In this document: piece by piece, positions 1-54,123 of the stretch | Layout of the letters: each line of letters starts with the position of its first letter | Numbering within the stretch: position 1 is the stretch's first letter | Assembly (NCBI GenBank): GCA_015351705.1 | Contig: JADIIM010000056.1 | Span: forward strand, 1-54,123 | Origin: Aeromicrobium sp. | GTDB taxonomy: Bacteria; Actinomycetota; Coriobacteriia; Anaerosomatales; Anaerosomataceae | Reading direction: 5' to 3' | Length of the DNA: 54,123 bases | Made by a program: the position numbers and the translations under genes | The notes under the pieces: model-generated | Database searches by the model: none | What the model was told of the DNA's origin: nothing | Seen by the model: the letters and a program-made list of their open reading frames with translations, nothing else

Positions 1-831
1 CGCCTGCGCGAGCGCGCGCTCAACGTCCGCGATGCCGTCGACGTCGGTCACATCGACCTCGGCGGTGCTCCACACGACCGTCGAGGTGGGCACGGACTCG
101 ATCTCCGCACCCGCAGACGTGAGCGTCACCACCCGGCAGCCCTTCAGGCCGGACTCGTTGGGCTGCAGACCCTGCGTGCAGCCAGCGTAGACGATCGCCG
201 GGTCTTCCGAGATGACCTCGGCCTTGTGGATGTGACCGAGCGCCCAGTAGTCCATGCCGGCCGCACGCAGGTCGTCGACGCTGCACGGCGCGTACGGCTC
301 GTGACCCGGGCGGCCACCCACGTTGGCGTGCAGAACGCCGATCGCGAGCGGGTCCGACGCGTCGCGCGCGAAGCCGCGCGCCAGGTTGCCGGTCTCCGCC
401 GAGGTGCGGTACGAGCGGCCGTACAGCGCGCAGACCGCCTCGCCGTCGCGCTCGAAGACCACCCGCTCGACCTCGCTCGCGGAGAAGACGTGCACGATCC
501 CGGGCAGGTCGAGGCGATGGGTGCGGCCACCGGCGGGATCGTGGTTGCCGTGCGCCACATAGACGCCGATGCCGGCCTCGGCCAGCCGCTCGCACGCCCT
601 GCGGAACGCCGCCTCGGCCGTGAGGGACCGCTCCGCACTGTTGTAGACGTCGCCCGCGAGCACGAGGAAATCCACCTCCTGCGCGAGGCACACGTCCACG
701 AGCGATTCGAGCGCCTCGTAGGTGGAGCGCACGAGCGCGTCTCTGACGCGCGGGTCTGCAGCGTCCACGCCCTTGAAGGGCGCGGCGAGATGAAGGTCCG
801 CGGCGTGCACGAAGCGCACGGAAGCGGTCAC
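1..831 (-). CDS. SbcD/YhaO-like metallophosphoesterase, DNA repair exonuclease family (partial, C-terminus off window)
   Basis: The visible 277 residues carry the calcineurin-like phosphoesterase motifs in order: HAADLHL near residue 9 (metal site I), LAGDVYN (site II), AHGNHDP (site III), and GVLHANVGG followed by WALGHIHK (the last His pair). This is the layout of the Mre11/SbcD nuclease subunit, which acts in the cytoplasm on DNA ends, usually with an SMC-like ATPase partner. I chose the GTG at 829-831 because a GAGGG ribosome binding site sits about 8 bases upstream and the reading begins VRFVHAADLHL, as in the family. The gene runs off the left edge, so the capping domain and any sbcC partner cannot be seen. 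Confidence in the family is high; whether it is SbcD or the YhaO subgroup is open. Confidence 0.88.
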   Translation of the reverse strand, partial: MTASVRFVHAADLHLAAPFKGVDAADPRVRDALVRSTYEALESLVDVCLAQEVDFLVLAGDVYNSAERSLTAEAAFRRACERLAEAGIGVYVAHGNHDPAGGRTHRLDLPGIVHVFSASEVERVVFERDGEAVCALYGRSYRTSAETGNLARGFARDASDPLAIGVLHANVGGRPGHEPYAPCSVDDLRAAGMDYWALGHIHKAEVISEDPAIVYAGCTQGLQPNESGLKGCRVVTLTSAGAEIESVPTSTVVWSTAEVDVTDVDGIADVERALAQA

Positions 832-922
832 GGCGTCACCCCTCGCAGGTGTCGGCGCGGCACTGACTGCGCCCATTGTAGCGGTGCGCTGTGACACGGG
901 CGACGACCCCGGCGCGACCGCA

Positions 923-3900
923 TCACCGCGCGTAGACGACCCCCGGCGTGATGCCGCCGTCGGGCGATGGATGGCACGGGCCGATGCACGACCCGCCCGC
1001 GCCCGCACGCACGAAGTCGATCACAGGACGGATGAGCGCCTCGTTGGAGGGCGACCCGTGGCTCACGTGGCACGTGGCACACGCGAAGCCGTGGTCGCGC
1101 ACGTGCAGACCGTGGAGCGGACCGGCGGTCGCGTCAGCGAACCAGCTCGCAGCGGCGCCCGCGTCCCCGGTCCCGGTCTCATCGTAGTAGGTCGTGTACC
1201 GGTGGCAGTCGTAGCAGAGCAGGTCCGCGTTCGCGGGCAGGGCGCCCAGGTAGGGCGACACGAGCACCGGCGCCTCGGCAGACACGTGCGGCCCGGCGAC
1301 GGCAGGCGATGAGCCCGCCACAGCGTGGCAGTCGATGCAGTAGAGCACGGAGTCGTTGTCCCAGGCGCCCACGAACGCACCGGCGTTGATGGTGGTGGCC
1401 ACCGACTGCTCGACCGCGTGCACGCTCGCGTTGCCGGTTCCGAAGTCCGCCGAGACGTCCCGCGCACCTTCGAGTCCGGTCGCGTCCTGATACGCCGAGT
1501 GGCACTTGTAGCAGAGCTCGTACTCGTTGGCGATCGGCTCGGCGGGCGTGTGCGTGGCGGTCGCGCCGAACGTGCCGAGGATCCGTCCGTAGGCGGCGGG
1601 TGCGGCGGCGGGCGTCGCGGTCGCCTCATGGGCGTTGTGGCAGTCGGCGCACTCGACGTGGCGCACGAACGGCGCCGTCTCGGTGGGCACGTGGGTGTCC
1701 TCGACGGCCCCGACCGGATGGCGCGACGGGCCCACGCCGCCGAGATCGGCGACCGCGAGCCACGGCGCGCTGCCGGCGCGCTCCACGCCGCCGAAGCGCA
1801 GCGTCACGGTCTCGGCCGTGTCGAACGCGGTCCCGGCGCCGTTGGCCTTGAAGACCTGCACGCTCGGCACGGTCGCCTCTGCCGCGTCACGGCTCCAGAA
1901 GCCGCCGTTGCCCACAAAGAGCTCGGCCTCACCGTCTCCATCGAGGTCACCGGCGGCAAGCGAGCCGGTGCGGTACCGCGTGCCGGTGGCATACGCCACA
2001 GGCGCGGCAAGGTCACTGCCGCCCTGCGCGTAGACGTTGATGCTGCTGCTGCCGAGGCCCGCGTCGATCGCCACGGCCAGCTCGGCGCCGGCCTCGCCTG
2101 ACCAGACGTCGGCGATGAGCGTGTCGCGCGCCGCACCCGCGGCCGCGTTGATGGCGTAATCGTCGATGAGCGTGCCGCTCGCGTCGTACAGGCTCACGGC
2201 CGAGGCCGCAGGCTCGCCTGAGTTGGCGACCGCGACCTCGATACCGGCGTCCGGGTGCGCGTCGCCGATGCTCGGGCCGCGCACGCCCGCAAGCGCGGCC
2301 ACCGGGCCGAAGTGGGTGGTGAACGTGTCGGGCGTCACGCCCGACTCGGTGAGCGCCACGATCGACGGGCTGAGCGCGTCGTCGTCGGTCACCACGACCT
2401 CGGCGAAACCGTCGGCGGGAACACTCAGGTCGCCCGCCGCCATACCGCTCATGCTCGAAGCCACGCCGCTTGCGGTGTACACCAGCTCGAAGCCGGGCGT
2501 GACGACCGCCGGCGGCTCGGCCCAGCGCAGCACGTACACGTCGCCGGTGTCCGCGTCGCCGAGGACGAGCTCGGGCATGAGGCCCGCGTCGTCGAAGACG
2601 TCGGCCACGAGCGCGAAGTCGGGGGTCACGCCGGAAAGCGACGCGTCCACGGCCGAGAGGTCGACCTCACCGGGGCCGTAGAACGAGGTCAGGCCCTTGA
2701 GCGGGTCCTGGATGTAGACGGTCAGCCGATGCGTGCCGGGATCCACAACGACAACGTCGATGCGGCCGTCGCCGTCCACGTCGCCGGTGGCGACGGCGCC
2801 CGAGGTGCCCGACGGCACGTACGTCCGCGGGCCGACGAGGCTACGCGGCGCCGCGTCCGCGGCGTCCGTGCCCCACACCGCCACCCCGCCGAACGCCGAG
2901 GTGGTCGACTCGGGCGAGATGCCCACCACGAGCTCGAGGTGCGCGGCGGCCTCGGCCGGATACTGCAGCGAGGCCAGGTCGGTAGCGGCCGGGCCGTCGA
3001 CGTCGTGGCAGGACAGGCACAGCGCGCTGCCCTCGATCTCAAGCAGCGTGGGTATCGGCGCGCCGGTGCCGTCGTCGCGGCCCATCGGCGCGTGGCACAC
3101 CTGGCACTCGCCCACGCGGCGCTCGGCGTCATCGGCCGCCCACTCACCGGGGATCGTGGTCACCGCCGAAGACGCGGCGTGTGCCGAGTCCTCATACGCC
3201 GCCTCGCCGGGATAGGTGTCACGCGCCTGGTCGTGGCACGCGAAGCACAGCGTGCGGTCGTTGGCGGTCACGGTAGCGGTGGCCGCCAACGCCGGCGGCG
3301 TGATCGACGCGTTGATGAGCGGCGCGATCGCCGAGCCGTGGCCCGCATGACAGATGCTGCAGCGGATATCGGTCCCGCTCGCGGGATCGGGAAGCGCCGT
3401 GTAGTGCCCGGTCTGCTCGTAGATCGCCACGCCGTCGAAGCGGCTCTCCTCGCGGACGCCGTGGCACGTGCCGCAGTACGCCGAGCCCTGGAACACCAGG
3501 TCGCCGTCGCTCGTGCGGGAACGCAGCAGCGCCGGGTACGGCGTGCCGGTGGTGATCTTGTCGGCGCCGTGGGCGTCGTGACAGCTGCTGCAGTACTTCA
3601 CCGAGGGCCCGAACGGGCTCGCTGTAGGCGCAAGCGTGTGCACCGACGTCTCCTCGAACGACGCGCCCACCGGCGTTCCGGAGCCGAGCGCGTCGACACC
3701 GTGGCAGACGTAGCAGAGCTCGGTGTCGCCCTTGTCCGAGGGAAGCACGAGTGCGAGCGCCGAGCCGGTCATCTCCTGGCTCTCGGCGTCGATGCGCTGA
3801 ACGGTGCCCGGAGCGGTGTGTGCACGGTGACACATGGCACACGTATCGGGCGCCGGACCCACCGCGACGTGCGGCACGTCGGCCAGGGCGGCGGAGGGGC

Positions 3901-3976
3901 TCACGAGCACGAGCGCACACATAAGTGCAACGCCCGTGAGGAACGTCGTCCGGTCGAACCCCATACCCCGGATCAT
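923..3976 (-). CDS. Secreted multihaem c-type cytochrome with central FG-GAP/VCBS propeller (14 haem motifs)
   Basis: The 1017-residue protein starts with a signal peptide (hydrophobic stretch about residues 8-32, ending near SAALA). I count 13 CXXCH motifs and one unusual C-X3-CH (CIGPCH) near the C-terminus. Eight haem sites lie in residues about 44-320 and six after about residue 774. Between them is a haem-free region of about 450 residues with FG-GAP/VCBS-type calcium-loop repeats such as DVDGDGRIDVV and DLDGDGEAEL, expected to form a beta-propeller. It is probably exported, haem-loaded, and used for electron transfer at or beyond the membrane. No C-terminal anchor is visible. A second ATG at codon 5 is an alternative start. 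It lies downstream of the CWB2 wall protein with a separate possible promoter. Class is certain; physiological role is inferred. Confidence 0.9.
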   Translation of the reverse strand: MIRGMGFDRTTFLTGVALMCALVLVSPSAALADVPHVAVGPAPDTCAMCHRAHTAPGTVQRIDAESQEMTGSALALVLPSDKGDTELCYVCHGVDALGSGTPVGASFEETSVHTLAPTASPFGPSVKYCSSCHDAHGADKITTGTPYPALLRSRTSDGDLVFQGSAYCGTCHGVREESRFDGVAIYEQTGHYTALPDPASGTDIRCSICHAGHGSAIAPLINASITPPALAATATVTANDRTLCFACHDQARDTYPGEAAYEDSAHAASSAVTTIPGEWAADDAERRVGECQVCHAPMGRDDGTGAPIPTLLEIEGSALCLSCHDVDGPAATDLASLQYPAEAAAHLELVVGISPESTTSAFGGVAVWGTDAADAAPRSLVGPRTYVPSGTSGAVATGDVDGDGRIDVVVVDPGTHRLTVYIQDPLKGLTSFYGPGEVDLSAVDASLSGVTPDFALVADVFDDAGLMPELVLGDADTGDVYVLRWAEPPAVVTPGFELVYTASGVASSMSGMAAGDLSVPADGFAEVVVTDDDALSPSIVALTESGVTPDTFTTHFGPVAALAGVRGPSIGDAHPDAGIEVAVANSGEPAASAVSLYDASGTLIDDYAINAAAGAARDTLIADVWSGEAGAELAVAIDAGLGSSSINVYAQGGSDLAAPVAYATGTRYRTGSLAAGDLDGDGEAELFVGNGGFWSRDAAEATVPSVQVFKANGAGTAFDTAETVTLRFGGVERAGSAPWLAVADLGGVGPSRHPVGAVEDTHVPTETAPFVRHVECADCHNAHEATATPAAAPAAYGRILGTFGATATHTPAEPIANEYELCYKCHSAYQDATGLEGARDVSADFGTGNASVHAVEQSVATTINAGAFVGAWDNDSVLYCIDCHAVAGSSPAVAGPHVSAEAPVLVSPYLGALPANADLLCYDCHRYTTYYDETGTGDAGAAASWFADATAGPLHGLHVRDHGFACATCHVSHGSPSNEALIRPVIDFVRAGAGGSCIGPCHPSPDGGITPGVVYAR

Positions 3977-4044
3977 GTCACCGTCCAGTGCTCGAGAGCG
4001 GCGCCGCCATCTGCCGGAGGCGGGCCGCAGGAACCCCTCACGAC

Positions 4045-4050
4045 AGTATA
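4045..4050 (-). promoter_or_regulatory. Possible -10 box (TATACT) for the FG-GAP cytochrome gene
   Basis: On the minus strand a TATACT hexamer lies about 70 bases upstream of the cytochrome start, in the 179-base gap after the wall-protein gene. The same hexamer appears upstream of the wall-protein gene and of panB. No convincing -35 element is present at 17 bases, so this is tentative. The rest of the gap shows nothing I recognise. Confidence 0.3.
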
Positions 4051-4155
4051 CGACGACACCCCGCCGGATTCATCCTTATTCGACGACAAATCGCATCAGG
4101 CAGGCTCAGGATGCGTACCCGGATGTGCCGCTCGGACGCCTCGCACGCGCTCGCA

Positions 4156-7100
4156 TCACTGCAGCGCGCTGCGCACGGCGTCTCGCACCGCCGCGCTCAC
4201 CGCACTCGTCCCGCCGAGGTAGCGCACCTCGCCGATCGCGCCCTTGTTCGCCGCGAGCGTGCTTCGCACCCCGGAATCCAGCGTCGCCGAAGGCGTGAGC
4301 AGCATCACCGAGCCGGCACGCGCCTGCAACACGCCACCGGAAAGCGCGTCCGGGAAGTTCTCGCCGGTGGCGATGGCCACGCGGTTCCACGCCAGCCCGA
4401 GCCCCACGCCCTTCCGCGCGATAGCGATGGCGGTGGAGTAGCGGTTCCCGCCCTGCCAGCGCTCAGAGGTGGCGCCCAGCCGCGTCTTGAGGTCCGACTC
4501 GATCGCCGACGAGACCGCGCCCGTCCCGCCGAGGACGATGATCTTCTTCACGCCCGCGGCCTTCATCGCGTTCACGAGCGTGGTGTCGGCCCCGCGTGGG
4601 TCCACGAGGTAGATCGGCCAGCCCTTGGCCGCGGCGACCGGCGAGGCGCCGAGCGCGTCCGGGAAGTTCGCACCGGTGGCCACGAACGCGGTGCCGTCGT
4701 ACGTGCCGCCCGCCTTGATGATGTCCACGGTCTCCTTGGCCACGGCGTTGGCCGTGGTATAGCGGTTGCCGCCGAAGACACGCTCGACGTTGGACGACCC
4801 GAAGATGCCGTTGAGTGCGCTCAGGACGGCAGGCGAGACGGCCGCCTCACCTCCCAGGATGTACGCCTTCGTTGCGCCCTCGGCCTTGAGCCGGAGGACC
4901 TCCGTGCGCACCGCACTCGGTAGTGACGCGGGGTCCGAGAGCAGGATCGGGCCGTTGGCGGCGCCGGCGAGCGCCGCGCCGCCGAGCGCGTCGGGCCAGT
5001 TGAACGCCGTGGCGATCACGACCGCCGACGGCGAGCTCGAGCTGCCGCTCGGGTAGGCGATCTTCGAGGCCTCGATTGCCGTGAGGATACGGTTATCGCC
5101 CTGCACGGCCGTCTCGGTGAACGGCGCCACCTTCACCGTGAAGTGCGCCGTGGCGCCCCAGTTGCCGCGGGTGTCTCTCGCGCGCACGTGCAGGTAGCGG
5201 GTGACGCCCGACGGCAACGCGGCCGAGAACGTCGTGCCGGTCTGGATGCCCGTGGAAGGTATCGTGCCCGGGCTTGCGTCGAGCACCACCGCGTAGTCCT
5301 GGATGTCGTCATCGGGCACGGGCCAGCTCGCCTGGAAGAGCCGGGCCGCGTACGCCGTCCCCGGCACGGGGTGCGTGGCCGATGAGATCACCGGGGCGGG
5401 CGGCGGGACCTCCACCGCGAACGACGCCGTCTTCGTGGTCTCACGGTTGCCGGCGTGGTCGACCGAGAAGAAGCGCAGCGTCCAGTCCCCCTCCTCACTC
5501 ACCACGACCGACGTGCCGGTGCCCGAGGCACCGCCGTCGATGGACCAGTCCGTCTGCGCAACACCGGAGCCCGTGTCGATGGGCGTGAGGGTGATCGTGG
5601 CCTGGCCGACGTAGGATGCCACGGCGTTGGAGGTCGTCACCGGCGGCGCCGTGTCCACGCGAAACGCGCGGTGCCGCGTGTTGCTCCAGTCGCCCTGGTT
5701 GTCCACAGCGCGCACGTGCAGGTACCACACGCCGTCCGCCGCGCCGGTGGCCGAGAAGGTGTTGCCGGCTTGCGTCATCGTCTCGGCGGGGATGGTGTCA
5801 GACGCCTGGTCGAGCACCACGGAGTAACCCGCGATGCCGGACGTGTCGCTGGCGGTCCACGACGCCTGGATGTCGGACTCGGCGTACCACTCGGTCGACA
5901 GAGGGTGCGTCGTCGACGTGATCTGGCCCATGTTGGGGTAGTCAGCATCCACCAGGAAGCGGCGATGCTCCGTGGGGCCCCAGTTGCCGCGGGTGTCGCG
6001 CGCCCGCACGTGGAGGTACCACTCGCCGCTGGTCGCGATATCCTGCTCGATCTCCGAGGCGGTCTGGGTCACCGCCGAGGGCACCGTGCCCGGGCTCTGG
6101 TCGACCACGACGCCGTACCCGGCGATGCCGCTGGAGTCGCTCGCCGTCCAGCTCGCGGCGAACCACCGGCCGCCGTAGGTGTCCGGATCCGGATGCGTGT
6201 CAGATGAGATCACCGGCGCCGTGGGCGCGATCTCCACCGCAAACGATGCGGACTTGGTGGTCTCGCGATTGCCGAGATTGTCCGCCGAGGCGAACCGCAG
6301 CGTCCAGTCGCCCTCATCGCTCACCACCACCGACGTGCCGGTGCCCGAGGCGCCGCCGTCGATGGACCAGTACGTCTGCGCAACGCCCGCATGTGCGTCG
6401 GTGGGCGTGAGCGTGATCGTGGCCGGACCGGTGTAGGATGCCACAGCGTCCGAGGTCGTCACCGGCGGGGTGGTGTCCGCGCGGAACGCACGATGCTGCG
6501 TGGTGCTCCAGTTGCCGCGGTGGTCCACCGCGCGTACGTGCAGATACCACACGCCGTCTGCGGGTAGCGTGGCCGAGTACGTGGTGCCGGTCTGCGTGAT
6601 CGTGGTCGCAGGATCGGTCGTGGCGTTCTGGTCGAGCACCACCGAGTAGCCGGCGACACCCGAGCCGGTGCCGTCGTTCGCGGCGCTCCAGGAGGCCACG
6701 ATGTCGCGCGAGGCGTACCAGTTGGCCGCCACCGGGTGCGACGAGGAGCCGATAGCGCCGAGCGACGGAGCCGTGGTGTCAGGCGCGTACCACCTGGTGC
6801 CATCGTGGGTGAGAACCACCCGGCCGGCAGCACCGACCGCCATGCCGTAGGTCGTGCCCGGCGCGAATGTGATGTCGTGCAGGAGATCGTACCTGCCATC
6901 GGCCGGTATCTGCTCCGTCCACGTCGCACCGCCGTCCGTGGTGCGGTACACGACCCGGCTGCCGACCGCCCACCCGTGCGTGGCGCTCGTCATGTGCACG
7001 GCGTTCAGCGTAGGGGGCGTCGTTCCGGGGAGCGTGCCCTGCGTCCAGGTCGAACCGCCGTTGGTGGTGTAGTAGACGCGGCCAGCGGTGCCGTCACCGA

Positions 7101-7920
7101 TCTGCCCCACGGCCACCGCACTCGTGGCCGAGGTGACCGACACGCCGTTGAACCGGATGTGGGCCCCCACTGACTGCGCGGTCCAGCTGGTGCCACCGTT
7201 CGTCGTCCGGTACACCGGATACTTGACCGGGTTGTTCACATCGATTGGCCAGTAGTCCACCCCGACCACCCAGCCGTAGCTCGCATCGACGAAGTCCACG
7301 TCGTAGAGCATGGCCTTCCCGACGGCATACGGATTGCCCCATTGATCGGGCGCACTGTGCACCGTCAACGCGAGGTTGTTGGGGAGCCCCCAGAGGTCCA
7401 AACTCGTGTCCGTGCGAAACGGCACGCCACCCCAGTGGACGTCGTCATTGGGATTCGGATCGCCTGCAGCCGCGACTGCTGTCTTGCTGGTCCCGGGAAC
7501 CACAGCGACGGAGCCGTGAGCCAAGTCCTCTCCCCGGTCCATGCTCACATACGGGTAGAAGTCCACGTTCGCCCACGTCGCGCCGCCGTCTTCCGTGTAC
7601 GCCACCTTGCCGTTCGCCGTGACGGCCACGCCCTTCTGGGTGTCCCAGAAATCGATCCCCCGGAAGTCGTAGATGCTGTCGGCAGCGCGCACCGTCTGCC
7701 ACGTGTTGCCCGCGTCGGTGGTCTTGCCGATCGCCCCATTGGACGCGGCGGCGAACCCGGTCTGCGCGTCGACGAACACCACGGACCGCAGCGCCGCGGT
7801 TGTGAAGTTGGTGACGCCCACCTCGGCGGCAACGGCCCCGGGGACGGACAGCGGCACGAGCGTCGCCAGAAGGGCGACGACGAGCACGGATGCGATGCGA
7901 TGCTTGCCCCTGGATATCAC
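4156..7920 (-). CDS. Large secreted cell-wall protein: Ycf48/BNR-like propeller, Ig-like repeats, three CWB2 repeats
   Basis: The 1254-residue protein begins at a GTG (GAGGT ribosome binding site 6 bases upstream) with a signal peptide over residues about 8-32. Residues about 35-390 hold repeated GGxTW motifs (DGGATW, NGGTSW, NGGSTW) typical of Ycf48/BNR photosystem-assembly-like propellers. Residues about 390-950 are four to six Ig-like modules with recurring SDTSGIAGY and WYLHVRA strings. Residues about 955-1254 are three CWB2 (PF04122) repeats with the NRYSTA/NRYTTA signature, which in Firmicutes and Actinobacteria hold surface proteins on wall polymers. There is no cytochrome motif. Lying inside the respiratory locus, it may anchor or scaffold surface electron carriers, but that is inference. 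Confidence 0.9.
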   Translation of the reverse strand: MISRGKHRIASVLVVALLATLVPLSVPGAVAAEVGVTNFTTAALRSVVFVDAQTGFAAASNGAIGKTTDAGNTWQTVRAADSIYDFRGIDFWDTQKGVAVTANGKVAYTEDGGATWANVDFYPYVSMDRGEDLAHGSVAVVPGTSKTAVAAAGDPNPNDDVHWGGVPFRTDTSLDLWGLPNNLALTVHSAPDQWGNPYAVGKAMLYDVDFVDASYGWVVGVDYWPIDVNNPVKYPVYRTTNGGTSWTAQSVGAHIRFNGVSVTSATSAVAVGQIGDGTAGRVYYTTNGGSTWTQGTLPGTTPPTLNAVHMTSATHGWAVGSRVVYRTTDGGATWTEQIPADGRYDLLHDITFAPGTTYGMAVGAAGRVVLTHDGTRWYAPDTTAPSLGAIGSSSHPVAANWYASRDIVASWSAANDGTGSGVAGYSVVLDQNATTDPATTITQTGTTYSATLPADGVWYLHVRAVDHRGNWSTTQHRAFRADTTPPVTTSDAVASYTGPATITLTPTDAHAGVAQTYWSIDGGASGTGTSVVVSDEGDWTLRFASADNLGNRETTKSASFAVEIAPTAPVISSDTHPDPDTYGGRWFAASWTASDSSGIAGYGVVVDQSPGTVPSAVTQTASEIEQDIATSGEWYLHVRARDTRGNWGPTEHRRFLVDADYPNMGQITSTTHPLSTEWYAESDIQASWTASDTSGIAGYSVVLDQASDTIPAETMTQAGNTFSATGAADGVWYLHVRAVDNQGDWSNTRHRAFRVDTAPPVTTSNAVASYVGQATITLTPIDTGSGVAQTDWSIDGGASGTGTSVVVSEEGDWTLRFFSVDHAGNRETTKTASFAVEVPPPAPVISSATHPVPGTAYAARLFQASWPVPDDDIQDYAVVLDASPGTIPSTGIQTGTTFSAALPSGVTRYLHVRARDTRGNWGATAHFTVKVAPFTETAVQGDNRILTAIEASKIAYPSGSSSSPSAVVIATAFNWPDALGGAALAGAANGPILLSDPASLPSAVRTEVLRLKAEGATKAYILGGEAAVSPAVLSALNGIFGSSNVERVFGGNRYTTANAVAKETVDIIKAGGTYDGTAFVATGANFPDALGASPVAAAKGWPIYLVDPRGADTTLVNAMKAAGVKKIIVLGGTGAVSSAIESDLKTRLGATSERWQGGNRYSTAIAIARKGVGLGLAWNRVAIATGENFPDALSGGVLQARAGSVMLLTPSATLDSGVRSTLAANKGAIGEVRYLGGTSAVSAAVRDAVRSALQ
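5406..5647. repeat. Intragenic direct repeat copy 1 (Ig-like module)
   Basis: This stretch encodes an Ig-like module (about 78 residues containing WSIDGGASGTG) that is nearly identical in protein and DNA to the block at about 6228-6467 in the same gene. It is an internal duplication within the wall protein, not a mobile element. Confidence 0.75.
6228..6467. repeat. Intragenic direct repeat copy 2 (Ig-like module)
   Basis: Second copy of the Ig-like module, about 820 bases from the first. It shares WSIDGGASGTG, EGDWTLRF and GNRETTK with only scattered substitutions, pointing to recent duplication or ongoing homogenisation. Confidence 0.75.
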
Positions 7921-7994
7921 TGGTTACCTCGGTCTCCGCGATGCCGGTCGCGTGATCCAGACCGGGACAGGTCATGGTTACTGACGCTGTCATG

Positions 7995-8000
7995 AGTATA
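7995..8000 (-). promoter_or_regulatory. Possible -10 box (TATACT) for the CWB2 wall protein
   Basis: A minus-strand TATACT, preceded by TTGC to give TTGCTATACT, lies 75 bases upstream of the wall-protein GTG and just past the stop of the preceding NHL gene. This suggests the wall protein has its own promoter. The -35 region is not recognisable. Confidence 0.35.
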
Positions 8001-8013
8001 GCAAGTAGCGCGC

Positions 8014-9156
8014 CTACCTCCCCCGCCGACGCCACAGCGCGGCCACACCCACGACCACGCCGAGCGCCGCTAGCGCGATGCCCGCCACTTGCTGCGGTGT
8101 GAAGCGTCGCGCCATCTCTGCAAGTCCGGACCGGTCCGTCTCGCCGGGATGCGTGACCTGCCAGATCTGCACGCGTGCGTTGCCGGTGTCGGCGACGAAG
8201 AGCTGCGACGTCTCGGGATCGTAAGCCACATCGTTGGGATAGGCGAGCAGGCCGGCCGTGGCGCCCGGACCGCCGTAGCGCGCCACCTCGGCGCCCTCGG
8301 CGTCGAGCAGCACGATCTCGCTCGTGAGCGCGTCGACCACGGCGACGAACCGCTCCCCGCCCTCGGCGGGCTCGAGGAAGGCCAGGCCCCGCGCCACGCC
8401 CGCCACGCGTGCATGGCGGCGGAGGTCACCGTCGGGGCCGAACACGAGCACCCGTCGGTTGTTGCTGTCCCCCACCCACAGCTCGTCGTACGAGAAGCCA
8501 ACGCTGTTGGGGAAGTCGAGCGTGACGCCGCTGTCGCGCGCGGCCGGGTCGCGCGTGTCGGTCCCGATGATTCGCAGCACCCGGCCCGAGCGGTCGGTCA
8601 CGAGCACGCGGTGGGTCGCCGCCGTATCGGTGATCGCCACCCGGCCCATCCCGTCCGCGGCCACGCCGAGCGGCTGCCAGGCCGTGGTCGTCTCGGTGGA
8701 CGGACGGAACTCGCCGAGATGTCCACCGTCGTCGTCGAACAGCTGCACGGACCCGGTGCCGCGGTCGGTCACGAGCAGTGTGCCCGCGACCACGTCACGC
8801 GCGAGGTAGGTGGGCACCTCAAGCGTCCCGACGCCGATCTCCCCGGCATCAGGGCCCGCGGTGAGGAAGCGGCGGACCACGCCGGCGCCCGAATCGGCCA
8901 CGTACAGGTAGCGCTCGTCGAGCGCAAGGCCCACGGGGCGGGTGAGCGGCGGATCGCCCGCGTCCGGCAGCGACCGCACGTAGGCGAGCGTGACCACCGG
9001 GGCGTCTGTGGACGTCGCCACCGGCGCGAGCGCAACCGGTCGCGGCGCCGTGAGGGCGAGCGCGGCACCGCCGATGACGAGCACGACCGCCGCGCCGAGC
9101 GCCACGCGGCGGGGCCGCTCAAGCCCGCGCAGGCGGGCCCACCACGCCGCGGCCAT
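8014..9156 (-). CDS. Membrane-anchored NHL-repeat beta-propeller protein
   Basis: The 380-residue protein has an N-terminal membrane segment (about residues 20-37, AAVVLVIGGAALAL), an extracytoplasmic NHL/six-bladed propeller (repeats such as LDERYLYVADSGAGVV, YDELWVGDSNNRRVLVF, ETSQLFVADTGNARVQ), and a C-terminal membrane segment (about 353-373) ending in RRRGR. The start ATG has AGGCGG about 4 bases upstream. It starts 7 bases after the lipoprotein-like gene and is probably co-transcribed with it. NHL propellers mediate protein binding and recur in cytochrome export and conduit loci, so it may organise the secreted cytochromes. No enzymatic residues are recognised. Confidence 0.82.
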   Translation of the reverse strand: MAAAWWARLRGLERPRRVALGAAVVLVIGGAALALTAPRPVALAPVATSTDAPVVTLAYVRSLPDAGDPPLTRPVGLALDERYLYVADSGAGVVRRFLTAGPDAGEIGVGTLEVPTYLARDVVAGTLLVTDRGTGSVQLFDDDGGHLGEFRPSTETTTAWQPLGVAADGMGRVAITDTAATHRVLVTDRSGRVLRIIGTDTRDPAARDSGVTLDFPNSVGFSYDELWVGDSNNRRVLVFGPDGDLRRHARVAGVARGLAFLEPAEGGERFVAVVDALTSEIVLLDAEGAEVARYGGPGATAGLLAYPNDVAYDPETSQLFVADTGNARVQIWQVTHPGETDRSGLAEMARRFTPQQVAGIALAALGVVVGVAALWRRRGR

Positions 9157-9163
9157 CGTCCGC

Positions 9164-10039
9164 CTACCGGGTGATCTTGGTGACCACGTCGAACACCGCG
9201 TCGATCAGCGCGGAGCCCGACCCGCTGGTGGCGTGGAGCTCGACGGTCACGGTGATGGGACCGTCGATGAACACGCCTGCGGCGAATCCGCCCTTGACGC
9301 CGGCCATGACGGTCTTGCCGCCGATGGTGCGCGACGTCGTCGAGTCCGGATACTGCCCGGCGATGGCGGTTTGCGCGGCCACCGCGGCCTCAGCGTTGAC
9401 GTGCTGCTGCACCTCGATCATCAGCTGATCCGCCGAGTCGGCCAGCGGGATGTACTGGCGGCTGAGCGACGCAAGGTCGGCGAGGATGCCCTGGGCAACG
9501 TAGCCTTCGATGGTATCCGGCACCCACTTCACGAGGCTCACGACCGGGCCCTGCGGCGTATCGCCGGGGTCGTCGGACGGCACGGTGCCGCCACCGGTGT
9601 CACCGCTGCCGCCGGTGTCACCCGTGCCGCCGGTCCCGGCATCGGCCGAGCCGCTGTCCACCGCCGGACGGCGGCCCGCATCGATCTCGGCGAGCTGGTC
9701 CGCGGCATTGCCGTACGTGGGGTCCCGATCCAGGACCGTGCGCAGACGCTCGCGTGCGGTCACCAAATCGCCCTCGGCGATCGCCTTCTGCGCTGCGGCG
9801 TAGGCGGCGGCGAGATCGCCGTGCTCGTCGCACGTGATGACGCGGGTGGTCACGCCGTACTCGGAGACCTGGGAGGCGGGAACCTCGACCTCCTCCGTGT
9901 TGTCTTCGATGATCTCGCCGGCGGTGCAGAGCACGATCTCGCCGGTGAGCACGGTCACTTTGCGCTCACAGCCCGTTGTGAGCGAGACGGCGGTCACCAT
10001 GAGGACCGCCACCATCAGCAGGGTCAGCGTCCTTCTCAC
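9164..10039 (-). CDS. Putative lipoprotein with TPR-like segment
   Basis: The 291-residue protein begins with a signal sequence ending SLTTGC, which resembles a lipobox although position -3 is not the usual Leu. Residues about 75-110 look like one or two TPR-type helices (AAAYAAAQKAIAEGDLVTAR). A low-complexity Gly/Thr/Asp linker follows at about 127-155, then a C-terminal domain of about 130 residues of unknown fold. Its GTG start overlaps the stop of the upstream membrane protein by 4 bases (GTGA), with GGAG 9 bases upstream, so the two are translationally coupled. Function unknown; probably a surface protein working with its membrane neighbour. Confidence 0.72.
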   Translation of the reverse strand: MRRTLTLLMVAVLMVTAVSLTTGCERKVTVLTGEIVLCTAGEIIEDNTEEVEVPASQVSEYGVTTRVITCDEHGDLAAAYAAAQKAIAEGDLVTARERLRTVLDRDPTYGNAADQLAEIDAGRRPAVDSGSADAGTGGTGDTGGSGDTGGGTVPSDDPGDTPQGPVVSLVKWVPDTIEGYVAQGILADLASLSRQYIPLADSADQLMIEVQQHVNAEAAVAAQTAIAGQYPDSTTSRTIGGKTVMAGVKGGFAAGVFIDGPITVTVELHATSGSGSALIDAVFDVVTKITR

Positions 10040-11637
10040 GTACCATCACTCCTTGATCCGGCCATCAGGCCACCGGCCAACGTTAGCGCGATGGCGCCCG
10101 CGGCGCCAGCGACAGCGGCGATCGCCCACACGGTGGGGTCGCCGGAGAAGTCGATTCGCGAGAACTCGGAACCGTAGTCCACCTGCACGTCGGACGGGAT
10201 GAACGACGTCAGAGTTCGCAGCGGCGTCGCGGCCGCCGTCCACCAGGCGCCCGCCGCCGCCAGACCGGCCAGCGCGCGGAGCCACAGGTCCCGGATGGCC
10301 GAACGCTCGATGGCCATGCCGAGCGCCACGAGTCCGAGGGCGAGCGCGAGCCACGGGCCCGCGACCTCGTACCCGTACAGGTCGAACACCGCACGCAGTT
10401 GGGTGCCGTCGGTGCGCAGGCCGTTGACCGCGCCGGTCATCGTCGGGCGCGTGAGTGCGACGACCGCCACCGCGACCGATCCGAGCGCGACGACCGTGGC
10501 GAGTGCCCGGAGTGCGACGGTGGCGCGCGACCCCCGGGCCGGGGCGGAAGCGGAGGCCATGACAGAGCCGGCTGCGGCGCTGCCGCCATCGGCTGGCCCG
10601 GCCGACGGCAGCGTCAGGCGGTGGCGCCCCGTGCCCCAGGCGATGCCTGCGGCGAGCACGCCGATCACCCCGCCGGCGATCATCGGCTCGAGCACCATCG
10701 GCTGTGGGCCGAGCGGACCCACGGCCCACTCGACGATCGCGATCAGGCTCACGCCGATGGGCACGAGAACGTAGGCGGCGGCAACGGCCTCAGGCCGCTG
10801 CGCGCGAAGCGCCATCATCGTCCCCGCCACCGAGAAACACACCGCGATGCCGTAGCCGATCGCTCCAGGGCCAGTGAGGTCGGCCACAGCGATCGCCTGC
10901 CGTGAGAGCGCGACACCCGCGAGCAGCCCGGCACCGGCCAGCCCGCCGAGAGCGGCGGCGACAGCCGATACCCGCAGCGACCCCCGGCGCGCCGCCCACG
11001 CAAGGGCCAGCACGAGCGCGACCCACAACGCACCGGCAAGCAGCATGTAGAGCTCCTCGCGCGCGTAGCGGACCAGCGGCGAGAACGAGCTGGGGCGCTC
11101 CCAGTTGCCGAGCACCGCCGCCGCGGCAGCAAGCGCGAGCAGGGCGCCGCCTGCGCGCGACAGCCACTGACGGGAGGTCACGGCGAGCGCCACGGCGAGC
11201 ATCCCGCCCCAGCTCACCACGGAGAAGAACAACACCTCGGTACCGGGCGGGGCATCGGTGTACCGGTGCGCCATCACGAGCCACGGTGCCACCGCGAAGC
11301 CGCCGACACCGGCTATCGCCGGCAGGAGCCACTCGGCGGGCGTGGACGCCGCCACGCGCGGAAGACCGACGCTCATCAAGACGCCCACGAACGCCCCGGC
11401 GGCCGCAAGGACCGCCATCGCGGCCGGCGACGAATGCTGATGTGCCTGCGTGCCGAGCACGCTCGAGGCGGCAGTCGCGACGAGCACGACGAGGAAGCCG
11501 AGCGCGGCCCCCGTCCACCCGCCTGCGGGGATTGACTGCGGCTGCGGCCTCGAGCGGGCCGGCGCCGAAGAGGAAGGGCCGGGGCGAGCCCGGCCCTTCC
11601 CTTCGCGCGTCACGTCTGGAACAGACGTCACGAGCAC
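10036..11637 (-). CDS. Polytopic membrane protein of unknown function
   Basis: Up to 533 residues with about 12-14 hydrophobic segments in two blocks: residues about 45-320 with roughly ten helices, and about 365-525 with four, separated by a Gly/Ala/Ser-rich loop. There are no CXXCH motifs and no quinone- or haem-binding signature I can identify. The open frame starts at a GTG directly after the stop of the six-haem cytochrome (TAGGTG). However, a strong hairpin lies in the first 22 codons and no clear ribosome binding site is seen, so the true start may be further in, near residue 50. The N-terminal 45 residues are polar and Pro/Ser/Arg-rich. Function cannot be assigned. Confidence 0.65.
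   Translation of the reverse strand: MLVTSVPDVTREGKGRARPGPSSSAPARSRPQPQSIPAGGWTGAALGFLVVLVATAASSVLGTQAHQHSSPAAMAVLAAAGAFVGVLMSVGLPRVAASTPAEWLLPAIAGVGGFAVAPWLVMAHRYTDAPPGTEVLFFSVVSWGGMLAVALAVTSRQWLSRAGGALLALAAAAAVLGNWERPSSFSPLVRYAREELYMLLAGALWVALVLALAWAARRGSLRVSAVAAALGGLAGAGLLAGVALSRQAIAVADLTGPGAIGYGIAVCFSVAGTMMALRAQRPEAVAAAYVLVPIGVSLIAIVEWAVGPLGPQPMVLEPMIAGGVIGVLAAGIAWGTGRHRLTLPSAGPADGGSAAAGSVMASASAPARGSRATVALRALATVVALGSVAVAVVALTRPTMTGAVNGLRTDGTQLRAVFDLYGYEVAGPWLALALGLVALGMAIERSAIRDLWLRALAGLAAAGAWWTAAATPLRTLTSFIPSDVQVDYGSEFSRIDFSGDPTVWAIAAVAGAAGAIALTLAGGLMAGSRSDGT
11572..11600 (-). terminator. Strong stem-loop after the six-haem cytochrome
   Basis: A perfect 12-bp stem (GGAAGGGCCGGG) with a 5-base loop lies 38-66 bases past the cytochrome stop. 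The minus-strand downstream sequence is only moderately T-rich (TCTTC). It could be a partial terminator lowering expression of the downstream membrane protein, or an mRNA-stability element. Confidence 0.6.
11612..11628. other. Short inverted repeat ACGTCT-N5-AGACGT
   Basis: A 6-bp perfect inverted repeat with a 5-base loop sits between the cytochrome stop and the 12-bp stem-loop. It could be a small hairpin or a protein-binding site; nothing identifies it further. Confidence 0.4.
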
Positions 11638-12861
11638 CTACTTGTTGTGGCAGGCCTCGCACACGCCGCGGTTATCCATCCGCAGGAGTGCGTTGCCGTC
11701 GCCCGGCGGGACCGAGCCCAGACCGTCGCCAGGCGTATCGCCGTAGCTCGAGTCAGGCTGCGGATCGGTGCTGTCGGCGACCGCGGCATAGCCGGTCATC
11801 GAAGCGCCAGAGCCGTGCGCCACGTGGCAGCTCAGGCAGTCGAGCCAGTCGGAGTCCTCAAGCGCCCACGTGCCAGCCTCGGCCGGATCGTGTGCGAGCG
11901 GGATGGTCTCCGTGGTCACGAGAGCGCGAGCGCCGGAGTAGTTGGACAGCGGCACGTTCACCGGATGGCGGTGACGCGTGACGTAACCGAACCCGTCGTT
12001 GGCGTCATAGTCACTCGACGTGTTCACGTACTGCGTGTGGCACGTCGCACACCAGGCGCTGATGCCCTTGGTGGCATCGTCACCCGGTGCCTTGGCGTAC
12101 CGCGGCGTCGTGTAGTCCGGCTCGTACAGCGCCATCTGGGCAGCGCCGGCCTCATGGAGCAGCCAGCCGCCGACCGGATAGCCGACCTCAGACGAGATGA
12201 CCCACGGGTCGGGGTTGCCAAGACCGTCGTAGCCACCCACCGTGATGCCGGCACGGGCGCCGGTAGTCGGATCGATACCGGCAACGACGTCCTTCAGCAG
12301 GCGGTAGTTAGACGAACCGTGAACGTCATGGCAGACGCTGCACGAGATGTCGACCTGCTCGCCACCGGTGCTGATGATGCCGTCACGGCCATCAGGGCCA
12401 GCGCCGTAGGCGACCCATGTCACGCCACCCGGATAGTGCTGGGTGGGGAACTGCATGGGATCGAAACCGCCACCGTTGAGCGACTCGCCCGCGGTGTTGT
12501 TGATGCGGTCTGTTCCGGTGTCGTCACCATCGTTGGCCTCAAAGATGCCGTCCCACACGTTGGTGTCGGCACCAAGCATGCCGGCGCCGTGGCACGTGTA
12601 GCAGAACTCATCGATGGTCTCAGCGGTGGAGATGAGCAGCGCGCTGCGCGGAGCAGTCCCCGTGACCGGGTGCGGGTCAGTGGGCGTCCACGTGATCGGG
12701 CTTGCTGCTGTGTGCGCGCGGTGACAACCGGCACACGCGTCAGTGCTCATGGAGTAGCCACCGTGGACCGAGTAGTTGGCCATCGCCACACCCGGGACCA
12801 TCAGGACTACCGTCGCGACCACGAGGGCCGCAAGGATCATCGAGCGCTTCCTCACCAGCAT
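11638..12861 (-). CDS. Secreted six-haem c-type cytochrome, third component of the formate dehydrogenase operon
   Basis: A 407-residue protein with a signal peptide (positive n-region VRKRS, hydrophobic core, cleavage near AMA). It has six CXXCH motifs: CAGCH, CYTCH, CSVCH, CATCH, CLSCH, and CEACH three residues from the C-terminus. The start is the ATG at 12859-12861, overlapping the Fe-S subunit stop as TGATG with GGAGG upstream; a GTG one codon earlier is less likely because it abuts the ribosome binding site. It lies where classical formate dehydrogenase N has its cytochrome b gamma subunit. It therefore probably accepts electrons from the Fe-S subunit outside the membrane and passes them to other cytochromes. 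That role is inferred from position. Confidence 0.88.
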   Translation of the reverse strand: MLVRKRSMILAALVVATVVLMVPGVAMANYSVHGGYSMSTDACAGCHRAHTAASPITWTPTDPHPVTGTAPRSALLISTAETIDEFCYTCHGAGMLGADTNVWDGIFEANDGDDTGTDRINNTAGESLNGGGFDPMQFPTQHYPGGVTWVAYGAGPDGRDGIISTGGEQVDISCSVCHDVHGSSNYRLLKDVVAGIDPTTGARAGITVGGYDGLGNPDPWVISSEVGYPVGGWLLHEAGAAQMALYEPDYTTPRYAKAPGDDATKGISAWCATCHTQYVNTSSDYDANDGFGYVTRHRHPVNVPLSNYSGARALVTTETIPLAHDPAEAGTWALEDSDWLDCLSCHVAHGSGASMTGYAAVADSTDPQPDSSYGDTPGDGLGSVPPGDGNALLRMDNRGVCEACHNK

Positions 12862-13751
12862 CACACCTCCCCCATCGACTCTTCGGCCAAACGCTGCCTG
12901 CGGGCGATGAGAGCCACGAGGCCAGCGCCGAGGGCCGCCGGAACCAGCGCGGCCTTGGCGAACGGACTGGACACGACGCTGGAGATCAGCGGCGTCACAT
13001 GGTCCTCGACGAACGGGTCCGCCTTCGGTGCGATGACCAGACCCTTCTTGCTCGCCCAGAACACACTACCATCACCCTGCGCGGAGACGTAACCATTGGC
13101 GGAATCCTGAATGAAGTCGTAGACACGCTGCCTGGTGTCCCACTTCATGGCCTTGGCCGGGCAGGTGTACACGCAGCTCGGCTCATGATCGAGCGAACCT
13201 TCCGTGCCGACCGGTGCGCCGGGCAGGTTGTTGTAGTTCGTGGGAAGCGGGTTACCGTACTTCCCTACGTACTCCGCCTGGACGGCGGGATCGAGCGCGT
13301 CGATGTCCCCGGCGCGGCCGAAGCACATGGTGCACTTCCAGGCCTTGTCGTTGTTCGGGAACTGGTCGCTTCCCTTGCCGATCTTGGGGTAGCCACCGCG
13401 ACCGCAGTCGATCTGGCACTGCTTCGTGCACTGGACGCCCTTGTCGTTGAACTCGCCCGGCTTGCACAGCGTCGGGTCGATGTAGACGGCGCCGGACTCG
13501 GTGTCCTTCTTGATGGCGCTGAACGGGCAGCGCTTGACGCACGGCGGGTTCGAGCAGTGCCAGCAGCTGTACCGCATGAACGGGCCCATGTCTACGCGCT
13601 TCTGCGACTTGATGATGACGCGCTGGTCAGGAGCCGTCTTGTGAACGCCCGGATTCAGCGCCTTCATCTGCCATGTGCGCTTGCAGCTGATGACACAACC
13701 GTTGCAACGCATGCACTTATCAACGTCCTGGAGGATCGCCATAACAGTCAT
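12861..13751 (-). CDS. Formate dehydrogenase Fe-S subunit, ferredoxin-type with C-terminal membrane anchor
   Basis: The 296-residue protein has the cysteine pattern of FdnH/DmsB-type electron-transfer subunits: CMRCNGCVISC near residue 13, CWHCSNPPCVKRCP near 63, then CTMC paired with CVYTCP. An extra stretch with CTKQCQIDC lies around residues 108-118. A hydrophobic segment (about 258-282) followed by RRQR suggests a single C-terminal membrane anchor, as in FdnH. No signal peptide is present, so it probably crosses the membrane by riding with the Tat-exported catalytic subunit. It sits 17 bases downstream of that subunit. The clusters would pass electrons from the molybdopterin site to the six-haem cytochrome. 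The extra Cys stretch is unusual. Confidence 0.88.
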   Translation of the reverse strand: MTVMAILQDVDKCMRCNGCVISCKRTWQMKALNPGVHKTAPDQRVIIKSQKRVDMGPFMRYSCWHCSNPPCVKRCPFSAIKKDTESGAVYIDPTLCKPGEFNDKGVQCTKQCQIDCGRGGYPKIGKGSDQFPNNDKAWKCTMCFGRAGDIDALDPAVQAEYVGKYGNPLPTNYNNLPGAPVGTEGSLDHEPSCVYTCPAKAMKWDTRQRVYDFIQDSANGYVSAQGDGSVFWASKKGLVIAPKADPFVEDHVTPLISSVVSSPFAKAALVPAALGAGLVALIARRQRLAEESMGEV

Positions 13752-13768
13752 CGTTCACCACCCCCTTC

Positions 13769-16700
13769 CTAGACTACAGCCTTCTCGATACGGCACAGAC
13801 ATGCTTTCGACTCAGGGATCGTCGTGTTCGCGTCACCCGCGTCAATACAGACGTCGTTGGCGCGAGCACCCGTTGAGAGGCCCTGATCGCCCCAGTGCCA
13901 CGGGATGGCGATGATACCCGGAGCCACGCGCTGGTTGCCCTGGGTTCCGGCGCCCACGCGGGCGATGTAACCCTTGGTCCAGCCGGACGGGGAGAACTGG
14001 CTCTCGTTCGTGAGCGTGCCCATGCTGTCACCGCGAGCGGTGATGACGTTGACCCAGTCGCCGTCCTTGATGCCCATAGCCGCGGCATCGATGGAGTTCA
14101 GCTCGATCCACGGATGCGGCTCGGCCTCGACGTTCCACGGGTTGTTCCGGGTGATCGGGCCACCCTGGAAGTGCTCGACACAGCGGATCGTGGTGAGCAC
14201 GAACGGGAACTCGCTCGCAGCCACGTCACGACCAGCGACAGGCGTGTCGGTCGGAACGAGGTTCCACTGGGTGCTTGCGGCCTGGCCGGTGATACCGGCG
14301 TTCGTCGTCATGTTGCGACCCCAGACCGCTGCAAGGTCCGCGCGAGGCGTCTCGTACGGCTCCGTGTGGGCCGGGAACCGGCCGGGAAGCACGTGTACGG
14401 TGCCGATGCCGGTGTCCGGCCTGTCGGCCATCCTGTTGATCGTGCGGTACCAGCGCGAGTAGTTGAGTGTCGCGGCGTTGGTGCTGACGAAGAACCGCGC
14501 CGCCGAGTCGGGACCCATGTAGAAGTCCGCGACGTCTCCGGGGATGTCCCCGTTGTTGTAGAGAACGCGGCGGTTGACGAGCCACGAGTAGCCCCACGCG
14601 GGATAGGCGAGGGTGCCGTTGCCATCGGCGTTGTCCCGGCTCTTCGAGCGGTTGAACACGGCCCAGAGCCCCTGCGCCGTTCCGCCGGAAGCCGCCGAGT
14701 GACGGTTCGTGGTGTTGTCGGTGCTGTACGCACCGGTGTACAGCCACGAACAGCCGACCGCTGGCGTGCACAGCTCCCGGTAGACGAGTTCGGCGATCCA
14801 CTCACTGCCGTAGACCGTGCCGCTGGTGGGAGAAGCCTCAGCGCCGCGCCAGATCTCGGCGGTCCCGCTGTTGGCGGTCTCGAAATCGTCCACGTCGAGC
14901 GTGGGCGTCCAGCCGTAGCGGCTGCCGTACAGCGTCTGATAGGCGCTTGTGTACGTCCAGCTCTTCGCGTCCCACACGTCCGTGATGTGCGAGAAAGCGC
15001 CTTCCTGGTCAAGCGCGTAGGCCAGACGGAACAGGAGTTCTATGTCCGACTTGCTCTTGCCCTTGGGCAGGGTGGCCCGCTCGCGCCACTGCAGCACACG
15101 GCCGGAGTTGGCGACCGAGCCGGCTTCCTCGACGTGCGAGCACGCGGGGAGCAGGTAGGTCACACCATCGGGCCGGCGGCTGACAGCCGCGGTCTCGGTG
15201 TGGAACATCTCGGTCACGACCAGGGTGTCCAGATTGTAGAACCCGGCACGGATCGCTTCCTGGTTGGGCTCGGTCACCGCGGGGTTCTGACCCCAGACGA
15301 CCATGGCCTTGATCCGCTGCGGGTCGCCGTCAGCGCGGGCCGCGTTGCGGAACATCAGGATGTGGTTCTGGCCGTTGACCTTGGGCCACAGGTTGTACAG
15401 CGCGTCGATGTCTGCACGCGGAGCGCCAACCGGCACCCAGGACGAGTCCGAACCCGTCGCACCCTGCGCGTAATCCGCGAAGAAGTTGCGGGTCATGTTG
15501 TAGAAGCCACGCTGCTGGAGGCCGAAGGCGGCAGTGTTGTACGCGTCGTCGTACGAACCGTCCATGTCGCCCCGAGTCCCGGTGCCATTGACCGGCAGGC
15601 CCCACAGGGTGTCCATGTACTTGCCGTAGGCGTTGTTGCTGCCGTCTGCCATCACACTCGGGTTGCCCGAGTAGAAGGGGATGAGGTGCTGCAGCAGGCC
15701 CATGTCGGTGGAACCCTGCACGTTGTGGATGCCACGCAGCGCGTTGATGCCGCCGCCGGCACGACCCATGTTGCCCATGAGCATCTGGAGGACCGTGAAG
15801 CCCTTGACGTTCTGGGCACCGCAGGTGTGCTGGGTGAGGCCCATCGCGTAAAGCATCGTGGTGGCCTTGTAGCCATCCTCGCGCGGGTCCTGCACACCGA
15901 GTGCACCGCTGACGGTGCTGCACCGGCCGTGGGCGATGTACGCGTTGGCCAGGAACTCGATGTCCGCCTCGCTCACGCCGCAGATGTCGGCAACGACCGA
16001 CGGCGTGTACGGATCGATGTGCGCCTTGAGGCGGTTGTAGACCGTGTTCGGATCGGCATCGACCGTGGCGGCCTTCTTCGGGAAATCGAAGATCGTCTGC
16101 GCGGCGGTCTCGCCACCCACGAGAGGATCGCCCGTGATGCCGACGTCCTCACGCTCGTAGTCCGAGCCGTCCGGCAGAACGATGAACCGAGCGTCGGTGT
16201 ACTTCGAGCCGTACTTGACGCCGCTCTGTGACGTGCTCGCACCGCCGCCGCTGAGCTTGTTCGTGTAGAAGATCTGCGTCGCCGTTCCGTCGCCGCCGTG
16301 GTTCAGGAACTTGAAGAACTCGGTGCGCTGCGACGCGCTCACGCTCGTGTCGCCCGCGTCCTCCATCTTCTCGATGATCCGGCGAACGACGCCGTTGAGG
16401 AGTGCGATGTCTGTGCCCGGGCGCTGCCGGATGAAGCGATCGGCCTGCACGGCCGTGCGCGTCTTCCGCGGGTCGACGACGACGAGGGTCCCGCCGTTGT
16501 CACGGGCGTGGTTGATGTGCGCCATACACGCCGGGTGGTTCTCCGACGGGTTAGCGCCCCACACGACCACCATCGACGCGTTGCCGATGTCGGTCCAGTT
16601 GTTCGTCATGGCGCCTCGTCCGAATGCGGCGGCCAGACCGGCCACCGTGGACGAGTGTCATATACGGGCCTGATGCTCGACGTTCGTGGTTCCGAACTGA

Positions 16701-17296
16701 GCGATCAGGCGGCGGTACACGTAGTTGGGCTCGTTGTTGAGGTGCGAGGAACCGAAGAACGCGACCGACTTGCTGTTGTAGCCGTTCGACGCGTCCACGG
16801 TACCGCGAGCGTCGACGAGACGCTCCGCGATCTCGGCCATGGCGGTCTGGAGGCCCATCGGGGCCCAGGCGCCGTCGCCGGTGCGCTTCCATGCGACACC
16901 CACAGCGTCTCCGCCGGAGCTGCCCGTGAAGTCGGCGACGCCGTTCTCGGCGAAGGTGTTGGTCGAGACGCCGAGGCGACGCTTGTTCGTCACGAGCTGA
17001 TAGGTGCCGGCGCCCTTGGCGCACAGGCCACCATCGTTGAACGGCGACATGTGGTCGCCATAGATGTCGAGCACGTTGCCGTCCGCATCGACGTCGATGA
17101 GCTGCCCGCAGCTTGCGGAGCAGTACGGGCACGTCGTGTGGTACGTCGCGGCGACTTCAGCCGCGTCTGCCCGCGAGGGGCAGACGGCGAAGTCGAGGCC
17201 CACGGCGCCTGCGGCGGCAGCCGTCGCGCCGACCTTCAAGAAATCGCGGCGCGAGAGCTCGAACTTCCCTCCCTGACTTTTGTCCTTTGTAGCCAT
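13769..17296 (-). CDS. Selenocysteine-containing formate dehydrogenase catalytic subunit (Tat-exported, Mo/W-bis-MGD, 4Fe-4S)
   Basis: Read through an in-frame TGA at 16658-16660, this is one 1175-residue protein. Residues 1-45 contain the Tat motif SRRDFLKVG and a hydrophobic Ala-rich core. A 4Fe-4S site follows (CPYCSASC plus GGLCAKG). The TGA is residue 213 in the context HQARI-U-HSSTVAG, matching the Sec-His active-site loop of FdnG-type formate dehydrogenases. Downstream motifs GRGAMTNNW, NPSENHPA and DPRKTRTA are the bis-MGD binding segments of that family. The start has GGGAAGAG upstream. It would oxidise formate to CO2 outside the membrane. The protein is longer than FdnG (about 1015). 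Expression needs SelA/B/C/D encoded elsewhere. The two half-frames are not a pseudogene: both halves keep full conservation. Confidence 0.92.
16615..16655 (-). promoter_or_regulatory. Bacterial SECIS element directing UGA recoding
   Basis: Two bases after the TGA, the minus strand forms a perfect 7-bp outer stem (CTCGTCC with GGACGAG). An upper 7-bp stem (GGTGGCC with GGCCGCC, one G-U pair) is capped by a GGTCT loop. The apical GGU is the SelB-binding hallmark, and the loop lies 18 bases past the UGA, within the bacterial range. The element is inside the coding sequence, as in all bacterial selenoprotein genes. Confidence 0.9.
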
Positions 17297-17426
17297 GCTC
17301 TTCCCTTCCGTTCAGCGGGTCCATTCAGGAACCACTCGTGGCCTCCCATGAGGCCTGAGGAACGCAGGATATGACGCTGGCACCGCCTCCTTCCGTGCTG
17401 CCACCAGTGCGGCTACATCAGGCAAG

Positions 17427-17476
17427 AAAAAAGACCGAGCACGCGCGTCTCACCGACGCGTCCGTGGATCGGTCTT
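17427..17476 (-). terminator. Intrinsic terminator in the formate dehydrogenase leader
   Basis: On the minus strand GACCGA pairs with TCGGTC, enclosing a second perfect 6-bp stem (CGCGTC with GACGCG, 5-base loop), followed by six T residues. This is the clearest intrinsic terminator in the window. It lies 131 bases before the formate dehydrogenase start and after a long structured leader, so it most likely acts as an attenuator. Confidence 0.88.
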
Positions 17477-17479
17477 CAG

Positions 17480-17655
17480 CCATCAATGGCGACTCCCTTA
17501 CCCCTGAAGCAAACCGCACGCAGCCCCTTGCCGGGGGGCCTGCCTACAGGTCTCCTTTCCAGGATGGGAGGCGCCGTCGTTTCCTTCGACACCCTATCGG
17601 CTTGTCGTCCGTGGCCCCGGTGGGGCTTTAGGACAACACGCTCGGAGACACTCTT
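17480..17655 (-). ncRNA. Structured leader RNA, candidate Moco (molybdenum/tungsten cofactor) riboswitch
   Basis: The minus strand between the -10 box and the terminator is rich in stems: a GCCCC/GGGGC hairpin, GTCG/CGAC, a CGCCTCC...GGAAAGGAGACC block, and a second GCCCC/GGGGC hairpin. The 5' CTCCGAGC and 3' GGGAG ends can pair to close the fold. The CTCCGAGC, GGGGCCAC and GCCTCC...AAAGGAGA strings resemble what I recall of the Moco RNA motif, which precedes molybdenum-cofactor and Mo-enzyme genes. The gene downstream is a Mo/W enzyme, which fits. The match is from memory and not aligned, so the class is tentative. That this is a structured, attenuated leader is much firmer. Confidence 0.55.
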
Positions 17656-17657
17656 CG

Positions 17658-17663
17658 ATTGTA
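17658..17663 (-). promoter_or_regulatory. -10 box (TACAAT) of the formate dehydrogenase operon
   Basis: A minus-strand TACAAT gives an expected transcript start near 17651, at the beginning of the folded leader. No good -35 hexamer is seen at 17 bases, which would fit an activator-dependent promoter given the palindrome just upstream. Confidence 0.5.
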
Positions 17664-17696
17664 CCCTAAGCGCGCAAGCCGGGCGACGCGAAGGGC

Positions 17697-17714
17697 TTGT
17701 AACCTTCGTTACAA
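17697..17714. promoter_or_regulatory. Palindromic operator TTGTAAC-N4-GTTACAA
   Basis: A perfect 7-bp inverted repeat with a 4-base spacer is centred about 54 bases upstream of the predicted transcript start. Its shape fits CRP/FNR-family sites (TGTnA-N6-TnACA) and is also close to Rex sites (TTGTGA-N6-TCACAA). It probably binds a redox or carbon-state regulator controlling the formate dehydrogenase operon; which regulator cannot be decided here. Confidence 0.55.
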
Positions 17715-17765
17715 ACGTTACTGCCCTAGGCTACCGAGAGCCATTGTGCCTGTCAACACGTCCGC

Positions 17766-19313
17766 TTAACCCGAGCGACGAGCGGTATCGGGCCGACGGC
17801 GAGTGGCGTGCTCCCGCAAGAACCGCTCACGGTCGAACACCTCGATGCCGAGTGCACGCGCGGCCTCGGCAAGCGTCGCGTCCTCGGTGGCAAGCCTGCC
17901 GGCGCGCTCGGCCATCGTGAGCGCGATCGCCGTGGTCTCGTCGGCGCCCGTCTTCTCCATGAGGTCGGCCACGTCGGTGCGCGAGTAGTCCGCGCCGCGG
18001 AGCAGCTCGGCGAACTCGACGCCCTCGGCGCCGCGCTCCGCGTAGCGCTCCCACAGCTCCTCGGTCACGATCCAGCGGAACCGGCGGTCATCCATCGTCG
18101 TGACCGCCTCAGCGGCGATCATCGCCTCGAGGAAGTCCTCGGTGGCGAGGAACGAGGTCCGGCGGCGCAGCAGCGGGATGAGCAGCAACAACAGCGGTGA
18201 GAGGCAGAACACCCAGCCGGTGGCGGTATCGGGCAGGACGATGTCCGGGATGATGCCCGACGGCCACGCCCACACCTGCACCTGGTTGTTCTCGCGGTCC
18301 GAGACGAATATCCGGCCGCTCTCATCGAGCGCGATGTCGCTCGGGAAGCGGAAACGGCCGAGCGAGAGGCCCGGACCACCGAACCCGGTGATCCGCTTGC
18401 CGTCGGCGGCGTTGTAGATGTCCACCTGGTGGGCGAACGGATCCACGACGTACAGCCGCTGATCGGGATCCATGACCGTGCCCAGCGGCGAGCCCGACGA
18501 CGCGATGATCCGCTTGTACTCGCCTGCGGGGCCGAACACCTGGACGCGGCGGTTGCTCATGTCCGAGACGTACACGTCTCCGTTGGCGCCGAAGGCGATG
18601 CCGTTGGGGAAGTAGAACCCGCCCGGTGACTCCATGATCTGCGTAGTCTGGACCGTGGTCCCCCACCGCGCGATCTCGTTGCCCTCGGCGTCGAACACGA
18701 CGATGCGATGGTTCTTGCTCAGACCGATGTCGGCCGTGTAGAGGTTGCCCTCGGCGTTGAACGCAAGGGCGATGGGCCGCCATGTCTCGGCGATCTCACC
18801 CTTTGGGATGAACTCCTTGACGAAGGAGCCGTCTGCCGGGTCGAACACGAAGATCGCGCCGTGGCGGCGGTCGGTGACCCACACGTTCCCGTCGGGCCCG
18901 ATGGTCACGCGCGCGGGCAGGCCGAGCGTGGAGCCCTTGTCGCTCACGATCTCGTTGAACGTGAAGCGGTACCGGCCGTCGGCCGTGTACGAGCGCACGA
19001 CCCGGCTCTTCGCGTCCACGACGAAGACGTTGTCATCGGGGGTCACCGCAACGCCCACAGGCTTGCCGAGGGCGTCGTCGCCGTCAGGGCCTGAGATGGC
19101 GTACAGGAACTCGGGCGCGGGGACGGCCGTCCCCACCACCGACTCCACCGGCGGGAACGGAAGCCTGCGGTTGTTGGCGTAGTACATCGCCGACCAAGCG
19201 AGCAGCATGAGCAGGAGGACGAGCACCACGAGCGCGACTATCTTGAGTACGCGCCCGCGCTTCTTGCGCTCCGCGGCGTAGGTGATGATGTCTCCGGTGG
19301 GACGTTCGGTCAC
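17766..19313 (-). CDS. Membrane NHL-repeat protein with C-terminal PIN-like cytoplasmic domain
   Basis: The 515-residue protein has a short cytoplasmic N-terminus, a membrane helix (about 22-44), an extracytoplasmic NHL propeller (about 60-345; blades such as VTPDDNVFVVDAKSRVV, GANGDVYVSDMSNRRVQVF, DESGRIFVSDRENNQVQVW), a second helix (about 356-378) and a cytoplasmic tail of about 135 residues. The tail has acidic positions and a final LATEDATLAEAARALGIEV, resembling the last strand-helix of PIN nuclease domains. That match is by eye and uncertain. The GTG start has GAGGAG 9 bases upstream. It follows the TPR gene by 19 bases and is probably the last gene of the cytochrome b/multihaem operon. 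A role in assembling or sensing the secreted cytochromes is inferred. Confidence 0.8.
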   Translation of the reverse strand: MTERPTGDIITYAAERKKRGRVLKIVALVVLVLLLMLLAWSAMYYANNRRLPFPPVESVVGTAVPAPEFLYAISGPDGDDALGKPVGVAVTPDDNVFVVDAKSRVVRSYTADGRYRFTFNEIVSDKGSTLGLPARVTIGPDGNVWVTDRRHGAIFVFDPADGSFVKEFIPKGEIAETWRPIALAFNAEGNLYTADIGLSKNHRIVVFDAEGNEIARWGTTVQTTQIMESPGGFYFPNGIAFGANGDVYVSDMSNRRVQVFGPAGEYKRIIASSGSPLGTVMDPDQRLYVVDPFAHQVDIYNAADGKRITGFGGPGLSLGRFRFPSDIALDESGRIFVSDRENNQVQVWAWPSGIIPDIVLPDTATGWVFCLSPLLLLLIPLLRRRTSFLATEDFLEAMIAAEAVTTMDDRRFRWIVTEELWERYAERGAEGVEFAELLRGADYSRTDVADLMEKTGADETTAIALTMAERAGRLATEDATLAEAARALGIEVFDRERFLREHATRRRPDTARRSG

Positions 19314-19332
19314 GAGTCACGCTCCTCTTGTG

Positions 19333-20337
19333 TCACACATCGGACCCGAGCGCCCTGAGCGCTTCGGTGGCCTCCGGGTCGCCCGGGACCATCTTCAGTA
19401 CCCGCTCCCATGCGGCCTTCGCATCCTCGGTCTCATCCAGGCGCTGCAAGAGCTGCGCCATCAGCCGGGCGGCGTCTTCGCTTTCCGGATCCAGCGCGAA
19501 CGCGATGCGCGCCTCGGCAAGAGCGGCCTCGGGGTCGGCCTGCGTGAGCGACTGCGCGGCCGACCAGCGGTCCTCGAACGGGCCCATCTTCTCGAGCTCG
19601 GCCAGGGGCTCGGGGCGGCCGGGCGCGTTGTCCACCGAGCGTCGGAACAGCTCGGCGGCACCGGCCTCATCGCCCTCGGCGAGCAACAGCAACCCGAGGT
19701 CGTAGTTGGCCTCGGGCATGGACGGCACGAACGCGAGCGCGGCCTCGAGCGAGGCGCGCTGGTTCTTGGTCGAGTCGAGCTCACGGTAGGCGACCGCAAG
19801 CGCGTAGTGCGTGTCCGCGTCGGAGCGCTTGATGCGCAGCGCCTCCTTGAGGTACGTGATCGCGTCCTCGTACTCGTTGACCTGCATCAGCGTGACGCCG
19901 TAGTAGTAGTAGGCCTTCTCAAGGCGCAGGTCCTGCGCCGCGAACTGGTTCTTGGTGAGCACCTCGATGGTGTTCTGCCAGTAACCCTCGGCAGTGCGCC
20001 ACTCCTCGCGCGCCATGGCCACGAGCGCAAGGCCCGAGAGCGCCCCGGGGTTGTCAGGGGCGACCGCGAGCGCGGCGTCGTACTGCTCGATAGCCGAGGC
20101 ATGACTGCCGATGTCGCGGTAGGCATCGCCGAGGATGACCCGGTAGTCGGGGTTCTGCGGGTCGTCCTGGACGAGCTGCTCGAGGTTGGCGATGGCGCGA
20201 CCGGCAAGCGAGCTCTGCCGTGCCTGCTGCTCGCCCTTCCACACGGTGTAGCCGAGGAAGGCGAGCGCGCCGACGACCAGCAGCGCGATGATGCGGATGA
20301 GCCAGTCGAGCAACGGGTCGCGTGTGGTGAGTGCCAC
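19333..20337 (-). CDS. Membrane-anchored tetratricopeptide-repeat protein
   Basis: A 334-residue protein starting at GTG with GGAG 5 bases upstream. A membrane helix at about residues 10-30 is followed by five to seven TPR units (ANLEQLVQDDPQNPDYRVILGDAYRDIG, AIEQYDAALAVAPDNPGALSGLA, DAITYLKEALRIKRSDADTHYALA, and others). The architecture resembles CcmI/NrfG-type TPR proteins that hold apocytochromes for haem attachment. Placed directly after three multihaem cytochrome genes, it may be a chaperone or scaffold for them. TPR assignment is secure; the partner is inferred. Confidence 0.85.
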   Translation of the reverse strand: MALTTRDPLLDWLIRIIALLVVGALAFLGYTVWKGEQQARQSSLAGRAIANLEQLVQDDPQNPDYRVILGDAYRDIGSHASAIEQYDAALAVAPDNPGALSGLALVAMAREEWRTAEGYWQNTIEVLTKNQFAAQDLRLEKAYYYYGVTLMQVNEYEDAITYLKEALRIKRSDADTHYALAVAYRELDSTKNQRASLEAALAFVPSMPEANYDLGLLLLAEGDEAGAAELFRRSVDNAPGRPEPLAELEKMGPFEDRWSAAQSLTQADPEAALAEARIAFALDPESEDAARLMAQLLQRLDETEDAKAAWERVLKMVPGDPEATEALRALGSDV

Positions 20338-20368
20338 AGAGTCTCCTACGATTCGCGGGTCAGGTCCG

Positions 20369-21961
20369 TCAGATGTTGAGATCCGTATGGCATCTCAAGC
20401 AAAGTTCGGACCCACGGTACGGGGCGATCTGAACGTTGCGGTAGTCGAGTGCGCCGTGGCACTCATAGCAGATGCGCATGTCGTGCGGGCCGGTGGCCGG
20501 GCTGACCACGTGGATACCGCCGCTGCCGAAGCCGATATGACAGTCGTCGCAGTAGTACGGCTCGCCCTTCTTCTCCTCCACGATGAAGTGCACCGCGTGC
20601 TCGGCCAGACCGGCTACCTCGATCGCAGTGGCCGGCTCGGTGGCCATCTCCTCATGGCACGGCACGCAGTTCTCGGCCACGAGTGCGGTCGAGCGCACAG
20701 AATCGTGATGGCAGTTCTGGCAGAACTCCCGGTCGGTGTGGCAGACGTTGCAGTCCTTGACGAGCGAACCGTTCAAGGTGGCGTGGTCGGCCATCCAGGT
20801 CGCGGGGTGCGGCATCGTCGTGATGTGGCATGTCTGGCAACTCGCCGGAGTGTGGCACACCGCGCACAGACCCTCCTGAGCGAGATACTGCCTACCATGG
20901 ACGGTGCTCCACTCCGGCTTGCGGTGGTCGGCCGGGATGACCGGCAGGCTCGTCTCGTCGTTGGCCATCGTCACGCCGCCGTTGTGGCACTCGACGCACG
21001 TCTCGGGAGTGTGGTGACACTGCGTGCAATACGCTGCGTCTTCCAGGGCCGGCTCGCCGTGATCGCCCACCAGGAAGTCGACGGTGTGATCGGTGGGCAC
21101 GAGCTCGAACTCGGGGGTGTGGCACTTCTCACACGCCCCGTCGGCGACGACCCCGTGCCCGTCGTGCAAGAACCCGTGACAGCGGTAGCACGAGCGCATC
21201 TGGGGCCGGTCCGTGCCCTCGGGCCCGTGCGGGAACACGGGATGACACGCCTCGCAGCGGTACGCCCGCTCCAGGTGCGCCCCATGGCCGAAGACGAGGC
21301 CCTCGACATCGAAGTCGTCGATGTCCGGGTGGCAGTAGACACACTGCGAGATGGTCACCTCGGCATCGGGGTCGATGGTCGCCGTAGGCTCGTGGGCCAC
21401 CTCGGGCAGAGAGCTGATGTACAGCGCCGGCATCGGCCCGACGTCCACGCGCTCATCGCGGTGACATGAGTCGCAGTCGACCGGTGCGTCGTGGCACATC
21501 ATGCAGCCGTTGGTCTCCAGCGCCGCCACGCGGGCGTGCGGCCGGTACCGCCAGTCGTCGGTGTGGGTGGCCGGACGCAACTCCGTAGGCTCCGAGTGAC
21601 ACGACGCGCACTCACCCGACGCGATCTCACCCTGCGGGCCGTGGCGCAGGCCGTGGCACGCGAAGCAGGTCTCCATCGGCGGCGTGGGCGACGTGCCGCC
21701 CGCGTGCGCCGCGCCGAGATGGCACGCGGTGCACTGGACGACGATGTGGACCGCGTGATCGAAGACGAACCCGTCGCGCTCGGCGCCGCCCAGGCTGGGA
21801 TGGCACGGACGGCACACCTCGGCCGAGGCCTGACCGCTCACGTCGATCGCCCGCGGACCGGCACTCGCAGCGCCGCGAGGGTAGGCAAGCGTCACCACGG
21901 CGACGACCGCGAGGGCCGCCGCCATGGTGACAGTGAACCTGCCTCGGGCGCGTCTGGTCAT
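20369..21961 (-). CDS. Secreted 20-haem c-type cytochrome
   Basis: The 530-residue protein has a signal peptide (TRRARGRFTVTMAAALAV, cleavage near ASA) and 20 CXXCH motifs spread evenly to the C-terminus (first CRPCH, last CLRCH), about one haem per 26 residues. I chose the ATG at 21959-21961, which follows the upstream stop by 7 bases and gives a proper signal peptide; the longer frame adds 20 residues of non-signal sequence. Many distal His residues (HAVH, HGAH, HGLRH) could be second axial ligands. No CXXCK catalytic haem of NrfA type is present, so it is probably an electron wire and not a nitrite reductase. It is the largest carrier of the cytochrome b operon. Confidence 0.9.
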   Translation of the reverse strand: MTRRARGRFTVTMAAALAVVAVVTLAYPRGAASAGPRAIDVSGQASAEVCRPCHPSLGGAERDGFVFDHAVHIVVQCTACHLGAAHAGGTSPTPPMETCFACHGLRHGPQGEIASGECASCHSEPTELRPATHTDDWRYRPHARVAALETNGCMMCHDAPVDCDSCHRDERVDVGPMPALYISSLPEVAHEPTATIDPDAEVTISQCVYCHPDIDDFDVEGLVFGHGAHLERAYRCEACHPVFPHGPEGTDRPQMRSCYRCHGFLHDGHGVVADGACEKCHTPEFELVPTDHTVDFLVGDHGEPALEDAAYCTQCHHTPETCVECHNGGVTMANDETSLPVIPADHRKPEWSTVHGRQYLAQEGLCAVCHTPASCQTCHITTMPHPATWMADHATLNGSLVKDCNVCHTDREFCQNCHHDSVRSTALVAENCVPCHEEMATEPATAIEVAGLAEHAVHFIVEEKKGEPYYCDDCHIGFGSGGIHVVSPATGPHDMRICYECHGALDYRNVQIAPYRGSELCLRCHTDLNI

Positions 21962-21968
21962 CTGGGTG

Positions 21969-23216
21969 CTACCGGCCTCCCGGGAAGACGGCGAGGACCT
22001 TGTGCAGCAGGTTGTCGGCACGCACCGCCTCCTGCTGGTGGATCATGTCAGCCGAGAACACGGCGAACTCCTCGCCCGCGTCGGCGTGCTGGTGACAGGT
22101 CGCGCACGTCTCACCCACACGAGCGGGGTGCGTGCTCGACTCAGGATCGGTGGAGGGCAGCACCTCGTGCGCGGGGTGACAGCCCCAGCACGGCGGCGCG
22201 TCCTCGGCGAGACGCTTGTACGCCTGGCCGTGGTACGGGTCGTGATAGCTCTCCCAGCGGTCAAGGTGGCAGTCGGCGCACATCTGCTCGCTGGCGAAGT
22301 ACAGGTCCGTCACAGCGGCCTGTGTGTCCAGGCGGGCGATGTCGTGCCCGCCGTGGCACGAGCCGCACGTGGCCGAGGCATAGTCACCGTCGGCCAGTGC
22401 CGCACCATGGGCGGACGCCTCGTACGCGGCGGTGATGTCGTCCTCGTCATGGCATCCGGCCGCGGAGCACGACAGCCCGGCGTTCACGTACCACACGCGC
22501 GTGGGCGGCTTGGGGTCGGCATAGGCGAAGTCGATGTGGCAGTCCGGACACGTCAGTTCGTTGTGCGCCGATGCCTCCAGGCCCGTGACGTGATAGGACT
22601 TGATGCCGTCGGCGCCGCTCTTGATCAGGTTCGGGCTTCCGTGACAGGCAAGGCAGCCGTTGCCGGCCGTGTAGATCATCGGCTCCGGCGGCGACCAGAC
22701 CACCCGCTCGCTCACGTGGCAGACGTCGCAGTCGTTCTTGGCATGACACATCGAGCACTCGGTGGTCAGTCGCTCCTCGGCCGGCGTCACGTGCGGCGCG
22801 CCGGCCCAGTCGGCCGTGTGCGACGCAGGCCGCAGGTCGACGAGCTTACCGCCGTGGCACGCCTCGCAGTCGCCCTTGGCGATGACGCCCTGTGGGCCGT
22901 GGTAGAGCCCGTGACAGTTGAAGCAGTCCTTCATCACGGGCGTCTGCGTGCCGGCCGGCCCGTGCGGGAACGTCGGGTGGCAGGAGCTGCACTGATAGGT
23001 GATGTGGTTGCCGTGGCTGAAGACGTACTTCGGGTTGTCGGTCTCGCTGTAGTCGGCGTGACAGGGTCGGCACTTCTCCGGATACACGTCGCCGCCGACC
23101 TCGATGAGGATCGTCGCTGCGATCGCGGGGACCGCGAACGCGAGAACGGTCAGGGCGAAGAGGACCCCCAGTCGCTTCGCACCCATGCCGGCGGGTGCTC
23201 TGAATCGCTTCGTCAT
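21969..23216 (-). CDS. Secreted multihaem c-type cytochrome (12 CXXCH plus one CX4CH)
   Basis: A 415-residue protein with an N-terminal signal or anchor helix (about 14-34, GVLFALTVLAFAVPAIA). It has 12 CXXCH motifs and one CSAAGCH (CX4CH), a spacing known from cytochrome c3-type proteins. The N-terminal half (CRPCH, CSSCH, CFNCH with GLYHGPQG) resembles the 20-haem neighbour, and the C-terminal half (YHGQAYKR, CWGCHPAHEVLPS) resembles the 7-haem neighbour. It therefore looks assembled from modules shared with both flanking genes. The intergenic distance to the 7-haem gene is 44 bases. Expected to be extracytoplasmic and electron-transferring. Confidence 0.9.
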   Translation of the reverse strand: MTKRFRAPAGMGAKRLGVLFALTVLAFAVPAIAATILIEVGGDVYPEKCRPCHADYSETDNPKYVFSHGNHITYQCSSCHPTFPHGPAGTQTPVMKDCFNCHGLYHGPQGVIAKGDCEACHGGKLVDLRPASHTADWAGAPHVTPAEERLTTECSMCHAKNDCDVCHVSERVVWSPPEPMIYTAGNGCLACHGSPNLIKSGADGIKSYHVTGLEASAHNELTCPDCHIDFAYADPKPPTRVWYVNAGLSCSAAGCHDEDDITAAYEASAHGAALADGDYASATCGSCHGGHDIARLDTQAAVTDLYFASEQMCADCHLDRWESYHDPYHGQAYKRLAEDAPPCWGCHPAHEVLPSTDPESSTHPARVGETCATCHQHADAGEEFAVFSADMIHQQEAVRADNLLHKVLAVFPGGR

Positions 23217-23260
23217 ACCCCTCGTTACCTGCTTTCCCGGGTCCAGGCGCGATACGGAGG

Positions 23261-24148
23261 CTACTCGCCCCCACCGCCGAACAGGCGGCCGATCGCACCG
23301 AAGACGGAACGGACCAGCGAGATCAGCGGATTGTCGTCCACGATCTCTGAGCGCCCGTGGATGAAGACGGCGTAGGCGGTGTAGTTCTCATCCACACCGA
23401 AGTGGCACCCGTCCTGTCCGCACGTCTCAACGAGATGCGACTCATGGACACGCGAGCCGCGCTCGCTCGAGGGCAGGATGTCGTGCCAGCCGTGGCAGTC
23501 CCAACACGCGGGTGCGTCCTCGGCGCCACGCTTGTACGCGGCACCGTGGTAGTAGTCGTCGTAGCTCTCCCAGTAGTCCTCGTGGCACCGTCCGCAGACC
23601 TCCCAGCCATCGGCGTGGAGCGCGGCGCGACCCGAGGGGTTGTCGGTGAGCATCTGAATCTCGTGCGAGCCGTGACAGTCGCCGCACAGCGGCTTGGGCG
23701 CCGTGGTCTCCTCGACCGAGCCGCCGTTGCCGTTGGTGACCGTGGGGCGGTGCACACCCTTGCCGAAGGCCACCGATGCCTCGTCATGGCAGTTGCGGCA
23801 GGCGGTCTTGGCCGTGGTGCGCCACTCCCCGTTGTTGTGCGGCGACTTATAGGTGAAGTCCACGTGGCACCCGACGCACTGCTGATCGCCGTGTGCGGAC
23901 ACCTCGATCGCGGTCCCGTCGATGTGATAGCTCATGACAACGCCATCCCTGATGCGCACCAGGGCGGGGTCGCCATGGCAGACGAGACAGCCGGACTTCG
24001 ACTCCGAAGGCAGGGTGAAGTCGAGCTCATACGGAGCCGTGGGCGAGACCGACGCCTTAGGCTCCTGCCCGTAGGCTGCCACCGGCGCCAGCAGCGCAGC
24101 GGCAAGCACCACCCCTGTGAGGATCGTCCGGCTCATACGGGAACCCAT
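23261..24148 (-). CDS. Secreted seven-haem c-type cytochrome (6 CXXCH plus one CX4CH)
   Basis: The 295-residue protein has a signal peptide (SRTILTGVVLAAALLAPVAAYG), six CXXCH motifs and a CGQDGCH (CX4CH). The start ATG at 24148 has GGGGG 4 bases upstream and follows the cytochrome b stop by 9 bases; an ATG four codons later is an alternative. YHGAAYKRGAEDAP followed by CWDCHGWHDILPS is shared with the 13-haem neighbour. The C-terminus ends in a possible amphipathic helix and a GGGGE tail. It directly follows the cytochrome b gene, so it is the likely first acceptor of electrons from the membrane quinol oxidase. Confidence 0.9.
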   Translation of the reverse strand: MGSRMSRTILTGVVLAAALLAPVAAYGQEPKASVSPTAPYELDFTLPSESKSGCLVCHGDPALVRIRDGVVMSYHIDGTAIEVSAHGDQQCVGCHVDFTYKSPHNNGEWRTTAKTACRNCHDEASVAFGKGVHRPTVTNGNGGSVEETTAPKPLCGDCHGSHEIQMLTDNPSGRAALHADGWEVCGRCHEDYWESYDDYYHGAAYKRGAEDAPACWDCHGWHDILPSSERGSRVHESHLVETCGQDGCHFGVDENYTAYAVFIHGRSEIVDDNPLISLVRSVFGAIGRLFGGGGE

Positions 24149-24157
24149 GCGACCCCC

Positions 24158-25012
24158 TTACTCCGCCTCGGCGACGGCCGCGACCGCTGGTGCGGCATGC
24201 GCGTCGTCATGACCGTGGCCATGGGAGACGAGCTTCTCCTTCGGATACTTCTTGAAGCCGAAGAAGTCCAGACCGATCAGGAGGTCTTCGTTGACCGCAA
24301 GGTAGAAGTGCACGACGGTCATGATGATGAAGAGCCAGTTGATCGCGTAGTGCAGGATGCGCATCCACGCACCCGCGACGGCGACACCGCCCACGAGCGG
24401 GCCGAGCCACCAGCCGACGAGGATCTCGCGCATGCTCAGTTCGATCAGAGGGAGCTCCTGGGTCAGCAGCGAAAGCCCGGTGAAGCCCTGCGCCATCATC
24501 AGCACCGCGAAGAGCAGGTAGGACATCTTCTGCATGACGTTGTACTCGGCCACATGCGGCTTGCTGTCGGAGAAGTATCCGTAGTATGCGAGCACGCCGA
24601 GCGCCGACTGCAGGTCGCGCTTGGTGACACCGAACTTCTTGTAGTCGCGGTTCTTCGAGAAGAACGCGTACCAGACGCGCCACAGGAAGTTGAGTCCGAC
24701 GATGGTCATCGCCACGTAGTGGACCCACCTCATCGGGGTGCGGCCACCGTCGAAGAACGGGAACCGGATGTACAGGCCGCTGAAGGCCAGTGCGAGCATG
24801 CACAGAAGGTGGATCCAGTGCATGAGCTTTGGCAAGAAGAGGGGCAGGTGGTCGTGCTCAGGCCACTTGCCCTCGATCCACTTCTTACGGAATCGACCCT
24901 TGGGGATGCTGATCGAGAAGTGGAACAAGACGAACAGCCATACCCCGATGAACAGCAGAATGAAGACTGCGTCCATCCATACGTTCACCTGCGCGAGAAG
25001 AATCGCCGCCAC
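24158..25012 (-). CDS. Di-haem cytochrome b (b561/formate dehydrogenase gamma type)
   Basis: A 284-residue membrane protein with about five hydrophobic segments. Candidate haem-b His ligands lie within helices: HWIHLLCM near residue 65, HYVAMT near 98, HYAINW and HFYLAV near 224-243. This is the fold of the cytochrome b561/HydC/FdnI family that exchanges electrons between quinone and a partner on the outer face. The tail is His-rich (SHGHGHDDAH). The GTG at 25012 is the first possible start after an in-frame stop but lacks a spaced ribosome binding site; the ATG twelve codons later has AGGTGA 8 bases upstream and may be the real start. As first gene of the multihaem operon, it probably oxidises menaquinol and feeds the secreted cytochromes. 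Confidence 0.85.
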   Translation of the reverse strand: MAAILLAQVNVWMDAVFILLFIGVWLFVLFHFSISIPKGRFRKKWIEGKWPEHDHLPLFLPKLMHWIHLLCMLALAFSGLYIRFPFFDGGRTPMRWVHYVAMTIVGLNFLWRVWYAFFSKNRDYKKFGVTKRDLQSALGVLAYYGYFSDSKPHVAEYNVMQKMSYLLFAVLMMAQGFTGLSLLTQELPLIELSMREILVGWWLGPLVGGVAVAGAWMRILHYAINWLFIIMTVVHFYLAVNEDLLIGLDFFGFKKYPKEKLVSHGHGHDDAHAAPAVAAVAEAE

Positions 25013-25031
25013 CCCCTACCCATGACCGAGC

Positions 25032-25045
25032 CCGGACCGGTCCGG
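25032..25045. other. 14-bp perfect palindrome upstream of the cytochrome b operon
   Basis: CCGGACCGGTCCGG reads identically on both strands and lies 20 bases before the cytochrome b GTG. It could be a repressor site or a short hairpin in the mRNA leader. The rest of the 225-base gap holds no clear -35/-10 pair. Confidence 0.4.
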
Positions 25046-25213
25046 ACCACTATTGCCTGGGTCACGACGAACCTCGCTCAATTAACGCTGGGTGTGCCGG
25101 CACCCATGCACCTGAACGCATCCTCCAGCGACCGACACGAATCGCGAGTGTACGGGTCGCGTGACCGCTCTCACCTTATCGGCGCCTCATCGGCGTGTCA
25201 ACGAACACGTGAC

Positions 25214-25257
25214 CGTCCGGCGCCATCCTGATCAAGATCAAGATGCGTCGCCGGACG
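25214..25257 (-). terminator. Possible stem-loop at the end of the FKBP gene
   Basis: GTCCGGCG and CGCCGGAC form a perfect 8-bp stem, with CATC/GATG able to pair inside. The FKBP stop codon lies in the loop. No T-run follows, so it may stabilise the transcript end more than terminate it. Confidence 0.35.
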
Positions 25258-25687
25258 CTTCAACGACCTCGGCCAACGTGATCTCAAAGGTCAGTTCATG
25301 TCCCGCAAGCGGGTGATTGAAATCGACAGTTACATTCACGCGGTCCTCGCTCAGGGCGACGACCCGGCCCGTGTACGTCTGGCCGTCATCAGCGATCACG
25401 TTGAACTCGGCGTTGAGCGGCGGCTCGCCTTCACCGAAGACGTCCACCGGCACGACCTGCACCGCCTCTTCCACGCGCTGTCCGTACGCTTCGTCGGGCG
25501 GGATCGTGACTGTGACGCTCTCTCCCGCCTCAAGGCCGATGACCGCCTGCTCGAACATCGGCAGGACGTCGCCTGCGCCGATGGTGAACAGCAGCGGCGC
25601 CCGACCCTCGCTCGAGTCGAAGCGCGTTCCGTCCTTGAGACGGCCCGTGTAGTCGACGGCGACGGTGTCGCCTTCGCGTGCCGGCAT
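25238..25687 (-). CDS. FKBP-type peptidyl-prolyl cis-trans isomerase, SlyD-like
   Basis: The 149-residue cytoplasmic protein has the SlyD layout: an FKBP half-domain (DTVAVDYTGRLKDGTRFDSS, then PLLFTIGAGDVLPMFEQAVIGLEAGE), an inserted chaperone flap (about 75-125, EAYGQRVEEAVQVV), and the closing strand with NHPLAGHELTFEI. The His/Cys-rich metal-binding tail of E. coli SlyD is absent. It catalyses prolyl isomerisation during folding. It has no signal peptide and appears to be a single-gene unit. Confidence 0.93.
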   Translation of the reverse strand: MPAREGDTVAVDYTGRLKDGTRFDSSEGRAPLLFTIGAGDVLPMFEQAVIGLEAGESVTVTIPPDEAYGQRVEEAVQVVPVDVFGEGEPPLNAEFNVIADDGQTYTGRVVALSEDRVNVTVDFNHPLAGHELTFEITLAEVVEASGDAS

Positions 25688-25758
25688 GCTACCCCTCCTA
25701 TCGGGACTCCACGGCGCATCGGCGCCGTGGGTGCGATGCTAGCACACCCGTGTCGGCC

Positions 25759-26319
25759 TCAGGCCGTGGCGTCCACCAACCCGGCCGCACGCAGCCGGCG
25801 CGCGAGGACGACGGCCACCGCAGCCTTGACGCCATCGAGAAGCACGAAGGGGGCGACGCCCGCGGCGATGGCCGCAGTGGCGCCCATCCCGGTGGAGTAT
25901 GCGAGCCATGTGGTACCGGTGACATAGACCCCGGCGAACATGGCCGTGAGCGCCAGCGTGTCCGACACCCCCGGCCGGTGGGCGGGCAGGGGGCGTCTGA
26001 CCGCCGCGCCGAGGGTCGCTCCGATCAGGAACCCGATCAGGTAGCCGCCGGTAGGTCCGACGAGCGTCGCCACACCGGCCCGGCCCCCGGAGAAGACCGG
26101 CAGCCCCGCAGCGCCGAGGGCAAGGTAGAGGGTCAGAAGGGCCGCGGCCTGTCGCGGCGGGCAGATGAGAACGATGACGGCGAGAGTGAGCGTCTGCGCG
26201 GTCACCGGCACCGTCCCGACCGGCACGGTGATCCACGCCGAGACCGCCAGCAACGCGGCGAGAAGTGCGGAGATCAGAAGCGTTCGCGTTCGTGGGCGTG
26301 CGGGGGTGCTCATCGGCAT
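25759..26319 (-). CDS. bioY: Biotin transporter BioY (ECF substrate-binding membrane protein)
   Basis: A 186-residue protein with about six membrane helices. BioY hallmarks include PVGTVPVTAQTLTLAV near the N-terminus, LTLYLALGAAGLPVFSGGRAG, and the GPTGGYLIGFLIGA motif. It binds biotin and works alone or with the shared ECF energy-coupling module. I chose the ATG at 26317-26319, which has AAGAGG 6 bases upstream. An upstream GTG in frame lies inside the operator and is rejected. Regulation by biotin through BirA is indicated by the operator immediately upstream. Confidence 0.94.
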   Translation of the reverse strand: MPMSTPARPRTRTLLISALLAALLAVSAWITVPVGTVPVTAQTLTLAVIVLICPPRQAAALLTLYLALGAAGLPVFSGGRAGVATLVGPTGGYLIGFLIGATLGAAVRRPLPAHRPGVSDTLALTAMFAGVYVTGTTWLAYSTGMGATAAIAAGVAPFVLLDGVKAAVAVVLARRLRAAGLVDATA

Positions 26320-26332
26320 GTGGGACCTCTTC

Positions 26333-26363
26333 TTGTAAACCACTCTGACAGAGCGGTTTACTT
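26333..26363. promoter_or_regulatory. BirA-type biotin operator
   Basis: TTGTAAACC, 13 bases, GGTTTACTT. This matches the known bacterial BirA operator (TTGTAAACC with an inverted GGTTTACAA half), with a spacer slightly shorter than the usual 14-16. It overlaps the region just upstream of the bioY ribosome binding site. The cognate repressor, a BirA with an N-terminal helix-turn-helix, is encoded at 33689-34675. Confidence 0.85.
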
Positions 26364-27125
26364 TATGCCGGACACCACCGGGGCGTCAACGGCATGCCCG
26401 GGTTCGGGCTCAGAGGCCGGTTCCGGCGTTCTGAGCCCCGCAAGGTCGACGAGCCTGCCCGCCATGGTCGGCTCGTCCCACGAAGGCTCGGGCGCCTCGC
26501 CCCAAGCAGCAAGCAGCTCGACCGCCGCCTGCCATCTGGCGCCGGGCGTGAGGTCGGCCCGACGGGCCAGGAAGTCGCGCACAAGCGCCGAGCGCTCGGA
26601 GGTCACCTGTCCGCGGAAGACGAGGTCCACGTCGCCGGTGTCACGCACCACGACCGTGCCGGCCGCCATGTCGCCGAGACGCTTGTTCGCGGTCGACAGC
26701 AACATCGAGACGAGTCCGACAGCGTAGTAGCCGGGCATAAGGTCCACGATGCGGATCAGGTTGCGGATGACCGAGTCGAGCGTGCCCACACGTCCACCGT
26801 CGTCGCGGATGACGCGGATGCCGAGCGCCTGTTTGCCCGGCGTGCGGCCGTTGCGCATCACCTCGCCCCACACGTAGTAACCCCAGTACGTGACGAAGGC
26901 CAGGACGAGGAAGCCGCCGAACAGCCATGGCGCCGCCGCCTCGCTGTCGAGCAGTGAGCCGACGAGTAGCGCGGCGAGCCCCTCGGCGATGATGATCGCC
27001 ACAAGCAGCACCGTGTCCACGAGCAGCGCCGCCCCGCGCGATGCCGGCCCGGCGAGCTCGTAGGCGAAAGCAACCGACTCGGAGGTCTCGACCGAGAGCA
27101 CGTCGGCGGTGCGGGCTGCGGGCAT
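26358..27125 (-). CDS. RDD family membrane protein
   Basis: The 255-residue protein contains an RDD domain: the Arg/Asp signature as AGPASRGAALLVDTVLL (about 26-42), two further helices, the conserved NGRTPGKQALGIRV (about 92-105) and the final NKRLGDMAAGTVVV. A soluble tail of about 90 residues of unknown function follows. RDD proteins have been linked to ion or solute transport, with few characterised. It is divergent from the SpoIIM-like gene, a pairing common in actinobacteria. Its 3' end reaches the BirA operator. Confidence 0.88.
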   Translation of the reverse strand: MPAARTADVLSVETSESVAFAYELAGPASRGAALLVDTVLLVAIIIAEGLAALLVGSLLDSEAAAPWLFGGFLVLAFVTYWGYYVWGEVMRNGRTPGKQALGIRVIRDDGGRVGTLDSVIRNLIRIVDLMPGYYAVGLVSMLLSTANKRLGDMAAGTVVVRDTGDVDLVFRGQVTSERSALVRDFLARRADLTPGARWQAAVELLAAWGEAPEPSWDEPTMAGRLVDLAGLRTPEPASEPEPGHAVDAPVVSGIK

Positions 27126-27209
27126 CGATGCTCCTCCAGGGATCCGGGTGCCGCGAGAGCGGCGCTTCGGATGCTAGCATAGGACGACCGCGCCGAAGGA
27201 GGAACGCAC

Positions 27210-28181
27210 GTGGAGGAACGCGAGTTCGTCGCCGGGTCGCGCGAGGTGTGGGAGCGGCTCGCCTCGGCAGTGGCGCTGGTGCGGTCCAGGGGCGTGAAAG
27301 GCATGGGCGCACCGGCGCTCCGGCAGATGCACGAGGACTACCGGCATGCCGCCGCGGACCTCGCCTACTCCCAGACGCACTACCCGCGTTCGGAGACGAC
27401 CGCGTACCTGAACCGGCTCGTGGGCTCGGCGCATGGCGAGCTCTATGGGGACCGGCCACGACGCATCGGCGCCGCCTGGCGGTTCGTGACGCGGGAGTAC
27501 CCGCGGCTCGTGCGCCGGTGCTGGCGGCCCGTGCTGCTCTCGGCGGCGATCCTCTCGGCGGCGGTCGTGCTGGGGTGGGTCCTCGTCTACACGGACCCCG
27601 CGCTCGCGCGCCTGACGCTTCCCGAAGCGTTCCGCGACACGGTGGGCGAGGTCATGGAGCGCGACACCACGGCGGGCGGTGATGTGTGGGCGGCGATGGC
27701 GCCAGCCATCTCGGCAGCGATCACCGTCAACAATGTGCAAGTCTCGCTCACCGTCTTCGCCGGTGGGATCACCTTCGGCGCGCTCACGGCATGGGCGCTC
27801 GTGCGCAACGGCCTGCTGCTCGGCGTGCTCGCCGGAGCGTTCGGGCAGGCAGGCGAGTCGCTGTCGTTCTGGTCGCTCATCGTCCCGCACGGGGCGATCG
27901 AGCTGCCCGCCATCGCGCTTGCGGGCGGCGCGGGGCTGATGCTCGCCGGGGCGCTGCTGTTCCCCGGCGACCTCCCGAGGAGCCAGGCCCTGCGCGCGGT
28001 GGCGCCCGATGCGGTGCGCCTCGTCCTCGGCGTCGTGCCGTTGCTCATCATCGCCGGGTTGATCGAAGGGTTCGTGACTCCTCGCGAGTTGGGCGAGGTC
28101 GGGAAGCTCGTCTTCGGCGGTGTGGCCGGCCTCGGGCTCGCCGCCTACCTCGCGCTGCCCGGCCGGGGCGATGCCGGATAG
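27210..28181 (+). CDS. Stage II sporulation protein M/DUF95-family membrane protein
   Basis: A 323-residue protein starting at GTG with GGAGG 7 bases upstream. A soluble N-terminal segment (about 1-100) is followed by five to six membrane helices, including the family motif NNVQVSLTVFAGGITFG and LIVPHGAIELPAIALAGGAG. Outside spore formers, DUF95 proteins accompany RDD and MoxR/DUF58 genes, as here, where their role is unknown. It is the only plus-strand gene between 1 and 41401 and is convergent with the DUF58 operon. Family assignment is firm; function is not. Confidence 0.88.
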   Translation: MEEREFVAGSREVWERLASAVALVRSRGVKGMGAPALRQMHEDYRHAAADLAYSQTHYPRSETTAYLNRLVGSAHGELYGDRPRRIGAAWRFVTREYPRLVRRCWRPVLLSAAILSAAVVLGWVLVYTDPALARLTLPEAFRDTVGEVMERDTTAGGDVWAAMAPAISAAITVNNVQVSLTVFAGGITFGALTAWALVRNGLLLGVLAGAFGQAGESLSFWSLIVPHGAIELPAIALAGGAGLMLAGALLFPGDLPRSQALRAVAPDAVRLVLGVVPLLIIAGLIEGFVTPRELGEVGKLVFGGVAGLGLAAYLALPGRGDAG

Positions 28182-28214
28182 CCACGCCGGGCGGGCCGGC
28201 GATGCCAGGAACCC

Positions 28215-28235
28215 GTCCGGGGGCCCTCGCCGGAC
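28215..28235. terminator. Possible bidirectional stem-loop between convergent genes
   Basis: GTCCGG pairs with CCGGAC around a 9-base loop in the 55-base gap between the SpoIIM-like and DUF58 stops. No T-run is present on either side. Confidence 0.35.
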
Positions 28236-28236
28236 G

Positions 28237-29577
28237 CTACAGCCTCCCGCGAGCCTTGATCTCGAGGTAGCGGTTGACCGCGGCGACCGAGAGCTCCTCG
28301 GGATGCACGTCGAGCACGAGCGAGCCTCGCGCGCTCAGCGCGGCGAGCGCCTCGGCCTTCTCGCGCAGGATGCCCTCGGCCACCGACGTGGCGAACGCCT
28401 CCTGCTCGTCATCGGGCACAAGACGCGCCCGGCTCTCGAGTCCGCGGTTGCGCTGCGTGATGACGAGTGGCAGGTGACGCGGCGAGAGGGTGGCGAGCAC
28501 GCGTAGCAGCCGCCGGCTCGGCTCGGTCCCGACAAGGTCGGTGAAGAGCACCACGAGCGAGCGCTTGCCGAGCCGTGTGCCGAGGTACGACAGCGCGCGG
28601 CGGTAGTCGGGCTCCTCCAGGCGCCCCTCCACGCCGGCGAGTGCCTCGGTGATGGCCAGGAACTGCCGATGCCCCTTTGCGGGCGGCAGGTAGGCGACCA
28701 CGTCCCGGCCGAAGACGAGCAGTCCCACCACATCGCCGGCCTCAAGACCCAGATACGCGAGCAGCAGCGCGGCGTTCACGGCGCGGTCGAGCTTGGTGAC
28801 CGGCCCGGCCATCGGAAGCATCAGACGCCCGGCGTCGATCGCGATGACGATCGTCTGGCTGCGCTCAACCTCGAAGCGGCGCACCACCGGGCGCCCGCGT
28901 CGCGCGGTCGCCTTCCAGTCGATGTCGCGGTAGTCATCGTCGGCCTGGTAGTCGCGCAACGATTCGAACTCGGTCCCGGCGCCGGCGTAGCGCTGCGAGC
29001 GGATCCCGATCTCGTGCAACGCGCCGCGCCGGGCCATGAGCGCGTACCGGCGCACGGCGGTGATGTCCGGGTAGACCCGGCACTCCTCGCCGAGCGCGAA
29101 GGAGGCCTGCCGCCCGGCCAGGCCGAGCGGCCCGAGGAGCCGGACCGCCACCGGCCCGAAGGCGAAGACCCCTCGGCGCGACGGCGTGAGGTGGAGTGTG
29201 ACGTCACCTGAGGCACGCGGGTCCACGCGCACCGGGCCGAACCCGCGCTCCCCCGAGAACGAGGCCGGCGGAGTGTCGCGCCCCTGGATGCGAGCAGGAG
29301 CGCCGGAGTGGTTCGCGATGGCGACGCGCACCGGATTGGGGACGCCGATCGACAGCTTGAGCGGGAGCGTGCGCTCCAGCGTGATGTCCGACGGGTGCGG
29401 CGTGCTCGCCAGATCGCGCGCAACCACGACCGCCCACGCCGCGACCCACGCGAGCGCCGCCAGCCATGCCCACGCTCCGGGCACGACGGGCAGCACGAGT
29501 GCCCCGGGCGCGAGAGCGAGCGCGGCGCGAGGCGTGAGGTGGGGGAAGCGGCCGACCGCTGCGCGAAGACGGCTCAT
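28237..29577 (-). CDS. DUF58 domain protein (vWA-like), partner of MoxR ATPase
   Basis: The 446-residue protein has two N-terminal membrane segments (about 14-48), a beta-rich region, and the DUF58 core with the signature DYQADDDYRDIDWKATARRG followed by a von Willebrand A-like domain (TIVIAIDAGRLM, then LVVLFTDLVG). DUF58 proteins are coupled to MoxR AAA+ ATPases, which may fold or activate vWA proteins at the envelope. Its start overlaps the MoxR stop by 4 bases (ATGA), so coupling is tight. Confidence 0.9.
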   Translation of the reverse strand: MSRLRAAVGRFPHLTPRAALALAPGALVLPVVPGAWAWLAALAWVAAWAVVVARDLASTPHPSDITLERTLPLKLSIGVPNPVRVAIANHSGAPARIQGRDTPPASFSGERGFGPVRVDPRASGDVTLHLTPSRRGVFAFGPVAVRLLGPLGLAGRQASFALGEECRVYPDITAVRRYALMARRGALHEIGIRSQRYAGAGTEFESLRDYQADDDYRDIDWKATARRGRPVVRRFEVERSQTIVIAIDAGRLMLPMAGPVTKLDRAVNAALLLAYLGLEAGDVVGLLVFGRDVVAYLPPAKGHRQFLAITEALAGVEGRLEEPDYRRALSYLGTRLGKRSLVVLFTDLVGTEPSRRLLRVLATLSPRHLPLVITQRNRGLESRARLVPDDEQEAFATSVAEGILREKAEALAALSARGSLVLDVHPEELSVAAVNRYLEIKARGRL

Positions 29578-30533
29578 CGGGGAACAGGCACCGCGGCGAG
29601 TACGTCGGTGACGATGGAGTCGGCGTCAGAACCCTCAATCTCAGCCTCAGGTTGAAGAACGATACGGTGGCGCAGCACAGCCGGCGCCATGGCCTTCACG
29701 TCGTCCGGCGTCACGAACGCCCGTCCATCCAGAAGCGCATGCGCCTTGGCGGCGACGAGCAGGCTCACCCCCGCGCGCGGACTTGCGCCGAGGGACACCG
29801 CCGGGTCCTCGCGCGTCCCGCGGACGATGGCGCTCACATAGCCCACCACGCCCTCGTCCACCACCACGTCATCGAGCACCGCACGGGCGGCGAGCACGGC
29901 GTCGGCATCGGCCACGGACCGGATGCCCAGCGCGTCAAGGTCGCTCATCCGCATCCCGCCTACGTGACCCGCGAGGATCCGGGCTTCCTCCTCGGCAGAG
30001 GGGTAGCTCACCACGACCTTCATCAGGAAGCGGTCGAGCTGCGCCTCGGGCAGCGGATACGTGCCTTCGTACTCGACGGGGTTCTGCGTCGCCACCACAA
30101 GGAACGGCTCCGGGAGCGGGTGCGAGACGCCGTCGATGGTGACCTGCGCCTCCTGCATCGCCTCGAGCAGCGCCGACTGCGTCTTGGGAGGCGTGCGGTT
30201 GATCTCGTCGGCGAGCACGATGTTGGCGAAGACCGGCCCCTGCCGGAGCCGGAACCCCTGCGCCTGCATGTCGAAGATGTTGGTGCCCACCACGTCGGCG
30301 GGCATGAGGTCCGGCGAGAACTGGATGCGCTTGAACGAGACGTCGAGCGCGCGCGCGACGGCGCGTGCGACGAGCGTCTTGGCGGTACCCGGCACGCCTT
30401 CGAGCAGGACGTGCCCCCCGGTGATGAGACCGGTCAGCAGGCCGTCGACCACGTGGGCCTGACCCACGACCGCCTTGCCAACCTCGGCACGCACCGCCGC
30501 CGCAAGATCCATGATGTGCCCGGTGTCAGCCAT
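29574..30533 (-). CDS. MoxR-family AAA+ ATPase
   Basis: The 319-residue protein has Walker A GVPGTAKT (about 45-52), Walker B VLADEINRTPPKTQSALLEAMQE (within about 105-130), sensor 1 VVATQNPVEYEGTYPLPEAQLDRF and a C-terminal lid domain. I chose the ATG at 30531-30533 (MADTG), which overlaps the DUF4350 gene end by 8 bases and has GGAGG upstream; the longer frame adds 35 basic, unconserved residues. MoxR ATPases act as chaperones for vWA-domain proteins, here presumably the adjacent DUF58 protein. Confidence 0.93.
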   Translation of the reverse strand: MADTGHIMDLAAAVRAEVGKAVVGQAHVVDGLLTGLITGGHVLLEGVPGTAKTLVARAVARALDVSFKRIQFSPDLMPADVVGTNIFDMQAQGFRLRQGPVFANIVLADEINRTPPKTQSALLEAMQEAQVTIDGVSHPLPEPFLVVATQNPVEYEGTYPLPEAQLDRFLMKVVVSYPSAEEEARILAGHVGGMRMSDLDALGIRSVADADAVLAARAVLDDVVVDEGVVGYVSAIVRGTREDPAVSLGASPRAGVSLLVAAKAHALLDGRAFVTPDDVKAMAPAVLRHRIVLQPEAEIEGSDADSIVTDVLAAVPVPR

Positions 30534-31641
30534 CGATGCTCTCAACCTCCTGTCGTGCCCGCGCGATGCGCCGGGCGATCGTGACGAACGCGTCGTCGGT
30601 GATGGTTCCGCGCGAGACGGCCTCATGCGTCTCGGCAAGCAGCGTCGCGGCTTCCGGACGCCGCTTCAGGCCGAGCGCCAGCGAGCCGTGCCTGCGCGCG
30701 AGCGAGCGCTCAAGCCCACGGGCGAGTGTGTCGAGCGCGTCGGCGTGCGCGCCGGCGGTGCGGTAGACGCCGGCCAGCGAGTCCACGTACGCGAGCGTGC
30801 GCGCCCGGGGCCGGGGCTCGTCGGGGATGACCGGGCCCAGGCGCCTGCCCCTGCCGATGACGAGGACCGCGAGTGCGAGCGCACCGAGCACGAGCGCGGC
30901 CTGACCGCCCGGGCCCAGGGCGCCGAGGAGGCTGTCGGCGGTGATGAAGCCGTGGTGGTACTCGTCGAAGTGCACCGGCGTCGCGTCGGCGAGCAACCGC
31001 ACCGCGAACTCACCGTTGCCTGCCTCGCCGATACGCTCGTTCGACAACGCCGACGCGTCCGCGAGCCACAGCACCTCGCCCGCGCCCACGGCCCGGAGCA
31101 TCAGCGCGGCGCCGCCCTCGTCGCCGTAGAGCGATACCCAGGGGCCCTCGGCGATCCTCCTGCCCGGGCCGAGGACCGGGGGGCCTTCGGTAGTGACGTA
31201 CGGCGATGGCAGGAGCGGCGGCGGGGCGTCGTCGCTGTCGGCGCCCAGCCGCACGGCAGGGCCCTCCACGCCGCCGAGCGCTTCGCCCGCGTACGGCCCC
31301 GCGAGCACCAGTCGGCCCCCCTCGGCGACCCAAGCCGCCAGACGGTCGGCCTCGGCATCGGAGAAGCCGCGCGCGAGCGGGTCGGTCGCCGCGACCACGA
31401 TCGTGCCGCCCGTGGGCAGCGGCTCGAAGCGCCTGAGCGCGCGCGGGTCGTGACCCATCGCGTCGAGGTACTCGAAGGCCCCGCGGAGTCCCTCCGGCGC
31501 CGAGGACAGGCTGGTGGACTGCGGGACGTTGATGCGGAAGTAGGAGGAGGCGAGCGCGGTGGCGACCCAGTACGCGGCCAGAAGCGCGACCGCCGCGATG
31601 ATCGAGACCACCATCCGGGCGTCGAGGGCCGGGCGCCGCAT
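30526..31641 (-). CDS. DUF4350 domain membrane protein
   Basis: The 371-residue protein has an N-terminal membrane helix (about 12-30, VSIIAAVALLAAYWVATAL), an extracytoplasmic domain with LAAWVAEGGRLVLAGPY and HFDEYHHGF typical of DUF4350, a second helix (about 250-270), and a cytoplasmic tail with helical repeats. The start ATG overlaps the DUF4129 stop as TGATG. DUF4350 proteins are nearly always encoded with MoxR and DUF4129 genes; their function is unknown. Confidence 0.82.
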   Translation of the reverse strand: MRRPALDARMVVSIIAAVALLAAYWVATALASSYFRINVPQSTSLSSAPEGLRGAFEYLDAMGHDPRALRRFEPLPTGGTIVVAATDPLARGFSDAEADRLAAWVAEGGRLVLAGPYAGEALGGVEGPAVRLGADSDDAPPPLLPSPYVTTEGPPVLGPGRRIAEGPWVSLYGDEGGAALMLRAVGAGEVLWLADASALSNERIGEAGNGEFAVRLLADATPVHFDEYHHGFITADSLLGALGPGGQAALVLGALALAVLVIGRGRRLGPVIPDEPRPRARTLAYVDSLAGVYRTAGAHADALDTLARGLERSLARRHGSLALGLKRRPEAATLLAETHEAVSRGTITDDAFVTIARRIARARQEVESIDG

Positions 31642-32735
31642 CACGCACCACCCCCGCCGACCGCCGCGAGAAGCTCGTCGTAGGTGCTCCTGGCCAGGCG
31701 GTAGCCGTCCTGCCCCGGGTCCTCGTGCCCGTACCACGCGGGCTCGAAGACCGACCGCAAAGCCTGCAGCGGGCGGTGGAGCACGGGGCGCGCTGAGCGC
31801 ACGTCGGCGACGAGCTCAGCGTTGGTGCGCGTGCGTGTGTGCTCCACGACGCCGCGCTCGACGAGCGATCGCGCCGCTCCGCCGAACAGCGCCCGGACGG
31901 CGTCACGGTACCGGCCCTCGGCAGCGGCCTCGTCCGCGTAGCGCACGACGTCGTCGGGCAGCCCCTCGGCCGCCGCGACGACCGGCGCATCGCCGAGGGG
32001 CACGCCCGCGACCAGGCGCGCCTCAGGCGCCGTGGCGCGCAACCACCGACGCACGACCACGAAGACGAGCCAGAGCACCACAAGCCCGCCGGCGACCGAT
32101 GTCGCGAAGAACACCCAGCGAGCGACGCCCGCGCCGCCCGAGCCGTCAGCAAGCAGCGAGTCGACGAACCGCTGCACCGCCTCGGCGATGCGCGCCCACT
32201 GCTCCTCGATCCACTGCTCGAGGGGCGAGCGCCCCCGGACACCGAGATCGGCGAGGACGCCTGCGAGCACCTCCGGGTCGTGCGCGACACTCCCCTCGCC
32301 GGGCACGCCGAGCGCGCGTTCGAGCGACGCGAGATGGGCGTCGAGTGCCGCCCCCGCATCGCGTCTGCCGACGGCGTCACCGGCGCTCGCCAGGTCACCG
32401 GCGGGCGCGGCGACGGTGCTGCCGTCCACCGTGAGGACCGCGTCGCCCGCGGAGACCTCGGCCGCGGCCGGGACGAGCGTGCGCACCTCGGCGGAGACGG
32501 ACGCGGCCCGCGCGGGCGCGGTGAGGTCGCCCTCCGCTCCGGCGATGGCCGAGCGCGCGGCGCTCACCCGCGCCGCGTACTCCTCCACGGCGATCGGACC
32601 TGAAGCGCGCTCCTGGGCCACGGCCGGGGCGATAGCAAGCGCGACCAGCGCCACGCACGCGGCGAACAGGGCCCACGTGCCCCTGGCGCGCGTCGCGCAC
32701 CGGGAGGGCCCGCACGCCCGCGCGCGTCGCATCAT
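31641..32735 (-). CDS. DUF4129 domain membrane protein
   Basis: The 364-residue protein has an N-terminal signal or anchor (WALFAACVALVALAIAPAVA), a helical extracytoplasmic region, one membrane helix (about 222-245), and a C-terminal DUF4129 segment (EGRYRDAVRALFGGAARSLVERGVVEH, then TYDELLAAVGG). The start overlaps the upstream stop (ATGATG/TGA). The open frame extends much further upstream to 33509, but that part is antiparallel shadow of the real membrane-protein gene at 32732-33622. Function unknown; part of the MoxR cluster. Confidence 0.85.
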   Translation of the reverse strand: MMRRARACGPSRCATRARGTWALFAACVALVALAIAPAVAQERASGPIAVEEYAARVSAARSAIAGAEGDLTAPARAASVSAEVRTLVPAAAEVSAGDAVLTVDGSTVAAPAGDLASAGDAVGRRDAGAALDAHLASLERALGVPGEGSVAHDPEVLAGVLADLGVRGRSPLEQWIEEQWARIAEAVQRFVDSLLADGSGGAGVARWVFFATSVAGGLVVLWLVFVVVRRWLRATAPEARLVAGVPLGDAPVVAAAEGLPDDVVRYADEAAAEGRYRDAVRALFGGAARSLVERGVVEHTRTRTNAELVADVRSARPVLHRPLQALRSVFEPAWYGHEDPGQDGYRLARSTYDELLAAVGGGGA

Positions 32736-33622
32736 GCGGCCCGCGCCAGCTCCCGCGCACGCACGACGAGGTCCATGCCCTCTTTGCGCGCGCGGAGGTC
32801 GATGTAGAGGTGGAACAGCGCGAGCGCCGTGAACGGTGCCGTGAGAGCCGAGGCGGCCCCGAAGCTCAGTCCCTCGACCACACGCCACCACACCGGCACG
32901 TCGAGCAGCGCCGTCAGCGGATCGGACGCGCCGAGGGCCGGGACAAGCTGGCCGAGTGCGGCCGGAGATGCGATGGCCCCCTGGAACGCCGTGCTGAGCC
33001 CGAACATGAGCACGAGGTAACCGGCCACTCGCCAGAACGATCCGCGCACGAGCGCGAACGAACGCGAGAGCGCGCTCACCGGGTCCGTCTGCTCCACGAC
33101 GGTCACCACACCGGTGAAGGTCACGAACACCGAGGCCACCAGCCCCCCGACGCCCAGCACGAAGAACGACGCGAACGCGGCGGCGCTCGTCAGGATGCTC
33201 ACGAGCAGCTGCGCGAGCAGGTACCAGCCCCAGCGCTTGAGCCCGCCCTTGAGTATCTCGGTGAACCGTGGCCGCGCCCCGGTGATGAGTCCCGGCGCGG
33301 CGGCGAGGACCGATGCATCGAAGTAGGCACGGACGAACAGGAGCAGGCCGCTCGCCGCCATGATGACGGCGTAGGCGATGAAGATGCCGATGCCCGGGTC
33401 GGGCGCACCGGCGGTCATACTGAGATCCGAGAAGATGACCTCGAAGTAGCCGCGGTAGTAGACGTCCTGGGCGAGCCCGATGATGAGTGCGACGGGAAAC
33501 ACCGTGCACACCGCGGCAAGTGCGAGCGCTTTGAAGTGTCTGCGGTACACGCCGATCGCGTCATCGAGCGCCGCACCGACCGTGCGGGGGGCGAACGGGT
33601 CCTGTCTCAATGGGTCGGTCAT
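32732..33622 (-). CDS. Polytopic membrane protein, glycerophosphodiester phosphodiesterase membrane-domain-like
   Basis: A 296-residue protein with six hydrophobic segments and the opening RTVGAALDDAIGVYRRHFKAL, seen in membrane proteins related to the GDPD membrane domain. It has no catalytic phosphodiesterase part. It begins with ATG and GTGAGG upstream, and is the first gene of the DUF4129-DUF4350-MoxR-DUF58 operon. Function unknown; likely an envelope stress or remodelling component. Confidence 0.75.
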   Translation of the reverse strand: MTDPLRQDPFAPRTVGAALDDAIGVYRRHFKALALAAVCTVFPVALIIGLAQDVYYRGYFEVIFSDLSMTAGAPDPGIGIFIAYAVIMAASGLLLFVRAYFDASVLAAAPGLITGARPRFTEILKGGLKRWGWYLLAQLLVSILTSAAAFASFFVLGVGGLVASVFVTFTGVVTVVEQTDPVSALSRSFALVRGSFWRVAGYLVLMFGLSTAFQGAIASPAALGQLVPALGASDPLTALLDVPVWWRVVEGLSFGAASALTAPFTALALFHLYIDLRARKEGMDLVVRARELARAA

Positions 33623-33688
33623 CGGGTCCTCACGATCTCGGTCACGCCCTTGCGGTCGGCGACGGCAACACCGGATACGGCACCGGGC

Positions 33689-34675
33689 TCAGGGTCCCGT
33701 CGGCCGCCCGCCACCACGGAGCGTCACCTCTCCGGCGGCAACGGCTCGCACCCCTCCAGTATCGCGCACGAGCAGCGCTCCCGTCTCGTCAACGGACTCC
33801 GCCGTCCCCTCGGCCACGGTCGCACCGGTGGCGTCCCGGACGACCACCGGCTCTCCCCACAGCACACCGCGCCGCCGGTACTCCTCGGCAAGCGGCCCGA
33901 ACCCGTCGGCGACGAAGCGCCTCACCACCGCCGCGAGCTCATCGAGCACGGCCGCGGCGACGTCAGGTATCCGCGCGCCGGAAACCACATCGCGCACGCA
34001 CGCCGACCCCGGGACGTCAGACGGCGCTACGTTCACGCCGCAGCCGATCACCACCCACTCCACGGTGTCGGCCTCGGCGGCCATCTCGAGCAACACGCCC
34101 GCGAGTTTCCCACCCGTGCGCACGTCGCCCAGCCAGACGTCGTTGGGCCACTTGAGACCCGCGTCGCACCCCAGGCGGCCGAGCGCCCGCGCGACCCCGA
34201 GCGCCGCCACGAGCGAGAGCGGCGCCACGCCCGTGGGAGACGTCGCGGGCCTGAGCACTGCCGAGAGGTACGCACCACCCTCCGGGGACGACCATACACG
34301 CCCGAACCGCCCGCGCCCGCCGGTCTGTCGCGCCGCCACGACCACCGTGCCGGCCGGCGCGCCTGCACGCGCGAGCCGCTTGGCATCGTCGTTCGTCGAC
34401 CCGGTCTCCGCGCCGCCCTCGCAGCGCACCCACAGCGGGTCGCGCACGAGGGGCGTTACCGTCTCAGGGATGCAGAGGTCCGGCGCGGAGACGATCCGGT
34501 ACCCGACGCGCGGCTCGGCGTGGATCGCAAAGCCGAGCTCGCGGAGCGCCGCGACATGCTTGCCGACGGCCACTCGTGAGACGCCGAACTCACGCGCAAG
34601 CGCCTCACCGGAGACACCCTGTCTGCCGGCGTCGGCAAGCGCTGCGGCGACAGCGGCCCTAGTGGTGAGCTCCAT
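33689..34675 (-). CDS. birA: Biotin-protein ligase / biotin operon repressor BirA
   Basis: The 328-residue protein has an N-terminal winged helix-turn-helix (SGEALAREFGVSRVAVGKHVAALRELG, about 23-48), the catalytic biotinyl-AMP loop GRGRFGRVWSSPEGG, KWPNDVWL, and the C-terminal SH3-like domain. It activates biotin with ATP and transfers it to carboxylase carrier protein, and as holo-repressor binds the TTGTAAACC operator. I chose the internal ATG at 34673-34675, which overlaps the DedA gene end by 17 bases; an extension of 19 residues is basic and unconserved. It is last in the pan-nad operon, and its expected target bioY lies about 7 kb away. Confidence 0.95.
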   Translation of the reverse strand: MELTTRAAVAAALADAGRQGVSGEALAREFGVSRVAVGKHVAALRELGFAIHAEPRVGYRIVSAPDLCIPETVTPLVRDPLWVRCEGGAETGSTNDDAKRLARAGAPAGTVVVAARQTGGRGRFGRVWSSPEGGAYLSAVLRPATSPTGVAPLSLVAALGVARALGRLGCDAGLKWPNDVWLGDVRTGGKLAGVLLEMAAEADTVEWVVIGCGVNVAPSDVPGSACVRDVVSGARIPDVAAAVLDELAAVVRRFVADGFGPLAEEYRRRGVLWGEPVVVRDATGATVAEGTAESVDETGALLVRDTGGVRAVAAGEVTLRGGGRPTGP

Positions 34676-35435
34676 CCCCGCCCTCCGCGTCGCACGCACC
34701 GGGGTCATCCGCCTCGTCGCCGCTGGTCTCAAGTCCGTCGGGAGCCGGCAGCGCAGGTGACACGTCCCCGGCCTCCTCGAGCGCGGCGACCTCCACGAGC
34801 AGGTCGACCTTGCGGGCGATAAACCGCCGCCGCGCCCAGATGAGCGCGATGAACATCGCCACCAGGAGGAACAGACCGAACCAGGTGATGTTGCGGGCGA
34901 TCGCGAGCGCGCGGTCGAAGTTCTCGGCGAAGATGCGGCCCAGCATGATCATCAGCGTCGTGTAGATGACCGCGCCGACGAACGTGTACAGCTCGAAGAT
35001 CCACAGGCGCATACGGGAGGCGCCGGCGATCACCGGGACCCAGTTCTTGAAGCCGGCGGCGAAGCGCGAGACGAGCACCGTCTTGTTCCCGTGGAGCTCG
35101 AAGTACTCCTCGGCGGCGGTCAGCCGCTCTTCGTCCACGAACCGTCCGCCCCATCTGAGCAACGCGTCCCTGCCGCCGCGCCTGCCGAACCAGTACGAGA
35201 GGTTCGACCCGGTGAGCGTTCCGATGAGTGACGACACGCCGACGAGCCACGGGTTCAGCCCACCGGCCTCGGAGACGAAGCCGGCGGCCATGACGACCGT
35301 CTCGCCCGGGGTGAACGAGCCGATGACGAACAGGTTCTCCGAGATGGTGAAGCCGATGACGATGAGGTGGCCCCACGTGTCGAGAAGCGCCAGGAACCAG
35401 TCGAGCGGGGCGAACCCGGTCTGCGGGACGGTCAC
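34659..35435 (-). CDS. DedA family membrane protein
   Basis: The 258-residue protein carries the DedA/SNARE-associated fold: FTISENLFVIGSFTPGETVVMAAG (about 30-53), GTLTGSNLSYWFGRRGG, and the conserved FAAGFKNWVPVIAGASRM (about 131-149), with four to five membrane helices. DedA proteins include undecaprenyl-phosphate and phosphatidylethanolamine flippases. It overlaps the upstream gene by 4 bases (ATGA) and birA by 17. The C-terminal tail is acidic and low complexity. Confidence 0.93.
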   Translation of the reverse strand: MTVPQTGFAPLDWFLALLDTWGHLIVIGFTISENLFVIGSFTPGETVVMAAGFVSEAGGLNPWLVGVSSLIGTLTGSNLSYWFGRRGGRDALLRWGGRFVDEERLTAAEEYFELHGNKTVLVSRFAAGFKNWVPVIAGASRMRLWIFELYTFVGAVIYTTLMIMLGRIFAENFDRALAIARNITWFGLFLLVAMFIALIWARRRFIARKVDLLVEVAALEEAGDVSPALPAPDGLETSGDEADDPGACDAEGGDGAHH

Positions 35436-35923
35436 GTGAGATCACCGTCCTCGTCGTCACCGGGCACAGCCGGCCGGTCTGGCGACGACTCCGCGACACG
35501 TGGCGAGGCCCACTCGGCCCACTGGTCGAACCGGGGGAAGAGCAGCCACAGACCCACGAGCGTGACAAGCAGCAGCGCGTAGAAGTCCCAGACCTGTCGG
35601 GTCATGAACACCAGCGCCGCGCCGATGACCACCGGGGCGAGGGCGAAGGTCAGCATCTGCCACGAGAGGGACACGATCGCGGCCGGGGCCAGCGGTCGTG
35701 TGGCGGTGTCACGCGTCCGCACGTTGCGCCCGATCACCACGCCGGCGACCGCCACTGACAGGAACAGGTAGCGCACCCCGCCTGCCGGTGGGGGGCCGTC
35801 GCTCCACCAGGTCGCCGACACCATCGCCTGCACCAACGCGATGAGCACGAACGGCAGCACGAGGGCGGGCAGCGCGCCGCGGACCCATCGCAGGTACTCC
35901 TCGCGCAGTCGGGTGCCGGTCAC
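35432..35923 (-). CDS. Small four-helix membrane protein, unknown function
   Basis: A 163-residue protein with four hydrophobic helices (about 19-38, 50-64, 82-105, 112-130) and an acidic C-terminus. It starts 16 bases after nadC and its stop overlaps the dedA start, so it belongs to the pan-nad-birA operon. I do not recognise the family. Confidence 0.75.
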   Translation of the reverse strand: MTGTRLREEYLRWVRGALPALVLPFVLIALVQAMVSATWWSDGPPPAGGVRYLFLSVAVAGVVIGRNVRTRDTATRPLAPAAIVSLSWQMLTFALAPVVIGAALVFMTRQVWDFYALLLVTLVGLWLLFPRFDQWAEWASPRVAESSPDRPAVPGDDEDGDLT

Positions 35924-35939
35924 AGGTCAGGTCCCGTCG

Positions 35940-36842
35940 TCATCTCGTGTCCAGGCCGAAATCGAGCGGCCGAGCGAGCGTGAGCGCGCTCGTGGAGACC
36001 CGGTCGACACCGGCGGCCGCGAGAGCGGGCAGCCGCTCGAACGCCACGCGACCGGACGCCTCGGTCAGGCACGGCCTGCCGCTGGCCGCCTCCCGTACCG
36101 CACGGACCGCCTCGGCAAGCATCGCATCGTCCATGTTGTCGAGCAACACATAGTCGGCGCCCGCGCGCGCGGCGTCCACGGCCTGCGCGATCGAGTCGGC
36201 CTCACATTCGACGAGGAGACCCGGCGCGCCGGTGCGCGCCGCTCGCACCGCAGCGGTCACGTCGCCCGCGTAGGCGATGTGGTTGTCCTTGATGAGCACC
36301 ATGTCGTACAGGCCGGCGCGATGGTTGTGCGCACCACCGACGGCCACAGCGTACTTCGAGAGCGCCCGCAACCCGGGGAGCGTCTTGCGCGTGTCGGTGA
36401 CGGCGAGGTCCAGCCCGGCGGCGCGCTGCCAGCGCCGCGCCTCGGTGGCGATGCCCGAGAGAACCATCAGCAGGTCAAGCGCGGTCCGCTCGGCGGCCAG
36501 GACGACGCGCAGCGGGCCGTCCACGTCCATGACCGGGCCGCCCTCCGAGACGTCAGCGCCCTCGGCCACGAGGGGAAAACACTCCACCGGTCCCGAGCCT
36601 GCCGCGCGGGCGAGCATCCCGAACGTCCGCGCCACGACCGGCAGCCCGCACACCACGCCCGCGTCGCGCGCGACGACGTGGCCGGAGAACACCGCGTCGG
36701 CGGGCACGGTCGCCGACGACGGGACGTTGCGATCGAGCAGGCCGGCGCCGGACCGGCCGCGCAGCACCGCATCGGGCGCCACGCCGAGGTCCTCGGCAAG
36801 CGCGGCGGCGATGACGTCGTCGGCCACAGGGATCGTGATCAT
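35940..36842 (-). CDS. nadC: Nicotinate-nucleotide pyrophosphorylase (carboxylating), quinolinate phosphoribosyltransferase
   Basis: A 300-residue enzyme converting quinolinate and PRPP to nicotinate mononucleotide and CO2. Family motifs: LAEDLG near the start, ERTALDLLMVLSGIAT, DTRKTLPGLRALSKYAV, GGAHNHRAGLYDMVLIKDNH, and LLVECEADS, then DYVLLDNMD. The start ATG overlaps the nadB stop by 4 bases (ATGA). With nadA and nadB it completes de novo synthesis from aspartate to NaMN. Confidence 0.96.
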   Translation of the reverse strand: MITIPVADDVIAAALAEDLGVAPDAVLRGRSGAGLLDRNVPSSATVPADAVFSGHVVARDAGVVCGLPVVARTFGMLARAAGSGPVECFPLVAEGADVSEGGPVMDVDGPLRVVLAAERTALDLLMVLSGIATEARRWQRAAGLDLAVTDTRKTLPGLRALSKYAVAVGGAHNHRAGLYDMVLIKDNHIAYAGDVTAAVRAARTGAPGLLVECEADSIAQAVDAARAGADYVLLDNMDDAMLAEAVRAVREAASGRPCLTEASGRVAFERLPALAAAGVDRVSTSALTLARPLDFGLDTR

Positions 36843-38530
36843 CGGCGCTCCTCGTCGGCGTGCGGGATGGTCTCCTCGGCGGTCACCGGCGCGAACCGCG
36901 GCTCCGCGCCGCGCTCGCACACGATGTGTCCCCGCCACCGTACGTCGTCGCGTTCGGGGAAGTCGAGCCTGAAGTGCGTGCCGCGGCTCTCCTCGCGAGC
37001 CGCCGCAGCCACCACACACAACCACGCGTTCACGAGCAGGTTGCGGGTCTCGATGGCGTGCGGCCCGGACCCGCCCAGGCCCGACGCCAGCTCGGCTATG
37101 CCCTCGGCCGCGCCGAGAAGGCCCACCGCCGAGCACGTCACCGCCGCATGGCGGCTCATAGTCACCTGTAGCGCCGCACGCGTCGCGTGGGGATCGGCGG
37201 AGCCGGCGGCCGGACCGGTGCCTGCCGCATGCCCGGTGCGCACGCGCACGCGTTCGCTCTCCAGCGCACGCACGATACGGCGCGAGAACACGAGGCCCTC
37301 CAGGAGCGAGTTGCTTGCGAGCCGGTTGGCGCCGTGAAGGCCCGAGGCCGCGCACTCCCCGGCGGCGTACAGGCCCGGGAGCGACGTACGGCCGTCGAGG
37401 TCGGTGCGCACCCCGCCGATCAGGTAGTGCGCCGCCGGTGCGACAGGCACGAGGTCACGCGAGAGGTCGTATCCGGCCTCGCGACAGCCTTCGGTGATCG
37501 TGGGGAACCGGGACGCGAGGAACGCCGCGCCGAGGTGCCGTGCGTCCAGCCAGACGTTCGGCCGTGCGCAGCGGTGCATGACCTTCTCGATCTCGCGGCT
37601 CACCACGTCGCGGGGCGCAAGCTCCGCGAGCGGATGGAGCGCCGGCATGAAGCGATCGAGGTCGCAGTCGAGCAGGTAGGCGCCCTCACCGCGCAACGCC
37701 TCGGTGATGAGGAACTTGGGGCTCGCCTCGCTGTCGAGTGCGGTGGGGTGGAACTGCACGAACTCCATGTCTGCGATCTCGGCGCCGGCTCGCCACGCGG
37801 CGGCCACGCCGTCACCGGTGGCCACGAGCGGGTTGGTGGTCACGCGGTACATCTGGCCCGACCCGCCGGTGGCGAGCACCACGGCATCGGCGTGCAACGC
37901 CATCATCGCGTGGCTCCCTCGGTCCATCACGAGCGCGCCCGTGCAGCGTCCGTCGTCGGTCAGCAGGTCCACCACGAACGCGCCCTCCACGAGACGGATC
38001 CCGCGCGTGCGCCGAACCACCGCCGAGAGCGTGTTCTGCACCTCGGCACCGGTGGCGTCCCCCGAATGCAGGACGCGCGGCAGGCTGTGGCCGCCCTCAC
38101 GGGCAAGCGCGATCGCTCCGCCCGCCGCACGGTCGAACCGCACACCGAGCGCCTCGAGCTCGGCAAGCGCGTCGGCCGCCTCGCTCACCACCGCGCGGAC
38201 GACGTCGGGGTCGCACAGGCCCTGTCCCACCACGAGCGTGTCGGCCAGGTGCAGGTCCACCGAGTCCGCCTCGCCCACCGCGCCGGCGATTCCGCCCTGC
38301 GCGTACCAGGTGTTGGCGTCGGTGACCTCGGACTTCGTCACGAGAGTGACACTGCCGAGCCGCGCGGCGTGCAACGCCGCCGTGAGCCCGGCGATGCCGG
38401 AGCCTACCACGAGCACGTCGGAGCGCTCCTCGGGAAGCGTGGCCGTGTCGAAGTCCACGGCCCAGCGCGTATCGAGCGCGGGCGGAGGGGCGAGCGCGAT
38501 CGGTCCGGACACGGCGCCCTCCTCGGCCAT
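36839..38530 (-). CDS. nadB: L-aspartate oxidase
   Basis: The 563-residue flavoprotein has the FAD dinucleotide motif VVGSGIAGLTAALHAA (about 41-56), ANTWYAQGGIAGAV (about 71-84), EFVQFHPTAL, and the aspartate oxidase signature LYAAGECAASGLHGANRLASNSLLE (split across about 355-380). It oxidises aspartate to iminoaspartate, which nadA condenses with dihydroxyacetone phosphate. In an anaerobe the acceptor would be fumarate or a quinone and not O2, which is inference. It sits 13 bases after nadA. Confidence 0.96.
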   Translation of the reverse strand: MAEEGAVSGPIALAPPPALDTRWAVDFDTATLPEERSDVLVVGSGIAGLTAALHAARLGSVTLVTKSEVTDANTWYAQGGIAGAVGEADSVDLHLADTLVVGQGLCDPDVVRAVVSEAADALAELEALGVRFDRAAGGAIALAREGGHSLPRVLHSGDATGAEVQNTLSAVVRRTRGIRLVEGAFVVDLLTDDGRCTGALVMDRGSHAMMALHADAVVLATGGSGQMYRVTTNPLVATGDGVAAAWRAGAEIADMEFVQFHPTALDSEASPKFLITEALRGEGAYLLDCDLDRFMPALHPLAELAPRDVVSREIEKVMHRCARPNVWLDARHLGAAFLASRFPTITEGCREAGYDLSRDLVPVAPAAHYLIGGVRTDLDGRTSLPGLYAAGECAASGLHGANRLASNSLLEGLVFSRRIVRALESERVRVRTGHAAGTGPAAGSADPHATRAALQVTMSRHAAVTCSAVGLLGAAEGIAELASGLGGSGPHAIETRNLLVNAWLCVVAAAAREESRGTHFRLDFPERDDVRWRGHIVCERGAEPRFAPVTAEETIPHADEERR

Positions 38531-38543
38531 CGTCGCCTCTCCC

Positions 38544-39461
38544 CTAGCCGATCGCCGTCATGCGCTCGAGCGACCCGCGCGCAGCCGCCGCGATGTCGTC
38601 GGGCACGGTAACGGCACGCGCGTCGTCGAGCAGCGCGTCGCGTACGTCGGTCAGACGCGTCCGCTTCATGTTGGGGCAGACCATCGAGGGCGTGAGCGGG
38701 TAGAACCGCTTGCCCGGGGCAGCCTTCTGAAGCGCGTGCAGCAGCCCCTCCTCGGTCACGACGATGAACTCCTGTGCGTCGCTCGCCGCGGCGAACCGCA
38801 GCATCTGGCTCGTGGAGAGCACCGCATCGGCGGCCGCGGTCACCGCAGGCAGGCACTCGGGATGCGCGATGACCAGGGCGTCCGGGTGCGCGTCACGCGC
38901 CTCGGCCACGCGCTCGAAGTCCACGACGTCGTGCACCGGACAGTAGCCGTCCCACAGCACCATCTCCACGTCGGGCAGCTGCGAGCCGATCCAACGGCCG
39001 AGGTTGCGGTCGGGGCCGAAGAGCACGCGAGGCACGCCCAACGAGCGCACGACCTCGACGGCGTTCGCCGAGGTGCAGCACACGTCGGTGAGCGCCTTGA
39101 CCTCCGCCGAGGAGTTCACATACATGACCACCGGCACACCCGGGTGCCCGGCCTTCCAGGCTGCGAGCTGCGGCGCGGTGATCATGTCGGCCATGGGACA
39201 GCCGGCGTCGAGACGTGGGAGGAGCACGGTCTTCTCCGGCGCGAGGATGACGGCGGTCTCGGCCATGAAGCGCACGCCCGCGAGCACGATCACGCTCGCG
39301 TCGGATGCTGCGGCGCGGCGCGCAAGCTCGAGCGAGTCGCCCACCACATCGGCGATGTCCTGCACCTCGGGACGCTGGTAGTTGTGTGCGAACACCACGG
39401 CGTCACGCTCGCGAACGAGGGCGCGGATCTCTTCTGCGAGCGCGCCGATGTCCTCGGTCAC
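38544..39461 (-). CDS. nadA: Quinolinate synthase (4Fe-4S)
   Basis: A 305-residue enzyme of NAD synthesis. Expected motifs: VVFAHNYQRPEVQDIADVVGD near residue 19, FMAETAVIL, and three cluster Cys in CTSANAVEV, YCPVHD and MVCPNMK. The GTG start directly abuts the panC stop (TAGGTG), with GGAGG 8 bases upstream. The length is normal for the short NadA type. Confidence 0.96.
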   Translation of the reverse strand: MTEDIGALAEEIRALVRERDAVVFAHNYQRPEVQDIADVVGDSLELARRAAASDASVIVLAGVRFMAETAVILAPEKTVLLPRLDAGCPMADMITAPQLAAWKAGHPGVPVVMYVNSSAEVKALTDVCCTSANAVEVVRSLGVPRVLFGPDRNLGRWIGSQLPDVEMVLWDGYCPVHDVVDFERVAEARDAHPDALVIAHPECLPAVTAAADAVLSTSQMLRFAAASDAQEFIVVTEEGLLHALQKAAPGKRFYPLTPSMVCPNMKRTRLTDVRDALLDDARAVTVPDDIAAAARGSLERMTAIG

Positions 39462-40313
39462 CTATCCCACCTCCAGGGCGATGTTGTCGATCAGTCGCGT
39501 GCGGCCCACTCGGGCGGCGATGAGCGCGCGCGCCGGCTTGGCGCCGAACAGGTCCAGCGGGCGGAACGTCTCCGGGTCGATGACCGCCGCGTAGTCGAGC
39601 TCCACGAGCGGCTCCGTGCCCACCGTGCTCGCCATCTCAGACGCGATGATCTCTGCGTCCGCCTCGCGCGCGCTCGCGATGTCTCGCGCCTCGCAGAGCG
39701 CGCGATACAGCACGGTAGCGGCACGGCGTTCCTCGGCCGAGAGGTAGACGTTGCGGCTCGACATCGCCAGACCGTCGGGCTCGCGGACGATCGGGCACCC
39801 CACGATACGCACGGGCAGATCGAGGTCGCGGACCATCAGCCGCACGATGGCGAGCTGCTGGTAGTCCTTCTCGCCGAAGTACGCGAGATCAGGCTGGGCG
39901 ATGGCGAAGAGCTTGGTCACCACCGTGCACACGCCACGGAAGTGCGTGGGTCGCGCGGCGCCCTCGAAGACCTGGCCGAGCGGGCCGGGATCGACCGTCA
40001 CCTGCGCGTCGGGTGCGTACATGGCCCCGGCGGTGGGCGTGAACACGAGGTCCACGCCCTCGGCGCGCAGAAGCTCCATGTCGCCGTCCATGTCGCGCGG
40101 GTAGGCCTCGAAGTCCTCGCCCGGACCGAACTGGGTGGGATTGACGAACACCGAGACGGCGACATAGTCGGCGCGCTCGCACGCGGCGCGCACGAGCGAG
40201 AGGTGCCCGTCGTGCAGGGCCCCCATCGTGGGCACGAGCGCGATCGTCTTGCCCTCGCGCCGCGCTTCGCCGGTGGCCGAGCGGACCTCGGCTGCCGAGA
40301 CGAGCCGCTCCAC
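39462..40313 (-). CDS. panC: Pantothenate synthetase
   Basis: A 283-residue ATP-dependent ligase joining pantoate and beta-alanine. Motifs: LVPTMGALHDGHLSLV (HxGH nucleotide site, about 26-41), FVNPTQFGPGEDFEAYPR, FEGAARPTHFRGVCTVV, YFGEKDYQQL and VREPDGLAMSSRN (KMSKS-like). It starts 2 bases after the panB stop, so the two are co-transcribed. Confidence 0.96.
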   Translation of the reverse strand: MERLVSAAEVRSATGEARREGKTIALVPTMGALHDGHLSLVRAACERADYVAVSVFVNPTQFGPGEDFEAYPRDMDGDMELLRAEGVDLVFTPTAGAMYAPDAQVTVDPGPLGQVFEGAARPTHFRGVCTVVTKLFAIAQPDLAYFGEKDYQQLAIVRLMVRDLDLPVRIVGCPIVREPDGLAMSSRNVYLSAEERRAATVLYRALCEARDIASAREADAEIIASEMASTVGTEPLVELDYAAVIDPETFRPLDLFGAKPARALIAARVGRTRLIDNIALEVG

Positions 40314-40315
40314 CG

Positions 40316-41200
40316 CTACTCCCCGTCCCCGGTGAACGGGAGCGCCTGCTCGAGTTCGGCGAGCACGTCCTCGTCGAGGTGCGACGACTGCTCCTCGCCC
40401 GGGAACCCACCGGCGCGGACCTCCTCGGCGTACGCGGAGATCGCGGCCGTGATCGCGCTGCCCATGTCCGCGAAACGCTTGGCGTGACGCGGCACGAACG
40501 ACCCGATCCCGAGGATGTCGTGGAAGACCTGCACCTGCCCGTCGCAGCCCGCCCCCGCGCCGATGCCGATCGTGGGGATGTCGAGTTCCTCGGAGACGAG
40601 CTCGGCGAGCTCGGCGGGAACGAGCTCGAGCACCACGGAGAACGCGCCGGCCGCCTCGAGCGCCCGGCAGTCACGGACGAGTGCGAGCGCACCTGCGGTG
40701 TCGCGGCCCTGCACCCGATAGCCGCCGAAGACGTTGACCGACTGAGGGGTGAGCCCCGTGTGCGCCATGACCGGGATGCCCGCAGTCACGAGCCGCGCAA
40801 CAAGCCCGGCCACCGCCTCGCCACCCTCGAGCTTCACCGCGTGAGCGCCGCCCTCGGCCAGCAGACGGACGGCGTTGCGGACCGCCTCGTCCTCACCCGC
40901 CTGATAGCTCCCGAACGGCATGTCGGCCACCACGAGCGCACGGGACACACCGCGTGAGACGGCAGCGGTGGCGCGGACCATGTCGTCCATCGTCACCGGC
41001 AGCGTGCTCTCGTACCCGAGGACGGTCATGCCGAGGGAGTCCCCGACGAGGATGACGTCGACACCAGCGGCGTCGGCCAGCCGGGCACCCGGCGTATCGT
41101 AGGCCGTGAGCGCCACGATCGGCGCACCCTCGGCTTTCATCGTGAGCAGATCGGTCGTCGTCACGCGCGCACGCGGCCCCCCGGACGGTGTTGCACTCAT
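40316..41200 (-). CDS. panB: 3-methyl-2-oxobutanoate hydroxymethyltransferase
   Basis: The 294-residue enzyme makes ketopantoate from alpha-ketoisovalerate and methylene-tetrahydrofolate. Motifs: ALTAYDTPGARLADAAGVDVILVGDSLGM (within about 30-58), VVADMPFGSYQ, VKLEGG, GIPVMAHTGLTPQSVN and TIGIGAGAGCDGQ. I chose the ATG at 41198-41200 with AAGGAG upstream; a longer frame adds 17 unconserved residues. It is first gene of the pan-nad-birA operon. Confidence 0.96.
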   Translation of the reverse strand: MSATPSGGPRARVTTTDLLTMKAEGAPIVALTAYDTPGARLADAAGVDVILVGDSLGMTVLGYESTLPVTMDDMVRATAAVSRGVSRALVVADMPFGSYQAGEDEAVRNAVRLLAEGGAHAVKLEGGEAVAGLVARLVTAGIPVMAHTGLTPQSVNVFGGYRVQGRDTAGALALVRDCRALEAAGAFSVVLELVPAELAELVSEELDIPTIGIGAGAGCDGQVQVFHDILGIGSFVPRHAKRFADMGSAITAAISAYAEEVRAGGFPGEEQSSHLDEDVLAELEQALPFTGDGE

Positions 41201-41266
41201 CACGCGCTCCTTCCCGACGGTCCCGGCCACAGGCGCGGTCCAGGCCGCCATCTCGGACGGGTGACG

Positions 41267-41272
41267 AGTATA
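41267..41272 (-). promoter_or_regulatory. Possible -10 box (TATACT) of the pan-nad-birA operon
   Basis: Minus-strand GCTATACT lies about 66 bases upstream of panB. It is the third copy of this hexamer ahead of a minus-strand transcription unit in the window. The -35 region is not recognisable. Confidence 0.4.
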
Positions 41273-41348
41273 GCATCGGCACGCCCGGTGACCCGGCTGA
41301 CGGGCGGATGGTTATGCGCGGCCGCGCAGGGCATATTCACTTCTGGAG

Positions 41349-41367
41349 CCGCGGTACCCGGCCGCGG
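41349..41367. other. Inverted repeat CCGCGG-N7-CCGCGG upstream of AOR
   Basis: Two CCGCGG half-sites flank a 7-base spacer about 35 bases before the AOR start. It could be an mRNA hairpin or an operator. The remaining 200-base divergent region between panB and AOR shows no recognised riboswitch; a weak TTATGC/TATTCA pair may be the plus-strand promoter. Confidence 0.35.
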
Positions 41368-41401
41368 TGTTGCGTACCCTTCCGGAGGGAGGAAGAAGCG
41401 T

Positions 41402-43201
41402 ATGGGCGACATCCTGCGCGTCAACATGAGCGACCTGTCCATCACCCGAGAACCGCTTCCTGAGAAGTGGGCACGGTACGGTGGACGCGCACTGACCGAC
41501 GCGATCGTCTTCGCGGAGGTACCACCCGACGCCGATCCGCTCGGCCCCGAGAACAAGCTCGTCATCGCTCCGGGCTCGCTCGGGGGCACCACCGGCCCGA
41601 ACACCGGCCGGCTTTCGATCGGCGCGAAGAGCCCGCTGACCGGCGGCATCAAAGAGTCGAACTCCGGCGGCACGGCGGCTCACGCGCTCGCCCGCATGGG
41701 CGTCTCGGCGATCATCATCGAGGGCGAGCCGGAGGACAAGCTCGGCCGGTACGTGCTGCGCCTGTTCGCAGACGGCAAGGTCGACATCGTGCACCGGCAC
41801 GACCTGGCGGGCCTCGGCACGTACGAGACCGTCGCGGTGGCCAAGGGCATCGAGGCCGCCGAGCACCGGATGAGCGAGAAGTCGTCGTTCATCCTGGTAG
41901 GGCCGTCCGGCGAGATGGGCATGAAGGCCGCCGGCATCGCGGTCACCGACCCCGCCGGCTATCCCAACCGCTTCGCAGGCCGGGGCGGCCTCGGTGCGGT
42001 CATGGGCAGCAAGGGCCTCAAGCTGATCGCCATCTTCTACGAGGGCCTCGGCGCCACCGAGCATGCCGACAAGGACGCCTTCAACGCCGCGTCCAAGAAG
42101 TTCGGCGCCGCGCTGCGCGAGCACGCGGTCACCGGTCAGGGCCTGCCCACGTACGGCACGAACGTGCTCGCCAACATCATCAACGAAGCGGGCGGCTATC
42201 CCACGAACAACTTCGCGCTCGGACAGTTCGAGGGCGTCGACGGCATCTCCGGCGAGACGATGCGTGAGATCACCGTCGAGCGCGGCGGCAACGTGAAGCA
42301 CGGGTGCCACGCGGGCTGCGTCATCCAGTGCTCGCGGTACTACGTGGACAAAGACGGTCACTACAAGACCAAGGGCCCGGAGTACGAGACCGCCTGGTCG
42401 CTCGGCGCGGACTGCGGCATCTCGGACATGGACGCGGTCGCCGAGCTCGACCGTGAGTGCGGCGACCTGGGCCTCGACACCATCGAGATGGGTGTCACCC
42501 TCGGCGTGTACATGGACTCCGGCAAGATCGCGTTCGGCGATGCCGATGCGGCGATGGCGGCGCTCAAGGAGATCCGCAAGGGCAGCGAGCTCGGCAAGAT
42601 CCTCGGTGATGGCGCCGAGGCGACCGGCCTGGCGTTCGGCGTCAAGCGTATCCCGGTGGTCAAGCACCAGGGCCTGCCGGCGTACGACCCGCGCCCGATC
42701 CAGGGCATCGGCGTCACCTACGCCACATCCACGATGGGCGCCGACCACACGGCCGGCTACACCATCACGGCCAACGTGCTCGGCGTGGGCGGCAACGTCG
42801 ATCCGCTCAAGCCCGAAGGCCAGGCGGAGCTCTCACAGGGCCTGCAGATCGCCACGGCCATGCTCGACTCGCTGGGGCTCTGCATCTTCGTCGCGTTCGC
42901 CGTGCTCGACATCCCGGCGGCCTTCGAGGCCATCGGCGAGATGATGAGCGCGCACACCGGCGAGACCTGGGGCGCCGACGAACTGATGGGCCTCGGCAAG
43001 GAAGTCCTCACGATGGAGCGGCTGTACAACGACGCGGCCGGCTTCACCGCCGCGGACGACCGCCTGCCGGCGTTCTTCTACGAGGACAAGTTGCCGCCGC
43101 ACGACGTGGTGTTCACCGTGACCGACGCGGAGCTGGACTCGGTGTACTCGTTCGTGCCCGAGACCGCGGCCGCCATGGGCATCACGAAGCCCGGCTCGTA
43201 G
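41402..43201 (+). CDS. Aldehyde:ferredoxin oxidoreductase family tungsto/molybdopterin enzyme
   Basis: The 599-residue protein has the AOR layout: MGDILRVNMSDLSI start, KWARYGGRALT, VIAPGSLGGTTGPNTGRLSIGAKSPLTGG (within about 55-85), GPSGEMGMKAAGIAV, NRFAGRGGLGAVMGSKGLK, cluster Cys in GCHAGCVIQC, and a later LGLCIFV. These bind a 4Fe-4S cluster and a bis-tungstopterin. The ATG at 41402 has GGGAGG about 9 bases upstream; the longer frame is unconserved. It is followed by MoaD and ThiF genes in one operon. It would oxidise an aldehyde or reduce a carboxylate with ferredoxin; the substrate cannot be read from sequence. Confidence 0.93.
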   Translation: MGDILRVNMSDLSITREPLPEKWARYGGRALTDAIVFAEVPPDADPLGPENKLVIAPGSLGGTTGPNTGRLSIGAKSPLTGGIKESNSGGTAAHALARMGVSAIIIEGEPEDKLGRYVLRLFADGKVDIVHRHDLAGLGTYETVAVAKGIEAAEHRMSEKSSFILVGPSGEMGMKAAGIAVTDPAGYPNRFAGRGGLGAVMGSKGLKLIAIFYEGLGATEHADKDAFNAASKKFGAALREHAVTGQGLPTYGTNVLANIINEAGGYPTNNFALGQFEGVDGISGETMREITVERGGNVKHGCHAGCVIQCSRYYVDKDGHYKTKGPEYETAWSLGADCGISDMDAVAELDRECGDLGLDTIEMGVTLGVYMDSGKIAFGDADAAMAALKEIRKGSELGKILGDGAEATGLAFGVKRIPVVKHQGLPAYDPRPIQGIGVTYATSTMGADHTAGYTITANVLGVGGNVDPLKPEGQAELSQGLQIATAMLDSLGLCIFVAFAVLDIPAAFEAIGEMMSAHTGETWGADELMGLGKEVLTMERLYNDAAGFTAADDRLPAFFYEDKLPPHDVVFTVTDAELDSVYSFVPETAAAMGITKPGS

Positions 43202-43211
43202 GAGGAGACGC

Positions 43212-43463
43212 ATGCGCGTACAGCTCGCACTCTTCGCCAGCCTCTCGCAGTACCTGCCCGAGGCCGCAGCGGAGGACCGCGTGAGCGCGCACGCGCAGAT
43301 GGTGGACCTGCCCGACGGCACGACCGTCGGGCAAGTCATCACCACACTCGGCCTGCCTGACGAGCCGCGGATCGTGTTCGTCAACGGACGCCACGCGCCC
43401 GACGAGCACACACTCGCCGAGGGTGACCGCCTCGCCATCTTCCCGCCGGTCGCCGGAGGCTGA
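43212..43463 (+). CDS. MoaD/ThiS-family sulfur carrier protein
   Basis: An 83-residue beta-grasp protein ending in the Gly-Gly tail (PPVAGG) needed for thiocarboxylation. Its RIVFVNGRHAPDEHTLAEGDRLAIF segment is typical of MoaD. It lies 10 bases after AOR and 1 base before the ThiF-like gene. It probably donates sulfur for the pterin dithiolene of the AOR cofactor. GGAGG occurs 5 bases before the start. Confidence 0.9.
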   Translation: MRVQLALFASLSQYLPEAAAEDRVSAHAQMVDLPDGTTVGQVITTLGLPDEPRIVFVNGRHAPDEHTLAEGDRLAIFPPVAGG

Positions 43464-43464
43464 G

Positions 43465-44091
43465 ATGCCGTACCCCGCACGTCCGGCACCCGCGATCGAG
43501 GAGTACGCGGACCTGCGCGCCCGCCTCGCGCCCGCCCGTGTCGGCATCGTGGGGCTTGGCGGACTCGGCAGCAACATCGCCTGGATGCTCGTGCGCGCGG
43601 GCGTGGGCACGCTGGTCCTCGCCGACCACGACCGCGTGGACGCGAGCAACCTCGAGCGCCAGTTCTACTTCGCCGACCAGGTGGGGCTGCCCAAGACCGA
43701 GGCGCTCTCGGCGAACCTGCGACGCATCACGACCGCGACCCGCCTCGAGTGCTTCCAGACGCACGTGGACGAGTCGAACCTGCGGGAGCTGTACGCGGGC
43801 ATCGACGTCTTCGTCGAGGCGGTGGACACCGCACACGACAAAGCGATGCTGGTGGCGGCGGCCTCGGAGCAGCTTCCCGGCGTCCCGATCGTGGCCGCCT
43901 CGGGCGTCGCGGGCTACGGCTCACCGAACGACGTCATCACCCGGCACCTCATGGGCGAGGTGTGGATGGTGGGCGACCTCGTCTCCGAGGTTTCCGCCGA
44001 GCACCCGCTGTTCGCCAGCAGGGTCGCGATCGCCGCGGGCCACCAGGCACACATGACCGTGCGCATCCTGCTCGGCTATCCCGAGGCGTGA
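43465..44091 (+). CDS. ThiF/MoeB-family adenylyltransferase (short form)
   Basis: The 208-residue protein has the nucleotide motif VGIVGLGGLGSNIAWMLVRAGVG and the E1-like DHDRVDASNLERQFYF. It lacks the CXXC zinc pairs, and I see only one Cys (LECFQ), so it belongs to the short ThiF-like group found beside AOR and ThiS genes in anaerobes. It should activate the adjacent MoaD-like protein by adenylation of its Gly-Gly tail. The start ATG at 43465 has GGAGG 6 bases upstream. Confidence 0.88.
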   Translation: MPYPARPAPAIEEYADLRARLAPARVGIVGLGGLGSNIAWMLVRAGVGTLVLADHDRVDASNLERQFYFADQVGLPKTEALSANLRRITTATRLECFQTHVDESNLRELYAGIDVFVEAVDTAHDKAMLVAAASEQLPGVPIVAASGVAGYGSPNDVITRHLMGEVWMVGDLVSEVSAEHPLFASRVAIAAGHQAHMTVRILLGYPEA

Positions 44092-44157
44092 GGCCGGCGG
44101 GGCCGGCTCGCCTGCGCCCTCACGCGCCCTGCCGACCGCCGTACGACCACACGCGCG

Positions 44158-44466
44158 TCAAGACGTCGGCGCGTCCCACGGCTCCTGACCGGCCTTCCAC
44201 AGACCCAGCGTGAACCGGTGCGGCCCGGGCGTGCCCTTGGGGACGAACGCCACCTTGTCACCGGGCATGATGACATGCGACGGGCCGTGGACGGTGTGGT
44301 TGCAGAAGACGCCCTCGATCAAGTGGAGCGGCAGCTCGAGTCCCACGGCGATCTCCCGCGCGGTGATCCCGCCCTCGGGCACGTCCACGCGCACCACGGT
44401 GGGAAGCCCCTTGCTCACGCGGTCGGCATGCAGCAGGCCGAACAGGCGGATCTCGGTCTCGGCCAT
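44158..44466 (-). CDS. MoaD/ThiS-like beta-grasp protein in the folate operon
   Basis: The 102-residue protein has ThiS/MoaD-like pattern (EIRLFGLLHADRV, VRVDVPEGGITAREIAVGL, then HVIMPGDKVAFVPKGTPGP). It ends in DAPTS, not Gly-Gly, so it is unlikely to be a classical sulfur carrier. I chose the ATG at 44464-44466, with AGGAGG 9 bases upstream, one base after the folK stop. An ATG three codons earlier touches the ribosome binding site. It closes the folate operon and faces the ThiF-like gene convergently. Function unknown. Confidence 0.72.
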   Translation of the reverse strand: MAETEIRLFGLLHADRVSKGLPTVVRVDVPEGGITAREIAVGLELPLHLIEGVFCNHTVHGPSHVIMPGDKVAFVPKGTPGPHRFTLGLWKAGQEPWDAPTS

Positions 44467-44467
44467 C

Positions 44468-45322
44468 TCAGTCATCCTCCTGCGCGTCGCCGGCTCGGAC
44501 GTCCCCGGGTGCGATGTCCCCGTCATCGACGAGCGGCACACCGGCACGGGCCTCAAGGAGCGCCCGCCGGGCGCGGTCGGCGAACGATGACGGCACGAGC
44601 AGCCGGTACAGGCGCGGGAGCGACCAGGGGCTGTACTCCTCGGTGGGCGGCATCGGGTCCCACGCGATCGGGATGCCCTCCTGCTCGAGCACGGCGGCGT
44701 CGAACATGAGCTGCGTTGCGAACGACGTCCCCGCGTGATACTGGAACCGCGCCGAGGAGACGGCCTCCCAGCCACCGCCCTCGGCACGACCGGCCGTCAC
44801 CCATCCGCCGGGCGGCGGGGTCATCGGCTCGAAGCCGGGGACCGGCCCGAGCGAACCGGTGACGCGCCCTTCCGTGGCGCGCTCGCGCGTGATCAGCGTG
44901 CCGTCCGGCCAGCGCGCCTCCGGCGCGATCTCCAGGAGCGGCGTCACCACGAAGTCCCGCTCGGCAAGCCGCGGATGCGGCACCGCAAGATCGGCCGTCG
45001 CCCACTCCTCATCGCCGATGAGCAGGATGTCCAGGTCGATGGGCCGGGGGCCATAGCGCATGCCTGACTTCCGGCCGAGTGCGGCCTCGATGTCCTTGAG
45101 CGCTTCGAGCAGCCTGTCGCCCTCGATACTCGTAGCGACGTGTGCGACCGCATTGGCGAACGACGGCTGCTCGGTGACACCCCACGGTTCCGACTCCACC
45201 GCGTTGGAGACCGCCACGAGCGCGGTCCCGTCGAGCGCCTCGAGCGCCTCGAGCGCCGCGCGCAGATGCGCGAGCCGGTCGCCCACGTTGCTGCCGAGGG
45301 CGATGTACACGTCCCGGATCAT
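44468..45322 (-). CDS. folK: HPPK (folate pyrophosphokinase) with C-terminal extension
   Basis: Residues 1-160 are standard 6-hydroxymethyl-7,8-dihydropterin pyrophosphokinase: YIALGSNVGDRLAHL, YGPRPIDLDILLIGD, VPHPRLAERDFVVTPLLEI. The usual length is about 160. Here another 125 residues follow, including FATQLMFDAAVLEQEGIPIAWD and LYRLLVPSSFADRARRALLEARAG. The pattern resembles DUF2007-type 'signal transducing' domains by eye, which is uncertain. The start overlaps the folP stop by 4 bases. It transfers pyrophosphate from ATP to the pterin. Confidence 0.9.
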   Translation of the reverse strand: MIRDVYIALGSNVGDRLAHLRAALEALEALDGTALVAVSNAVESEPWGVTEQPSFANAVAHVATSIEGDRLLEALKDIEAALGRKSGMRYGPRPIDLDILLIGDEEWATADLAVPHPRLAERDFVVTPLLEIAPEARWPDGTLITRERATEGRVTGSLGPVPGFEPMTPPPGGWVTAGRAEGGGWEAVSSARFQYHAGTSFATQLMFDAAVLEQEGIPIAWDPMPPTEEYSPWSLPRLYRLLVPSSFADRARRALLEARAGVPLVDDGDIAPGDVRAGDAQEDD

Positions 45323-46173
45323 GACGGCCTCCTCCCGATCGCATCGGCCACCGCGAGTGCCTGCACCGTCTCGGCCACGTCGTGCACGCGCACGATGTCC
45401 GCACCGGCAGCCGTGGCGGCCAGCGCCGCCGCGACGCTGCCCGCAACCCGCCGGGCCGGGACCGCTTCACCGGCGATCTCGCCGATGAAGCGCTTGCGCG
45501 AGGCCCCCACGAGCACCGGGTAGCCCAGTGAGACGAGTTCGGGCAGACGGCGCAGAAGCTCGAGGTTGTGCGCGGTGGTCTTGCCGAACCCGATACCGGG
45601 GTCGATGGCGATGCGCTCGCGCGCCACACCGGCGGCCTCGAGCGCACGGGCCTGCCCGGCAAGGTAGGCGCGCACCTCGGCGACGACATCGTCGTAGCGC
45701 GGGCCGTCCTGCATCGTGCCTGGCTCGCCGAGCATGTGCATCACCACGAGCCCGGCGTCGCACGCGGCGGCCACCGCCACCATCTCCGCGTCCCGGAAGC
45801 CGCTCACGTCGTTGATGATCGCCGCTCCCGCATCCACGCAGGCGCGTGCGACCTCGGCGTGCCGCGTGTCGATCGACACCGGCAGCCCCGGTGTGCGCAC
45901 GAGCTCCTCGACCACCACACCCACGCGCTCAAGCTCCTCGGCAGGCGAGACGGTCGCCGAGCCGGGACGCGTGGACTCGCCGCCGAGGTCGATGATGTCC
46001 GCGCCTGCCTCGGCCATGAGCGACGCGTGCGCGAACGCCGCGCCCAGGTCGTCGTACGCGCCGCCATCGGAGAACGAGTCGGGCGTGACGTTCAGGACCC
46101 CCATCACGAGGGGCCGGACGAGCGCCAGCTCGAACCGCCCGCAGCGCCAGAGTCTCGCGGGGGCGGTCACCAT
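45319..46173 (-). CDS. folP: Dihydropteroate synthase
   Basis: A 284-residue enzyme joining the pterin pyrophosphate with p-aminobenzoate. Motifs: VMGVLNVTPDSFSDGG, IIDLGGESTRPGS, ISIDTRH-like VSIDTRHAEVA, INDVSGFRD, DPGIGFGKT, and VGASRKRFIGE. The ATG at 46171-46173 has GAGGTGACC upstream and follows the folE stop by 2 bases; the longer frame is unconserved. Cytoplasmic TIM barrel, normal length. Confidence 0.95.
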   Translation of the reverse strand: MVTAPARLWRCGRFELALVRPLVMGVLNVTPDSFSDGGAYDDLGAAFAHASLMAEAGADIIDLGGESTRPGSATVSPAEELERVGVVVEELVRTPGLPVSIDTRHAEVARACVDAGAAIINDVSGFRDAEMVAVAAACDAGLVVMHMLGEPGTMQDGPRYDDVVAEVRAYLAGQARALEAAGVARERIAIDPGIGFGKTTAHNLELLRRLPELVSLGYPVLVGASRKRFIGEIAGEAVPARRVAGSVAAALAATAAGADIVRVHDVAETVQALAVADAIGRRPS

Positions 46174-46175
46174 GG

Positions 46176-46742
46176 TCACCTCGCGCCTTTGATGAGGCTC
46201 ATGGCCTCGGCACGTGTCGCCGCGTTGCGCTCGAAGATGCCCCGCACCGCCGAGGTGGTGGTGACCGCACCGGGCTTCTGCACGCCGCGCATCGACATGC
46301 ACAGGTGTTCGGCCTCGATGACCACGAGCACACCGGTGGGGTCGAGGTGCTCCACGAGCGTGTCGGCGATCTGCGAGGTCATGCGTTCCTGCACCTGCGG
46401 ACGGCGCGCGTAGACGTCCACCACCCGCGCGATCTTCGAGAGTCCGCAGATCCGCCCGTGCTTGCCGGGGATGTAGGCCACGTGCGCCCGGCCGAGGAAC
46501 GGCAGCAGATGGTGCTCGCAGACCGAGTACAGCGGGATATCGCGGATCAGCACCATCTCCTGGTGCCCCTCGTTGAAGGTGACGCAGAAGTGCTCGGCGG
46601 CGTCCTTGCCGAGGCCGGCGAAGATCTCGGCGTACATGTCGGCCACGCGACGGGGCGTGTCCAGCAGGCCCTCGCGGCCCGGGTCCTCGCCCACGCCCTC
46701 GAGGATGAGACGGACGCCGTGCTCGATCTTCTCGCGGTCCAT
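46176..46742 (-). CDS. folE: GTP cyclohydrolase I
   Basis: The 188-residue enzyme makes 7,8-dihydroneopterin triphosphate from GTP. Signature [20 protein letters not shown] with the zinc Cys and His residues, LSKIARVVD and a second Cys in [20 protein letters not shown] chose the ATG at 46740-46742, with AGGGAG 8 bases upstream. It is the first gene of folE-folP-folK. No folB (dihydroneopterin aldolase) is present in the cluster. Confidence 0.96.
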
Positions 46743-46780
46743 GGGGCGCACTCCCTGCAACGGTTGCTGACGATACGGGG

Positions 46781-46786
46781 ATTCTA
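46781..46786 (-). promoter_or_regulatory. Possible -10 box (TAGAAT) for the folate operon
   Basis: Minus-strand TAGAAT lies about 40 bases before folE, inside a GGGG-TAGAAT-CCCC inverted repeat. No clear -35 is visible. It separates the folate operon from the MinD ATPase genes. Confidence 0.35.
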
Positions 46787-46845
46787 CCCCAGGCACCACG
46801 GCGGGCCCTCGGGGACGGATGGAGGCTGCAGACGGCTCGGGTCGC

Positions 46846-47745
46846 TCAGAGGTCCTCGCGAACGACCCGCGCCCATGAGTCCCGCGCGGCCGTGACCCCC
46901 GGACTGTCAAGCGCGGCATGTCCCTCGCCTGCAGCCAGCCGCACCAGCACGTGAGCGAGCGCGGGATCGAACGGTATCTCGCCGATCAGCCGCAGCCCCT
47001 CGTCGGCGACACGTGTGCGGATGCGCGCCGCGCCCGCGTCCGAGAGGTCGGCCTTGTTGAGAACGACCGCCACCGGCACGCCCAGGCGACGTGCAAGCGT
47101 CACGAGGCGCAACAGGTCGTGCTCGCCGGAGAGCGTCGGCTCGGTCACGGCCACGAGCAGGTCGGCGTTCGTGATGGACGCGATCGCCGGACAGCCCACG
47201 CCCGGAGGGCCATCGATCAGCGTGAGGTCCGCCGATATCTCATCCGCCAGCACCGCCGCACGGCTGCGGACCTCGGTCACGAGCTTGCCCGAGAGGTCCT
47301 CGCCCGGCGCCAACCGGCCGAATGCGAGTGGCCCGACGCTGGTCTTGGCCGAGACGACCTCGCCGGCATCTGAGCGCTCCATGCGGATCGCCCCGTCCAG
47401 ACACGTGGGCACGCACGCGCCGCAGCCTTCACACGCCCAGGGATCGACCTCGTACGTCCGGCTGCGGAAGAAGTCGTCGCCCGCGGCGATCGCGTCGAAA
47501 CGGCAGGCCGTCTGGCAGGCGCCGCATCCGCGACACAGATCGGGGTCGATCACCGCCCTCGCACCGCCGGTGAACGGCTCGCGGTGCGTGACCGTCGCCT
47601 GGAGCGCGATGGGGAGGTTCGCCGCCTCGACGTCGCAGTCGGCAAGCGCGATCGTGCGGCCCTCGGAGGCGAAGTGCGCTGCGAGCGCGGTCATCGTGGT
47701 CTTGCCGGTGCCTCCCTTTCCGGAGGCGAAGACGATGGTACGCAT
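46846..47745 (-). CDS. MinD/ParA-type P-loop ATPase with inserted ferredoxin domain (copy 1)
   Basis: The 299-residue protein has a deviant Walker A ([11 protein letters not shown], about 7-17), an inserted 2[4Fe-4S] ferredoxin domain ([11 protein letters not shown] and [11 protein letters not shown], about 68-120), and switch [10 protein letters not shown]. This is the COG1149 family, related to Mrp/NUBP Fe-S carriers. It probably handles Fe-S or metal clusters with the NifX-family proteins upstream. The start overlaps the copy 2 stop as TGATG, with GGAGG 10 bases upstream. Confidence 0.92.
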
Positions 47746-48662
47746 CACGACGTCACCTCCAGGGCCCGGCGCTTCACTGCATCCCAGAGCTGCTCGAACC
47801 ATGCCGCCCCGTCGGGATGCTCATCGGCGACCAGTCCCCCCTCGGCGTAGATCTCGGCCACCCGGCGGTCGAACGGGATCCGCGCGAGGACCGGCACGCC
47901 CTCGGACATGCAGTACTCCTCCACGCCCGACTCACCCATGCCGTCGCGGTTGATGACCACACCGACGGGAACGCCCATCTCCCTGGCCAGCTCCACCGCC
48001 AGCTCGAGGTCGTGCAGGCCGAAGGCGGTGGGCTCCGTGACCAGCACGATGATGTCGGCCCTGCGCACCGCCGCCACCGCCGAGCACGCCACGCCCGGAG
48101 GCGCATCCAGGATGGTGACGGCCGGGCGAAGCACGGTCGCGCGGTCACGGGCGGCCCGGATGACCGCGGGCGTCTTGACCTCGCCGACGTCGAGGCGGCC
48201 GGTCACCACACTGCCACCGGCGGGCCGGGCGAGCGCGACGTCCAGCCGGCCCCACTCGACCTCACCCACACGACGTGGCTGTTCGGTGATCGCACGAGGC
48301 GCGCACACGCTCACGCACGCCCCACACCCGTGGCAGAGCTCGGGAAACACGAGGACCGTGCCGCCGAGGACGCGCAAAGCGCCGTAGGCACACGCATCCC
48401 GGCACGCACCGCACAGGATGCATGCGTCGGCGTCGATCACCGGAAGCGGCACCTCGACCGGCTCGGCGAGGGGGCTGGCAGGCGGCAGGAACAGCGCGTC
48501 GTTGGGTGCGTCAGCGTCGCAGTCCACGAGCGCGACAGGCGAGCCGCCACGCGCGGCCATGAGCGCGAGATTGGTCGCCACCAGCGTCTTGCCGGTGCCA
48601 CCTTTTCCCGATGCGACCGCTACGGTCAGGCGCCCCGACGGCGGAAGAGGTGTGGGCGTCAC
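47745..48662 (-). CDS. MinD/ParA-type P-loop ATPase with inserted ferredoxin domain (copy 2)
   Basis: The 305-residue paralogue of the next gene has [18 protein letters not shown] (about 16-33), the inserted ferredoxin (CILCGACRDACAYGA and CHGCGACVSVCAPRA, about 81-125) and DAPPGVACSA. The GTG start follows the NifX-like gene by 3 bases. The two ATPases probably form a heteromer, as such genes usually come in tandem pairs; partners are inferred from context. Confidence 0.92.
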   Translation of the reverse strand: MTPTPLPPSGRLTVAVASGKGGTGKTLVATNLALMAARGGSPVALVDCDADAPNDALFLPPASPLAEPVEVPLPVIDADACILCGACRDACAYGALRVLGGTVLVFPELCHGCGACVSVCAPRAITEQPRRVGEVEWGRLDVALARPAGGSVVTGRLDVGEVKTPAVIRAARDRATVLRPAVTILDAPPGVACSAVAAVRRADIIVLVTEPTAFGLHDLELAVELAREMGVPVGVVINRDGMGESGVEEYCMSEGVPVLARIPFDRRVAEIYAEGGLVADEHPDGAAWFEQLWDAVKRRALEVTS

Positions 48663-48665
48663 GAC

Positions 48666-49049
48666 CTAGTGCCCGCCGCAGACGTAGGAGGGGTCGATGA
48701 TCTCCACCTCGCCGGCGATCAGCGCTGTGACGACATCCTCGACCATCGGCCTGTGGTCGTCGTAGTAGACGGTGATGCCCGCGTCGTTGAAACCGGCGAG
48801 CGGACGGGCGCCGATCCCCGCAACCACGAGTGCGTTGACACCGTGCGATGCGAGCAGGTTCACCGGACGCAGGCAGCCGCCTTCCTCGTGTGGCGGATTA
48901 TCCACCACCCGGTGGCTGACGACCTGTCCGTCCTCGATGTCCACCACGGTGAAGCAGTCGCACCGGCCGAAATGGCCCGAGCGCTCGCACCGCATCCCTC
49001 CATCGCCCACGGAGGGCACCGCCAGAATGATCCGTCCGTTGTCTGTCAC
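48666..49049 (-). CDS. NifX/NifB-type iron-molybdenum cluster-binding domain protein (copy 1)
   Basis: A 127-residue protein of the dinitrogenase Fe-Mo cofactor-binding family, with CERSGHFGRCDCFTVVDIEDG (within about 20-40), VVDNPPHEEGGCLRP and NALVVAGIGARPL. It is Cys/His-rich and ends YVCGGH, suggesting cluster or metal binding. No nif genes occur in the window, so a role in general Fe-S or metal-cluster handling with the adjacent MinD ATPases is more likely than nitrogen fixation. Confidence 0.88.
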   Translation of the reverse strand: MTDNGRIILAVPSVGDGGMRCERSGHFGRCDCFTVVDIEDGQVVSHRVVDNPPHEEGGCLRPVNLLASHGVNALVVAGIGARPLAGFNDAGITVYYDDHRPMVEDVVTALIAGEVEIIDPSYVCGGH

Positions 49050-49063
49050 GTCTTCACTCCTTC

Positions 49064-49133
49064 GTCCGCCGGCCTCGGCCGGACCCGCTTACCCAACCTC
49101 CGTACGCGGTGGCGCGCCCCCCGCCGCGCCACC
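49064..49133 (-). terminator. Two GC-rich stem-loops between the NifX-like genes
   Basis: The second (49108-49133) is a perfect 9-bp stem, GGTGGCGCG with CGCGCCACC, around an 8-base loop; the first (49064-49084) pairs GTCCG with CGGAC. Neither has a T-run. They sit after copy 2 of the NifX-like genes and may separate its transcript from the ATPase genes. Confidence 0.45.
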
Positions 49134-49146
49134 GCCACTCACGCAC

Positions 49147-49506
49147 TCAGCCCTGGTGGGCTTCTCCCGCCTCATCGAGCTTGCGCAGACCGCCCTCGAC
49201 GAAGCGATCGAGCGCCTCGCGAACGGTCATGCCGCTTCCGTCGTAACCGGGGATCCCCGCTGCGCCAAGAGCGGCGAACGCCTTCGGCCCCAGGTGCCCG
49301 GTGATGACAGCGGTGGCGCCGCGATCCGAAACCAGTTCTGCTGTGGCGATGCCGGCCGCCTGCAGCGCGTTACGGTTGGTGGTGTTGTCCACCGCTTCGA
49401 GCGTGCCGTCCTGCTCATCGACGAACAGCAGGTAGTGCGCCCGTCCGAATCGCTCATCGACCCGATCCTCGAGCGAGGGCCCCAGTGCCGAGACAGCCAG
49501 CGTCAT
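49147..49506 (-). CDS. NifX/NifB-type iron-molybdenum cluster-binding domain protein (copy 2)
   Basis: A 119-residue protein of the same family as the previous one: LEDRVDERFGRAHYLLFVD, VDNTTNRNALQAAGI, GATAVITGHLGPKAFAALGAAGI. It has no Cys. The ATG at 49504-49506 overlaps the DUF5320 stop by 4 bases (ATGA), so these two and PadR form an operon. Likely an accessory cluster- or metal-binding protein. Confidence 0.88.
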   Translation of the reverse strand: MTLAVSALGPSLEDRVDERFGRAHYLLFVDEQDGTLEAVDNTTNRNALQAAGIATAELVSDRGATAVITGHLGPKAFAALGAAGIPGYDGSGMTVREALDRFVEGGLRKLDEAGEAHQG

Positions 49507-49730
49507 CGCCGCCACCCCATGCCGAGCCCCCGGCCACGGCCGCGACCGGACCCGCGACCACGTCCCAGACCCGATCCTCGACCACGCCCCAGGCCGAAGC
49601 CGAAGCGAGGCGCCCGTGCTCCCACACTCGGTGCGTCCTCCTGGAGCGGTGTCATGCAGCTGCCCCGGCCACCGCCGGTCATCGTCCCACGGCCCTCAGG
49701 ACCGGTACCGTCGAATCCAGGCATCGTCAT
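49503..49730 (-). CDS. DUF5320-type small protein
   Basis: The 75-residue protein opens with MPGFDGTGPEGRGTMTGGGRG, the glycine/methionine pattern of DUF5320, which is found beside NifX-family and MinD-type genes in anaerobes. The C-terminal half is a Gly-Arg repeat (GLGRGRGSG). Its start overlaps the padR stop by 4 bases and its end overlaps the NifX-like gene by 4. Function unknown. Confidence 0.8.
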   Translation of the reverse strand: MTMPGFDGTGPEGRGTMTGGGRGSCMTPLQEDAPSVGARAPRFGFGLGRGRGSGLGRGRGSGRGRGRGLGMGWRR

Positions 49731-50173
49731 GACCTCCCTTCTCGGGCCGGTCTCGCCGGCCCCTCTGTGGCGGCGCGCGCCGCCTCGGTCAACACGTCGA
49801 GCGCACGTCGGCGCTCCTCGAGATGCACGACCCAGTGCGCGAGCAGCGTCCGCCCCTCTGCGGTCAGGCGATACTCGCGGCGCTGTGGCCCCGACTCGCC
49901 CTCCTGCCAGCTGGACGTGACGACGCCCTCGGCCTCGAGCCTGCGCAGCAACCGGTACAGCCCGCCCGTGTCCGGAACGACCTCACCACCGGTCAACTCC
50001 TCGATCGAGCGGACGAGGTCGTAGCCGTGAGCCTCAGCGCCAGCAAGGGCAGTGAGCAGCGCCGGCTCAAGGAGGGCGCCGCGGCCACGCCCGAGTTGCC
50101 GCTGGGTGCCATCGGCAGCCTGACAGCAGCGCCGCCTCCGGGGCCCGCTGCCATGCGTCATCTGCTCGGTCAT
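49727..50173 (-). CDS. PadR-family transcriptional regulator
   Basis: The 148-residue protein has a PadR winged helix (LLTALAGAEAHGYDLVRSIEELTGGEVVPDTGGLYRLLRRLEAEG, about 38-82; key YDL and GGLYRLLRRLE) and a short C-terminal helix for dimerisation. The start ATG at 50171-50173 has GGAGG 10 bases upstream. It probably represses its own operon through the palindrome upstream. The N-terminus carries a basic Cys-Cys stretch not usual in the family. The effector is unknown. Confidence 0.92.
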   Translation of the reverse strand: MTEQMTHGSGPRRRRCCQAADGTQRQLGRGRGALLEPALLTALAGAEAHGYDLVRSIEELTGGEVVPDTGGLYRLLRRLEAEGVVTSSWQEGESGPQRREYRLTAEGRTLLAHWVVHLEERRRALDVLTEAARAATEGPARPAREGRS

Positions 50174-50222
50174 CGCCCGCACACCTCCTTGCCGTCCGGC
50201 AGGGTCGTCTCACACCGGACAC

Positions 50223-50241
50223 TATATGTATAAGACATATA
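50223..50241. promoter_or_regulatory. PadR-type operator palindrome TATATGT-N5-ACATATA
   Basis: A perfect 7-bp inverted repeat with a 5-base spacer overlaps the predicted -10 of the padR promoter. The ATGT/ACAT half-sites are those known for PadR regulators (usually spaced 8). The position suits autorepression. Confidence 0.7.
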
Positions 50242-50255
50242 TCTGACGTGCGCAA
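50227..50255 (-). promoter_or_regulatory. Promoter of the padR-DUF5320-nifX-like operon
   Basis: On the minus strand TTGCGC (50250-50255) and TATACA (50227-50232) are spaced 17 bases, the best -35/-10 pair in the window. The operator overlaps the -10 and the adjoining spacer. Confidence 0.6.
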
Positions 50256-50346
50256 CCCCAAGATGACGGTCAACGGTGTCAGCGCAGCGCACGAGCCGAC
50301 AAGACGCAGGCGGGATCAGGCTCCGCGACTCGGGCCCTGACATGCA

Positions 50347-50379
50347 CAGAGGCGCCGCCCCCATCGGGCGACGCCTCTG
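50347..50379 (-). terminator. Stem-loop downstream of ftsH
   Basis: CAGAGGCG pairs with CGCCTCTG, extended internally by CGCCC/GGGCG, about 35-67 bases after the ftsH stop. No T-run follows on the minus strand, so it may be a weak or factor-assisted terminator. The remaining gap to padR holds only its promoter. Confidence 0.5.
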
Positions 50380-50413
50380 GTCACTCGCACACCCGCGCAG
50401 CGCGGGCAGCGGT

Positions 50414-52423
50414 TCATGCCGGTGAGGGCGAGTCCCCTACCTCGGCAGGGGTGACGTCTACGATCGGCCGCTCGTCCACCGGCGCAGCGACCGGCTCCTC
50501 CTCGGCGGCGACACGGTCGGCGTCATCGTCCTCCGCTTCGGCGGCCCGCTCGCGCTCCTCTTCCAGATACGCGTCCCAGCGCCCCTCGAGCAACGCCTCG
50601 AGCTCCTCCTTGTCGATGGTCTCGCGCTCCACGAGCACGTCGGCCATCTGCTCCAGGAGCTCGCGGCGGTCGGTCAGGATCTGGTACGCGGTCTCATAGG
50701 AGTCGTCGATCAGACGACGCACTTCCTTGTCGATCTCGAACGCGATCTCCTGTGAGTAGTTGGGCGTGGCGGAGAAGTCACGGCCGAGGAACACCTCGTG
50801 CTGCCCCTCGCCGAACGTCATCGGGCCGAGCTTGTCGGACATGCCGTACTGGGTGACCATCTGCCGCGCCAGTTTCGTGGAACGCTCGATGTCGTTGCTG
50901 GCGCCGGTGGTGATGTCGCCCATCGTGATGGCCTCGGCGACCCTTCCGCCCAGCATCATCGCGATCTCGTCGAGCATCTCGGAGCGCGAGGACAGGAACT
51001 TGTCCTCGATCGGAAGTGCCAACGTGTAGCCGAGCGCGCGACCGCGGCTGATGATGCTGATCTTGTGGATCGGGTCGGTGTTGGGGAGCACGTGGCCCAC
51101 GAGCGCATGACCCGCCTCGTGGTACGCGATGATCCGCTTCTCCTTGTCCGAGATGATGCGGCTCTTCTTCTCCGGACCCGCGATGACCCGCTCGATCGCC
51201 TCCTCGAGCTCGGGCATCTCGATCATCTTCTTGCCGTGCCGGGCGGCGAGCAGCGCCGCCTCGTTCACGAGATTGGCGAGGTCGGCACCGGTGAATCCGG
51301 GCGTGCGCCGCGCGAGTACCTCAAGATCGATCGCCTCGCCGAGCGGCTTGCCACGCGCGTGGATCTTGAGGATCTCGGCACGTCCCCTGAGATCAGGACG
51401 GTCCACGAGGATCTGCCGGTCGAAACGCCCCGGCCGCAGCAACGCGGCATCAAGCACGTCCGGGCGGTTGGTGGCCGCCATGATGATGACGTTGTCCTTG
51501 ATGTCGAAGCCGTCCATCTCGACAAGCAGCTGGTTGAGCGTCTGCTCGCGCTCGTCGTGCCCACCGCCGAGCCCGGCTCCGCGCATGCGGCCCACCGCGT
51601 CGAGCTCGTCGATGAAGACGATGCACGGGCTCGCGGCCTTGGCCTGCTCGAACAGGTCACGCACACGGCTCGCGCCCACGCCGACGAACATCTCGACGAA
51701 GTCGGATCCGGAGATGGTGAAGAACGGCACACCGGCCTCACCGGCGACGGCGCGCGCCAGCAGCGTCTTGCCGGTTCCCGGAGGACCAACGAGCAGCACG
51801 CCCTTGGGGATCTTGGCGCCGAGCGCCTGGAACTTGCCCGGGTTGGCCAAGAACTCCTTGATCTCGCCGAGTTCCTCGATGGCCTCGTCGGCGCCCGCCA
51901 CGTCCTTGAACGTGATGCGCGGCTGGTCGCGCGTGATGCGCTTGGCGCGGCTCTTACCGAACGACATCACCTTGCTGTTGCCGCCCTGCATCTGGTTGAT
52001 GAGCCAGAACATGACGAGCACGATCACGATGACCGGGATGAACGATGCGAGCAGGCCGAGCCACGCGCCGCTGTCGCGCATGTCCACCTTCACGCCGCCT
52101 TCCGGCGGGTGTTCAGCGAGCGCGGCGTCGAGTGCCGCGTTGTCGAGGTAGGTCGTGGTGAACTGCCGCGCCTCTTCGGCTTTGCGGGCCGCCTCATCGG
52201 GGTAGTACGTGCCCTCGACGCCCTGGGTGCGCGGATAGACCTCGGCGGTGACCACCCGGTCGTCTTTCAGCGCAGCCATGAACGTCGAGTTATCGATCTC
52301 ATCGATGGCACCCTCGGGCTGCAGCGTGTTGGCCAGGAACAGCAGACCAAGCACGATGAAGAAGAGATAGAGGAGCGCCGTCCTCAGGTTGCGGTTCACG
52401 CGTTTCGGCTCCTTGTCCGCCAT
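50414..52423 (-). CDS. ftsH: ATP-dependent zinc metalloprotease FtsH
   Basis: The 669-residue membrane protease has two N-terminal membrane helices (about 12-30 and 121-140), AAA+ Walker A GPPGTGKT (near 214), Walker [16 protein letters not shown], second region of homology [20 protein letters not shown], zinc motif HEAGH (near 435) and the third ligand Asp region. It degrades misfolded and short-lived membrane proteins. The C-terminus is an acidic tail. It starts one base inside the hpt stop. Confidence 0.97.
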
Positions 52424-52974
52424 CAGTCGGCGTAGATCGCAGGCTTGAGCACACCGATGTAGGGCAGGTTACGGTATCGCTCGGCGTAGTCCAGTCCGTA
52501 CCCCACCACGAACTCGTCGGGGATGGAGAATCCGATGTACTTGCAGTCTATCGGCACCTGCTGCTTACCCTCTTTCGCGAGCAGCGTCACGACCTCCAGG
52601 CTCGCGGGCTTGCGCGAGGCGAGGTTCCGGAGCAGGTATTTCAGCGTGAGGCCCGTGTCGAGTATGTCCTCGATAACCAGTACGTCCCGGCCTTCGATGT
52701 CTTCGTCCAGGTCCTTCAAGATGCGCACCACGCCGGACGACTTGGTAGACGAGCCGTAGCTCGAGACCGCCATGAAGTCGAGCTCCACGCGTCCGTCCAC
52801 GGCACGCGCGAGGTCCGCGACGAACAGTGCCGCGCCGCGAAGCACCGCTACGAGCAGGACCGGCCGGGCCGCCGAGGCATAGTCGCGCCGGATGGCGGCG
52901 CCGAGCTCGGCGATGCGTGCCTGGATCTCCTCCTCGGTGAGGATCACCCGGTCGATGTCCGCGTGGATGCTCAT
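52423..52974 (-). CDS. hpt: Hypoxanthine phosphoribosyltransferase
   Basis: A 183-residue purine-salvage enzyme converting hypoxanthine (or guanine) and PRPP to the nucleotide. Motifs: [50 protein letters not shown], the PRPP loop [14 protein letters not shown], and [18 protein letters not shown]. It follows tilS by 24 bases and precedes ftsH, the conserved tilS-hpt-ftsH order. Confidence 0.97.
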
Positions 52975-52998
52975 CGCACCTTCCTTAGCAGTCGGCCG

Positions 52999-54123
52999 TC
53001 ATGACGACGGCTGCGCCTCGCCCGTCACGGGCCTGCGCCACGTCAGTTCCGCAACACGCACGGTCTCCGGTGTCACCCGGGCGTCCTCGGCCAGCGAGAC
53101 ACCGGCCACCCACACGACACGCACGCCATCACGCACGACCGGCGTCGCTCGCCGGACCCGCCTCGGCACCTTCGCGTCGATCAGGACGTCGGAGAGCTTC
53201 TTCGTCCCGCCGAGCCCGAGTGGTCGCATGCGGTCACCGTCCCGGGGGGAGTCGACGACGAGCGGCCATGCCACGGCGTCCGCATCGATCACCACCGTGT
53301 CCGGTCCACCGGGGACGTCCCCGGGCCGTCCGGCACGCGCCACGATCGTGCCCGCTTCGCCGAGGTCGAGCACGCCCGGGACCTCGAGAAGTCCGGGCAT
53401 CACGGCAGGTCGCGTCTCTCCCCTTCGGGAAACTCTAAGTGTATCGTACTCGGTCTCCGCCCGCAGTCCGTCGGGCAGGTCGCGCGCGAAGCATGGGTCG
53501 CCGAGTCCGGCCACGATCGCCTCGACGTGCTCGAACTCAAGGCGTGACGCCTCGGGGAACGCCTGCACGAGCGCATCCCGCACCACACGCCGCACGACAG
53601 CGAGCGGCAGCCGGCGCGCCGCGTCCCTCGCGAAGACGACCTGCTCGCGATCGGAGCGGACCACCTCTGCCGCGGCAGCCGCCGCTTGAGCCGTGAGCGC
53701 CGCGTCGTCGTCGGCGAGCAGCCGCATCACGCGCGACGCGACCGACGCGAACGCGGGGTTCCGGTGCGCCATGACCGGCAGGAGCTCGTGGCGCACCCAT
53801 GCCCGCTCGCGCGTGGTGTCGGCGTTGGTGGCGTCCTCCCGCCAGTGCTGACCGAGTGCGGTCAGGTACATGACGACGCCCTCGCGGCGCGCATCGAGCA
53901 ACGGCCGGACGACCCTCCCCCGCACGTGCGCGATCGATCCCAGCCCACGCGGCCCGGCTCCGCTGACCAGCCGGGCGAGGAAGGTCTCGAGCCGGTCGTC
54001 GAAGGTGTGCGCGACCGCGATGCGTCCGAGCGCACGACCGGCGCCGAGCGTGTCGCACAGCGCGTCGAGCTCGGTCTCCGCCATCGCGTAGCGTACGCGG
54101 CGCCCGGCGTCCTCGAGGTTGAG
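52999..54123 (-). CDS. tilS: tRNA(Ile)-lysidine synthase (partial, N-terminus off window)
   Basis: 375 codons up to the right edge, which open with NLEDAGRRVRYA before the visible internal Met. TilS features: IAVAHTFDDRLETFLARLVSGAG (equivalent to the GHHxDDxxET loop, here AHTFDDRLET), REDATNADTTRERAWVRHELLP (the N-x-D/RxxxR motif), and the C-terminal lysidine domain (RDGDRMRPLGLGGTKKLSDVLIDAKVPRRVR). It modifies the wobble C34 of tRNA-Ile(CAU) to lysidine. The ATP-binding P-loop lies outside the window. The loop has HTF where HHx is usual, a conservative-looking difference. Confidence 0.92.
   Translation of the reverse strand, partial: LNLEDAGRRVRYAMAETELDALCDTLGAGRALGRIAVAHTFDDRLETFLARLVSGAGPRGLGSIAHVRGRVVRPLLDARREGVVMYLTALGQHWREDATNADTTRERAWVRHELLPVMAHRNPAFASVASRVMRLLADDDAALTAQAAAAAAEVVRSDREQVVFARDAARRLPLAVVRRVVRDALVQAFPEASRLEFEHVEAIVAGLGDPCFARDLPDGLRAETEYDTLRVSRRGETRPAVMPGLLEVPGVLDLGEAGTIVARAGRPGDVPGGPDTVVIDADAVAWPLVVDSPRDGDRMRPLGLGGTKKLSDVLIDAKVPRRVRRATPVVRDGVRVVWVAGVSLAEDARVTPETVRVAELTWRRPVTGEAQPSS

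Follow-up and report, generated by a model that had tools for sequence, protein, structure and literature searches.

Two apparent genes in a draft bacterial genome read as one selenocysteine formate dehydrogenase gene downstream of a molybdenum cofactor riboswitch

Insertion of selenocysteine (Sec) at UGA codons followed by a SECIS element is a long-established mechanism, including in the formate dehydrogenase FdhA. Among bacterial selenoproteins FdhA is the most widespread one (PMC1794560; PMC13188914), so the formate dehydrogenase (FDH) described here adds to an already known class and its recoding mechanism is not new. The closest described systems are the FdhA enzymes of solved structure (PDB 8cm4, 6sdr and 9qm0; also 1h0h), which were its best matches in the structural database, and Escherichia coli FdnG (PDB 1kqf), which, as this enzyme appears to be, is the catalytic subunit of a Sec-FDH, exported by the Tat route and paired with an Fe-S partner. 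Among cultured organisms, the formate-using Anaerosoma tenue and the Parvivirga-type isolate Es71-Z0120 (PMC9686372) probably belong to the same order as the host of this locus, which is itself probably a Coriobacteriia bacterium of the order Anaerosomatales (OPB41). The named close homologues of the FDH come from Coriobacteriia and Actinomycetota MAGs.

The window, meaning the whole stretch of DNA that was analysed, is 54 123 nucleotides long. The features of the locus, in the order of transcription, are as follows.

17537..17659, minus strand: Moco (molybdenum/tungsten cofactor) riboswitch aptamer RF01055, matched over the full model length at 71.3 bits against a gathering threshold of 36
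17427..17478, minus strand: hairpin resembling a terminator and followed by a U run, lying between aptamer and gene, from folding
13769..17296, minus strand: predicted Sec-containing FDH alpha subunit, 1175 aa in one frame, whose start has a Tat-like twin arginine (RRDFLK)
16660-16658, minus strand: in-frame TGA, predicted Sec codon 213, followed by His214; TGA in 24/24 aligned orthologues
16615..16655, minus strand: predicted bacterial SECIS hairpin with 7-bp and 8-bp stems and a GGUCU loop, from folding and synonymous-site conservation
12861..13751, minus strand: Fe-S electron-transfer subunit (Fer4_11), probable FDH beta subunit, from profile matches
11638..12864, minus strand: multiheme c-type cytochrome with six CXXCH motifs, from motif and profile matches
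10036..11637, minus strand: polytopic membrane protein with many hydrophobic segments, a possible further partner

An ORF caller using translation table 11 split the FDH alpha gene into 17296..16658 (212 aa) and 16645..13769 (958 aa). When TGA was translated as a residue, 17296..13769 on the minus strand formed one 1175-aa frame in which U213, in the context HQARI-U-HSSTVAGLAAAFGRGAMTN, was the sole internal stop, and downstream of it the frame was uninterrupted for 962 residues. The original prediction had joined the 212- and 958-residue proteins into one FDH with the TGA at the Sec-His active-site position. The single frame and the alignment of U213-H214 with Sec-FDH structures bear out both claims; its coordinates for the UGA and the SECIS also held, and the strand, which it had not given, is minus. 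As judged from the sequence, the two apparent genes are one FDH alpha gene with UGA predicted to be read as selenocysteine, which corrects the annotation split. The overall reading, of which we are highly confident, is that this is one selenoprotein gene encoding an exported catalytic subunit of the FdnG/FdhA type. SelB carrying Sec-tRNA(Sec) would bind the GGUCU-capped SECIS just downstream, and we infer that UGA 213 is thereby decoded as selenocysteine. Next to His214 and Arg521, Sec213 would then act as a ligand of the Mo/W-bisMGD cofactor.

Several blocks spread along the FDH alpha sequence matched structurally solved Sec-FDHs, and U213 fell at the Sec position of those enzymes. The Pfam families PF00384, PF04879 and PF01568 (molybdopterin oxidoreductase, Fe4S4 and dinucleotide-binding domains) all scored over their cut-offs. 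The catalytic Arg of FDH is conserved as R521, in GGGINALRG. The Sec-His position, the Fe4S4 motif and the catalytic Arg are thus common to this protein and the FdhA structures, although it is about 160-200 residues longer than solved FdhA and carries extra inserts. These insertions probably explain why it scored 432 bits against the FdnG equivalog TIGR01553, below the curated cut-off of 814.2 bits, and why the cut-off of the NCBIfam FdhA equivalog was also not reached. Because the equivalog cut-offs were missed, the protein is classed as an FdnG/FdhA-like Sec-FDH and not as FdnG itself.

The partner genes also set the locus apart. Unlike E. coli FdnG, the FDH has no adjoining gene for a cytochrome b of the FdnI type; none was found in its operon, as would be expected of an FdnGHI complex, and the nearest cytochrome b561 gene lies at 24158-25012. 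The locus differs from the solved FdhA systems in its partner genes, among which are those for a multiheme cytochrome and for a polytopic membrane protein that had no Pfam or NCBIfam match and belongs to no known family. More multiheme cytochromes and the cytochrome b561 are encoded at 20.4-25 kb of the window. Multiheme c-type cytochrome genes are dense around the FDH as a whole (923-3976, 11638-12864 and 20369-25012, the last stretch including cytochrome b561), with 6 to 20 CXXCH motifs each, and this clustering is suggestive of extracellular electron transfer.

Metal-dependent FDHs are able to work in both directions, and a Sec enzyme that is real but serves mainly to reduce CO2 to formate within the reductive glycine pathway, or to reduce sulfur compounds, has to be considered; we regard such a role as unlikely, though well short of negligible. 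In its favour, the FDH of cultured Anaerosomatales has also been assigned to CO2 reduction, and a similar FdnGHI-like complex to thiosulfate/sulfur respiration in one strain (PMC9686372). Against it, the Tat-like signal, the Fe-S subunit and the multiheme c-type cytochrome suggest an exported, respiration-linked enzyme, and formate supports growth of two cultured Anaerosomatales isolates when thiosulfate or Fe(III) is supplied (PMC9686372). Under the preferred reading, the FDH would most likely oxidise formate and hand the electrons on to multiheme cytochromes by way of the Fe-S subunit. The description of the organism as a high-turnover formate oxidiser, also part of the original prediction, was not borne out, since the sequence yields neither rate nor direction.

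The published account of the cultured relatives touches this locus at further points. One of its strains has a molybdopterin oxidoreductase inside a multiheme gene cluster, as is the case for the FDH here, and neither selenium nor selenocysteine is mentioned in the main text (PMC9686372). The same paper cites the FDH of a cultured relative as two consecutive proteins (MCL4079382-3), one of them described as only the catalytic domain. As a speculation, a single gene interrupted by a Sec UGA could underlie the two.

The RF01055 aptamer was found upstream of the FDH gene in 17/18 homologous loci. Loci with a Moco aptamer before a Sec-FDH include L030, L031, L036, L038, L041, L046, L050, L052, L053 and L098. 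The hairpin at 17427..17478 is the probable expression platform of the riboswitch. The z-score of this stretch was only -1.07 and a simple consensus terminator scan did not list the hairpin; a comparable hairpin and T run occurred about 100 nt after the aptamer in 7/16 relatives checked. With a Moco riboswitch and a probable terminator ahead of the gene in its transcript, FDH expression would be tied to, and follow, cofactor supply. Literature searches on 'molybdenum cofactor riboswitch' or Moco RNA found no pairing with FDH, and searches on Coriobacteriia Sec-FDH found nothing. What is least documented in the system is the conserved placement of a Moco riboswitch ahead of a Sec-FDH that has multiheme partners, and this arrangement may already have been reported.

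A broader proposal is offered tentatively, as a possibility that we would not yet favour. The main FDH of the Anaerosomatales/OPB41 may be a conserved module of Moco riboswitch, Sec-UGA catalytic subunit, Fe-S subunit and multiheme cytochrome, with the transcription terminator occurring in part of the clade. Through such a module, extracellular electron transfer driven by formate would be linked to the supply of Mo/W and Se, and the Se dependence would have escaped the published analysis of the order. The results indicate that a subsurface group which is widespread and has barely been cultured depends on selenium for its formate metabolism.

The Sec machinery was only partly recovered from the window's genome. 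selD was present (contig C29, 2181-3098; L016) and itself carried an in-frame TGA, in AG-U-AAK, the same as in four relatives; fdhD was also present. Genome-wide searches of the assembly, which is rated 96.75% complete, did not find selA, selB or selC (tRNA-Sec). Matches to the selB model TIGR00475 were all below the cut-off, the best two being EF-Tu fragments at contig ends and the remainder scoring as other translational GTPases do, and the sole above-threshold match to RF01852 was identified as tRNA-Ser(TGA) by ARAGORN. Among the related genomes searched, 48/61 contained selA. In G029, G045 and G053 selD was not found, and these genomes carry a TGA-bearing FDH without selA.

Absence from so complete an assembly could mean that selA, selB and selC have been lost, that the UGA now terminates translation and that the FDH is a dying gene. 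Gene order argues against this. In the sister genome G011, selD is followed by a yedF-like gene, a PIN gene, a large surface-protein gene, selA and selB, then by a two-component pair, a multiheme cytochrome, a GAF/SpoIIE-like regulator and selC, and later by a permease and a polyprenyl synthetase (gene names partly assigned by reading of the sequences). In the window's genome, contig C29, which holds selD together with the PIN gene, breaks off at its left end (base 3) within the surface-protein gene, and contig C8 starts, with base 1 at its left end, at the equivalent of 277 bases ahead of the permease. The stretch of G011 that corresponds to this gap is 19.8 kb long and contains selA, selB and selC. 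Since their syntenic place falls between contig ends and is bracketed on both sides, the absence of the three genes is best read as an assembly gap, and true loss was rejected. In G013, where selA and selC are likewise missing, a contig end (the right end of C3) falls in the same surface-protein gene just after selD. Both drafts therefore break in that one gene, between selD and selA, which would account for the missing Sec genes in each. The frame that stays intact for the 962 residues past the UGA, the conserved form of the SECIS and the retention of a selD with its own UGA also speak against decay, which we judge to be very improbable. We infer instead that the organism has selA, selB and selC. 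The original prediction had called for a full Sec machinery and had named absence of selA, selB and selC as grounds for rejection: selD was found and the other three are indeed missing from the assembly, but synteny places them in the bracketed contig gap. An apparent lack of Sec machinery in a draft genome, here most likely an assembly gap, is a trap for surveys of Sec traits.

Conservation of the recoding site was assessed in 24 aligned orthologues from the order, the window's gene included; the set was picked by presence of a U/C-H motif, which excluded fragments and frameshifted copies. TGA was kept at the Sec position in all 24 across the order. Counted from the UGA, 53 nt formed a hairpin whose lower stem has 7 bp and whose upper stem has 8 bp (-27.4 kcal/mol), and none of the dinucleotide shuffles was equally stable (0/200; z -2.85). 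The GGUCU loop sits 18 nt after the UGA, the same distance as in the SECIS of E. coli fdhF. The predicted loop was thus found, while the two 7-bp stems originally described folded as stems of 7 and 8 bp. Among synonymous recodings, 70/3000 folded as stably as the SECIS and 18% yielded some SECIS-like shape; because the gene is G+C-rich (70% G+C DNA), stability of the hairpin is in itself modest evidence.

The strong evidence for a SECIS is its conservation across orthologues. Over the 15 codons after the UGA, synonymous-codon identity was 0.79 compared with a gene mean of 0.57, and among 1012 windows one non-overlapping window matched this value. The loop Gly codon was GGT in 24/24 orthologues, a codon that makes up 28 of the 126 Gly codons (22%) in the window's FDH gene. 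In the LAA register 82% of cells were counted as paired, compared with 31-55% when the register was slid as a control; covariation support was weak, with two pairs changed on both sides. Two Cys-containing homologues that do not belong to the clade gave no SECIS-like fold. The alternatives, either that there really are two genes or that a Cys codon was altered by a sequencing error, can be dismissed as next to impossible: although the 958-aa frame possesses its own GTG start and Cys versions of FDH exist outside the clade, the same TGA and the same downstream sequence recur in 24 independently listed orthologues, the break cuts the active site, and neither model accounts for the constraint at synonymous sites. 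In one subclade LAAAF is replaced by LGRTF and the GGCC arm is shifted by one base, and the hairpin is still formed.

The window's FDH is 77% identical to that of G013, 69% to those of other families of the order and 56% to that of the sister genus G011. SelD of the same genome is 91% identical to SelD of G011, against 56% for the FDH. This pattern of identities suggests two FDH clades, arising through paralogy or transfer.
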